44,567 nucleotides of DNA, from positions 146,673 to 191,239 of the forward strand of contig PLMK01000079.1 of NCBI GenBank assembly GCA_003142475.1, written 5' to 3'. The stretch is from Ignavibacteriota bacterium. GTDB taxonomy: Bacteria > Bacteroidota > Ignavibacteria > UBA10030. Positions 1 to 44,567 of this stretch are shown here, in pieces. Below the pieces are notes generated by a model. The model was not told where the DNA came from. It searched no databases and saw only the letters and a list, made by a program, of their open reading frames with translations. The stretch's first letter is position 1. Every line of letters begins with the position of its first letter. The position numbers and the translations under genes were made by a program.

Positions 1-246
1 GCAAGCATTATCTTAACGTTCGAATCTATATCGCCAATACAGATTAACAGTACAACGTACCAAGTGGAGACTACTTACAGCTTAACACTTCCAACAGAAA
101 CAGGAATAATTAAGAGATTTAATGGACAAGTGCAGTTCACACTTGTGCAGGATCCATCGGGATCATGGTCTATAAATCGGTGGGTAGATGTTGGCTCCGA
201 TTCAACATGGAGCGACTTAAAAGGCATAGCTTATTCACAATGGTGA
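1..246 (+). CDS. C-terminal end of a putative NTF2-like lipoprotein (partial)
   Basis: The reading frame is open from the first base of the window to a TGA stop at 244-246, so this is the last 81 residues of a gene that begins upstream. A GTG at 64 is an internal codon rather than a convincing start. The fragment has alternating beta-type segments and ends with a W-S-I-N-R-W-V-D motif. The next gene ends with a similar W-M-I-I-R-W-D-D motif, so the two are probably tandem paralogues. Inference: a small cell-envelope protein of NTF2-like fold, with no enzymatic function visible. The next ATG follows within a few bases, so the two are likely co-transcribed. Confidence 0.55.
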   Translation, partial: ASIILTFESISPIQINSTTYQVETTYSLTLPTETGIIKRFNGQVQFTLVQDPSGSWSINRWVDVGSDSTWSDLKGIAYSQW

Positions 247-249
247 TGA

Positions 250-759
250 ATGAAATTCATTTTCATTTCCACATCATTCATCTTTATACTGGTTGCGTGT
301 AATCCATTTGCACCGGGACTAGATGATTCTTCTGATGATACATCGAAGCTTTTGAGTGATCAAAAAACGACTGACGGTATATTTCTAAATCTTAAATATG
401 CTTACACTCTTCGCGATACTTCAATTTATGGACAACTTCTTGATGGGAATTTTACATTTATTTACCATGATTATGATAGGAGTGTCGATGTAACATGGGG
501 AAGAGACGAAGAAATGCGCACAACATCGGGACTGTTCCAAAATGCTCAACGATTAGATATCTTATGGAATGACATTGTATCATCGTCTATCGATTCTGCA
601 AATACAAAAGCGATGATCAAACGGGGATTTAATCTGACAGTAACATTTAATCCGAGCGATATTGTTTATGTCGACGGATATGCGAATCTTACCTTGGCAC
701 GCAAACAGGCGCAGGATGCGTGGATGATTATCCGATGGGATGATGAGTCAAATAATTAA
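250..759 (+). CDS. putative NTF2-like lipoprotein
   Basis: A 169-residue protein with a type II signal peptide: M-K-F, a hydrophobic stretch, then the lipobox L-V-A-C with the acylated cysteine at residue 17. This predicts a lipid-anchored protein on the periplasmic or outer-membrane side. The mature part has the pattern Y-x-L-R-D, then L-L-D-G-N-F-x-F, W-G-R-D-E-E-M, and a C-terminal W-x-I-I-R-W-D-D-E. That pattern resembles small NTF2-like lipoproteins common in Ignavibacteria and their relatives. No catalytic residues are recognisable and the function is unknown. It starts just after the preceding partial gene and is followed 15 bases later by pheA on the same strand, so it may belong to the same transcript. 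The lipoprotein call is firm; the family call is tentative. Confidence 0.7.
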   Translation: MKFIFISTSFIFILVACNPFAPGLDDSSDDTSKLLSDQKTTDGIFLNLKYAYTLRDTSIYGQLLDGNFTFIYHDYDRSVDVTWGRDEEMRTTSGLFQNAQRLDILWNDIVSSSIDSANTKAMIKRGFNLTVTFNPSDIVYVDGYANLTLARKQAQDAWMIIRWDDESNN

Positions 760-774
760 TTCCGAAAGACAGGC

Positions 775-1617
775 ATGATGATTGCATATCAAGGTGAACC
801 AGGTGCGTTCAGTGAACAAGCAGCGCGAAAATATTTTGGTACCCATGCCATACTGAAACCACTGCCTACTTTTTCCGATGTCTTTGCAGATGCTGAACGT
901 CATCCCGCAGGTTTCGGCATTGTGCCGATCGAAAATTCACTCTTCGGTAGTATTCATCAGGTATACGATCTTCTTCTGAAGCATAAGCTTTTTATAATCG
1001 GCGAAGTAAAACTCCGTATTGAATTGCATCTAATGGCTTTACCCAAAACCAAACGGAACAGTGTCCGCACGATCTACTCGCAATTGCAAGCAATTGGTCA
1101 GTGCGAGAACTTTCTCAGTACTCTTAAAAATGTAAAAGTGGAAGCCGTACATGATACCGCGGCGGCGGCTCGGTTCATTCAGGAACGGAAACGCAATGAT
1201 GCAGCAGCTATCGCCAGCGAGCAAGCAGCACGCGTGCATGGACTGCAAATTCTGAAACGAAACATCGAGAGTAATCATCGCAATTTCACACGCTTCATCG
1301 CACTCTCACGAAAACCAGTTCAACCATCTGGCAAGGTTAAGACATCGCTCGTCTTTGCAGTAAAGGATATTCCCGGTGCACTCTTCAAAGCACTTGCGGT
1401 ATTTGCAATGAGGGATATTAATCTGCTGAAAGTTGAATCACGTCCGATAATCGGCAAACCGTGGGAATATCTCTTCTACTTAGATGTGGAAGGAATGCCT
1501 AACCGTAATCCGCTGCATCAGGCATTAAATCATTTAGAAGAAGTTTGTACTTTTGTGCGCATACTGGGCAGTTATTGGCCGTTCGACGACTCTGCTATTT
1601 TGCGCCACAGAAAGTGA
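775..1617 (+). CDS. pheA: prephenate dehydratase (PheA, monofunctional)
   Basis: A 280-residue enzyme expected to convert prephenate to phenylpyruvate in phenylalanine synthesis. The dehydratase domain spans about residues 1-180: it opens with A-Y-Q-G-E-P-G-A-F-S, contains V-P-I-E-N-S at 50-55, and has the catalytic T-R-F motif at 172-174 inside E-S-N-H-R-N-F-T-R-F. A C-terminal ACT domain follows, with G-A-L-F-K-A-L at 201-207 and E-S-R-P at 221-224, the usual phenylalanine-binding signatures, so feedback inhibition is likely. There is no chorismate mutase domain, so this is the short monofunctional form. Two adjacent ATGs (775, 778) could serve as the start and neither has a strong ribosome site. 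ftsX follows after 7 bases. Confidence 0.95.
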   Translation: MMIAYQGEPGAFSEQAARKYFGTHAILKPLPTFSDVFADAERHPAGFGIVPIENSLFGSIHQVYDLLLKHKLFIIGEVKLRIELHLMALPKTKRNSVRTIYSQLQAIGQCENFLSTLKNVKVEAVHDTAAAARFIQERKRNDAAAIASEQAARVHGLQILKRNIESNHRNFTRFIALSRKPVQPSGKVKTSLVFAVKDIPGALFKALAVFAMRDINLLKVESRPIIGKPWEYLFYLDVEGMPNRNPLHQALNHLEEVCTFVRILGSYWPFDDSAILRHRK

Positions 1618-1624
1618 GAACAAT

Positions 1625-2503
1625 ATGCAGCTTAGATATGTTCTAAAAGAAGGATTCTCAGGTTTCAAGCGTGCCAAGTTGTCGATGTTTGCCGCTATCT
1701 TCACAATTTGCGTGTCGCTGTTACTACTGAGTTTTTTTGCCATTCTATTTTTAAATGTGAACGGTTTGGTCAAATCGCTTCGTGAAAAAGTGGAAATGGA
1801 AGCATTTCTAAATGATCAAATCTCCAATGATCAGGTAACCGAAGTGAAAGGACAAGTAGAGATGCTGGAGGGCATACGCGAAGTCCGATACGTTTCAAAA
1901 GAAGAAGCGGCGAAAATATTTAACGAAGAATTCGGCGAAGATATTTACAAAGTTTTGAATTTCAATCCGCTGCCGGCGTCTCTCAAAATATTTCTAAAAG
2001 ATGGCTACAAAACGGCAAAGCATGCTGAAGTTATTTCCAATCAGATAAAATCCATCAAAGGTGTAGATGATGTAATCTATAGGAAGCAATTATTGGAAAT
2101 GCTAGATCAGCGGGCGATGTTATTTCTTTGGATTACACTTGGTATTGGTATCTTTATTACCGTTTCTTCTGTTATTTTAGTGGCTAATACTATCCGCCTT
2201 GCCATTTATGCCAAGCGCAAAATTATCCAGACGATGAAACTTATAGGTGCAACGCGAAGCTTTATTCGTACGCCTTTCTTGCTGGAAGGATTTATTCAGG
2301 GTCTGCTTGGCGGAGCAATCGCTGCCGGAGTTATTTTCGCGCTATTTAAATATTTAGAGCAGTGGTTGACCATCTCGCTCTCGGAATTTGTCCGCGTTCA
2401 ACCGTACTATTACAGCATCATTGTAGGAATTGGTTGTGTTCTGGGATTGTTAGGAAGCATGATTTCCGTTCGCAAGTTCATCAGTGAGAGTGTGGGAAAT
2501 TGA
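1625..2503 (+). CDS. ftsX: cell division ABC transporter permease FtsX
   Basis: A 292-residue inner-membrane protein that works with the ATPase FtsE at the division septum to control peptidoglycan hydrolases. The FtsX layout is visible: a short cytoplasmic tail with L-K-E-G-F, TM1 at about 20-43, a periplasmic domain of about 120 residues, then TM2 (165-189), TM3 (221-243) and TM4 (263-283). The cytoplasmic loop has the family-typical M-K-L-I-G-A-T-R-S-F-I-R-x-P-F-L-L-E-G motif. The frame is open back to an upstream ATG at 1553 inside pheA, but that would add 24 residues of unrelated sequence. The ATG at 1625 matches the usual start and lies just after the pheA stop. ftsE is not nearby. Confidence 0.93.
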   Translation: MQLRYVLKEGFSGFKRAKLSMFAAIFTICVSLLLLSFFAILFLNVNGLVKSLREKVEMEAFLNDQISNDQVTEVKGQVEMLEGIREVRYVSKEEAAKIFNEEFGEDIYKVLNFNPLPASLKIFLKDGYKTAKHAEVISNQIKSIKGVDDVIYRKQLLEMLDQRAMLFLWITLGIGIFITVSSVILVANTIRLAIYAKRKIIQTMKLIGATRSFIRTPFLLEGFIQGLLGGAIAAGVIFALFKYLEQWLTISLSEFVRVQPYYYSIIVGIGCVLGLLGSMISVRKFISESVGN

Positions 2504-2575
2504 ATCTTAGCTATTAACTGCTCGCTATTGGCTTTCTGCTAATTATACTAGTTTGCTTTCAGAGTTTTTAATTTA
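2504..2575. other. short spacer between ftsX and the CRISPR array
   Basis: An AT-rich gap of 72 bases between the ftsX stop and the leader-distal end of the array. It contains near-repeats of the words gctatta/gctattg but no gene. No convincing U-tract terminator is seen for either the rightward ftsX transcript or the leftward pre-crRNA. Confidence 0.4.
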
Positions 2576-2614
2576 ATTTCAATCCACGCGTCCCGATGAA
2601 ATCGGGAGCGCGAC
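2576..2614 (-). repeat. degenerate leader-distal terminal CRISPR repeat with altered hairpin
   Basis: This unit keeps the outer parts of the repeat (TTTCAATCCACGCG on the left, GCGCGAC on the right). The central 10 bases are replaced by a 17-base palindrome, TCCCGAT-gaa-ATCGGGA (2591-2607), making it 39 bp instead of 32. The first base is A instead of G. As RNA it would form an 11-bp stem with one bulge, longer than the normal 7-bp stem. Its position at the end opposite the leader fits decay or remodelling of the last repeat. Confidence 0.9.
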
Positions 2615-5600
2615 ACATTGGTGGAACAAGCAATAGGATTGTTACCGTGTTTCAATCCACGCGCCCGCATGGGGCGCGACATACGCAGAGAGTAAATCAG
2701 GGTATGGTGATGCTGTTTCAATCCACGCGCCCGCATGGGGCGCGACCGCTACAACTCCATTCTTTGCATCGCTCAAACCATATTGTTTCAATCCACGCGC
2801 CCGCATGGGGCGCGACTTGCTACCAATGCTAATGCCGAAAACATCAAGGTGTTTCAATCCACGCGCCCGCATGGGGCGCGACACTGATATTGTCAACGCA
2901 AGTATTATGTATTTCAGTTTCAATCCACGCGCCCGCATGGGGCGCGACACCTTTCGAGGCTCCTGATTATATCAATGACAACGTTTCAATCCACGCGCCC
3001 GCATGGGGCGCGACGACCTGCTGGTTATGCCGCAAACCCCTCCTAATAGTTTCAATCCACGCGCCCGCATGGGGCGCGACCTAGAATTACAAGGTGGAAA
3101 TTTGTTGATTCAAAAGTTTCAATCCACGCGCCCGCATGGGGCGCGACATTGATTCAGTTTTTTTCATTGACATTCCAATACGTTTCAATCCACGCGCCCG
3201 CATGGGGCGCGACGAGTATATAGTATATAATCGCGCATTGACATCATCAGTTTCAATCCACGCGCCCGCATGGGGCGCGACACTGTTGACAGTACAGAAA
3301 TTGTGGGAATAAGTAGTTTCAATCCACGCGCCCGCATGGGGCGCGACTACACGTTTTCCAAATTCATTAGTAACAATAATATGTTTCAATCCACGCGCCC
3401 GCATGGGGCGCGACTCGTGGTGATATTAAGGTAAAGCAGTTGCCAAAAGTTTCAATCCACGCGCCCGCATGGGGCGCGACTATAAGCAATTACCGTTGTT
3501 GCAAGTTCTAAATGGTTTCAATCCACGCGCCCGCATGGGGCGCGACCGGCAAGTTTATCAATTTCCTCTATTCCTTGGAATGTTTCAATCCACGCGCCCG
3601 CATGGGGCGCGACTATTGCAAACAAAACATTTTTCTCCATCCCGATTAGTTTCAATCCACGCGCCCGCATGGGGCGCGACGTGATGAGAACCGGAAAGGG
3701 CAATTACAAGATTTCGTTTCAATCCACGCGCCCGCATGGGGCGCGACAATAACAAGGAGGGTATATGGATAATGTTTTAAAGGTTTCAATCCACGCGCCC
3801 GCATGGGGCGCGACTAAATGCAGGACGTATTATTTAGTCTGCAGCGGAGTTTCAATCCACGCGCCCGCATGGGGCGCGACCCCACAACTCACGAGAAATA
3901 ACCAACACACCAGCGTTTCAATCCACGCGCCCGCATGGGGCGCGACTCTAATCCGATCCATGATTCACAAGATGAGATAAAGTTTCAATCCACGCGCCCG
4001 CATGGGGCGCGACCAAAAGCAAAAATAATACTTTCAGATCACTTACAAGTTTCAATCCACGCGCCCGCATGGGGCGCGACATAAGCGGTGAGTGTTGTCT
4101 GCTTTTGATAAAATAGTTTCAATCCACGCGCCCGCATGGGGCGCGACCGCCGTTCCTTTTGAATTTTGCTTGATTGTATAAGTTTCAATCCACGCGCCCG
4201 CATGGGGCGCGACAATAGTATTATCTTGTAACTGCATAAGTCCGAAAGTTTCAATCCACGCGCCCGCATGGGGCGCGACTTCCCTGCTGACCGATTTCCA
4301 AACCATCAGCAAGGTTTCAATCCACGCGCCCGCATGGGGCGCGACAGTAGGAGATCGCCGATTGCCGATAAAGGAAATTAGTTTCAATCCACGCGCCCGC
4401 ATGGGGCGCGACGTTTGGTGGCGGGCAAAACCCAGCTGAAAGTCCGGTTTCAATCCACGCGCCCGCATGGGGCGCGACCACTGTAGTTGATTTGATAACA
4501 TTGGATGAATTGTTTCAATCCACGCGCCCGCATGGGGCGCGACTGTGCCAACAGACCTTAATATCACTGGAATATATAGTTTCAATCCACGCGCCCGCAT
4601 GGGGCGCGACTACCGGCGATGATAAATTTCCAGAATATAATTCCTGGTTTCAATCCACGCGCCCGCATGGGGCGCGACCGGCAAGTTTATCAATTTCCTC
4701 TATTCCTTGGAATGTTTCAATCCACGCGCCCGCATGGGGCGCGACCCGAGCGAGAAGAAATTTGCGCTTACCGGTGAGGATGTTTCAATCCACGCGCCCG
4801 CATGGGGCGCGACTCTTTCTCATTGATGTCCTTTACATCAGATGTCACGTTTCAATCCACGCGCCCGCATGGGGCGCGACGTTCCCCATGGTCCCGCATT
4901 CATTCCCATCATTAGTTTCAATCCACGCGCCCGCATGGGGCGCGACGGTTGCATTTGCCCCGCCTCTATTGGCGAGTGTTAGTTTCAATCCACGCGCCCG
5001 CATGGGGCGCGACAACATCAGGTGCGAGTATGTGTATTTCATAGACATGTTTCAATCCACGCGCCCGCATGGGGCGCGACCCAATACTCTGCTTGCTGGA
5101 TGTGCGGGAATAGGTTTCAATCCACGCGCCCGCATGGGGCGCGACGTTTGCACTGGCACTTATGCTGTTTACTATTTTTGGTTTCAATCCACGCGCCCGC
5201 ATGGGGCGCGACCCTAACACAGTCAAAGCATATATATCTGCAATTCGTTTCAATCCACGCGCCCGCATGGGGCGCGACTATATAAGACTTGGGTAGGTGA
5301 CAATGCAATTGGTTTCAATCCACGCGCCCGCATGGGGCGCGACTCAAAGAACTTTGTAGCATCGTCGCTTTAGCATTGTTTCAATCCACGCGCCCGCATG
5401 GGGCGCGACTACATTCGGACGGATTTAGGTAATAGATGGTACGTTTCAATCCACGCGCCCGCATGGGGCGCGACCACAATGTTATGCGAAATAATCTTCA
5501 CACTGACGTTTCAATCCACGCGCCCGCATGGGGCGCGACATTCCATAAAACACAGCTGTAGCACTGTCAGCACTGGTTTCAATCCACGCGCCCGCATGGG

Positions 5601-8600
5601 GCGCGACGTTTTCTCTTCCACTGCTGCAATCTCTTTACTCAATGTTTCAATCCACGCGCCCGCATGGGGCGCGACCGGCATCATTCGTTGTTACAGTTAT
5701 ATTTAAGTTTGTTTCAATCCACGCGCCCGCATGGGGCGCGACTTTAACTTTCTTAGACACTTTGGAGATTTGAAATGTTTCAATCCACGCGCCCGCATGG
5801 GGCGCGACAAGCAGTTCCCTGAAAGTTCAAATTGATCTTTCCGTTTCAATCCACGCGCCCGCATGGGGCGCGACCAAGAAACCTGTGACACTTGCCAATG
5901 TTAGGAAGTTTCAATCCACGCGCCCGCATGGGGCGCGACCTAATCCGATCCATGATTCACAAGATGAGATAAAGTTTCAATCCACGCGCCCGCATGGGGC
6001 GCGACTCGCAACCAATGAAAAGTAAAAGAGAAATAGTAAGTTTCAATCCACGCGCCCGCATGGGGCGCGACTTTACTACTCCAAAATCTATGTCGGTTGT
6101 TCTAACGTTTCAATCCACGCGCCCGCATGGGGCGCGACATCATTTACTGCGTTGCCTGTGAATATTCCAAGGTTTCAATCCACGCGCCCGCATGGGGCGC
6201 GACTTGTTGTAGTTCCACCATTTGGCATATTTAATACCGTTTCAATCCACGCGCCCGCATGGGGCGCGACTTATTCATCTCCTCCAAGCTTTATCCATAC
6301 TATTTGTTTCAATCCACGCGCCCGCATGGGGCGCGACCTTACAGATGGAGTTACCGCACTTCCGTCAGTGAAGTTTCAATCCACGCGCCCGCATGGGGCG
6401 CGACGATGTAACGATTGAAGTAATAAAAGGATAAAACCGTGTTTCAATCCACGCGCCCGCATGGGGCGCGACTCTCCAGTTGCCTTTAAATTGGCGCCAT
6501 ATCCATGTTTCAATCCACGCGCCCGCATGGGGCGCGACTCTTGACCTTCACCACTCGTTCCTGCACTGTCAAGTTTCAATCCACGCGCCCGCATGGGGCG
6601 CGACGAGCCAGCAATGGAACTGCCAACAAAACCATGATGTTTCAATCCACGCGCCCGCATGGGGCGCGACGAAACTTGCCAGAACTGTACTGCCTGTTAT
6701 TGCTGTTTCAATCCACGCGCCCGCATGGGGCGCGACCCACATGATTTCTTTAGAGTGGCGGGGTATTGATGTTTCAATCCACGCGCCCGCATGGGGCGCG
6801 ACAGTCTTTCGGGTGTGAATAAAGTAAAGATGTTTTTGTTTCAATCCACGCGCCCGCATGGGGCGCGACCAGCACATCAAAGATGTTCTTGACAGTGCAG
6901 GAACGTTTCAATCCACGCGCCCGCATGGGGCGCGACCAAGTGCCTGTCCCAAAACAGTCCGGGCAAATCCAGTTTCAATCCACGCGCCCGCATGGGGCGC
7001 GACTGTCAAGGGAATGATTCTCGTTTATCTGATGCACGTTTCAATCCACGCGCCCGCATGGGGCGCGACCAAATCCGCATTCCGTCCTTCGCGTTTTATC
7101 CATTGTTTCAATCCACGCGCCCGCATGGGGCGCGACGATTATTCTTTTCATGCTACACCTTTAGTTGTAATGTTTCAATCCACGCGCCCGCATGGGGCGC
7201 GACTATAGACGAGTGGTATTCCGAGGAGCGAAGTTGTGTTTCAATCCACGCGCCCGCATGGGGCGCGACATTCAATCCTTGATTCATAAATGCTGACCAC
7301 ACAGTTTCAATCCACGCGCCCGCATGGGGCGCGACGATATCTTCGTGGATTCTTTTCTCTCATCTCATTGTTTCAATCCACGCGCCCGCATGGGGCGCGA
7401 CCCACATGATTTCTTTAGAGTGGCGGGGTATTGATGTTTCAATCCACGCGCCCGCATGGGGCGCGACTCATGGAGGAACATGGTCACTTGATGATATCAG
7501 TGGTTTCAATCCACGCGCCCGCATGGGGCGCGACAGTTCCGATTGCATGATAAGTCCCTGTATCTGTTGTTTCAATCCACGCGCCCGCATGGGGCGCGAC
7601 CAAGTGCCTGTCCCAAAACAGTCCGGGCAAATCCAGTTTCAATCCACGCGCCCGCATGGGGCGCGACCTTGGGAATACCAGACTGTGTCCAGCCATAACA
7701 GGTTTCAATCCACGCGCCCGCATGGGGCGCGACTCCTACGCGCTTGTCCACATTGGTAGCTGGAACGCGTTTCAATCCACGCGCCCGCATGGGGCGCGAC
7801 TATTTCATCTTTACAATTTACCATACCCATCAAAAGTTTCAATCCACGCGCCCGCATGGGGCGCGACAGAATTGATTTTGAGGATCCAGAGTTGATGAAA
7901 TGTTTCAATCCACGCGCCCGCATGGGGCGCGACCATTCAGTACTTTTGTATAAGTGACAGAGTCTCTTTGTTTCAATCCACGCGCCCGCATGGGGCGCGA
8001 CTACCAGCATAAGGTGTCCAATATCCGCCTGGAGTGTTTCAATCCACGCGCCCGCATGGGGCGCGACTTGAAATCAAGCTTGATGTTCTTTATCCATTTC
8101 GGGTTTCAATCCACGCGCCCGCATGGGGCGCGACCATAACCGGCAAAGGCGTAGAACCGTAATTATAAGTTTCAATCCACGCGCCCGCATGGGGCGCGAC
8201 GTTAATCAATCGACACCGCATGGGACGGTAAATGTTTCAATCCACGCGCCCGCATGGGGCGCGACTTGATTTGAGGGGTGGATTTCATAGTATCGTAACT
8301 GTTTCAATCCACGCGCCCGCATGGGGCGCGACGCAACGTAACTGTCCCAAGTGTGAACGCCTGATATGTTTCAATCCACGCGCCCGCATGGGGCGCGACT
8401 ACAGCTGCCACTTGAGTCCAAGACGTATTACCAAGTTTCAATCCACGCGCCCGCATGGGGCGCGACTGGGTTCATATCCAAAAATGTATCTCCAAAAGTT
8501 GTTTCAATCCACGCGCCCGCATGGGGCGCGACTTTCCATCTGTTGAAATATTCGCTATTGTAAATAGTTTCAATCCACGCGCCCGCATGGGGCGCGACTT

Positions 8601-9393
8601 TGGAAGAAACGGTGCTCGGATATATAATCACACGTTTCAATCCACGCGCCCGCATGGGGCGCGACTCCAAACGTTGTCTCACTCGAATTACTTGACAGCG
8701 TTTCAATCCACGCGCCCGCATGGGGCGCGACAATTATAGTTGGCATTTCCCGCCTGAACACTTGTGGTTTCAATCCACGCGCCCGCATGGGGCGCGACAG
8801 TGAACAACACCTGGACATCACAATCCATCAAAGTTTCAATCCACGCGCCCGCATGGGGCGCGACCGTCAGCGCAGGATGGCGATACTGGACAATGGCATG
8901 TTTCAATCCACGCGCCCGCATGGGGCGCGACTATATTGACCATCTGCATAAGGGACGCCATCAACGTTTCAATCCACGCGCCCGCATGGGGCGCGACAAC
9001 ATTGTCAACCGTTGATCCGTTTACAACATCCGTTTCAATCCACGCGCCCGCATGGGGCGCGACGTTTCCATCGGCGTATTTATAAAACGCTTCAGCCGGT
9101 TTCAATCCACGCGCCCGCATGGGGCGCGACGCCATGCCATTTTAAATCTCCTTTAATTAAAATTGTTTCAATCCACGCGCCCGCATGGGGCGCGACCAGA
9201 AGAGAAGAAATCATTCATGCATGATGTAATGTTTCAATCCACGCGCCCGCATGGGGCGCGACAATAACAGTAGCGTTGCAGTCATTAAAAATAATCGTTT
9301 CAATCCACGCGCCCGCATGGGGCGCGACTATTCAACGCACAAATATGAGTCTGATTTCACAGTTTCAATCCACGCGCCCGCATGGGGCGCGAC
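2576..9393 (-). CRISPR. type I-C CRISPR array, 103 repeats and 102 spacers
   Basis: The repeat is 32 bp. On the plus strand it starts GTTTCAATCCACGCGCC and ends GCATGGGGCGCGAC. Counting by eye, repeat starts run from 2649 to 9362 with a period of 65-70 bp (mean about 66.5) and show no variant, plus one degenerate repeat at 2576-2614. Spacers are 33-38 nt, mostly 34-35. Transcription is inferred to be leftward: the cas operon and leader lie to the right, the minus-strand repeat ends with the I-C 5' handle A-T-T-G-A-A-A-C, and the degenerate repeat lies at the far end. The repeat RNA folds as a 7-bp stem (CGCGCCC/GGGCGCG) around a 5-nt loop, the substrate of Cas5c. Spacers are numbered here S1 (2615-2648) at the old end to S102 (9329-9361) next to the leader. 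Open frames inside the array are translation artefacts. Confidence 0.99.
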
Positions 9394-9554
9394 TGTTACT
9401 TCTTAAACAATAATAATATCAAGTAAATATACTATCCAAACGCCAAGGTTCACTTTTTCAAAGAACATTTGCTTGTGTGAAACGAAATAACCATTATTTC
9501 GTTTGTTTTCACACTGCTAACCTACCGGCATTTCTATGTACGCTTCGGTTAGCG
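9394..9554 (-). promoter_or_regulatory. CRISPR leader between cas2 and the array
   Basis: An AT-rich, non-coding stretch of 161 bases between the cas2 stop and the first intact repeat, where the promoter of the pre-crRNA and the spacer-integration signals are expected. It contains an imperfect hairpin at 9475-9514: the left arm GTGTGAAACGAAATAA pairs with the right arm TTATTTCG...TTTTCACAC around a CCA loop, with a 5-nt bulge on the right. A second inverted pair, GCTAACC (9516-9522) and GGTTAGC (9547-9553), lies next to cas2, and the smaller palindrome ACGCT-tcggtt-AGCGT overlaps it. No firm -35/-10 pair could be fixed by eye. Confidence 0.8.
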
Positions 9555-9845
9555 TTACACAATAATCGGTTCTTCTATATCGGAAATTGCATCTCCTCCA
9601 TGATGTTCTACGCGCCGATGCCAATTCGATCCTAAAAAATAGAATCTTAAACTATCTTCTTCTGCTTTATACATCGATAACAACTTATCCTTAAGACTCT
9701 CCCATTGTGCAGGATCAACATTGCACTCGAATACAGAGTTTTGTACACGCAGTCCATAATCAAGACATATCTCTGCAATCTTCCGCAAGCGTGTTACTCC
9801 AGCAGGAGTTTTAGTTGAAACGTCATAACTGACCAACACCATCAT
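9555..9845 (-). CDS. cas2: CRISPR-associated endonuclease Cas2 (type I-C)
   Basis: A 96-residue protein, the usual length for Cas2, the dimeric core that joins two Cas1 dimers in the spacer-integration complex. It opens with M-M-V-L-V-S-Y-D-V, where the conserved aspartate follows the first beta strand, and has the ferredoxin-like pattern with V-Q-N-S-V-F-E-C and the late F-Y-F-L-G-S segment. Two adjacent ATGs could be the start, which makes a one-residue difference. It is the last gene of the cas operon, 7 bases after cas1, and is followed by the leader. Confidence 0.97.
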   Translation of the reverse strand: MMVLVSYDVSTKTPAGVTRLRKIAEICLDYGLRVQNSVFECNVDPAQWESLKDKLLSMYKAEEDSLRFYFLGSNWHRRVEHHGGDAISDIEEPIIV

Positions 9846-9852
9846 AGCAATC

Positions 9853-10881
9853 TCACTTTACGTAGAAGGGTGGATATTCTGTTATGTCACCGCGAATGTA
9901 GCGTGCCAGCAATTGCGCTTGTATATGTGGCAACAATCCAATGGTCATCTTCTCATTTAAAAATGGGTGCGTAATCTCTTCTTGCTTGCGTTTCTGATAT
10001 GCTGATATGACGGTCTTACGCGCTTCATCAGACATCCGCACTTCTCCCGATTCGCGGATTTCAAAATCGCTCTTCGTTACCTGTTTCAAATTAATAAGGT
10101 TCAGCATGATCCGGTCGCCAAGATACGCGCGAAATTCTTCCATAATGTCTAACGCAAGACTCGGTCTTCCAGATCGCATTTGGTGAAGGAAGCCAACCTG
10201 CGGGTCAAGTCCGGTTGTCTCAAGCGCCGAGCGTACATCGTTTGCTAAGATGGCGTATAGAAACGATAGCAGCGCATTTGCCGGATCGAGCGGCGGACGC
10301 TTTGATCTCTGTGCAAACGTAAAGTCTTCTTGCTGCGATGTTATGAGGGACGACAAGACACTAAAATAAATATTAGCACATTCGCCTTCATATCCGCGTA
10401 ATCCATCAAGTGTGAAAGATTTTTCAATATCCGTCAATCGCTTTCCTAAAACCGTTGCAGCAGAATCAACTTTAGGCGGACAATCATCGGGATGATTCCT
10501 TTGATGCCGTAAAAGGAGACTTCGATAGTTTGCCACTTTCGCCGCAATGATCGGTCGTGCAATGGCAAGGGATTCTTGTTCGTTGTCGGCAATGGTATAT
10601 TGCGCTTTTCGTAAAAGTACATTTCCGTGCTGTGCCCCATAGACCCGGGCAAGAAATTTTCCGTTCTCTGAGAGATAGCTGATACCGACATTGTTCTCAG
10701 CACAAAACGCCATAAGGGCAGGGGAGAGGGCTTTGAATCCGAAGCAAACAATGTTCTCAATCGAGTGAACGGGTGCTTGAAAGACTTTTTCATTGTTCAC
10801 CTCCACAACAAACGTTTCCCGTTCTTTGCGCACATACGCATCGTCGGAGGTGATGTAGAGAGTATTCAAATGTTTCTTCAT
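9853..10881 (-). CDS. cas1: CRISPR-associated integrase Cas1 (type I-C)
   Basis: A 342-residue integrase that inserts new spacers at the leader end with Cas2. Metal-binding residues are visible: Glu165 in G-Y-E-G-E-C-A-N-I-Y-F, His233 in G-F-L-H-Q-M-R-S-G-R-P, and Asp245 in A-L-D-I-M-E-E-F. The N-terminal beta domain includes the S-I-E-N-I-V-C-F-G motif typical of the family. The length matches type I-C Cas1. It is separated from cas4 by a 62-bp gap that holds a double-hairpin repeat, while most other junctions in the operon are tight. No good Shine-Dalgarno precedes its ATG, so translation here may differ from that of the upstream genes. Confidence 0.98.
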   Translation of the reverse strand: MKKHLNTLYITSDDAYVRKERETFVVEVNNEKVFQAPVHSIENIVCFGFKALSPALMAFCAENNVGISYLSENGKFLARVYGAQHGNVLLRKAQYTIADNEQESLAIARPIIAAKVANYRSLLLRHQRNHPDDCPPKVDSAATVLGKRLTDIEKSFTLDGLRGYEGECANIYFSVLSSLITSQQEDFTFAQRSKRPPLDPANALLSFLYAILANDVRSALETTGLDPQVGFLHQMRSGRPSLALDIMEEFRAYLGDRIMLNLINLKQVTKSDFEIRESGEVRMSDEARKTVISAYQKRKQEEITHPFLNEKMTIGLLPHIQAQLLARYIRGDITEYPPFYVK

Positions 10882-10895
10882 GGTTTTATTATTTA

Positions 10896-10953
10896 GTCAT
10901 GCTGAATTTATTTCAGCATCTATTCTGAGACCCTGAATCAAGTTCAGGGTGAC
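10896..10953. repeat. double-hairpin intergenic repeat (REP/MITE-like) between cas4 and cas1
   Basis: Two 21-base hairpins stand side by side: ATGCTGAA-tttat-TTCAGCAT, and ACCCTGAA-tcaag-TTCAGGGT, each an 8-bp stem with a 5-nt loop. The element is bounded by GTCA (10896-10899) and TGAC (10950-10953), a short terminal inverted repeat. It resembles a dispersed palindromic family common in Bacteroidota and related genomes, in which hairpins with CTGAA/TTCAG cores are bounded by GTCA/TGAC. The cas4 stop codon (10944-10946) lies inside the second hairpin. Inference: it inserted at the 3' end of cas4. Confidence 0.75.
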
Positions 10954-11588
10954 AGGTCACTGTTGTACAATTCCTTAATATATTGCTTCAACTTCCTTTC
11001 ATTCATCGCCTTTGGCATGCACGCATCCTCTAAAGAACAATTCCGGCATTTCTCGGAGTATTTCGCCGGAGGCACTTTTTTTTGCGAGACAATCTCATGC
11101 ACGGCAGCGATGATTTCTTCGGTTTGCTTTCTTAGCTCGTCGTCAAGCTCAACTTGCACACGTCGGCGGATTTTACCATAGAAGAACGCTCCGCGTCTCA
11201 CCTGCGTGTTCATCATTTCTTCCAAGCATAATGCTTGCGCGCACAACTGCACCTTATCGCTCACATCTTCTTTGGGTTCTCCCGATTTAAACTCTACCGG
11301 CATCACATCCGGCGATCCATCAGCATTTGTTGATTTTCTAAACTCCACAACATCTGCACGACCGACAATACCAAGCCGGGTTGAGTGGATTCTCAGCGCG
11401 CGCACTGTTTTTAATGTGCCGCGTGTTTCGTACGTGTCGGTATCAACCTTTTCGTGCAGGATGTCGCCTCGAACGGTAAAGACATTCTCATGCCACACAT
11501 CCTCCACGTGTATCAACCCGCATTGCCGTGGACAAAACACGTAATGCTGTAATGCGCTAAGTTGTATGTAATCGTCTTCGGTGAACAT
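10944..11588 (-). CDS. cas4: CRISPR-associated exonuclease Cas4 (type I-C)
   Basis: A 214-residue RecB-like nuclease that trims prespacers and helps select those with a correct PAM. The four cysteines of the Fe-S cluster are visible: Cys19 in Y-V-F-C-P-R-Q-C-G, and Cys181, Cys184 and Cys190 in C-R-N-C-S-L-E-D-A-C. The nuclease motifs are His45, Asp79 in V-G-R-A-D-V-V-E, and Glu99-x-Lys101 in V-E-F-K-S-G. The open frame extends 20 codons upstream (to 11648, overlapping cas7), but the ATG at 11588 is preferred because GAGGAA lies about 7 bases before it and the protein then starts in the usual place. The last residues, D-L-S-P, are encoded by the double-hairpin repeat, so the native C-terminus may have been altered. 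Confidence 0.95.
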   Translation of the reverse strand: MFTEDDYIQLSALQHYVFCPRQCGLIHVEDVWHENVFTVRGDILHEKVDTDTYETRGTLKTVRALRIHSTRLGIVGRADVVEFRKSTNADGSPDVMPVEFKSGEPKEDVSDKVQLCAQALCLEEMMNTQVRRGAFFYGKIRRRVQVELDDELRKQTEEIIAAVHEIVSQKKVPPAKYSEKCRNCSLEDACMPKAMNERKLKQYIKELYNSDLSP

Positions 11589-11634
11589 TATATGTTCCTC
11601 GGGCGAGCGTTGATGTCCGCCCAAGAAAGAAATA

Positions 11635-12525
11635 TTACTCACCATCAATTACTTCTACACTCAAACCTGACAATTCTTTGTCAATCTCTGATTTATTAGG
11701 GATGTAATAATCATTAATTGATTGTGGTTCGTCTTTTAATGCTTTTACTTTATCCCTTATTGATCGATGGACTTTTGCAGAAGAATATTTCACTTCTTTT
11801 TGTTCCCACCAATAAAGTTTATGTACTTCCATCGTTCCTGCAGGTCGTGCGGATGATTCATCGTTCACAAATAATGTTTTCAATGCTTTTTGGATTGCTT
11901 TTGCATCTTCGTTGCTAAACCCTGTGCCACGAGGTTGTGCTGCAAGTTGTGGATTAATACTTCCGTAAAAAACATAGACGCCATGGTCAACACGGTGTTT
12001 CATGCCCATAGTATCAGATCCTTTCTTATTGCCATCGCCTTCACCGCTTACACTTTTAGTGATTTGAATACTTGCAGTTCGATCACTAATTGGATTTATA
12101 GAAAATGCCGACTGGATAGAAACAGGCCCTCGGATACCAACAGAAACGCCTTCACCCTTGTTTTCACCTCCATATGCAAAAACTTGTCCGAACGCTCGCA
12201 CATCAAACCATTTTTTACATACAGCATTCCGAAATTTCTTTTCATCTTTCCAGTCATCTTTTTTAATTTCTCCTTCGGCTCTTTTACGAAGACTCGGATA
12301 GTCGTCCAATTTATTATCATCCGATTGGACAAATATCTCTTGTTCAAGGTTCATAAGGCGATTTCTAATTTTTCGTTTAATGCATACGTCGGATAGTTCT
12401 CCATACCCGTCGTAAGTTATACGAGGACGATTACCGTTTAATGGATCGCCATTGGGATTTGCTCTGTTCACCCCAAGAATAACTGCGAAATCGATTTTGT
12501 TTTTCAAACTCTCTGTTGTTCCCAT
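11635..12525 (-). CDS. cas7c: type I-C Cascade backbone protein Cas7c (Csd2)
   Basis: A 296-residue subunit, several copies of which coat the crRNA spacer in the Cascade complex. It carries Csd2 signatures: V-N-R-A-N-P-N-G-D-P-L-N-G-N-R-P-R near residues 19-35, S-V-G-I-R-G-P-V-S-I-Q-S-A-F near 128-141, and K-H-R-V-D-H-G-V-Y-V-F-Y-G. Its ATG is preceded by AAGGAGT at a good distance, so the start is secure. A 107-bp gap separates it from cas8c, larger than at the other upstream junctions; that gap is one open frame in phase with cas7c but has no usable start. Confidence 0.97.
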   Translation of the reverse strand: MGTTESLKNKIDFAVILGVNRANPNGDPLNGNRPRITYDGYGELSDVCIKRKIRNRLMNLEQEIFVQSDDNKLDDYPSLRKRAEGEIKKDDWKDEKKFRNAVCKKWFDVRAFGQVFAYGGENKGEGVSVGIRGPVSIQSAFSINPISDRTASIQITKSVSGEGDGNKKGSDTMGMKHRVDHGVYVFYGSINPQLAAQPRGTGFSNEDAKAIQKALKTLFVNDESSARPAGTMEVHKLYWWEQKEVKYSSAKVHRSIRDKVKALKDEPQSINDYYIPNKSEIDKELSGLSVEVIDGE

Positions 12526-12632
12526 GGTAAATACTCCTTTATGATAAATGAAATAAAATTCTTTTGGTGGAACACGTATTCCTGCGAGTCGTTTTCCATC
12601 AAGGATATTTAAAGATGAATGTCCTATCCAGA
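12526..12632 (-). other. 107-bp cas8c-cas7c junction, open in frame with cas7c
   Basis: Read on the minus strand in the cas7c frame, this gap has no stop codon and would encode W-I-G-H-S-S-L-N-I-L-D-G-K-R-L directly upstream of cas7c. It has no ATG, GTG or TTG in that frame. The W-I-G-H-S-S word followed by D-G-K-R resembles the opening of metallo-beta-lactamase-fold hydrolases, but it is too short to call. In another frame an ATG opens a 31-codon ORF that runs into cas7c. Only the cas7c ribosome site (AAGGAGT) is well supported here. Confidence 0.35.
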
Positions 12633-13016
12633 TTATTCTTCAACTTGCATTTCTTCCGGTTCTTCGTTTTTACCTTTCCATAATTCGGCGCGTTGGCAAT
12701 GGAAGCCCAATAAAAATTCTCCACCTAATGGTTTATCATTCTTAAAATCATCTGGGGCAAATTTACACATAACGTTATCTATTAGTCCGGTGTAGTAACC
12801 TGCACCACCAAGTCGTGCTTTGTACGGTGATAGTGAAAGCTCGATTTGTCTCCATGTTTTAAAAGGATGTTCAGCAAACAACTGCATATAACGTGCAGCA
12901 TTTGTATCACGTTTTTCCTTTGCTTTATAAAGTGCGTGTCCTTCAAGCCGGTCTGCAATTGCGAGAAGTCTTCCATAAAGGTAGTCTCGCGTATTCCTGT
13001 TTTCATCAAGAGCCAT
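12633..13016 (-). CDS. cas11c: Cas11c small subunit, internal translation product of cas8c
   Basis: In type I-C systems the small Cascade subunit is known to be translated from an internal start in cas8c. Here Met521 of Cas8c (codon 13014-13016) opens a 127-residue, mostly helical protein beginning M-A-L-D-E-N-R-N-T-R-D-Y-L-Y-G-R-L-L. It is preceded by a perfect Shine-Dalgarno, AAAGGAGG, 8 bases upstream. The length is close to that of known Cas11c, and the fragment ends at the cas8c stop. Two copies would be expected to form the inner belly of Cascade and contact the displaced DNA strand. The internal start is a prediction from sequence, but a strong one. Confidence 0.85.
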   Translation of the reverse strand: MALDENRNTRDYLYGRLLAIADRLEGHALYKAKEKRDTNAARYMQLFAEHPFKTWRQIELSLSPYKARLGGAGYYTGLIDNVMCKFAPDDFKNDKPLGGEFLLGFHCQRAELWKGKNEEPEEMQVEE

Positions 13017-14576
13017 ATTGTAATCCTCCTTTGAATATTTTTTATAAAGTGAACATGCTATACTCAGTGTTTTATTCCATTCTCTTTCGTGTTTATCTTT
13101 CGAATCTTTTTGAGCAATTCTATTACATGCGCGTCTTATAACGGATTCAACAATATCGCGTGGTATTTGCTGACCATCAATGATGCAGGGGAGAAGACGA
13201 GCCACGGTTGCTTTTGTAAGTTTGTCGTCAACTCTTCTTCCATACGCTGCTTCGGCTATATCATCTGGTGCAGGTGCCCCAACAAAAGTGAAGTGTTGTT
13301 TCGTCTCCTTATCATAGCCGTAATTGTGTATCCATGCACAATGTTCATGCCAGTCATCAATTCTCTTAAGAAAATCAGAACCTTTTAGTTCTTTATAAAA
13401 AGTCATGGACATTCGTCCGGGTGTTGCTGCATCTAAACCCATAACGACAACATCAGCTGAATTGCCTAGTTCTTTGCGATAACCGGCTATTTTCTTTTTA
13501 AGCTTTATTGCCAAGTCTTGTGCAGTCGATACAACCTTCGACTCATTACTTGGTAATTCATTAAAACCAAGAATTGCCAGTGGGTCATCTGTTGGCTGGA
13601 TAATTTTTGTCCCAGAAGTTGCCCATGCTACGATGGCTTGACCATCTTTGCCTTTGTATCCCTGACGATCAATTAACCAACGGAGAGCTAGATGTGCTTT
13701 TTGTGACACTTCAAGACTTATACCAGCGGCTTGATCTGCATCCCAAAACCGCCCAAGAAAAGTAAATCCACAACTATCATCTACTTTTTCTTTACCTTTG
13801 CTATCAATTGATTTGCCTGAAGAGATTATTTTTGCCCCATCAGCTTCATTTCTAATTTTTTTGGGGTGTTGGTTGCTAACGATTTGATCCTTTCCGGTTG
13901 TGTAACAAAGACCTTTCTTTTCTCTCTTTATACTGAAATAATATTGAATCCAAATTTTCCATAGGGATTCATCGTCCCATGCTCTTATTTCCTTCTCATT
14001 TGGTTTATCAACAATCCATCGTATGAAGGCATCAGCCTGCCATTCCTGGTTTTGTAGGATCGAAAATATTGTAGGTGTTTCATTCCTATTTCCATCCCAC
14101 TTCTTGAGTAAAGTTCCTTGCTTTGCATATAAGACATTATTCTTAATTAAATCTTCAATGATCTTTCCTTTTCTTACATATTTTAGTACCGCAATAGCTT
14201 TGGGATGAGAATATGTAGAATTACACCATGCTTCTAAATTATTTCGATATGATTCATGATATATTTTCTTGTCTCCTCCATAATTTTCATAGTCTTGTGC
14301 AACATATTGTAGCTTGTCACAAAGCGGATGAGGTGCCCCACCACTAGTTCTTCCAGCGGATTTTTCGGTGCAAGGTATTATAGTCGTTCTTACTTCGTCT
14401 TTGCCCAAAGAGCGTGCTTTTATAAACTTACCATGTTCATCTATAGTGATTTCAATATGTGCCTTTTGAGTCGTATGGCAAATCGGAAGGAGAGGCATTT
14501 TATTCTCATCATGACTTACTCCAACCATATTTTCACAATTATTGTACGTCTCGTACAGCTTTTGCATCCAGCTCAT
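12633..14576 (-). CDS. cas8c: type I-C Cascade large subunit Cas8c (Csd1)
   Basis: A 647-residue large subunit of type I-C Cascade, which recognises the PAM and helps position Cas3. It shows the Csd1 pattern: N-terminal L-P-I-C-H-T-T-Q-K-A-H-I, W-A-T-S-G-T-K in the middle, and the conserved G-L-D-A-A-T-P-G-R-M-S segment followed by W-H-E-H-C-A-W. The start overlaps the cas5c stop by four bases (ATGA) and is preceded by GGAGGTGA, so the two are translationally coupled. The length is at the upper end for Cas8c. The C-terminal 127 residues can be made separately from an internal start as Cas11c (see that entry). Confidence 0.97.
   Translation of the reverse strand: MSWMQKLYETYNNCENMVGVSHDENKMPLLPICHTTQKAHIEITIDEHGKFIKARSLGKDEVRTTIIPCTEKSAGRTSGGAPHPLCDKLQYVAQDYENYGGDKKIYHESYRNNLEAWCNSTYSHPKAIAVLKYVRKGKIIEDLIKNNVLYAKQGTLLKKWDGNRNETPTIFSILQNQEWQADAFIRWIVDKPNEKEIRAWDDESLWKIWIQYYFSIKREKKGLCYTTGKDQIVSNQHPKKIRNEADGAKIISSGKSIDSKGKEKVDDSCGFTFLGRFWDADQAAGISLEVSQKAHLALRWLIDRQGYKGKDGQAIVAWATSGTKIIQPTDDPLAILGFNELPSNESKVVSTAQDLAIKLKKKIAGYRKELGNSADVVVMGLDAATPGRMSMTFYKELKGSDFLKRIDDWHEHCAWIHNYGYDKETKQHFTFVGAPAPDDIAEAAYGRRVDDKLTKATVARLLPCIIDGQQIPRDIVESVIRRACNRIAQKDSKDKHEREWNKTLSIACSLYKKYSKEDYNMALDENRNTRDYLYGRLLAIADRLEGHALYKAKEKRDTNAARYMQLFAEHPFKTWRQIELSLSPYKARLGGAGYYTGLIDNVMCKFAPDDFKNDKPLGGEFLLGFHCQRAELWKGKNEEPEEMQVEE
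13025..13032 (-). promoter_or_regulatory. internal ribosome binding site for Cas11c
   Basis: The minus strand reads AAAGGAGG here, inside the cas8c coding region, with 8 bases between it and the internal ATG at 13016. It is as strong as the operon's own gene-start sites before cas5c and cas8c, which argues that it is selected rather than accidental. Confidence 0.85.
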
Positions 14577-15304
14577 TGTGTCACCTCCGCTTCTTCATAT
14601 CCTTCCAACAAATCTTCTTCCGCCAATCCGATTGTTTCAATTTTCTGTGCTTTCATTGATCTGACCAATTTTCGGATGCTGCAATCTTTTGGATGTGGAA
14701 ATTCAATGACACCTTGTTTCATTTTAGCCCACCAAAATCGGGCGATAAATTTTCCATCTTCGCCTTCGTCTGGATAATCAAAACCATGAAACATTAAACC
14801 AAATGCAAGCTCTGGGTGATCGTCGTATTCTCCTGTATCCTCGCCGAATTTACATGGTTCAACGTATGCCTGACATTCTCGTGTGCCGAGAAAAATGTCC
14901 CGCCTGCCTCCACGTTCGATCATCCGTTTTGCCACATAATAATGTTTGTTCTCGTTTTGATCCTGCTTTAAATCTTCTCGCTTTTCATTCCATTCAAAAT
15001 GTGCCTGAACTTGGTATTCAACATCCGCAAGGTATGTATAAATGGAAAGAGAGTTACCGCCGCTGCCGCTGTAAATAACCGGCTTTGCGCTTTGTGTCTG
15101 TGTTTTTATCTGTTTCATTATCCTGACTTTATCAATAATCCAGATAATTGTCGGTTTCCAATACACGGAACTAATCACGCCTTTCAAAGCCTCGTATGTC
15201 GGCACTTGATACGAACATTTTTCCCCACCAATTTTCGTTAGGGGGTCAGTGAAGAGGGCGTACTTGCCGTGTACCTTGAATTCCACACTGTTCTTGTATT
15301 TCAT
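14573..15304 (-). CDS. cas5c: type I-C pre-crRNA endoribonuclease Cas5c
   Basis: A 243-residue protein that in type I-C replaces Cas6: it cuts pre-crRNA at the base of the repeat hairpin and stays bound to the 5' handle in Cascade. Candidate catalytic residues match those described for Bacillus halodurans Cas5d: Tyr48 in S-V-Y-W-K-P and Lys120-His121 in N-K-H-Y-Y-V-A-K-R. The N-terminal fold starts V-E-F-K-V-H-G-K-Y-A-L-F-T-D-P, usual for the family. AAGGAGGAGAC lies just before the ATG. It starts 9 bases after cas3 and overlaps cas8c by four bases. Confidence 0.96.
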   Translation of the reverse strand: MKYKNSVEFKVHGKYALFTDPLTKIGGEKCSYQVPTYEALKGVISSVYWKPTIIWIIDKVRIMKQIKTQTQSAKPVIYSGSGGNSLSIYTYLADVEYQVQAHFEWNEKREDLKQDQNENKHYYVAKRMIERGGRRDIFLGTRECQAYVEPCKFGEDTGEYDDHPELAFGLMFHGFDYPDEGEDGKFIARFWWAKMKQGVIEFPHPKDCSIRKLVRSMKAQKIETIGLAEEDLLEGYEEAEVTQ

Positions 15305-15313
15305 GTCTCCTCC

Positions 15314-17818
15314 TTAAAAATTTAGACTTTTCATTTCTGTCACAATTTCTTTACTCCAGCCAAATTCATTGCTGTAATATTGATAATTCATATAGTAAAT
15401 ATCGGCTTCGTCTTGTACGGGGCGTATTGCCCCATTCTTTTCCATCTCCTCGAATTCATAAGGGTAGAGATTGACAGAGAACCTTTGCGCCGCTTTTAAA
15501 AGCTTGTACTGCTTTTCAAGCATAACGGTACCACAAAGATCATTGACGATCTGATTGCCTATTTTTCCATAAGGAACAACGACACCACGCGTTGGTGTAT
15601 CAATTGCATGAAATGCTTTCGCTGCACTTTGAAAGGATTGTCTCAATGAAAGAGGAAAGTTTATATGTTTTATGTCTTCATACCGTCTCAAAGAAATGGT
15701 GTTCGTTGATAGGAGATTAAACAGATCATCATCTCTTTCTATTATAGATTTGCTGTTAACGGGATAGCACATTTCTTTGTGCCTGTTATAGAAATAATAT
15801 GTGTAGAATTGTTTCATTGCCTTCAATCCAATTCTATCGTTATCAAATGTCTTGGGTGTGTTCTTGTATTCTCGAAGAACACGCTCTGCATTATCCGCGC
15901 CAGTCTTAATATCTTTAAGTTTGTCCAAGCTATCATTACAGGGATTTATGATGTAAACTTTTCCTGTTTTGCGTCTTCCGTTTCTATTACATCTTCCTGC
16001 TGCTTGTGTTATTGAATCGAGACCTGCCAGATAACGAATAACCGTTCCGAAATCTATATCGACACCGGCTTCTATCAATTGTGTGCTAACGCATACTACC
16101 GGTAGTTTCTTTTCGATTCTATCCTTAATAAGATTGAGGACTTCAAGACGATGCGCGGGACACATGTTGGTGCTGAGATGATATATATCAGGAGTGCTTT
16201 TCTTCTGAAGCGTCACGTAAAGTGACCGAGCAGAATCTTTTTTGTTTACAATGATCAACACACTACCCGTATCATTCAATTCCTTTTTAATCAAATCCAC
16301 TGTTTCATTCTCTGTCCATCCGCCTACCTTTTTCCTTTTGTCATAGACTTTAACTCGCTGTAATTTTTTAAATAGCTTATGTTCATCCTGTATAATCCTT
16401 TGCCCAGAAGATATGTCTAAGAATCTATGTGCACTATCGTCGTCAATTTTTTTCTCCAGCCAGCTTGCTTTGTCAAGCAATGGCTGTGTTGCCGTACAAA
16501 GAATGACTGATGCTCCGCAATTATTGACAAGAAATCGAAGGGAAACGTTGAACATGTGAACACATCTGACGGGGATTGTCTGGACTTCGTCAAAGATAAT
16601 CACAGAATTGGCAAGTTGGTGCATCCTGCGTGCACTTCTAGTTCCGCTGCCGAACATTGTCTCGAGAAATTGTACCTGAGTTGTAAAGACAATCGGTGCA
16701 TCCCAATTTTCTGATAAAAGATTCTGTCTCTTTGTTTCTTCTTCTGGTGTCAGGTTGGAATGATGTTCAAGAACAACTCTATCTAAATATTTACCATTGC
16801 TGTCTTTATCTTCTAAAATCTTTCGTACTTCATCTGCATTTTGATCAATAATAGAAGTGAAGGGAATAACATAGAATATTCTATCCAGCTTATGATGCTT
16901 TGCATGGTTTAAAGCAAACCGCAAACTTGCCATCGTTTTGCCGCCGCCAGTAGGAACGGTTAATTGGTATATTCCTTTTGGCTTTGTTGAAAAATTAAAG
17001 CATTGTTCTGATACTTCATTTCGCAGATCGTCGACTTCATTTTTATCCGGCTTGTTTTCAAACTCTTTTATCTTCGCATTCAATCTTTCGATTAGCACAT
17101 CCCAGGAGCAATACTTTCCATAATTACGGATTTCTGCGTTTTGAGGAAATTCAAAATCGGCAGTATTAAGTCTGTCAGCATCTATAAGACAACTGAAAAG
17201 AAAACGTGCAAGCAATCCGTATTTAAACAATACAGTATCTTGTTTGTCGCCGTCCTCTTTTAGTGATTTTATCTTTTCGATAATTTGTTTAATGACGTTA
17301 TCGCTCGAAAGCATTTTTGTAATCTTTTGTATCTCCATTTCCTGGAAATATGATAGTGCTTCATCGATGTGAGTCTTTTCTGATTCCTTGTTTATTCTTC
17401 GTGTAAAATTATCTTCGCCGGAAGGTAAAAGGCAATCGATGATGCCGGAATGGTGTGAAGCAATACAAAGTGCAAGTAATTGCGCCACATTGATTCCTGC
17501 CGCGCCTTGTTCGGAAAGAATCCTAAAAATAAATTGTGCCCCTGCGCTGGAATGATCTATTTTTCCTTTTTGTGTTTTTGCATCAACCCAATCATCGGCA
17601 TCTGGATTAATGCGTCCTGTTGCAGATTGGATGTATTTATCAAATTCAATGCTTGCTTTCCCAAGGTCATGAAGCAAACCGATAATTCTCCCCGCATCTT
17701 TCAATCCGATCTTTCCGGCGAATTGTCCACAATAAATTGCGGTTCTTAAAAGATGGCTTTGTAAAGATTGTGCTTCTCCATCTTTTTCTCGTCGGTGTGC
17801 AATAAACTCTTTCTTCAT
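15314..17818 (-). CDS. cas3: CRISPR-associated nuclease-helicase Cas3 (type I-C)
   Basis: An 834-residue fusion of an HD nuclease and a superfamily 2 helicase, which degrades DNA once Cascade has bound its target. HD-domain residues visible are His22, His50-Asp51 in L-L-H-D-L-G-K, His89 in D-H-S-S-A-G, and His122-His123 in A-S-H-H-S-G. Helicase motifs are Walker A (P-T-G-G-G-K-T, about 287-293), the DEAD-like box I-I-F-D-E-V-Q near 409-415, C-T-A-T-Q-P, and motif VI Q-A-A-G-R-C-N-R-N-G-R near 605-615. All catalytic motifs look intact. It is the first gene of the cas operon, so the operon promoter should lie at 17819-18300; none could be fixed by eye. Confidence 0.98.
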   Translation of the reverse strand: MKKEFIAHRREKDGEAQSLQSHLLRTAIYCGQFAGKIGLKDAGRIIGLLHDLGKASIEFDKYIQSATGRINPDADDWVDAKTQKGKIDHSSAGAQFIFRILSEQGAAGINVAQLLALCIASHHSGIIDCLLPSGEDNFTRRINKESEKTHIDEALSYFQEMEIQKITKMLSSDNVIKQIIEKIKSLKEDGDKQDTVLFKYGLLARFLFSCLIDADRLNTADFEFPQNAEIRNYGKYCSWDVLIERLNAKIKEFENKPDKNEVDDLRNEVSEQCFNFSTKPKGIYQLTVPTGGGKTMASLRFALNHAKHHKLDRIFYVIPFTSIIDQNADEVRKILEDKDSNGKYLDRVVLEHHSNLTPEEETKRQNLLSENWDAPIVFTTQVQFLETMFGSGTRSARRMHQLANSVIIFDEVQTIPVRCVHMFNVSLRFLVNNCGASVILCTATQPLLDKASWLEKKIDDDSAHRFLDISSGQRIIQDEHKLFKKLQRVKVYDKRKKVGGWTENETVDLIKKELNDTGSVLIIVNKKDSARSLYVTLQKKSTPDIYHLSTNMCPAHRLEVLNLIKDRIEKKLPVVCVSTQLIEAGVDIDFGTVIRYLAGLDSITQAAGRCNRNGRRKTGKVYIINPCNDSLDKLKDIKTGADNAERVLREYKNTPKTFDNDRIGLKAMKQFYTYYFYNRHKEMCYPVNSKSIIERDDDLFNLLSTNTISLRRYEDIKHINFPLSLRQSFQSAAKAFHAIDTPTRGVVVPYGKIGNQIVNDLCGTVMLEKQYKLLKAAQRFSVNLYPYEFEEMEKNGAIRPVQDEADIYYMNYQYYSNEFGWSKEIVTEMKSLNF

Positions 17819-18305
17819 AGGTCATCTTTCATCTATTGATCATCGGAGTATTGCTGATCTACAAGATATAGAAGTAGGTTTGGACGGAATGATAGCACAG
17901 CATTCTCAAGAGAGATGTTTGTCTTCATGAATTTCTTGCCTCAAGGGGCAGGTGCGCTCCTGCAAGAATGTAAATAAAAACATTACGAGACACAAAGTAA
18001 AAGATTATCCCCGCAGGCATGCGGGCGCGCAAGCCTGCAAGTGTGTTTAGTTCTATTTCGTAGGCGGCTTAATCTGTTTAGTCTGACTGACTTTCTTTGT
18101 ATATCGTCCACCAATTACCTGAAAAAGTAGTTTCTGAATCCCTGTTAAAATTTCCTTTTTATAACGCGCTTTTCTATAATGTGAGCAATCATTATTCGTT
18201 CTCCTTCCGTTGCATTTTCCAAAAATCTTCCATACACTCTCCTCAGTGAATTCATACCCTTTTCAAGGTTGCTTTGATGAGAAGTAGTGATCTTGACAAG
18301 GTATC
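17819..18305. other. 487-bp intergenic region between divergent cas3 and sdhC
   Basis: This must hold the promoters for the leftward cas operon and the rightward sdh operon. Two GC-rich palindromes stand out: GCAGG-tgcgct-CCTGC (17948-17963) and CCCGCA-ggca-TGCGGG (18010-18025), the latter extended by GCAGGC/GCCTGC. On the minus strand a 36-codon ORF (18255 to 18145, opening M-N-S-L-R-R-V-Y-G-R-F-L-E-N) lies in this gap. A second overlapping frame is open for 68 codons to a TAG but has no start codon. Neither is recognised and they may be remnants of a lost gene. Confidence 0.4.
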
Positions 18306-19022
18306 ATGATGTTCAACCACACAGAGTCATTCTCTATGAACAGCATCCTTGCATTTTATTACTCGTCTATCGGCAAAAAAGTTCTCATGAGTCTCACCGG
18401 ATTGTTCCTGATTGTCTTTCTCGTGGAACACCTCATAGGTAATCTACTTCTGTTCGCGAATGATAGCGGAAAAATGTATGAAGCATATGGGGATTTCCTG
18501 GTTTCTAATCCGGTTATTCGATTTATCGAGATATTCCTTTTTCTTGGTGTTATCGTTCATGCGATTCTTGGCGTCATTCTGTGGATTAAAAACCGAAAAA
18601 CGCGGCCGGTCAAATATAAATATTTCAGATTAAAAGATAACTCACCTCTCGCATCCCGCACAACAATTTGGACTGGAATAGTAATCGGAATATTTCTCTA
18701 CATACATCTGAAATCATTCTTTATTCCATCTCGATTTACCTCACAGAAAGTCTCATCGTATGAACTGGTGATGCATGCATTTTCAAATCCGTGGTATGAT
18801 TTGTTTTATCTTATTGCTTTGCTTGTGCTCGGTTATCATCTGCGGCATGGATTCCAATCGGCATTCCAAACACTCGGGCTTCGGAACAAAACCTATGCAC
18901 CGTTTCTTGATATGCTAGCATTCATCTTCTGGTTTTTGATTCCCGTGGGTTTTGCGGCAATTCCCGTCTATTTCTTTTTTTATCATCAAGCTGTATCTAC
19001 CATGATTATGGGAGTTCATTGA
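18306..19022 (+). CDS. sdhC: succinate dehydrogenase/fumarate reductase cytochrome b558 subunit
   Basis: A 238-residue membrane anchor of complex II. Five hydrophobic segments are visible, starting around residues 24-50 ([17 protein letters not shown]) and ending with [14 protein letters not shown]. Histidines fit two axially ligated haems: [22 protein letters not shown] and L-G-Y-H-L-R-H-G. This is the single-subunit, dihaem b558 type found in Bacteroidota, Bacillus and epsilonproteobacteria; there is no separate sdhD. AAGGT precedes the ATG at 18306; ATGs at 18309 and further in are alternatives. The stop overlaps the earliest possible start of sdhA. Confidence 0.93.
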
Positions 19023-19024
19023 CT

Positions 19025-20938
19025 ATGACGCTTGACTCCAAAGTCCCCGATGGGCCGATCGAAAAAAAATGGTCTAATCATCGCTTCAATATGAAGCTGG
19101 TAAATCCGTCGAACAGGCGCAAATATTCTGTCATCGTAGTTGGAACTGGTTTGGCAGGAGCTTCAGCAGCGGCTTCGCTTGCCGAGCTTGGCTATAACGT
19201 GCTGGCGTTCTCGTACCACGAATCACCGCGGCGTGCACACAGCATCGCAGCACAAGGCGGCATCAATGCACCAAAGAATTATGCGAACGATGGAGATAGT
19301 GTCTATCGCTTATTCTACGATACATTGAAGGGCGGCGATTACCGAGCGCGTGAAGCAAACGTGTACCGACTCGCAGAAGTGAGCGGTAGTATAATCGATC
19401 AATGCGTCGCTCAAGGTGTTCCGTTTGCTCGTGACTATGCAGGTTATTTGGATATGCGTTCTTTCGGCGGCGCGCAAGTATCGAGAACATTTTATGCTCG
19501 CGGCCAAACCGGCCAGCAACTTCTCCTTGGTGCATATTCTGCATTGAGTCGTCAAATTGGTACGGGTGGTGTTAAGTTTTACGATCGACGTGAGATGTTG
19601 GATTTGGTAGTAGTAGAGGGAATGGCGCGCGGTATCGTGTGCCGAAATTTGAAGACAGGCGCTATCGAATCGTATATAGCAGATGTAGTTGTGCTTGCAA
19701 CCGGCGGTTATGGCAATACTTTTTATCTTTCGACAATGGCAAAGGCGAGTAATGCCACGGCAATCTGGCAGGCATATAAGAGGGGTGCACTATTTGCAAA
19801 TCCTTGTTTCACACAAATCCACCCTACATGCATTCCAGTGAGTGGTGATTATCAATCCAAGTTGACGCTCATGAGCGAAAGCTTGCGCAATGATGGACGC
19901 ATTTGGGTTCCGAAGAAATCAGGTGATGTGCGTATACCATCTCAAATTCCAGAAGATGAACGTGACTATTATCTCGAACGTCTCTATCCTTCGTTCGGCA
20001 ATTTGGTTCCGCGCGATGTCGCTTCCCGTCGTGCAAAAGAAATATGTGATAAAGGTTATGGCGTCGGTAAAACGAAGATGGCTGTGTATCTTGACTTCGC
20101 AGACGCTATCAAACGAAATAGCAAACAATGGATCGAAGAGAAGTATGGCAACCTTTTCGATATGTATCACGAAATCACTGCCGAAGATCCGTATGCCGCG
20201 CCTATGCGCATTTATCCCGCTGTCCACTATACAATGGGCGGATTGTGGGTTGACTACAATTTGATGAGCACGATAGCTGGATTGTTTGTTATCGGCGAAG
20301 CAAATTTCTCCGATCACGGTGCGAACCGGCTTGGAGCCAGTGCGTTAATGCAAGGTTTAGCCGACGGTTATTTCATTCTTCCGTACACATTGGGAGATTA
20401 TCTTGCAAAAACAAAATTTAAGTCTCTTGCAACCGATCACCCGGAATTTAAAAAAGTAAATACTGACGTTACCGAACGAGTGAACAAACTTCTCGCTATC
20501 AACGGCAAACAACCCGTGAGTGAAATTCATAAAAAACTTGGCAAAGTAATGTGGGATTTCGTTGGGATGGGGCGCAGCGAGAAAGGATTGAAGAAAGCTT
20601 TAAAGCTCATTTCGGAAATCCGAGAAGAATTTTGGAATGATGCAAAAGTTATTGGCGAGACTGATAATCTCAACATCGAATTGGAAAAAGCTGGACGTGT
20701 TGCCGATTTTATGGAGTTGGCAGAATTATTAACGTTTGATGCTCTGCATCGCAAAGAATCTTGTGGCGGCCATTTCCGTAAAGAATATCAAACACCTGAA
20801 GGTGAAGCATTACGCAATGATAAAAAATATGCTTATATAGCAGCTTGGGAATATACTGGTGCAGGCAAGAAACCGAAGCTCAACAAAGAGCCTCTCACGT
20901 TTGAATATGTGAAACCCTCCGAACGGAGTTACAAATAG
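19025..20938 (+). CDS. sdhA: succinate dehydrogenase/fumarate reductase flavoprotein subunit
   Basis: A 637-residue FAD subunit that oxidises succinate or reduces fumarate. The dinucleotide fold [10 protein letters not shown] spans residues 36-45. His72 in A-H-S-I-A-A-Q-G-G is the expected site of covalent FAD attachment. Active-site and substrate-loop motifs follow: [16 protein letters not shown], and the catalytic-arginine region [14 protein letters not shown] at 19019 would add two residues and overlap the sdhC stop; the ATG at 19025 is preferred. The sequence resembles the Bacillus/Wolinella-type subunit that pairs with a b558 anchor. Direction (Sdh or Frd) cannot be told from sequence. 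Confidence 0.96.
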
Positions 20939-20950
20939 GAATCGACGAAT

Positions 20951-21691
20951 ATGAATTTTACATTAAAAATATGGCGTCAGAAGAATCAGAAGGATGCAGG
21001 ACGTTTTGAAATGTACGAAGTGCAGAATATATCGCCCGATGCTTCATTCTTAGAAATGCTAGATGTGCTTAACAATCAATTAGTGCTTCAAGATAGAGAC
21101 CCCGTTGCTTTTGATCACGATTGTCGCGAAGGTATCTGCGGTAGCTGTGGATTAATGATAAACGGACGCGCACATGGTCCGGGTCGCAAACAGGCTACGT
21201 GTGATGTGCGCATGCGGATATTTGATGACGGACAAGAACTTGTCATTGAACCTTGGCGTGCAAAACCATTTCCCGTAATTAAAGATTTAGTTGTAGATCG
21301 AACTGCAATGGATAGAATTATGCAGGCGGGCGGATTTATTTCAGCAAGAACCGGGGGTGCGCCGGACGCGAACTCGACTCCTGTGACGAAAGAGAATGCG
21401 GAAGAATCGATGGATGCAGCAGCGTGCATCGGATGCGGAGCTTGTATTGCAGCGTGCCCGAATTCTTCTGCAATGCTTTTCGTGGCGGCGAAGGTATCAC
21501 AATTCGCCTTACTGCCGCAAGGGCAAATTGAAAGAAAAGAACGTGTTCAGAAAATGGTAATACAGATGGATAAGGAAGGATTTGGTAATTGTTCCAACAA
21601 TTATGCTTGCGAAGCTGAGTGTCCGAAAGGAATCTTAGTAACGCATATCGCGCGATTGAACAGAGAATTTCTACGAGCGAAGCTGGTATAA
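20951..21691 (+). CDS. sdhB: succinate dehydrogenase/fumarate reductase iron-sulfur subunit
   Basis: A 246-residue electron-transfer subunit carrying three Fe-S clusters. The [2Fe-2S] ligands are in [12 protein letters not shown] with a later cysteine in Q-A-T-C-D-V. The [4Fe-4S] and [3Fe-4S] ligands are in [12 protein letters not shown] and [12 protein letters not shown]. It follows sdhA by 12 bases and completes the three-gene sdhCAB operon. Electrons pass from FAD in SdhA through these clusters to the haems and quinone site of SdhC. No terminator is evident before the next gene. Confidence 0.96.
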
Positions 21692-21753
21692 GGCCGCATT
21701 TCAGCAAAGGTATTTGCGAAGGCCGCAATACAAAATTTCTTAAGGGAAAATAG

Positions 21754-23271
21754 ATGCTTCTTCATCATCACTTTGTCCGCATTGCTAAGCAGTTTGAGAA
21801 CAAGATGGCAATTAACGACCGCACGACCGGGAAGAATGTCAGTTATGGAAAAGCGCTTATTGCCTCGCTCATATTAGCTGATAAATTCAAAGAATACGAT
21901 GAGGGTTTTATCGGTATTATGATTCCAACGTCTGCTGGGTGTGTGCTTTCTATTCTTGGCGCATTAATGAGCGGACGGGTTCCTGTGATGATTAATTATT
22001 CTATGGGTGCCGAAAAAAATTGCAAGTATGCACAAGAGAAATGCGCCTTCAAAACCATCATTGCTTCAAAAACGCTCGTCGAGAAGTTAAATTGTCCGCG
22101 TATGCAGGGAATGGTCTTCATCGAAGACATTATGGATAATGTTTCGATTCTGGATAAGATTAAAGCGGCACTAAGGGCAAAACTTCCCATTGAACGACTC
22201 CTTAAAAAAATTAATTTCGGGGATGAAGATGACAACGCTGTTATTTTATTTACAAGTGGAAGCGAGAAAGATCCTAAAGCAGTTCAGTTAACGCACCGAA
22301 ATCTATCAGCGAATCTCGTTGGAATCTCACAAGCATTTGACCTTTCTTCTAAAGATATTTTCCTTGCAAATCTTCCCTTCTTCCATGTGTTTGGTTTAAC
22401 AGCGAATTTGTGGCTTCCATTATATTATGGAATGACTATCGTTACCTATGCTAATCCTTTGGATTTTAAAAATATCTGTGATATCATTCGCGAAGAAAAA
22501 GTTACTTTCGTAGTTGGTACTCCGATTTTTATGTGGGGATATTTAAGGAAATCTGAACCAGGAGATTTTGCATCATGTCGTATTATGTTGACCGGTGCCG
22601 ATACAACGCCCGATTCATTGCGCGAAGAGTTTCTTCATAAACATAGGATAACACTTTTAGAAGGGTATGGCTGCACAGAGACAAGCCCGGTCATTAGTGT
22701 AAATTCACATACAAACAACCGGCCTGGGAGTGTTGGATTGCCTTTGGCCAATGTAAAGGTACGTGTGGAAAACTATGAAACAGGTGAAGAATGTGGCGTT
22801 GGTGAAATTGGAAAAATTCTCGTCAAAGGTGACAATGTGATGAAAGGCTACTTTGATGATTTTGAAGCAACAACACTGAGCATCCGTCATGGTTGGTATG
22901 ATACAGGTGATATGGGATATCAAGATTCGGATGGATATCTTTGGCACGTTGGGAGGTTAAAACGATTCATGAAAATTGGCGGTGAAATGGTTTCACTCAT
23001 CCGTGTTGAAAATGTTCTTAATCATCTTCTCCCTGATGATATTTCTTGTTGCATTGTTGAAGTGCCTGATTCCATGCGCGGTGCGAAGATTATAGCAGCA
23101 GTAACGAAAAAAATAGATGAAAAAGCAGTTTTGAAAAAGATGGCGAAAGAATTGCCGAATTTTGCGCTACCGAAAAATTTTGTCATCTTCGAAGAACTGC
23201 CTAAAATGGGCAGCGGCAAGCTTGATTTCCGCCGCATCACGGATATGGTGAGAGACTCTTTACGGAAATAA
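21754..23271 (+). CDS. acyl-ACP/acyl-CoA synthetase, Aas C-terminal-like
   Basis: A 505-residue member of the AMP-forming ligase family, expected to activate a fatty acid with ATP and pass it to ACP or CoA. Motifs in order: the ATP loop L-F-T-S-G-S-E-K-D-P-K-A near 163-175, the adenine motif L-E-G-Y-G-C-T-E-T-S-P near 301-311, G-W-Y-D-T-G-D near 379, G-R-L-K-R-F-M-K-I-G-G-E-M-V, and the catalytic lysine of G-S-G-K-L-D-F near residue 489. The spacing and wording match the synthetase half of Aas, the lysophospholipid acyltransferase/acyl-ACP synthetase, but the acyltransferase half is absent. It is 62 bases after sdhB and may be co-transcribed. The exact substrate is unknown. Confidence 0.85.
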   Translation: MLLHHHFVRIAKQFENKMAINDRTTGKNVSYGKALIASLILADKFKEYDEGFIGIMIPTSAGCVLSILGALMSGRVPVMINYSMGAEKNCKYAQEKCAFKTIIASKTLVEKLNCPRMQGMVFIEDIMDNVSILDKIKAALRAKLPIERLLKKINFGDEDDNAVILFTSGSEKDPKAVQLTHRNLSANLVGISQAFDLSSKDIFLANLPFFHVFGLTANLWLPLYYGMTIVTYANPLDFKNICDIIREEKVTFVVGTPIFMWGYLRKSEPGDFASCRIMLTGADTTPDSLREEFLHKHRITLLEGYGCTETSPVISVNSHTNNRPGSVGLPLANVKVRVENYETGEECGVGEIGKILVKGDNVMKGYFDDFEATTLSIRHGWYDTGDMGYQDSDGYLWHVGRLKRFMKIGGEMVSLIRVENVLNHLLPDDISCCIVEVPDSMRGAKIIAAVTKKIDEKAVLKKMAKELPNFALPKNFVIFEELPKMGSGKLDFRRITDMVRDSLRK

Positions 23272-23280
23272 TTTTAGGGA

Positions 23281-24681
23281 TTACATGCAGGGATTAAAGG
23301 AGCGACGAAACTGAAATAATTCTCGGGTGCAAAACTTACCTCTGCTTGGTTTTCCTTTCCACGTATGGTTCTCAACAATAATATCTCCGCGTGAAACAAC
23401 TATTTCTGCCAACCCTTGAACACGCCATCCTTCATATAACGAGTAATCGACCTTCATGTGATGTGTTGAGGCAGAGATGGTGTGTTCGGTCGCGGGATTC
23501 CAGATCACAATATCTGCATCACTGCCGATAGCAATGGTTCCCTTTTTGGGATAAAGACCAAAGAGCTTTGCGGGCATTGTAGAAATAATTTCAACCCATC
23601 GATTTGTTGAAATCTTTCCACCTACAACCCCGAAATTGAAAAGGAGTTGCAATCTGTTCTCTATACCCGGAGCGCCGTTGGGAATATTTGTGAAGTTCGA
23701 ATATCCCGATTCTTTCTCTCCTCGGAAGTTAAATGGACAGTGATCTGTTGAAACGACTTGCAATGAATTATTCTGTAAGCTGTTCCAAAGCTTTTCCTGA
23801 TTCCATTTTTCTCTTGGTGGCGGTGTGAAGACATATTTTGCATCTTCAAAATTAGGTCTGTCTAAATCTTCTGTGGAAGTAAAAAGATATTGCGGACATG
23901 TTTCAGCATACACTGGCTGACCTTTAGATTGTGCTTGCCTGATATATTCGAGCGATTCTGAACACGAGATGTGAACAAAGTACACAGGCGCATCTGCATG
24001 TCGTGCTAGTTGGATAATATGCTTGACGGCTTTTACTTCTGCTTCGGCTGGACGTGTTGCGGCATGATACTTTGGTTCGGTCTTTCCTTCCATCAATGCC
24101 TTCCCGACGAGTGATTCGATCATTACTGAATCTTCTGCATGTACACAAACAAGTCCGCCGTTCTTTTTTGTCTGTCGAAGTGCTCTGAGAATAGTATCAT
24201 CATCCACCATCAACCGGTCAGGATATGCAGTGAAGAGTTTGAAACTAGTCACGCCTCGTTTTATCATTTCGTCCATCTCAGTAATTCGTTGTTCCGGTAA
24301 ATCAACAATGATCATGTGTAAACCATAGTCGATTACAGATTTCTTGGCTTCTTTTAACCGAGCATCCAATGCTTCGCGAAGTGAATGTCCTTTTACTTGT
24401 TGAGCAAAGTCAATGATAGTTGTTGTGCCGCCGAATGCAGCCGCTCGAGTACCGGTTTCGAAGTCATCACTTGTAATGACATTGCCAACGGGTAGACTTA
24501 AATGGGTGTGCACATCAACGCCGCCTGGGATAACAAGTTTTCCACTAGCTTCGATGATATTATCTGCCTTTAGACCGAGATGCGGTCCGATACGCTTGAT
24601 CGTTTCTTTCTCGATGAAAATATCTGCGTTTGTCGCACCGTCAGTTGTTATGACGAGTCCGTTTTTTATGAGGATTGACAT
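23281..24681 (-). CDS. hydA: dihydropyrimidinase (D-hydantoinase)
   Basis: A 466-residue cyclic amidohydrolase, expected to open dihydrouracil, dihydrothymine or hydantoin rings in pyrimidine breakdown. The binuclear metal site is complete: His58 and His60 in D-V-H-T-H, Lys148 in T-S-F-K-L-F (the lysine that is carboxylated), His181 in C-V-H-A-E-D, His237 in F-V-H-I-S, and Asp313 in S-T-D-H-C-P-F. The length and the last motif favour dihydropyrimidinase over dihydroorotase or allantoinase, though related hydantoinases cannot be excluded. It is convergent with the synthetase gene, with only 9 bases between the two stops, and stands alone on the minus strand. Confidence 0.9.
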   Translation of the reverse strand: MSILIKNGLVITTDGATNADIFIEKETIKRIGPHLGLKADNIIEASGKLVIPGGVDVHTHLSLPVGNVITSDDFETGTRAAAFGGTTTIIDFAQQVKGHSLREALDARLKEAKKSVIDYGLHMIIVDLPEQRITEMDEMIKRGVTSFKLFTAYPDRLMVDDDTILRALRQTKKNGGLVCVHAEDSVMIESLVGKALMEGKTEPKYHAATRPAEAEVKAVKHIIQLARHADAPVYFVHISCSESLEYIRQAQSKGQPVYAETCPQYLFTSTEDLDRPNFEDAKYVFTPPPREKWNQEKLWNSLQNNSLQVVSTDHCPFNFRGEKESGYSNFTNIPNGAPGIENRLQLLFNFGVVGGKISTNRWVEIISTMPAKLFGLYPKKGTIAIGSDADIVIWNPATEHTISASTHHMKVDYSLYEGWRVQGLAEIVVSRGDIIVENHTWKGKPSRGKFCTRELFQFRRSFNPCM

Positions 24682-25034
24682 TTATTTTTCTTTTATATGT
24701 TTTGTGGAAAGAATATGCTTTTTACTTTCAAAACGCAAGTTATTCATTGTAAATGTAATATATCGTCTTGAGCGCCGTTCTTCATGCACTGACGACGGAC
24801 TTTAGCCCTCTAACAAAAGCCGATGCAACATATTAAGATAATATCCTTTTCTTGAAGAGATTTTGCCAATGCGGGTCGTACTGAGAACCATTGCAAGAAC
24901 ATCAATGTGATTCACGATGCAGGTTGATTGAAAATTGTTATTCAGTACCATAAATAACGCATTGATTTTGGGCTAAGCATTCGGGAATTCATAATTGCTC
25001 TCCAATGTTTTATTCTGTATATTATTAATCAATA
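24682..25034. other. 353-bp intergenic region between divergent hydA and cmk
   Basis: This AT-rich stretch should hold promoters for both flanking genes. On the minus strand a 49-codon ORF runs from an ATG at 24951 to a TAA at 24802, with a C-terminal segment R-K-G-Y-Y-L-N-M-L-H-R-L-L-L-E-G. I do not recognise it and its start lacks a clear ribosome site. No tRNA, riboswitch or terminator was found by eye. Confidence 0.35.
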
Positions 25035-25739
25035 ATGATTTGTAAAGACGAGTTGAAGAAGATAACCATCGCGATAGATGGGCCAGCTGCCTCTGGTAAA
25101 AGCACGACAGCAAAGTTGGTGGCTCATAAGTTGGGTTATCTTCATATTGATACGGGCGCAATGTATCGTGCTATTACATTGAAGGCGCTTGACGAAAAAA
25201 TTGATTTAAGCGATAAGAATAAGATTGTGCGCCTTGCTCGGACGAGTACCATTCGATTGGAAGTGGAAAATTGTACTACGAAGGTTTTCCTAGAGGGCAT
25301 CGAAGTCACAAAGCGAATTAGAACACAACTCGTAAGTCGTTCCGTAAGTACTGTAAGCAGTTATGAAGGTGTCCGCGAAGTGATGGTACAAGAGCAGCAA
25401 AAGATGGCTGCAAGTGGCGGCGTTGTTTTGGAAGGGCGTGATATCGGCACTGTTGTTCTTCCAAAAGCAGAATTAAAAATATTTATGGTCGCAAGTGTTG
25501 AAGAACGAGCTCGACGGCGGAAAGGAGAGCTTACTCTCGTGGGAATAGAAGCAAATCAGGATGATTTGATAAAAGAAATTGAAATGCGAGATCAAAAGGA
25601 TTCAACCCGTGCAGTAAGTCCGTTGCGAAAAGCCCCGGATGCAATTGAATTAGACACTTCCCATTTGACCATTGAGGAACAGGTCGATTTCATTTTGGAA
25701 CGTGCAAAGGAAATCATTCGGGAAAAAGGAAAATCATGA
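25035..25739 (+). CDS. cmk: cytidylate kinase
   Basis: A 234-residue kinase that phosphorylates CMP and dCMP using ATP. The P-loop I-D-G-P-A-A-S-G-K-S-T-T covers residues 14-25. Further family marks are Y-L-H-I-D-T-G-A-M-Y-R-A, V-L-E-G-R-D-I-G-T-V-V, and the lid segment with M-R-D-Q-K-D-S-T-R. The first ATG gives a short N-terminal tail (M-I-C-K-D-E-L-K-K) that is compatible with the family. The gene overlaps ispH by four bases (ATGA), so the two are translationally coupled; rpsA follows. cmk, ispH and rpsA occur together in many bacteria. Confidence 0.95.
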   Translation: MICKDELKKITIAIDGPAASGKSTTAKLVAHKLGYLHIDTGAMYRAITLKALDEKIDLSDKNKIVRLARTSTIRLEVENCTTKVFLEGIEVTKRIRTQLVSRSVSTVSSYEGVREVMVQEQQKMAASGGVVLEGRDIGTVVLPKAELKIFMVASVEERARRRKGELTLVGIEANQDDLIKEIEMRDQKDSTRAVSPLRKAPDAIELDTSHLTIEEQVDFILERAKEIIREKGKS

Positions 25740-26671
25740 AAGTGACAGTCGATAAATCTTCCGGATTCTGCTGGGGAGTTGTGCGGACTGTGGATATTGC
25801 AGAAAAGGAGCTTGCAGTCGGTGAGAAGCTTTACTCTCTTGGTGATATCATTCATAATCCTGTAGAGATTGAGCGGCTAAGATCTAAAGGGCTTGAAACG
25901 GTTACACATGACGATTTAGCGAAACTCCGAGGCGCAAAGATTCTCATTCGCGCGCATGGCGAGCCACCAGAGACATATAAACGCGCACAAGAACTTGGCA
26001 TTACGTTGATTGATGCAACATGTCCGGTGGTTGGCAAAGTGCAAGAACGGATTCGCCGGTTTTATGATAATGGCTATCAGATTGTTATTTTCGGTAAGAT
26101 AGAACATGCTGAAGTTATTGGGCTTGTAGGTCAGACGAATGGCGAAGCGATTGTTATAAAATCACTGAATGAAATTGATAAAGTGAAGTTGGATCGGAAG
26201 ACTGTTCTGTTCTCACAAACAACAATGGACAAGCCGACATTCTATTCCATCAAAGAAGAATTATCTAAAAAGATAAAAGAATTAGTAGTCGGTTCTATTG
26301 AAGAACTCGCAACCGAATTCCTTGCAAAAGATACCATTTGTGGTCAAGTGTTTGGACGAGAAAAGAAAATTCGGGAATTTGCAGCGGAGAACGACTTTAT
26401 CATTTTCGTTGCAGGCAGACATAGTTCAAATGGGAAAGTACTATACGAAATTGTTAAATCAGTCAATTCCCGTATTCAATTTATAGAAGATATTCAGGAA
26501 CTTCAGCCGGAATGGTTTGAAGGAATTGAAACTGTCGGTGTCACCGGTGCAACGTCAACTCCGCAGTGGTTGATGGAAAAGGTGAAGGAAAAAATTGAAG
26601 CGATGAAGAATACAATGAATTCAAAAAATGATACACAGCCATCTTTAATTAACGAATTCGTCACACACTAA
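25736..26671 (+). CDS. ispH: 4-hydroxy-3-methylbut-2-enyl diphosphate reductase
   Basis: A 311-residue Fe-S enzyme performing the last step of the MEP isoprenoid pathway, making IPP and DMAPP from HMBPP. The three cluster cysteines are Cys12 (G-F-C-W-G-V), Cys96 (D-A-T-C-P-V-V) and Cys202 (D-T-I-C-G-Q). The substrate histidines are His40 (I-I-H-N-P), His74 (R-A-H-G) and His124 (I-E-H-A-E-V). The C-terminal G-A-T-S-T-P motif is also present, followed by a short unconserved tail. It is coupled to cmk by a four-base overlap. Its presence shows that the organism uses the MEP route rather than mevalonate. Confidence 0.96.
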   Translation: MKVTVDKSSGFCWGVVRTVDIAEKELAVGEKLYSLGDIIHNPVEIERLRSKGLETVTHDDLAKLRGAKILIRAHGEPPETYKRAQELGITLIDATCPVVGKVQERIRRFYDNGYQIVIFGKIEHAEVIGLVGQTNGEAIVIKSLNEIDKVKLDRKTVLFSQTTMDKPTFYSIKEELSKKIKELVVGSIEELATEFLAKDTICGQVFGREKKIREFAAENDFIIFVAGRHSSNGKVLYEIVKSVNSRIQFIEDIQELQPEWFEGIETVGVTGATSTPQWLMEKVKEKIEAMKNTMNSKNDTQPSLINEFVTH

Positions 26672-26679
26672 ATAAATAC

Positions 26680-26757
26680 CGAAGTACGTGCTTCGTCGAT
26701 GTGAAATGGCTGGCATCGAAGAAAACGCAATTCGGTTATTCCCGCAAAACACGGGAA
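26680..26757 (+). promoter_or_regulatory. three consecutive hairpins in the rpsA 5' leader
   Basis: The 105-base gap before rpsA holds three inverted repeats in tandem: CGAAG-tacgtg-CTTCG (26680-26695), TCGATG...CATCGA (26696-26719, 12-nt loop), and TTCCCG-caaaaca-CGGGAA (26739-26757). The Shine-Dalgarno GGAGG follows at about 26769-26773, before the ATG at 26777. rpsA translation is autoregulated through leader structure in Escherichia coli; a similar role here is an inference. The hairpins could also end the ispH transcript, but no U-tract follows. Confidence 0.5.
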
Positions 26758-26776
26758 GCAGTATTTTGGAGGTTGC

Positions 26777-28549
26777 ATGTTAGATACAAAAAATTCCGCA
26801 GAAAAGTTTGAGGAAAGCGGGTATTCAGAAGAAGAATACAAACAACTTGAACAGCTCTATTCCGGTACGATGGGTAAAATTAATGCCGGTGAAATTGTCA
26901 AAGGTCGCGTGGTTCACATTGGCGATTCCAACGTTGCGGTCGATATTGGATTCAAATCGGAAGGCAACGTGTCGGTAAGCGAGTTCCCGAAAATTAAGGA
27001 ACTTAAGATTGGCGATGAAATTGAAGTTTTCCTCGAAAGCATTGAAGATAAAGATGGCCAGCTTGTTTTGTCACGCAAGCGTGCTGATTTCATGCGTATC
27101 TGGGAACGCGTCGTTAAATCATTTGAAACAGGTGAAGTACTTAAAGGTAGATGCGTTCGTAGGACAAAAGGCGGAATCGTTGTTGATCTTATGGGATTAG
27201 ATGCTTTTTTGCCGGGTTCTCAAATCGATGTTCGCCCTGTTCGCGATTTTGATGCTTTCATCGGACGCGAGATGGATTTTCGTGTGGTGAAAGTTAATCA
27301 TCCGTCAGAAAATGTCGTGGTCAGTCATAAAATATTAGTTGAAGAAGAACTTGCCAGTCAGCGTAAAACCATTCTTGATAGTCTTGAGAAGGGTCAAATT
27401 CTCGAAGGTCATGTTAAGGCGATCACCGATTTTGGTGTGTTCGTCGATCTTGGAGGTGTTGATGGCTTGGTACACATTACTGATCTTTCATGGGGCAGAG
27501 TCAATCATCCATCGGAGATTGTAAAACTAGATGCTACTGTCAATATTGTCGTATTGGATTTCGACGCAGAGAAGAAGCGGATATCACTTGGAATGAAGCA
27601 GCTTCAACCGCATCCTTGGGAAAATATTGATCAGAAGTATCCTATCGGTACAAAAATTAATGGTAAAATAGTTTCTCTAACGGATTACGGTGCATTTGTT
27701 GAAATTGAAAAAGGCATCGAAGGTCTTATTCACATTTCAGAAATGAGTTGGACGCAGCATATCAAACATCCATCACAAGTCGTTTCTATGGGACAAATGG
27801 TGGATGCGATTATTCTCTCATTAGATAAAGATGGGAAGAAAATATCGCTTGGTATGAAACAGCTCGAACCGGATCCTTGGACGACACTGATGCAGAAATA
27901 TCCTATTGGTTCCAAGCATATGGGAACAGTTCGTAATCTGACCAACTTCGGTGTCTTCGTTGAGCTCGAAGAAGGCGTTGATGGACTTGTTCATATTTCT
28001 GATTTATCGTGGACAAAGAAAATTCGTCACCCGGGTGAAGTAGTTAAAAAGGGAGATCAGCTCGAAGTTATCGTACTTTCGGTGGACATCGATCAACGTC
28101 GAATTTCTCTTGGACATAAGCAAGTTCATGATAATCCGTGGGAAGCATTCGAATCGCAGTACAAAGTTGGCACAGATGTAGACGGAAAGGTTGTTCGTAT
28201 CATCGAGAAAGGCGTTATTGTTGAAATGCCGCTTGGTGTTGACGGCTTCGTGCCACTGTCACAACTCTCGCATACTCCAGTAAAAAATATTGCTGAGTCT
28301 TTCAAAGTGGGTGACGATATTCCTTTGAAGGTGATAGAGTTCGATAAAGAAAGCAAAAAGATTGTTCTGTCCGCACTTGAGTATCTTCGCGGTAAGGAGC
28401 AGAAGCTTGTGGATGAATATGTCGCTAGCCATAAGCTGACACCAATGACGATGAAAGATGTCGTCTCTACTCCTTCTGATGTAGAGAAAATGCCAGATGA
28501 TCTATCATTTGAAAGTAAGGATGAACCGAACACTGAGGGTTCTAACTAA
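26777..28549 (+). CDS. rpsA: 30S ribosomal protein S1
   Basis: A 590-residue RNA-binding ribosomal protein that helps place mRNA on the 30S subunit. Six S1 repeats are visible, beginning near residues 37, 118, 204, 289, 376 and 463. Repeats three to five carry the classic F-G-V-F-V-D-L / [10 protein letters not shown] wording; the first, second and sixth are more divergent, as usual. A short acidic tail ends the protein. The Shine-Dalgarno TTGGAGGT gives a secure start. A strong terminator follows 16 bases after the stop. Confidence 0.95.
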
Positions 28550-28564
28550 CTCTTAGAGAAAACG

Positions 28565-28619
28565 AAAAAAGAGTTGTCCGTCCCCCCCGATATGTGGGGG
28601 CGGGCTGCTCTTTTTCTTT
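28565..28619 (+). terminator. rho-independent terminator after rpsA
   Basis: A-tract AAAAAAGAG (28565-28573) pairs with CTCTTTTT (28608-28615). Between them a GC-rich stem forms, CCCCC with GGGGG extended by GTCCG with CGGGC across a one-base bulge. The structure ends in TTTTTCTTT. The mtaB ATG at 28620 comes immediately after the U-tract, so this element separates rpsA from mtaB but also abuts the mtaB start. Confidence 0.85.
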
Positions 28620-29948
28620 ATGAAGCGCATTGCATTACATACTTGCGGCTGCAAACTCAATTACGCAGAATCCGCTGCCATTGGAAAACAATTTACCGGT
28701 AATGGATACACGGTGGTAGGTATAGATGACAGAGCGGATGTTATTGTAATCAATTCCTGCAGTGTGACCGCTTCTGCCGACCGAGAATGCCGACAATTAG
28801 TGCGGCGTGCCTTACGCCATTCTCCAGATGCATTCGTTGCAGTCGTTGGATGTTATGCTCAACTTCAGGCAGAACAACTCGCCGCAATACCAGGAGTAGA
28901 TTTGGTTTTTGGAACACAGGATAAATTCTCTCTCTTTAATATTATAGATGGTGGTAAAAAGAAAACACACGCTGATATTATAGTCTCTTGTCTTGGTGAG
29001 ATGAATGAATTTGGATTAGCATCGTCAGCAGGATTTGAAGAACGGACGCGTGCATTTCTGAAAGTGCAAGATGGATGCGATTATTCCTGTACTTATTGTA
29101 CTATTCCACTTGCACGAGGCAGAAGTAGAAGTGCTGGCATCTTGAAAATTGTGCAACAAGCAAGAGAAGCGGTTGAACTGGGGTACAAAGAAATCGTACT
29201 GACAGGAGTGAATGTCGGAGATTATGGTAGGAAGGATGGCACAAATCTACTGACTCTTCTTAAACAACTTACGACTCTTGATGGATTGCTGCGCATACGC
29301 ATTAGTTCTATTGAACCGAACTTGTTAACAGATGAGTTGCTTGATTTCTGGTTTGCTGAAGAGAAACTTTGCAATCATTGGCATATTCCATTGCAATCTG
29401 GATCTGATACAATTCTGCGATTGATGCAAAGGAGATATTTAACCAATGTATACACGAATCGCATTGAACGAATAAAGTTTTATATTCCAGAAGCAGGCAT
29501 TGGTACTGACGTTATTGTCGGATTTCCTGGAGAGAGCAATGAGTTATTTGAGGATGCATACAAATATCTCACAAACCTTCCTGTTACATATTTACATGTA
29601 TTTAGTTATTCGGAAAGACCAAATACTCCGGCATCAGAGTTTCTTCCGAAGATAGATCCACGGATCAAGGCAGAGCGGAGCAAGAGAATGCATAAGTTAA
29701 GCGATAAAAAGCGAAGTGATTATTATCATCGTTTTTTAGGAAAGACAATTCCTGTTCTTTTTGAATCAGTTAATTCCAACGGATTAGTCTCTGGATTGAC
29801 GCAAGAATACGTACGAGTCGATGTGAAATCAGATTCGCATATAACAAATGAAATTCTTAACATTACTATTCAAGAAGCTTCTATTGATAGATGTATTGGA
29901 AAAATAGCAGAGCCGAAAATAACTTCTGCGATTCGCATTGCAATTTAA
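28620..29948 (+). CDS. mtaB: tRNA (N6-threonylcarbamoyladenosine(37)-C2)-methylthiotransferase MtaB
   Basis: A 442-residue radical-SAM enzyme expected to convert t6A37 to ms2t6A37 in tRNAs reading ANN codons. The N-terminal domain has the cluster cysteines Cys11 (C-G-C-K-L-N), Cys47 (I-N-S-C-S-V-T) and Cys78 (V-V-G-C-Y-A-Q). The radical-SAM CxxxCxxC is Cys153/157/160 in D-G-C-D-Y-S-C-T-Y-C. The C-terminal region fits a TRAM domain. The T-C-G-C-K-L-N and G-C-Y-A-Q wording fits MtaB better than MiaB or RimO. The start codon directly follows a terminator U-tract and has no separate Shine-Dalgarno, which is odd for this gene-dense strand; the N-terminus nevertheless matches the family. Confidence 0.92.
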   Translation: MKRIALHTCGCKLNYAESAAIGKQFTGNGYTVVGIDDRADVIVINSCSVTASADRECRQLVRRALRHSPDAFVAVVGCYAQLQAEQLAAIPGVDLVFGTQDKFSLFNIIDGGKKKTHADIIVSCLGEMNEFGLASSAGFEERTRAFLKVQDGCDYSCTYCTIPLARGRSRSAGILKIVQQAREAVELGYKEIVLTGVNVGDYGRKDGTNLLTLLKQLTTLDGLLRIRISSIEPNLLTDELLDFWFAEEKLCNHWHIPLQSGSDTILRLMQRRYLTNVYTNRIERIKFYIPEAGIGTDVIVGFPGESNELFEDAYKYLTNLPVTYLHVFSYSERPNTPASEFLPKIDPRIKAERSKRMHKLSDKKRSDYYHRFLGKTIPVLFESVNSNGLVSGLTQEYVRVDVKSDSHITNEILNITIQEASIDRCIGKIAEPKITSAIRIAI

Positions 29949-29962
29949 CCGGAGATTTCACT

Positions 29963-30697
29963 ATGAAACGGTTCCTTGTCGTAACTGCATTCTTATTTTG
30001 CTTAATACAACAACAATATGCTCAAACACGGCCGATGTCAGTATTGATAGCCCAAGAAATGCAAAGTAAAGTAATAACATCGATTAATTTAGATTATTCA
30101 GCTTCATTTGAGTCTAAGAAATCGGTTATGCTGGCTGTTGTTGCATCGCTCATTCTTCCAGGAATGGGCGAAATGTATGTAGGATCGTTTGAATCAGGGA
30201 AATACAATCTCATCGCCGAAGGTGGTCTGTGGCTTGCCTACAGCGGATTTCGTATGCACGCTGATTGGCTGCAACAAGATGCACGAACATTTGCGAATCA
30301 ACACGCAGGTGCAAACTTTGATAATAAAGACGATCAATATTCAATCAATATCGGCAACTTCAATACAATTGATGAGTACAACCAAGCGAAGTTGAGAAAC
30401 CGTGAGAACGATCTTGTATATACAGCAGACCAATATAATTGGCAATGGGATTCAGGTGCTAACCGTACTCAGTTTAAGGATTTATGGATCCGCAGCGGGG
30501 AAATTAAAAATAATGCAAAATTTTTCATTGCTGCAGTAGTAGTAAATCATCTCTTCTCAGCGTTTTCTGCTGGAAGAAAAGCTGCAGAATATAACAAGTC
30601 GCTTTCAATGATGGATAATATCGAAATTCATACATTTGCACTAAACAACGGTGCACATATTGATGGTGTTGGTTTAAGCATCTCGACAAAATTTTAA
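29963..30697 (+). CDS. exported protein, DUF5683-like
   Basis: A 244-residue protein beginning M-K-R-F-L-V-V-T-A-F-L-F-C-L-I, a Sec signal peptide likely cut after Y-A-Q near residue 21. The middle carries A-S-L-I-L-P-G-M-G-E-M-Y-V-G, the hallmark of DUF5683-type proteins of Bacteroidota and Ignavibacteria, whose members have short hydrophobic hairpins. A second hydrophobic segment, F-F-I-A-A-V-V-V-N-H-L-F-S-A-F, lies near residues 186-200. The function is unknown and an envelope location is inferred. An in-frame ATG at 29891 lies inside mtaB, but the signal peptide and position after the mtaB stop favour 29963. truA follows after 8 bases. Confidence 0.75.
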   Translation: MKRFLVVTAFLFCLIQQQYAQTRPMSVLIAQEMQSKVITSINLDYSASFESKKSVMLAVVASLILPGMGEMYVGSFESGKYNLIAEGGLWLAYSGFRMHADWLQQDARTFANQHAGANFDNKDDQYSINIGNFNTIDEYNQAKLRNRENDLVYTADQYNWQWDSGANRTQFKDLWIRSGEIKNNAKFFIAAVVVNHLFSAFSAGRKAAEYNKSLSMMDNIEIHTFALNNGAHIDGVGLSISTKF

Positions 30698-30705
30698 CGC
30701 AATGT

Positions 30706-31434
30706 ATGCCAAATATCCGACTAATGATTGAGTATGATGGCACAGACTATGTTGGTTGGCAATTCCAAAAAAACGGACGGTCGATCCAGGAAGAAATTGA
30801 AAAGGCAATAAAACAAATTTTGCAAGCGGATATCAGAATTACTGGAGCCGGCAGAACGGATGCTGGAGTTCATGCGCGAGGTCAGGTTGCAAGTTTCTTT
30901 ATGGAGGAAGAATTTGAGATCAGTACCCTTGCAAAAAGTTTGAGTTCTGTGTTGCCGCATAGTATCGTTATCCGAGAGGCAGTTGAGGCGCCATTGGATT
31001 TTAACGCACGCTACGATGCAAAAAAAAGACGTTACTCGTATTCGATTAGTCAAGAACCGATAGCAATTCAACGGAATTATTGTTGGCAGGTTTTTCAAAA
31101 GTTAGATCCTGATTTAATGCAAATGTGTGCAAAGCAAATTATTGGAGAGCATGGATTTCGGGCTTTTTGTAAAGTAGAAGATGACCTGCACCAGCACCGC
31201 TGTACGATTACATCGGCTGAATGGACCAAAAATAATAAACTGCTAATTTTTGAAATCACGTCAAATCGTTTTTTGCATGGAATGGTTCGTACATTAGTTG
31301 GAACTATGGTAAATGTGGGAAGAGGGCACTCAAAGATGAATGAGTTTGCAAAAATACTTGAGTCAAAAGATAGAGCCGCAGCAGGAATGTCTGCTCCGGC
31401 AAAAGGTCTTATTTTGGAAGAAATATATTACTAA
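30706..31434 (+). CDS. truA: tRNA pseudouridine(38-40) synthase
   Basis: A 242-residue enzyme that isomerises uridines 38-40 in tRNA anticodon stems. The opening R-L-M-I-E-Y-D-G-T-D-Y-V-G-W-Q matches TruA. The catalytic aspartate is Asp52 in G-A-G-R-T-D-A-G-V-H-A. The later R-R-Y-S-Y and F-L-H-G-M-V-R-T-L-V-G-T segments are also conserved, and the length is standard. A strong AAGGAGG just after its last codons (31433-31439) belongs to the next, broken gene. The run mtaB - exported protein - truA is closely spaced and probably co-transcribed. Confidence 0.95.
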   Translation: MPNIRLMIEYDGTDYVGWQFQKNGRSIQEEIEKAIKQILQADIRITGAGRTDAGVHARGQVASFFMEEEFEISTLAKSLSSVLPHSIVIREAVEAPLDFNARYDAKKRRYSYSISQEPIAIQRNYCWQVFQKLDPDLMQMCAKQIIGEHGFRAFCKVEDDLHQHRCTITSAEWTKNNKLLIFEITSNRFLHGMVRTLVGTMVNVGRGHSKMNEFAKILESKDRAAAGMSAPAKGLILEEIYY

Positions 31435-31447
31435 GGAGGTTAGTATT

Positions 31448-31984
31448 ATGTTTAAGAAAATAAGATTGTGGTCTGTCGTATTGTTTATTTCAAGCACTAC
31501 ATTCAGTTGTAGTACATTGATGCAACTAAATGTTTTTCCGGTAACGAAGGATGTTGAATTGGAACAACAGTTTGATTCCGTAATTTAAAAGAGTCCAAAG
31601 GGATAACCAATTTTAAAGAATCGCCCGGATGTCAAAACGTATGTCGAGAATATTGAAAAAAAACACTTACTTCACTGGATATTTTATATCGAAATCAATT
31701 TGCTTATAGATTTGAGATTATTAACGACGATAGTACTATAAACGCATTTTGTACACCCGGTGGGTATGTACATACGGGTTTATTGAAGGCTGTTGATAAT
31801 GAAGCGACGTTGGCCGGTGTCATCGCGCATGAAATTATGCATGCAGAAAGGCGGCACAATATGGCATTGGGACCGTTCTTGGTATGGTAAACGGAAAGTG
31901 GGAGAGACGGGCATTCAAAATAACATTGCCATAATGTATCGCACATATAGTACTAAGCGGGACAATGCAAGCTCTGAATTATAA
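31448..31984 (+). pseudogene. decayed M48-family metallopeptidase
   Basis: Remnant of a zinc peptidase of the M48 (LoiP/BepA-like) lipoprotein type. A good AAGGAGG precedes ATG 31448, and the first 46 codons encode a lipoprotein signal with T-F-S-C-S and then K-D-V-E-L-E-Q-Q. In-frame TAA codons follow at 31586 and 31604. The same frame then reads P-I-L-K-N-R-P-D-V-K, until loss of one A in an A-run (31656-31663) shifts the frame. The next frame has [21 protein letters not shown] and the zinc motif H-E-I-M-H (31828-31842). Another shift leads to S-T-K-R-D-N-A-S-S-E-L and a stop. At least two nonsense changes and two frameshifts, plus loss of the C-terminal part, make function very unlikely. 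Confidence 0.9.
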
Positions 31985-32001
31985 AAGTAATTAAATCAGC
32001 A

Positions 32002-32841
32002 ATGAAATCGGTGAAAAAAATAATACGAGATGCACTTATAAAAGGCGGTTTACTCCAAACCACGCTTTCAGAAGAAGAGTTGAAACAAGTTATCGATGCA
32101 AGTTCTTTAAGCGGTACAATCGATAAAACAGAGCATGAACTAATTAAAAGTGTTCTACAATTCTCAGATATCACTGCAAAAGAAATTATGGTGCCACGTC
32201 CGGATATTGTTGCGCTGGATATATCCATACAGCGAGATGTGTTGGTTCGCAAAGTTATTGAAGAAGGATACTCACGTCTCCCTGTTTACAAAGGGACAAT
32301 AGATCACATCATCGGTGTGATATATAGCAAGGATTTGCTGAGTTTACTTGAACATCGCTCACTCATCATATTGCAGGATATAGTTCGTCCTGCACACTTT
32401 ATTCCTGAATCAAAAAAAATTAGTTTACTCCTGCGAGAGTTTCAACAGAATAAAGTACACATTGGCATTGTTGTCGATGAATATGGCGGAACCGAAGGCA
32501 TTGTAACAATGGAAGATATTGTTGAAGAAATTGTTGGAGATATACTTGATGAGTACGATGAAACGCGTAAGTCGGTGGAACAAGAGAGCGATGGCTCGAT
32601 AATTGTAGATGCAGCTCTTTCGATTGCAGACTTCAATGTTCAATTCAGAGTGAAGTTACCTGAAGCCCCAGACTATGAAACTTTGGCAGGTTACTTACAA
32701 AAAATTACCGGCAAACTTCCGGAATTAAATGAAGAAATTAAAACAGAGAACTTTGTCTTTACAATTCTGACAAAGAGCGCGCGTCGTATTCGGCAAGTAA
32801 AGGTAAGCCCTTCCCTGAAATCCAATGTTATCGAAGAATGA
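32002..32841 (+). CDS. CBS-domain protein of the CorC/HlyC family
   Basis: A 279-residue protein with an N-terminal helical linker, a pair of CBS domains (about residues 60-185) and a C-terminal CorC_HlyC domain (about 200-275, A-P-D-Y-E-T-L-A-G-Y-L). The CBS core motifs M-V-P-R-P-D-I-V-A-L, S-R-L-P-V-Y and D-E-Y-G-G-T-E-G-I-V-T-M-E-D are typical. No DUF21 membrane domain is present, so it is a soluble CorC-like form rather than a complete transporter. A role in Mg2+/Co2+ efflux or in sensing adenine nucleotides is suggested by the family but unproven here. Its stop overlaps the next start by four bases (ATGA), so the pair is translationally coupled. Confidence 0.85.
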   Translation: MKSVKKIIRDALIKGGLLQTTLSEEELKQVIDASSLSGTIDKTEHELIKSVLQFSDITAKEIMVPRPDIVALDISIQRDVLVRKVIEEGYSRLPVYKGTIDHIIGVIYSKDLLSLLEHRSLIILQDIVRPAHFIPESKKISLLLREFQQNKVHIGIVVDEYGGTEGIVTMEDIVEEIVGDILDEYDETRKSVEQESDGSIIVDAALSIADFNVQFRVKLPEAPDYETLAGYLQKITGKLPELNEEIKTENFVFTILTKSARRIRQVKVSPSLKSNVIEE

Positions 32842-33503
32842 TGATGTTTCCGTTACAAGAGCTATTTATTAAAATATGTGGAATTACTAATCTTGTAGAT
32901 GCAAAATTAGCTTGTTCATTTGGTGCGAATGCAGTTGGTTTCGTCTTCGGACAGTCCAGCGATCGATACGTTTCGCCAGAACGAGCAGCTGCCATTATTG
33001 CCGATTTGCCGGAGCACATTTCTAAAATTGGAGTTTTTGAAAACGCCAGTCCTCAATATGTTCAGAGTATCTTAAAACTAGTACCGCTCAGTGCCGTGCA
33101 ACTTCTATGTAACAATGGACCCGACGACCTCGTGGACTTCGATGTAAGCGTGATTAAGCAATTTCAATTGAATCAATCATTCGATACAGAGGTCATGCGA
33201 AATTATTTGGTAGATGCCTTTCTCTTGAAAAATCAGAACGAAGAAGTTGGAAATCAGCTGCCTAAAAAATATCATTGGGATATTGCAATCAAAGCAAAAG
33301 AATATGGACGTATTATTATATCTGGAGGGCTCAATCCAAATAATATAGAAGATGCAGTTCGCTTTGTACAACCTTATGGAGTAGATGTATGTGTTGGCGT
33401 AGAACGGAGTCCTGGAAAACTTGATAAATCACTTCTCCGAACATTCATCTCCAACGCTCGTAATGAAAACCTCTATTACGCAGAAGATATGGAATATGAA
33501 TGA
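32838..33503 (+). CDS. TrpF-like (phosphoribosylanthranilate isomerase) protein, catalytic Asp missing
   Basis: A 221-residue beta/alpha-barrel protein of the TrpF family. It keeps I-K-I-C-G-I-T-N with the catalytic Cys14, G-F-V-F near 34-37, R-Y-V-S-P, V-G-V-F-type I-G-V-F, the phosphate loop S-G-G-L-N-P-N-N, and Y-G-V-D-V-C-V-G-V-E. But the general-acid aspartate of F-L-L-D is replaced by lysine (Lys131 in A-F-L-L-K-N), the following G-G-T-G loop is absent, and the usual V-Q-L-H-G reads V-Q-L-L-C. Ordinary TrpF activity is therefore doubtful. It could be a decaying or repurposed copy. There are no other trp genes nearby; it is coupled to the CBS protein gene. Two or three ATGs in a row could be the start. 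Confidence 0.75.
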   Translation: MMMFPLQELFIKICGITNLVDAKLACSFGANAVGFVFGQSSDRYVSPERAAAIIADLPEHISKIGVFENASPQYVQSILKLVPLSAVQLLCNNGPDDLVDFDVSVIKQFQLNQSFDTEVMRNYLVDAFLLKNQNEEVGNQLPKKYHWDIAIKAKEYGRIIISGGLNPNNIEDAVRFVQPYGVDVCVGVERSPGKLDKSLLRTFISNARNENLYYAEDMEYE

Positions 33504-33757
33504 AGTAACCTCATTCAAAGCAAAACTATCAATCACAAATGAATCCTTCCAGATGCATTATCCAGAGAAACACTCTTAAAGCATCTCTGAATATTGATAA
33601 TTGAATAGCATTCTAGTCAACTATTTATTCAGGTGGAATCAATTCAAATGGTCATTAAGAATTATTGTGTTAATAGAAAAAGAGGCTATTCAGCTATGAA
33701 CAGTGAACAGAAAACACAATGTTCTTATAACGATTATTTTATTTCCGGGTTTCGTTT

Positions 33758-35008
33758 ATGAAGTTATTCTCAGATTCCATTGTAAGAATAGTGCGCAATT
33801 CTTTTTCGACCATCCTTGTTAGAGGTATATTTGGTTTTGCTCGTATTATTGTTCTTCTGCTATTAGCGAAAACTTATGGAATAAGAGAATTCGGTCTTTT
33901 TTCTCTTATCCTCATTTTCATGGAGATAGCAAAAGTAGTCTCTGATTTAGGAGTCGATATTGTTTCCATCAGAAGATTTGCCGCTGATCCAAAGAATGTC
34001 CATGCCATTCTTGAATCGATTTTGGGACTTAAATTACTGTCTGCAACGCTTGGCAGTGTACTGACTATCAGTGTCTATGCATTCTTGTATGGTGACTCCT
34101 TTGGACTCACCCTGCTTTCAATCGCTTGTGTTTCGATTTACACATCATTGCTCCTGAATGCGTTTGTGAGTTATTATCAGACGCAACTTTCAATGGAGAA
34201 AATCATCCGTGCTCATCTGATTGGATATGGATGCTATTTGGCATTTTCGGTTATTGCCATTCTCTTTAGAACATCTCTTATTCTATTAATGGGAATTATT
34301 CCACTTACCGAAGGAATAATCCTTTTTCTCTTGATTCGGCGGTACACATACAACGCACCGCTTCGTATTCGTATTAACATACCGTTTATTCGGAGGCTCT
34401 TATCGGAAAGCATTTATGTTGGTTTGGCAGGAATTGCGGTCGTGATTTATTTGCGGCTAGACAATGTCATGATTAGTCGGATTTTAGATCTTAAAAGTGT
34501 TGGACAGTATGCGTTTGCTTATCGGTTAACCGAACCATTTTCACTTCTTTTCTCTTCATTTGGTATCTCTCTCTATGCATCATTGTCTTCTTTTTTATCA
34601 ATAGAGGCAAAAGTTCAAGAACGTTTCGTCTATGCAAAAAAATATCTTCTTGGGATGCTGGTTGTTGCCTGTGTAGGCATTCTTGGATACGTGCTTGCCG
34701 TTCGACCTCTTTTGCCAATGTTTTCCGCTGAATATGCTGCGTCAGGTCAAGTTCTTTTAATTTTAAGCTTTGTCCTTATTTTTAAAGCTTTGAACACACA
34801 ACTGACAGCTATTCTGAATTCAATGGGAAAATTTCGTATTGTAAGTGGAATTACATTTATTAATCTCGTAACCAGTTTTATTCTTAATTTCATTTTTATT
34901 CCGCACTTTGGAATTGTTGGCGCGGCAATGGCTGTTGTTGGTACCGAATTTGTAAATTCGTTATTCCAAGGTGGTTCATTAGTATATTATTATAAACTCA
35001 ATAATTAA
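33758..35008 (+). CDS. polysaccharide flippase (Wzx/MurJ-like, MOP superfamily)
   Basis: A 416-residue integral membrane protein with about 12 hydrophobic segments. The N-terminal region, R-G-I-F-G-F-A-R-I-I-V-L-L-L-L-A-K-T-Y-G and G-L-F-S-L-I-L-I-F, matches Wzx-type flippases. The C-terminal region has repeated helices and the typical A-A-M-A-V-V-G-T-E-F. These proteins turn lipid-linked oligosaccharides across the inner membrane. It is the first gene of a cluster with a methyltransferase and two glycosyltransferases, which supports a role in surface polysaccharide export. A 254-bp gap, the probable promoter region, precedes it. Confidence 0.85.
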   Translation: MKLFSDSIVRIVRNSFSTILVRGIFGFARIIVLLLLAKTYGIREFGLFSLILIFMEIAKVVSDLGVDIVSIRRFAADPKNVHAILESILGLKLLSATLGSVLTISVYAFLYGDSFGLTLLSIACVSIYTSLLLNAFVSYYQTQLSMEKIIRAHLIGYGCYLAFSVIAILFRTSLILLMGIIPLTEGIILFLLIRRYTYNAPLRIRINIPFIRRLLSESIYVGLAGIAVVIYLRLDNVMISRILDLKSVGQYAFAYRLTEPFSLLFSSFGISLYASLSSFLSIEAKVQERFVYAKKYLLGMLVVACVGILGYVLAVRPLLPMFSAEYAASGQVLLILSFVLIFKALNTQLTAILNSMGKFRIVSGITFINLVTSFILNFIFIPHFGIVGAAMAVVGTEFVNSLFQGGSLVYYYKLNN

Positions 35009-35019
35009 TCGGATAGGAC

Positions 35020-35661
35020 ATGGAACGTTCATTGCCTGATGATGAATTGTTATATTTTGCCGGTACAGAAGAGTTGACTGAAAAAGTCCAAGCGCGATTT
35101 GTTCCATACTTTCTTCATTCGCAAGGGACAGTATTAGAGATTGGCTGTGGCAAAGGTGTGATGCTTTTAATGCTAAAGGAAAATGGTGTTGACGGGTACG
35201 GAATTGACTTATCTGACACCGCAGTGAAGTATTGTAAAGAAAAAGGACTCAAAGCGATCCATAGTGATCTTCTCACACATTTGAAGAAACTAAATAATGA
35301 TTCCCTAGGCGGGATATTCTGTGCCCATGTTATTGAGCATTTAAGGCCGGAAGAAGCGGTAACATTTTTTAAGCAAGCTTATCGTGTCTTGAAGAAGGGA
35401 AGTAAACTTGTCATTGTCACACCGAATGCGAAGGATCTTCGGACCACAGAACGGTTTTGGCTTGATATTACACATATTCGTCCGTATCCAGAAAAACTTC
35501 TTTATGCATTAATTGCACGAGAAGGTTTTAATAACATTCAAATGCTCACCGATCGCGAACCTGCAAGAAATATTTTAGAACGCGTTCTAAAAACGTGTAT
35601 TCGGTGGTGGTTTCTAGGATATATGTTCGTTGGTGATTTAATTGCGATCGCAGAACGATGA
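35020..35661 (+). CDS. class I SAM-dependent methyltransferase
   Basis: A 213-residue methyltransferase with the motif I loop V-L-E-I-G-C-G-K-G-V near residues 38-47, motif II Y-G-I-D-L-S-D-T-A, and the post-II segment A-H-V-I-E-H-L-R-P-E-E-A, all of the Methyltransf_11/UbiE type. The substrate is not evident. It sits between the flippase (11 bases upstream) and a glycosyltransferase (four-base overlap), so methylation of a sugar or of a lipid-linked intermediate of the same polysaccharide is the likely role. Confidence 0.85.
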   Translation: MERSLPDDELLYFAGTEELTEKVQARFVPYFLHSQGTVLEIGCGKGVMLLMLKENGVDGYGIDLSDTAVKYCKEKGLKAIHSDLLTHLKKLNNDSLGGIFCAHVIEHLRPEEAVTFFKQAYRVLKKGSKLVIVTPNAKDLRTTERFWLDITHIRPYPEKLLYALIAREGFNNIQMLTDREPARNILERVLKTCIRWWFLGYMFVGDLIAIAER

Positions 35662-36776
35662 ATAATATCAAAGTGCTTATGATTTCAAAAGCGCTTATCG
35701 TTGGCGCTTATCATAAGAAATTAGAAGAGCTAAGTGCTTTAGGTATCCAATTAGAGCTTGTTATACCTGATAAGTGGGGCAATCGATACCCAGAGATAGT
35801 ATCGAGCCCAGTATATGCTATTCATAAACTTCCAGTTATTTTTTCAGGTAAAAATCATTTTCATTTTTATCTTCATCTTGATAAATTAATTGACAAAATT
35901 CAACCAGATGTTATTCATATTGACGAAGAATCATTCAGCTTTGTCACATTTCAGGTTCTGAGGATTGCAAATAGGAAAAACATTCCTTCAGTCTTTTTTA
36001 ATTGGCAAAATATTTATAAACAATTCCCTTTCCCATTTTCTTTTTTTGAGCAATATGCTTTATCTCATGCATCTTCTGGAATTGCCGGAACTGAAGAAGT
36101 AAAAGATGTCCTTTTTCGAAAAGGGTGTCGGCTGCCATTATATGTCATTCCACAGTTTGGTGTCGATACTGATGTGTTTTTCAAACAACAACAAAGTGAA
36201 TTAAAAAAGAAAATCATTGGAAATTGCAATGGCTTTGTGATTGGGTATTGCGGCAGATTTGTTGAAGAAAAGGGAATTAGTGATATTTTAACTGCATGTT
36301 CAAAACTTCCAAGTATAGTTCATATTGTCCTCATAGGAGAAGGGCTATTTAGAAGCGAGTTGGTTAGGCAGTCTGCACTTATGGGAATTGAGGATAGATT
36401 ACACATTGTGGATTCTGTTCTATCAACCGAAATGCCTCGCTATCTTAATATATTAGATTGTCTTGTTCTTCCGTCGCATACACGTCCGAACTGGAAAGAA
36501 CAGTTTGGCCGTGTTCTTATTGAAGCAATGGCGTGTGAAGTGCCGGTCATTGGTTCGAATTCAGGTGAAATACCAAATGTTATCGGACATGCTGGACTAA
36601 TTTTTCCCGAGGGAAACACTCAGGCGTTACGAGATTGTCTTCAAAAATTATTTGAAGACAAAATGATAAGGATGAATTTAGGCCGTGCGGGACGGATAAG
36701 GGCAGAGAAATATTTTACACAACGAAAGATTGCAGAAGACATTGTTGAGGTCTATAAAAGTGTGATACGAAAATGA
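35658..36776 (+). CDS. glycosyltransferase family 4 protein
   Basis: A 372-residue GT-B fold enzyme expected to transfer a sugar from a nucleotide donor to a growing glycan. The donor-binding half starts near residue 196 with I-G-Y-C-G-R-F-V-E-E-K-G. The E-x7-E motif lies in E-Q-F-G-R-V-L-I-E-A-M-A near residue 281, followed by P-V-I-G-S-N-S-G-E-I-P, the GT4 hallmark. The sugar and linkage cannot be told. Four-base overlaps with both neighbours indicate tight translational coupling within the polysaccharide cluster. Confidence 0.88.
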   Translation: MNNIKVLMISKALIVGAYHKKLEELSALGIQLELVIPDKWGNRYPEIVSSPVYAIHKLPVIFSGKNHFHFYLHLDKLIDKIQPDVIHIDEESFSFVTFQVLRIANRKNIPSVFFNWQNIYKQFPFPFSFFEQYALSHASSGIAGTEEVKDVLFRKGCRLPLYVIPQFGVDTDVFFKQQQSELKKKIIGNCNGFVIGYCGRFVEEKGISDILTACSKLPSIVHIVLIGEGLFRSELVRQSALMGIEDRLHIVDSVLSTEMPRYLNILDCLVLPSHTRPNWKEQFGRVLIEAMACEVPVIGSNSGEIPNVIGHAGLIFPEGNTQALRDCLQKLFEDKMIRMNLGRAGRIRAEKYFTQRKIAEDIVEVYKSVIRK

Positions 36777-37888
36777 GAATTGGTCTCAATGCGCAAATAC
36801 TAACGGATGGCCGAACCGGTGTTACACGATATGCTCACAATGTTATTAAGTTACTACCAAAACTAGCTCATAATCATGAATTTGTTGTTTTCGGTAATTC
36901 ACCTGAACTGAAATATGACGAGCACAATGTTGTTATTGATAAAACTCAAAGTGGAATAAACTCATCTTCAAAGCGTATTATTTGGGAGCAAACAATGCTT
37001 CCTCAGTTGGCAAAAAAATGGAAACTCGATTTAATGTTTTATCCGGATCATACGTTATCCTTCTGGTCAAAGAAAATAGCACAAGCGATTGTACTTCATG
37101 ATCTTGCTCCATTTGCTATGCCTCAGACATTCAACAGATTACGCCGCTTGTATAAGCAATATGCTATCGCTCACTCTGTGCAAGCGGCTAATTTTATTCT
37201 AGCGGATTCTTATGCAACAAAAGCAGAAGCCGTACATTATTTCCCTGAGATAAAACAAAAAATCAATGTTGTTCACCTTGGGCTTGAGCATTCGATTGAA
37301 CGAGTTACAGATCAAATAGAACTATCGAATATTCGAAAACGATATGCTCTTCGGAATCCATTTCTTCTTTTCATAGGAACATTAGAAGCTCGTAAGAATG
37401 TTCTACGATTAATAAAAGCGTTTGCGCAAGGACGAAGGAAATATGGATGGAAACATACATTGGTACTAGCTGGTACACCGGGATATGGATATCAGGAAAT
37501 AGAACGAATGATCGTCGAGGAGCAAGTACAGGACAATATCACAATAACGGGTTATATTAAAGACAGCGAATTGTCAAGTTTCTATTCTCTTGCTGATATA
37601 TTCATATATCCATCACTCTATGAAGGATTCGGTTTCCCACCGTTAGAAGCTATGAAATGTGAGTGTCCTGTTATCGTATCAAATTCAACCTCATTACCAG
37701 AAATTGTAGGTGAAGCAGGCCTCTATATCGATCCATATGATGAAACTTCTATAACAGCACAGATTAATTGTTTGATTCAGGATGCTGTATTGAAAAAGAA
37801 TCTTATTCAAAAGGGGAAAGAACGCAGTCTTCAATTTACATGGGAAAAAACAGTGCAAGATATCCTTGATGTAATAATCCAAGTGTAG
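36773..37888 (+). CDS. glycosyltransferase family 4 protein
   Basis: A 371-residue GT-B enzyme opening M-R-I-G-L-N-A-Q-I-L-T-D-G-R-T-G-V-T-R-Y-A, the form typical of mannosyl- or rhamnosyltransferase-like GT4 proteins. The donor half includes F-I-G-T-L-E-A-R-K-N near residue 200, then the conserved Y-P-S-L-Y-E-G-F-G-F-P-P-L-E-A-M near 278-293, with S-L-P-E-I-V-G-E-A-G following. It is only weakly similar to the preceding transferase, so two different linkages are likely. The start overlaps the upstream stop by four bases; nadD follows after 3 bases. Confidence 0.88.
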   Translation: MRIGLNAQILTDGRTGVTRYAHNVIKLLPKLAHNHEFVVFGNSPELKYDEHNVVIDKTQSGINSSSKRIIWEQTMLPQLAKKWKLDLMFYPDHTLSFWSKKIAQAIVLHDLAPFAMPQTFNRLRRLYKQYAIAHSVQAANFILADSYATKAEAVHYFPEIKQKINVVHLGLEHSIERVTDQIELSNIRKRYALRNPFLLFIGTLEARKNVLRLIKAFAQGRRKYGWKHTLVLAGTPGYGYQEIERMIVEEQVQDNITITGYIKDSELSSFYSLADIFIYPSLYEGFGFPPLEAMKCECPVIVSNSTSLPEIVGEAGLYIDPYDETSITAQINCLIQDAVLKKNLIQKGKERSLQFTWEKTVQDILDVIIQV

Positions 37889-37891
37889 CAC

Positions 37892-38533
37892 ATGCAAAAA
37901 TCTTATCAGCGTATCGGCATCTTTGGCGGAACATTTGATCCACCTCACAAAGGACATATTGCTATTGCAGAACAAGCAATGAGACAATTGGGATTGAACT
38001 GTGTTTATTTTATACCTGCATACATCCCACCGCACAAACAACAGCATTCATCGACGTCAGCAAAGGATCGATTGAAAATGATGAAGTTAGCGGTGAATGG
38101 AAGAAAAGAATTTAAAGTTTCCACAATCGAGTTAAGGCGCAGAGGAATATCCTATACAATTGATACGCTGAGAGAATTCAAGAGAAGATTTTTAAAGACT
38201 GAATTAGTGCTTATTATAGGCGCAGATAATCTGGCACAGTTTAATTTATGGAAATCACCGAAAACAATTCTTAAACTTGCTTCACTAGCAGTCTATAAAC
38301 GAAGAGGATTTAGTATATCACCGAAAGATGGCACTATTAATTTTGTCTTGTTGAAAGGTCGGATGCATCGAGTATCTTCAACTGAAATCAGAAATAAAAT
38401 AAAAATGAGATTACCAATTCGGGCTCTGGTACCAAACTCTATCGCTCTCTACATCAAACAGCATTCGCTATACTCGATGCTTACACACGTTCCCACAAAA
38501 AGGCAGTTTCATGAAAACCACCGCGTCTTCTGA
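37892..38533 (+). CDS. nadD: nicotinate-nucleotide adenylyltransferase
   Basis: A 213-residue enzyme that joins nicotinate mononucleotide with ATP to make deamido-NAD in NAD synthesis. It has [14 protein letters not shown] near residues 8-21, the nucleotide-binding (T/H)xGH signature, I-P-P-H-K near 45-49, and the C-terminal S-S-T-E-I-R motif near 167-172. The length is standard apart from a short tail that overlaps the start of glgB by 23 bases in a different frame. It sits close behind the polysaccharide genes and may share their transcript. Confidence 0.93.
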
Positions 38534-40715
38534 TGCAATAAAACGAATTATCCACACGGAACATCACGATCCATTTTCCGTGTTAGGCGCTCACGCTGTA
38601 GAAACGAAAGGCAAGCGTGCTGTTGTAGTACGAGCATTTCTACCTGAAGCAAAAGAAGTCAGTGTAATAGACGTAACGACTTCAACTGAATATGGGATGA
38701 TAAAAATAAAGGAGGAAGGATTTTATGAGATTTTACTTCCGGATCATTTCGAAGTGTTTTCATACAAGTTGAAAGAGGTGACAAAAGAGAATACAGTAGA
38801 AATATTCAACGATCCTTATTCATTTCTACCAACGCTTACTGAATATGACTTGTATTTATTTAACAGCGGAGATCATCACCAGATATATGATAAGTTAGGT
38901 GCTCATGCTTTTGAAGTGAATGGTGTTTGCGGTGTGCGGTTTGCTGTTTGGGCGCCGAATGCAAAAAGTGTCAGTGTAGTTGGAAACTTTAACAATTGGG
39001 ATCGACGACGGCATGCAATGCGCGTGCTTGGTGCTTCTGGTGTTTGGGAAATCTTTATTCCTGGATTGAAAGAAGGAGAAATCTATAAGTTTCAAGTAAA
39101 AACAAAATCAGGGAATGTACTCGACAAGTTCGATCCATATGCAACAGAAATGGAATTACGACCAAAAACTGCTTCGATAATCAACTTTCTTAAACAGCGT
39201 AAATGGAAGGATGAAGAATGGATTAAGCATCGCGCAGAATCAGATCATCTTGGAGAGCCGATATCCATCTACGAAGTGCATCTTGGCTCCTGGGCTCGCA
39301 TTGTAGAAGAAAATAATCGATGGCTGACGTACCGCGAAATGGCAGAGAAATTGGTGGCGTATGTTCAGGAGCGAGGATATACACACATTGAACTGCTTCC
39401 AATAATGGAACATCCTCTCGATGCTTCTTGGGGATATCAAGTGACGGGATATTTTGCACCGACGAGTCGTTTCGGTACACCGCAAGATTTCATGTATTTT
39501 GTGGATTACTGTCATCAAAATAATATTGGCGTGATTCTTGATTGGGTGCCGGCACATTTTCCAAAAGATCAATATGCACTTGCTCAATTTGACGGAACTC
39601 ATCTCTATGAGCATGCAGATCCGCGCAAAGGCGAACATCAAGATTGGGGAACATATATTTTTAATTATGGCAGGAAAGAAGTTCGTAATTTTCTTATCAG
39701 TAACGCGCTCTTCTGGATAGAAAAATATCACATTGATGGATTACGGATTGACGCAGTTGCATCGATGCTGTACTTGGATTATTCACGAAAGAAAGGCGAG
39801 TGGATACCAAATGAACGTGGCGGGCGGGAAAACTTAGAGGCGATTGCATTTCTGAAAGATACAAACAGACTTATTTATCAGTACTACCCTGGTGTGTTGA
39901 CTATCGCAGAAGAATCGACAGCCTATCCAGGAGTCACGACAGATCTTCAATATGGTGGGCTTGGTTTCAGTTTGAAATGGAATATGGGCTGGATGCACGA
40001 TATGTTGATATATTTTTCAAATGATCCGCTATTCCGTACGTATTATCATAACAATCTTACATTCGCACTTTTATATGCTTTCTCTGAACGTTTTTTACTC
40101 CCGCTTTCTCATGACGAAGTTGTACACGGAAAATCTTCGCTGCTTCATAAAATGCCTGGAGATGATTGGCAGAAATTTTCTAATCTCCGCTTATTATATG
40201 GATTGATGTATGGATTTCCTGGAAAGAAATTACTTTTCATGGGATGCGAGTTCGCGCAGCGAAATGAGTGGAACCATGAGCAATCTCTCGATTGGCACCT
40301 TACTCAATTCCCACCGCACGCAGGAGTGCAAAAATGGATTACGGATTTAAATCGCCTCTATCGGAAAGAAAGCGCCCTGCATCAAGTTGATTTTCATTAT
40401 ACAGGTTTTGAATGGATTGATTTTCATGACAAAGCAAGCAGTGTTATCACGTTTATGAGGAAATCAAACGATGGAAAAGAGAAGGTCATAGTCGTTTGCA
40501 ACTTTACGCCGGTACCGCGTTATAATTATCGTATAGGTATTCCAGATAGAGGATTGTACAGAGAAATATTAAACAGCGATTCATCCTATTATGAAGGAAG
40601 CAATATTGGAAATACTGGAGAGATTGAAGCAGAATCAATTTTTTGTCATAATCGAAAGTTTTCATTGAATCTTACATTACCTCCGCTTGCTGCCGTATTT
40701 TTAAAACATGTTTGA
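38511..40715 (+). CDS. glgB: 1,4-alpha-glucan branching enzyme
   Basis: A 734-residue GH13 enzyme that makes alpha-1,6 branches in glycogen. Two N-terminal beta modules precede the barrel ([10 protein letters not shown] at about 18-27; [10 protein letters not shown] near 142-151). Catalytic residues are the nucleophile Asp414 in G-L-R-I-D-A-V, acid/base Glu467 in T-I-A-E-E-S-T, and Asp535 in S-H-D-E-V-V-H-G-K. The length matches bacterial GlgB of the long type. AAAAAGG lies about 10 bases before the ATG, inside the end of nadD, and supports the overlapping start. No other glg genes are in the window. Confidence 0.95.
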
Positions 40716-40753
40716 ATGATGTAAAACTCATAACTCATATTTAAGAGGATACT

Positions 40754-42367
40754 ATGTCAGAAATAGAACCGGCTAAGGAAAATAAAGCTGAAGGTGTTCT
40801 GCGGAAAACCTGGCAGGAAATATCTCAACCGTTTATTGATCTTATACATGCTCCGCGTGCGTTGTGGGGAGTGAATCTTGCATATACCATCGAAGGATTA
40901 TCCTACTTCGGAATTCTTACTTACCTTGCAATCCATTTTTCGGATTTTGTTTTCAGAGGTGTTGATCATGCCGATATCTGGTCTCACGAAATGGTTATGG
41001 TACTCACTGCAGGCATTGCGATTGCAATGGTTGTTTTAGGGTTCGTACCGGATAAGTATGGGGTACGGCGTGCTCTTATCTTTTCCTTTGCTTTTCTCCT
41101 GATTGGCAGATTTGTGATGTCTGCAGCACCAACATTCTTTGGATTGACACCTAATGGTATTTGGTCATCTTTACATATCGTTACTATGGTGGGGATTTTA
41201 TTTGTTGTCATCGGTTATGGTGTTTATCAGCCTGCTGCCTACGCTGCTGTTCGACAATTTACGACTCCGAAAACTGCTTCTATGGCTTATGCAATGCTGT
41301 ATGCTCTTATGAATGCGGGATCTTCCTTAGCGATGATGGCATTCATGCTTCGGGATGATAATTTCCTTGGCCTCGGAATTGTAGGAACATTTTGGTTCTA
41401 CACAGCACTCACTCTCATTTCTCTTTTGTTAACTATTTTTATTTTGTCAAAGAAAACTGTTGATACTGCAATTGCCCGCGCAAAAGCAGAAAATGCGGCA
41501 ATAGCAGAAGAAAATAAATCTTCTCAAATACAAAACGAACAAAACAAAATTGCGGCAAATCAAACAACTAAACAGAATAAAATTCCTATTACTGCCTGGA
41601 TTGTTCTTGCAGGAATTTTGATTGCCATATTTTTCCGTGTTGCAGATCCATTGCGTTATATACTTGGAACAATTGTAATTCTTATCCCGCTTATCATCTC
41701 AATTTTACCTGATCGTTTCAAAGTACCTATTATTCATTGGGTTGTTGTGCATCCTTTAGCCGATCCGAGATTCTTTTTCTTTATTTTCGCACTCATGCCG
41801 GTGCAGACGCTCTTCACGTACAATTGGCTTGTCTTGCCGCAATATATTTCTCGGGCATTTGCCGGCGGCTGGATTGGTCAGTATTATGAAATAGGATCCA
41901 ATGCCAACCCAATTCTTATATTTATTCTTGTACCGATCATTACGGCGCTCACGTACAAGAGAAATGTGTACAACATGATGATCTGGGGAACACTTATTAT
42001 GGGTTCATCAGCATTTGTTCTTGCACTTGGACCGACACCTACAACGCTTATTGCCTACATTATTTTCATGACAATCGGCGAGGCAATGTGGTCTGCCCGT
42101 TTTCTGCAATATGCTACTGAAATTGCACCAGCAGATAGAGCGGGACAGTATCAAGGAGTGGCTCAACTTCCTTGGTTCCTCACAAAATTTCTTGTTCCGT
42201 TGCTCTATTCGGGTCAGATGATGGAGCGTTACTGTCCAGCTGAAGGTTCGAAAGACACAGGAACAATGTGGCTTATTTTCGGATTTATTGCAGTGATAAC
42301 ACCAATTTCATTATGGTTAGCCCGTAAATGGATGATGAAAGATTTCAAAACGAAGCATGAAGGTTAA
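40754..42367 (+). CDS. MFS transporter, POT/oligopeptide-type
   Basis: A 537-residue membrane protein with about 12-14 hydrophobic segments. The first carries Y-T-I-E-G-L-S-Y-F-G-I-L-T-Y-L-A, close to the E-x-x-Y-Y-G motif of proton-dependent oligopeptide transporters, and the A-loop has P-D-K-Y-G-V-R-R-A. A polar loop rich in A, E, N, Q and K (about residues 238-275) splits the two halves. The substrate is not certain: di- or tripeptides are likely if the POT assignment holds. AGAGG precedes the ATG. A carbon-nitrogen hydrolase follows after 2 bases, so uptake and hydrolysis of an amide or peptide could be linked. Confidence 0.8.
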   Translation: MSEIEPAKENKAEGVLRKTWQEISQPFIDLIHAPRALWGVNLAYTIEGLSYFGILTYLAIHFSDFVFRGVDHADIWSHEMVMVLTAGIAIAMVVLGFVPDKYGVRRALIFSFAFLLIGRFVMSAAPTFFGLTPNGIWSSLHIVTMVGILFVVIGYGVYQPAAYAAVRQFTTPKTASMAYAMLYALMNAGSSLAMMAFMLRDDNFLGLGIVGTFWFYTALTLISLLLTIFILSKKTVDTAIARAKAENAAIAEENKSSQIQNEQNKIAANQTTKQNKIPITAWIVLAGILIAIFFRVADPLRYILGTIVILIPLIISILPDRFKVPIIHWVVVHPLADPRFFFFIFALMPVQTLFTYNWLVLPQYISRAFAGGWIGQYYEIGSNANPILIFILVPIITALTYKRNVYNMMIWGTLIMGSSAFVLALGPTPTTLIAYIIFMTIGEAMWSARFLQYATEIAPADRAGQYQGVAQLPWFLTKFLVPLLYSGQMMERYCPAEGSKDTGTMWLIFGFIAVITPISLWLARKWMMKDFKTKHEG

Positions 42368-42369
42368 AA

Positions 42370-43152
42370 ATGCGCGTTGCCGTCGTTCAAACGAGTTCGA
42401 TATTTGGTGAAGCTAAAAAAAATGTTGACCAAGCGTTGTCATTGATGGAAACGGTTGCAGCCGATCTCTACGTTTTACCGGAGTTGTTTAATACGGGTTA
42501 TAATTTTATTGATGAAAAAGAGGTAAGAAGCATGGCAGAGCCAGCTGATAGTCTCACCTTTCGGACGATGAGTGAATGGACAAAAAAGCATTCCTGTTAT
42601 GTCGTGTATGGATTTGCAGAACAGGCAGATAGGATATATAACTCAGCCGCACTTGTCGGTCCGGAAGGAATAATAGGCATATATCGCAAAGTTCACCTAT
42701 TTGATCGGGAGAATTTGTTCTTCGCTCCGGGAAATCTTGGTTTTCCTGTTTTCAATCTGCCAATTGGTAAAGTTGGAATAATGATTTGTTTCGATTGGAT
42801 ATATCCTGAAAGCGCACGTTCTCTTGCGCTCAAAGGAGCTCAGCTTATTGCTCATCCGGCAAATCTTGTTTTGCCAAATTGTCCGTATGCTATAGTAACG
42901 CGATGTTTGGAAAATAGATTGTTTACTGCAACAGCAGATCGGGTGGGGGAAGAAAATAGGGGTGGAGTTAATCTGAAATTCATTGGGACAAGTGAAATCG
43001 TGGCACCTAACGGTAAAATTCTTTGCAGACTTGGAGTTCAAGAATCTACAATTTCTGTAGCCGATGTTGATCTTGCTCTTGCAGATAAAAAGCAAATCAA
43101 TGAATATAATCACGTATTGAAGGGACGAAGACCGGATCAATATTATCTGTAA
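42370..43152 (+). CDS. carbon-nitrogen hydrolase (nitrilase superfamily)
   Basis: A 260-residue amidase-type hydrolase with the full Glu-Lys-Cys triad: Glu38 in V-L-P-E-L-F, Lys107 in I-Y-R-K-V-H-L-F, and Cys140 in I-M-I-C-F-D-W-I-Y-P-E. The N-terminal V-A-V-V-Q-T-S and late S-E-I-V-A-P-N-G segments also fit the family. The substrate is unknown; candidates include omega-amides such as ketoglutaramate and N-carbamoyl compounds. It is directly behind the POT/MFS transporter. The dihydropyrimidinase of this window is 18 kb away; a shared pathway (N-carbamoyl-beta-alanine hydrolysis) is possible but unproven. Confidence 0.88.
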   Translation: MRVAVVQTSSIFGEAKKNVDQALSLMETVAADLYVLPELFNTGYNFIDEKEVRSMAEPADSLTFRTMSEWTKKHSCYVVYGFAEQADRIYNSAALVGPEGIIGIYRKVHLFDRENLFFAPGNLGFPVFNLPIGKVGIMICFDWIYPESARSLALKGAQLIAHPANLVLPNCPYAIVTRCLENRLFTATADRVGEENRGGVNLKFIGTSEIVAPNGKILCRLGVQESTISVADVDLALADKKQINEYNHVLKGRRPDQYYL

Positions 43153-43398
43153 TGCTTGCAGCGACGAAGAATTCTAATAGCATAACCTGTCCTTTTTAAT
43201 CGTAATTCTGCCGTTTTCTTTGACTCGTATACCTCTAGCTTATGAATGCTGTTTTGTTGTTCCGCATCTTTAAAAAAAATTGAATATTATTTCGCCATGT
43301 TGTAACAATTAGTCATTTCCCTCCGTATCTCATAATAGTTTCAGACCAAAATTCTTTTTATCATACATCAGATACTTTAAAAGGGACGTTATCCGTCT

Positions 43399-44496
43399 AT
43401 GACTATGAAAAAGAAAATCATACTTTCTTCTGTGGCCGTTATTGTGCTTGGCGGTGCATCATTTCTGTTCTTCGGTAGTAATAAATCCTCTGATAAAAAT
43501 GATCTTTTAAAAGTCAAGGTTATTAGAGGGACGGTGGTAGATAAAGCGCTTGCCGTAGGAACTATAGAACCGGAAAATGAGATTTCGGTGAAATCGAAAG
43601 TTTCGGGAGTCGTCAGCCGTATTTTTGTTGATGTCGGGGTATACGTTAAGATTGGCGAACCACTGCTTGAAGTACGCCCTGATCCAACACCGAGCGAGCT
43701 TGCAAATGCCAAACGTCAGGTACAACTATGTCAAGTGGATTTAGACAATTTGAAGAAGCAACGTGTTCGTCAGGAAAGTATGATTAAAAACCACCTTATT
43801 TCAGATAAGGAATATGAAGATTTTCAAATGCAATACGAGGAATCTGATCTTAAATTGAAAATCGCTTCTGAAAACCTTGCTCTGATGGAAAGCGGAAAAA
43901 TCAAAATTGGAGAAACGGAGATTGAATCAATCATAAAAGCCCCAATTTCTGGATTTGTATTGAACAGGACCATTGAGGTCGGAGATCCGGTAACTCCTTT
44001 GACTTCATATCAGGAAGGTACAGTACTGATGAAGATGGCAAATATGGAACGACTGATTTTCAAAGGAACAGTGGATGAAATTGATGTGGGAAAAATGAAA
44101 GAAGGGATGGATGTGGAAATCAAAGTTGGAGCTTTGCCGAGCGATACAGTCCGTGGTATCCTTCGAAAAATATGGTTAAAGGCAGAGAAGAAAGATAACT
44201 CCACTGTTTTCCCGATAGAAATTCTTATTCCCGCTGCAAAGAATGCTGTCCTCCGTGCCGGCTATTCAGCAAATGCCAATATTATCATCCAAAAGAAAGT
44301 AAACGTTTTAACAATTCCTGAGCGCGTTATTACATTCAGCAACGATTCAGGATTTGTAAATGTCGCACGGGGAAAAAGTAAAGAGGAAAAACATTATATC
44401 AAAACAGGCTTAAGCGATGCGATTAATATTGAAGTTGTTTCCGGTTTGAATGATAGTGACGAAGTGTTTGAAAAACCCGTCAAGAAAATTGATTAG
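43399..44496 (+). CDS. efflux membrane-fusion protein (HlyD/MacA-like)
   Basis: A 365-residue periplasmic adaptor with an N-terminal membrane anchor at about residues 6-25 (I-I-L-S-S-V-A-V-I-V-L-G-G). The barrel-lipoyl part starts V-V-D-K-A-L-A-V-G-T-I-E-P and V-S-G-V-V-S-R-I-F-V-D-V-G. A coiled-coil hairpin spans about 95-165, and the second lipoyl half has I-K-A-P-I-S-G-F-V-L-N. Adaptors of this type link an inner-membrane ABC or RND pump to an outer-membrane channel. The gene after it begins 11 bases downstream, which suggests a MacAB-like pair. The ATG at 43405 is an alternative start. The 246-bp gap upstream (43153-43398) holds no visible gene and probably carries the promoter. Confidence 0.88.
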   Translation: MTMKKKIILSSVAVIVLGGASFLFFGSNKSSDKNDLLKVKVIRGTVVDKALAVGTIEPENEISVKSKVSGVVSRIFVDVGVYVKIGEPLLEVRPDPTPSELANAKRQVQLCQVDLDNLKKQRVRQESMIKNHLISDKEYEDFQMQYEESDLKLKIASENLALMESGKIKIGETEIESIIKAPISGFVLNRTIEVGDPVTPLTSYQEGTVLMKMANMERLIFKGTVDEIDVGKMKEGMDVEIKVGALPSDTVRGILRKIWLKAEKKDNSTVFPIEILIPAAKNAVLRAGYSANANIIIQKKVNVLTIPERVITFSNDSGFVNVARGKSKEEKHYIKTGLSDAINIEVVSGLNDSDEVFEKPVKKID

Positions 44497-44507
44497 GTGA
44501 AATTCTT

Positions 44508-44567
44508 ATGGAGACGTTTCGCACAATCATATCAGAATTTATTGTCGATTTAAAGGCGCAGAAACTT
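44508..44567 (+). CDS. start of a probable ABC transporter permease (partial)
   Basis: The ATG at 44508, preceded by AGGTGA, opens 20 codons that run off the end of the window (M-E-T-F-R-T-I-I-S-E-F). The position directly behind a MacA-like adaptor and the short amphipathic opening suggest a MacB-type permease or a related pump subunit. The evidence is mainly context. Confidence 0.45.
   Translation, partial: METFRTIISEFIVDLKAQKL

Follow-up and report, generated by a model that had tools for sequence, protein, structure and literature searches.

A type I-C CRISPR array of an Ignavibacteria-related bacterium with two overlapping opposite-strand spacers flanked by TTC and CTC

Organization of the CRISPR-Cas locus

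The window, i.e. the whole stretch of 44,567 nucleotides analysed here, contains a long CRISPR array together with a cas operon coded on the minus strand (Table 1). Pfam matches were found for all seven genes of the operon, with Csd1/Cas8c and Cas5d among them, and the 32-nt repeat has a GC-rich stem and the end ATTGAAAC, both typical of type I-C, indicating a complete system of this type. The nearest relatives of its Cas1 belong to MAGs of Ignavibacteriae/Ignavibacteriales (93% and 88%) and the host genome is Ignavibacteria-related. Within the whole genome the repeat was found at a single locus, this array, and an identical repeat is present in a relative of the same family (G010). The intact cas genes and the long array of identical repeats suggest, as far as can be judged from sequence, that interference and adaptation are active.

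The repeat reads GTCGCGCCCCATGCGGGCGCGTGGATTGAAAC on the minus strand, where the cas genes also lie, and there it has the 3' end GTGGATTGAAAC and is predicted to fold into a 7-bp stem, so the crRNAs are minus-strand. Since the leader would lie between the array and cas2, spacers further to the right are expected to be younger. A type I-C cas1 82% identical to the present one was found in a contig labelled Candidatus Hadarchaeum, an archaeon (L158, DYFS01000023.1), which has a 129-spacer array with four partly overlapping spacer pairs; this points to a mis-binned contig or a recent transfer.

Table 1 Features of the type I-C locus, in window positions
Feature	Position	Strand	Remarks
Degenerate terminal repeat	2577-2614	-	Marks the old (trailer) end; extra spacer at 2615-2648; from the printed sequence
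CRISPR array	2649-9393	-	102 perfect 32-bp repeats with 101 spacers (33-38 nt) between them
Spacer present twice	3947-3981	-	35 nt; again at 5940-5973 (34 nt), same PAM-side end, far end one base shorter
Spacer S60 (probably the older)	6539-6572	-	34 nt; crRNA TTGACAGTGCAGGAACGAGTGGTGAAGGTCAAGA
CTC within S60	6554-6556	+	Putative PAM of the S65 protospacer
PAM-proximal 16 nt of S60	6557-6572	-	GTTCCTGCACTGTCAA; common to S65 in reverse complement
Spacer S65 (probably the younger)	6870-6904	-	35 nt; five units leader-ward of S60; crRNA GTTCCTGCACTGTCAAGAACATCTTTGATGTGCTG
TTC within S65	6886-6888	+	Putative PAM of the S60 protospacer
PAM-proximal 16 nt of S65	6889-6904	-	TTGACAGTGCAGGAAC; common to S60 in reverse complement
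Putative leader region	9394-9554	-	Young end, between array and cas2; placed from the order of the cas genes and the degenerate repeat at the opposite end
cas operon	9555-17818	-	Type I-C, cas3-cas5-cas8c-cas7-cas4-cas1-cas2; Pfam
cas2	9555-9845	-	Pfam
cas1	9853-10881	-	Pfam
cas4	10944-11648	-	Pfam
cas7	11635-12525	-	Pfam
cas8c/csd1	12633-14576	-	Pfam
cas5	14573-15304	-	Pfam
cas3	15314-17818	-	Pfam

Two spacers overlapping on opposite strands

The first-pass annotation of this DNA had described spacers S60 and S65 as ending in 16 bases that are exact reverse complements of each other, with a TTC and a CTC next to the overlap. The segments GTTCCTGCACTGTCAA and TTGACAGTGCAGGAAC are indeed exact reverse complements over 16 nt and both triplets were found where they had been placed. 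In both spacers the overlap reaches exactly to the right-hand, PAM-proximal end, a condition of any true tiling, and the merged site has 53 bp (CAGCACATCAAAGATGTTCTTGACAGTGCAGGAACGAGTGGTGAAGGTCAAGA). The names S60 and S65 follow a count that starts at the spacer behind the degenerate terminal repeat; they become 59 and 64 if numbering begins at the first perfect repeat.

In type I systems the PAM is located at the 5' flank of the protospacer. The strand assignment of the annotation was right, as with the repeat and the cas genes on the minus strand both triplets become 5' flanks. TTC and CTC fit a type I-C PAM (of the 5' TTC/YYC type). The support for this reading comes from the spacer overlap and not from targets mapped for this array, and a single site with two triplets is by itself a thin sample.

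PAM in other arrays

To see whether a PAM can be read from an array alone, we have compared 87 arrays, mostly type I-C, with a total of 2,334 spacers; 36 were collected within the order and phylum, the other 51 through relatives of the Cas1. Two of the former, G125 and G268, have a different repeat and longer spacers: their genomes (L130 and L131, respectively) have a Csd1 match, the repeat of the arrays is ATCCGCCC...GAGGATTGAAAT, and the spacers, 40-42 nt as cut, have GTCGC at their end, which suggests a probable shift of the repeat boundary. Flanks were taken from partial overlaps within arrays outside the window. Exact overlaps had to be at least 14 nt long, and a single mismatch was the maximum accepted in longer ones; overlaps of 12-13 nt in the order and phylum arrays were discarded as possible chance matches.

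Nine further 5' flanks were obtained, namely TTC (four), TTT (three), CTC and CAT (one each). Those of the order and phylum arrays were TTT, TTC, TTT and CTC, the last one from G010, and those of the Cas1-relative arrays TTC, TTC, CAT, TTT and TTC. Eight of the nine conform to YTY, against a background of 6.9% in the spacers, and the only exception is the CAT of L217. Spacers 65 and 101 of L158 reproduce the geometry of S60/S65, with an overlap of 14 nt and flanks TTT and TTC. In addition, G208, which has the identical repeat, provided mapped protospacers in microviruses: TTC precedes that of one spacer and TTT the closest match of another, while more diverged microviruses matching the second spacer showed CTT, TTT and, in one case, GCG. 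The idea that the PAM can be read from the array alone is thus borne out by other type I-C arrays and by the protospacers of G208. As to the motif itself, TTC and CTC both fit type I-C, although in giving only these two the annotation understated the tolerance, type I-C flanks being YTY (TTC > TTT > CTC).

These results supply a PAM for the type I-C system of an uncultured, Ignavibacteria-related bacterium; none of its invaders occurs in the databases searched. The overlap approach worked over 87 mostly type I-C arrays, indicating that both the PAM and the precision of trimming can be read where no target is known.

Origin of the S60/S65 pair

We consider it very likely that S60 and S65 are type I-C spacers that were acquired on separate occasions, one from each strand of a single 53-bp stretch of an invader, or of a near-identical allele. 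The gene set and the flanks point to capture by Cas4-Cas1-Cas2, which would trim every prespacer precisely at the PAM. Two facing PAMs 16 bp apart (5'-TTC-N16-GAG-3') would then yield two spacers whose common part is precisely the 16-bp interval separating these PAMs, with each of S60 and S65 carrying the PAM of the other. According to the position of the leader, S60 would have been captured first and S65 five units later. S65 keeps the TTC and the first 16 nt of S60 unchanged, so it should not come from a mutant that had escaped S60 through PAM or seed in the interval. This covers the PAM and the first 16 nt of S60, the distal 18 nt being invisible in S65. The target from which the younger spacer came would thus have been intact in both the PAM and the 16-nt seed region of the older one.

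With such a PAM and seed region S60 could have cut that molecule, and this cutting might have led directly to the capture of S65 (by interference-linked or primed adaptation), a process that would favour overlapping capture on the opposite strand. The short distance of five units between both spacers and the strongly primed adaptation of the Legionella type I-C system (PMC5071653) go in the same direction. However, among exact overlaps of at least 14 nt five were on the same strand, two were opposite 5'-5' (S60/S65 included) and four opposite 3'-3', near the ratio of 2:1:1 that an unbiased process would give, and we regard this origin as unlikely. That the younger spacer was a by-product of cutting by the older one at an intact target appears slightly less likely still; if true, overlapping opposite-strand pairs would be a natural record of successful targeting and not of escape. 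A special mechanism for convergent PAMs was also considered and rejected: the facing-PAM geometry shows no excess in these counts, so no such mechanism is needed.

The second alternative is that S60 and S65 derive from different sites or viruses sharing a conserved LDSAGT coding motif, flanked by PAMs in each case, so that the 53-mer never existed as one molecule. A source was looked for by blastn with all 97 unique spacers, none of which matched phages or plasmids. The search of the genus and of 98 genomes of the order retrieved the array itself and no invader source; a single weak match of 29 nt to an AT-rich spacer was taken as chance. The merged site, the target that the annotation had proposed to look for, likewise led to no source in IMG/VR or GTDB. 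In IMG/VR the shared 16-mer gave 47 matches, none of them to the full merged site (the best agreed at 33 of 53 positions), and the codon-degenerate version of the site gave none; its 22-bp core was absent from GTDB genomes. The reversed 16-mer used as control had 8 matches, so viral contigs contain the real one about six times as often, and 42 of the 47 are in one frame, xDSAGT. The shared 16-mer is therefore a coding word that recurs in viruses, so that two homologous sites become more likely, and the absence of the merged site from IMG/VR and GTDB also suits them. Against this, both outward flanks carry PAMs, although a loose homologue would not have to retain them, and the DSAGT frame is open through the whole merged 53-mer, which supports a single molecule weakly.

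Real spacers also argue against two sites, and they served as a second control, since simulations are blind to coding words. Only one of 463,015 spacer pairs between arrays had at least 16 nt in common, and none was end-flush at such length; the one pair, a 17-nt overlap between G222 and G434, was thus not taken as tiling. Within arrays, 25 of 30,506 pairs shared at least 16 nt. Altogether, we find separate sites improbable, more so than an interference-linked capture, and a single site is the best reading. The claim of one invader stretch sampled twice stands as to an overlap beyond chance, while its common origin is what we infer, two homologous sites being the competing source.

Finally, that S60 and S65 are unrelated and match by chance is hardly credible: the array does contain a 13-nt opposite-strand match between spacers 12 and 29 (counted from the first perfect repeat) that is perhaps a chance one, but a 16-nt match is expected about 1e-3 times even before end-flushness and two PAM-type flanks are demanded. 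This value was extrapolated from 300 simulations in which the spacer set was generated by a first-order Markov model; opposite-strand matches reaching 13 nt or longer numbered 0.063 per array, and each added base lowered the count about 4- to 5-fold. The class [CT]TC, to which both flanks belong, makes up 2.7% of the triplets within spacers.

Spacer ends and repeated captures

The spacer listed twice in Table 1, with copies 30 units apart, differs by one base at the far end, which points to an independent second capture. In re-captured spacers of this and other arrays the PAM-side end is fixed and the far end ragged, as predicted by precise Cas4 trimming (PMC6519985) and a loose ruler. Another spacer is present at 3547-3581 and 4679-4713, 17 units apart. 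Two further identical pairs, 6737-6770/7402-7435 and 6937-6971/7601-7635, are each exactly ten units apart, and two intervening spacers differ between the blocks 6737-6971 and 7402-7635. These are either coincidental re-captures at the same offset or a duplication partly overwritten. On the crRNA strand the spacer at 6937-6971 reads WICPDCFGTGT, with the zinc-binding motif CxxCxGxG as in DnaJ; exact and degenerate searches with this zinc-finger-like spacer retrieved nothing from IMG/VR.

Comparison with known systems

TTC/CTC is the usual type I-C signal. Both the phenomenon and the PAM were already known, and the present pair is a further instance that implies no new mechanism. A catalogue of PAMs by repeat type (PMC8482600) gives TTC as canonical for I-C, together with TTT, TTN, CTN and CTT; it was built by mapping spacers to targets, whereas here overlaps inside arrays were used. 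In the type I-C system of Bacillus halodurans (PMC6519985), Cas4-Cas1-Cas2 trims prespacers and the Cas4 cut is precise at the PAM, GAA (TTC). Such a cut predicts fixed PAM-side ends, matching the present array, although that evidence is biochemistry in that organism and the system described here is known from its sequence.

Overlapping spacer pairs have already been published for Legionella pneumophila type I-C and the element LME-1 (PMC5071653), where, as here, spacers of different age target overlapping sites and the repeat is near-identical. There the targeted element is known and the older spacer mismatched LME-1 in PAM or seed, indicating escape, whereas the source of the S60/S65 pair was not found in the collections searched and S65 preserves the older spacer's PAM and its first 16 nt. 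The closest precedent for the approach is Sulfolobus (Erdmann & Garrett 2012, PMC3468723), in which contigs were built without an invader genome, out of overlapping spacers of either strand, and the PAMs were read off these contigs, with homogeneous PAM ends and ragged far ends. The present array shares with it the reading of a PAM from overlapping spacers and the fixed PAM ends with ragged far ends. The Sulfolobus work concerned type I loci of archaea, whose PAM is CCN, and adaptation in the laboratory, while S60/S65 is one pair that arose naturally, in the type I-C array of a bacterium.
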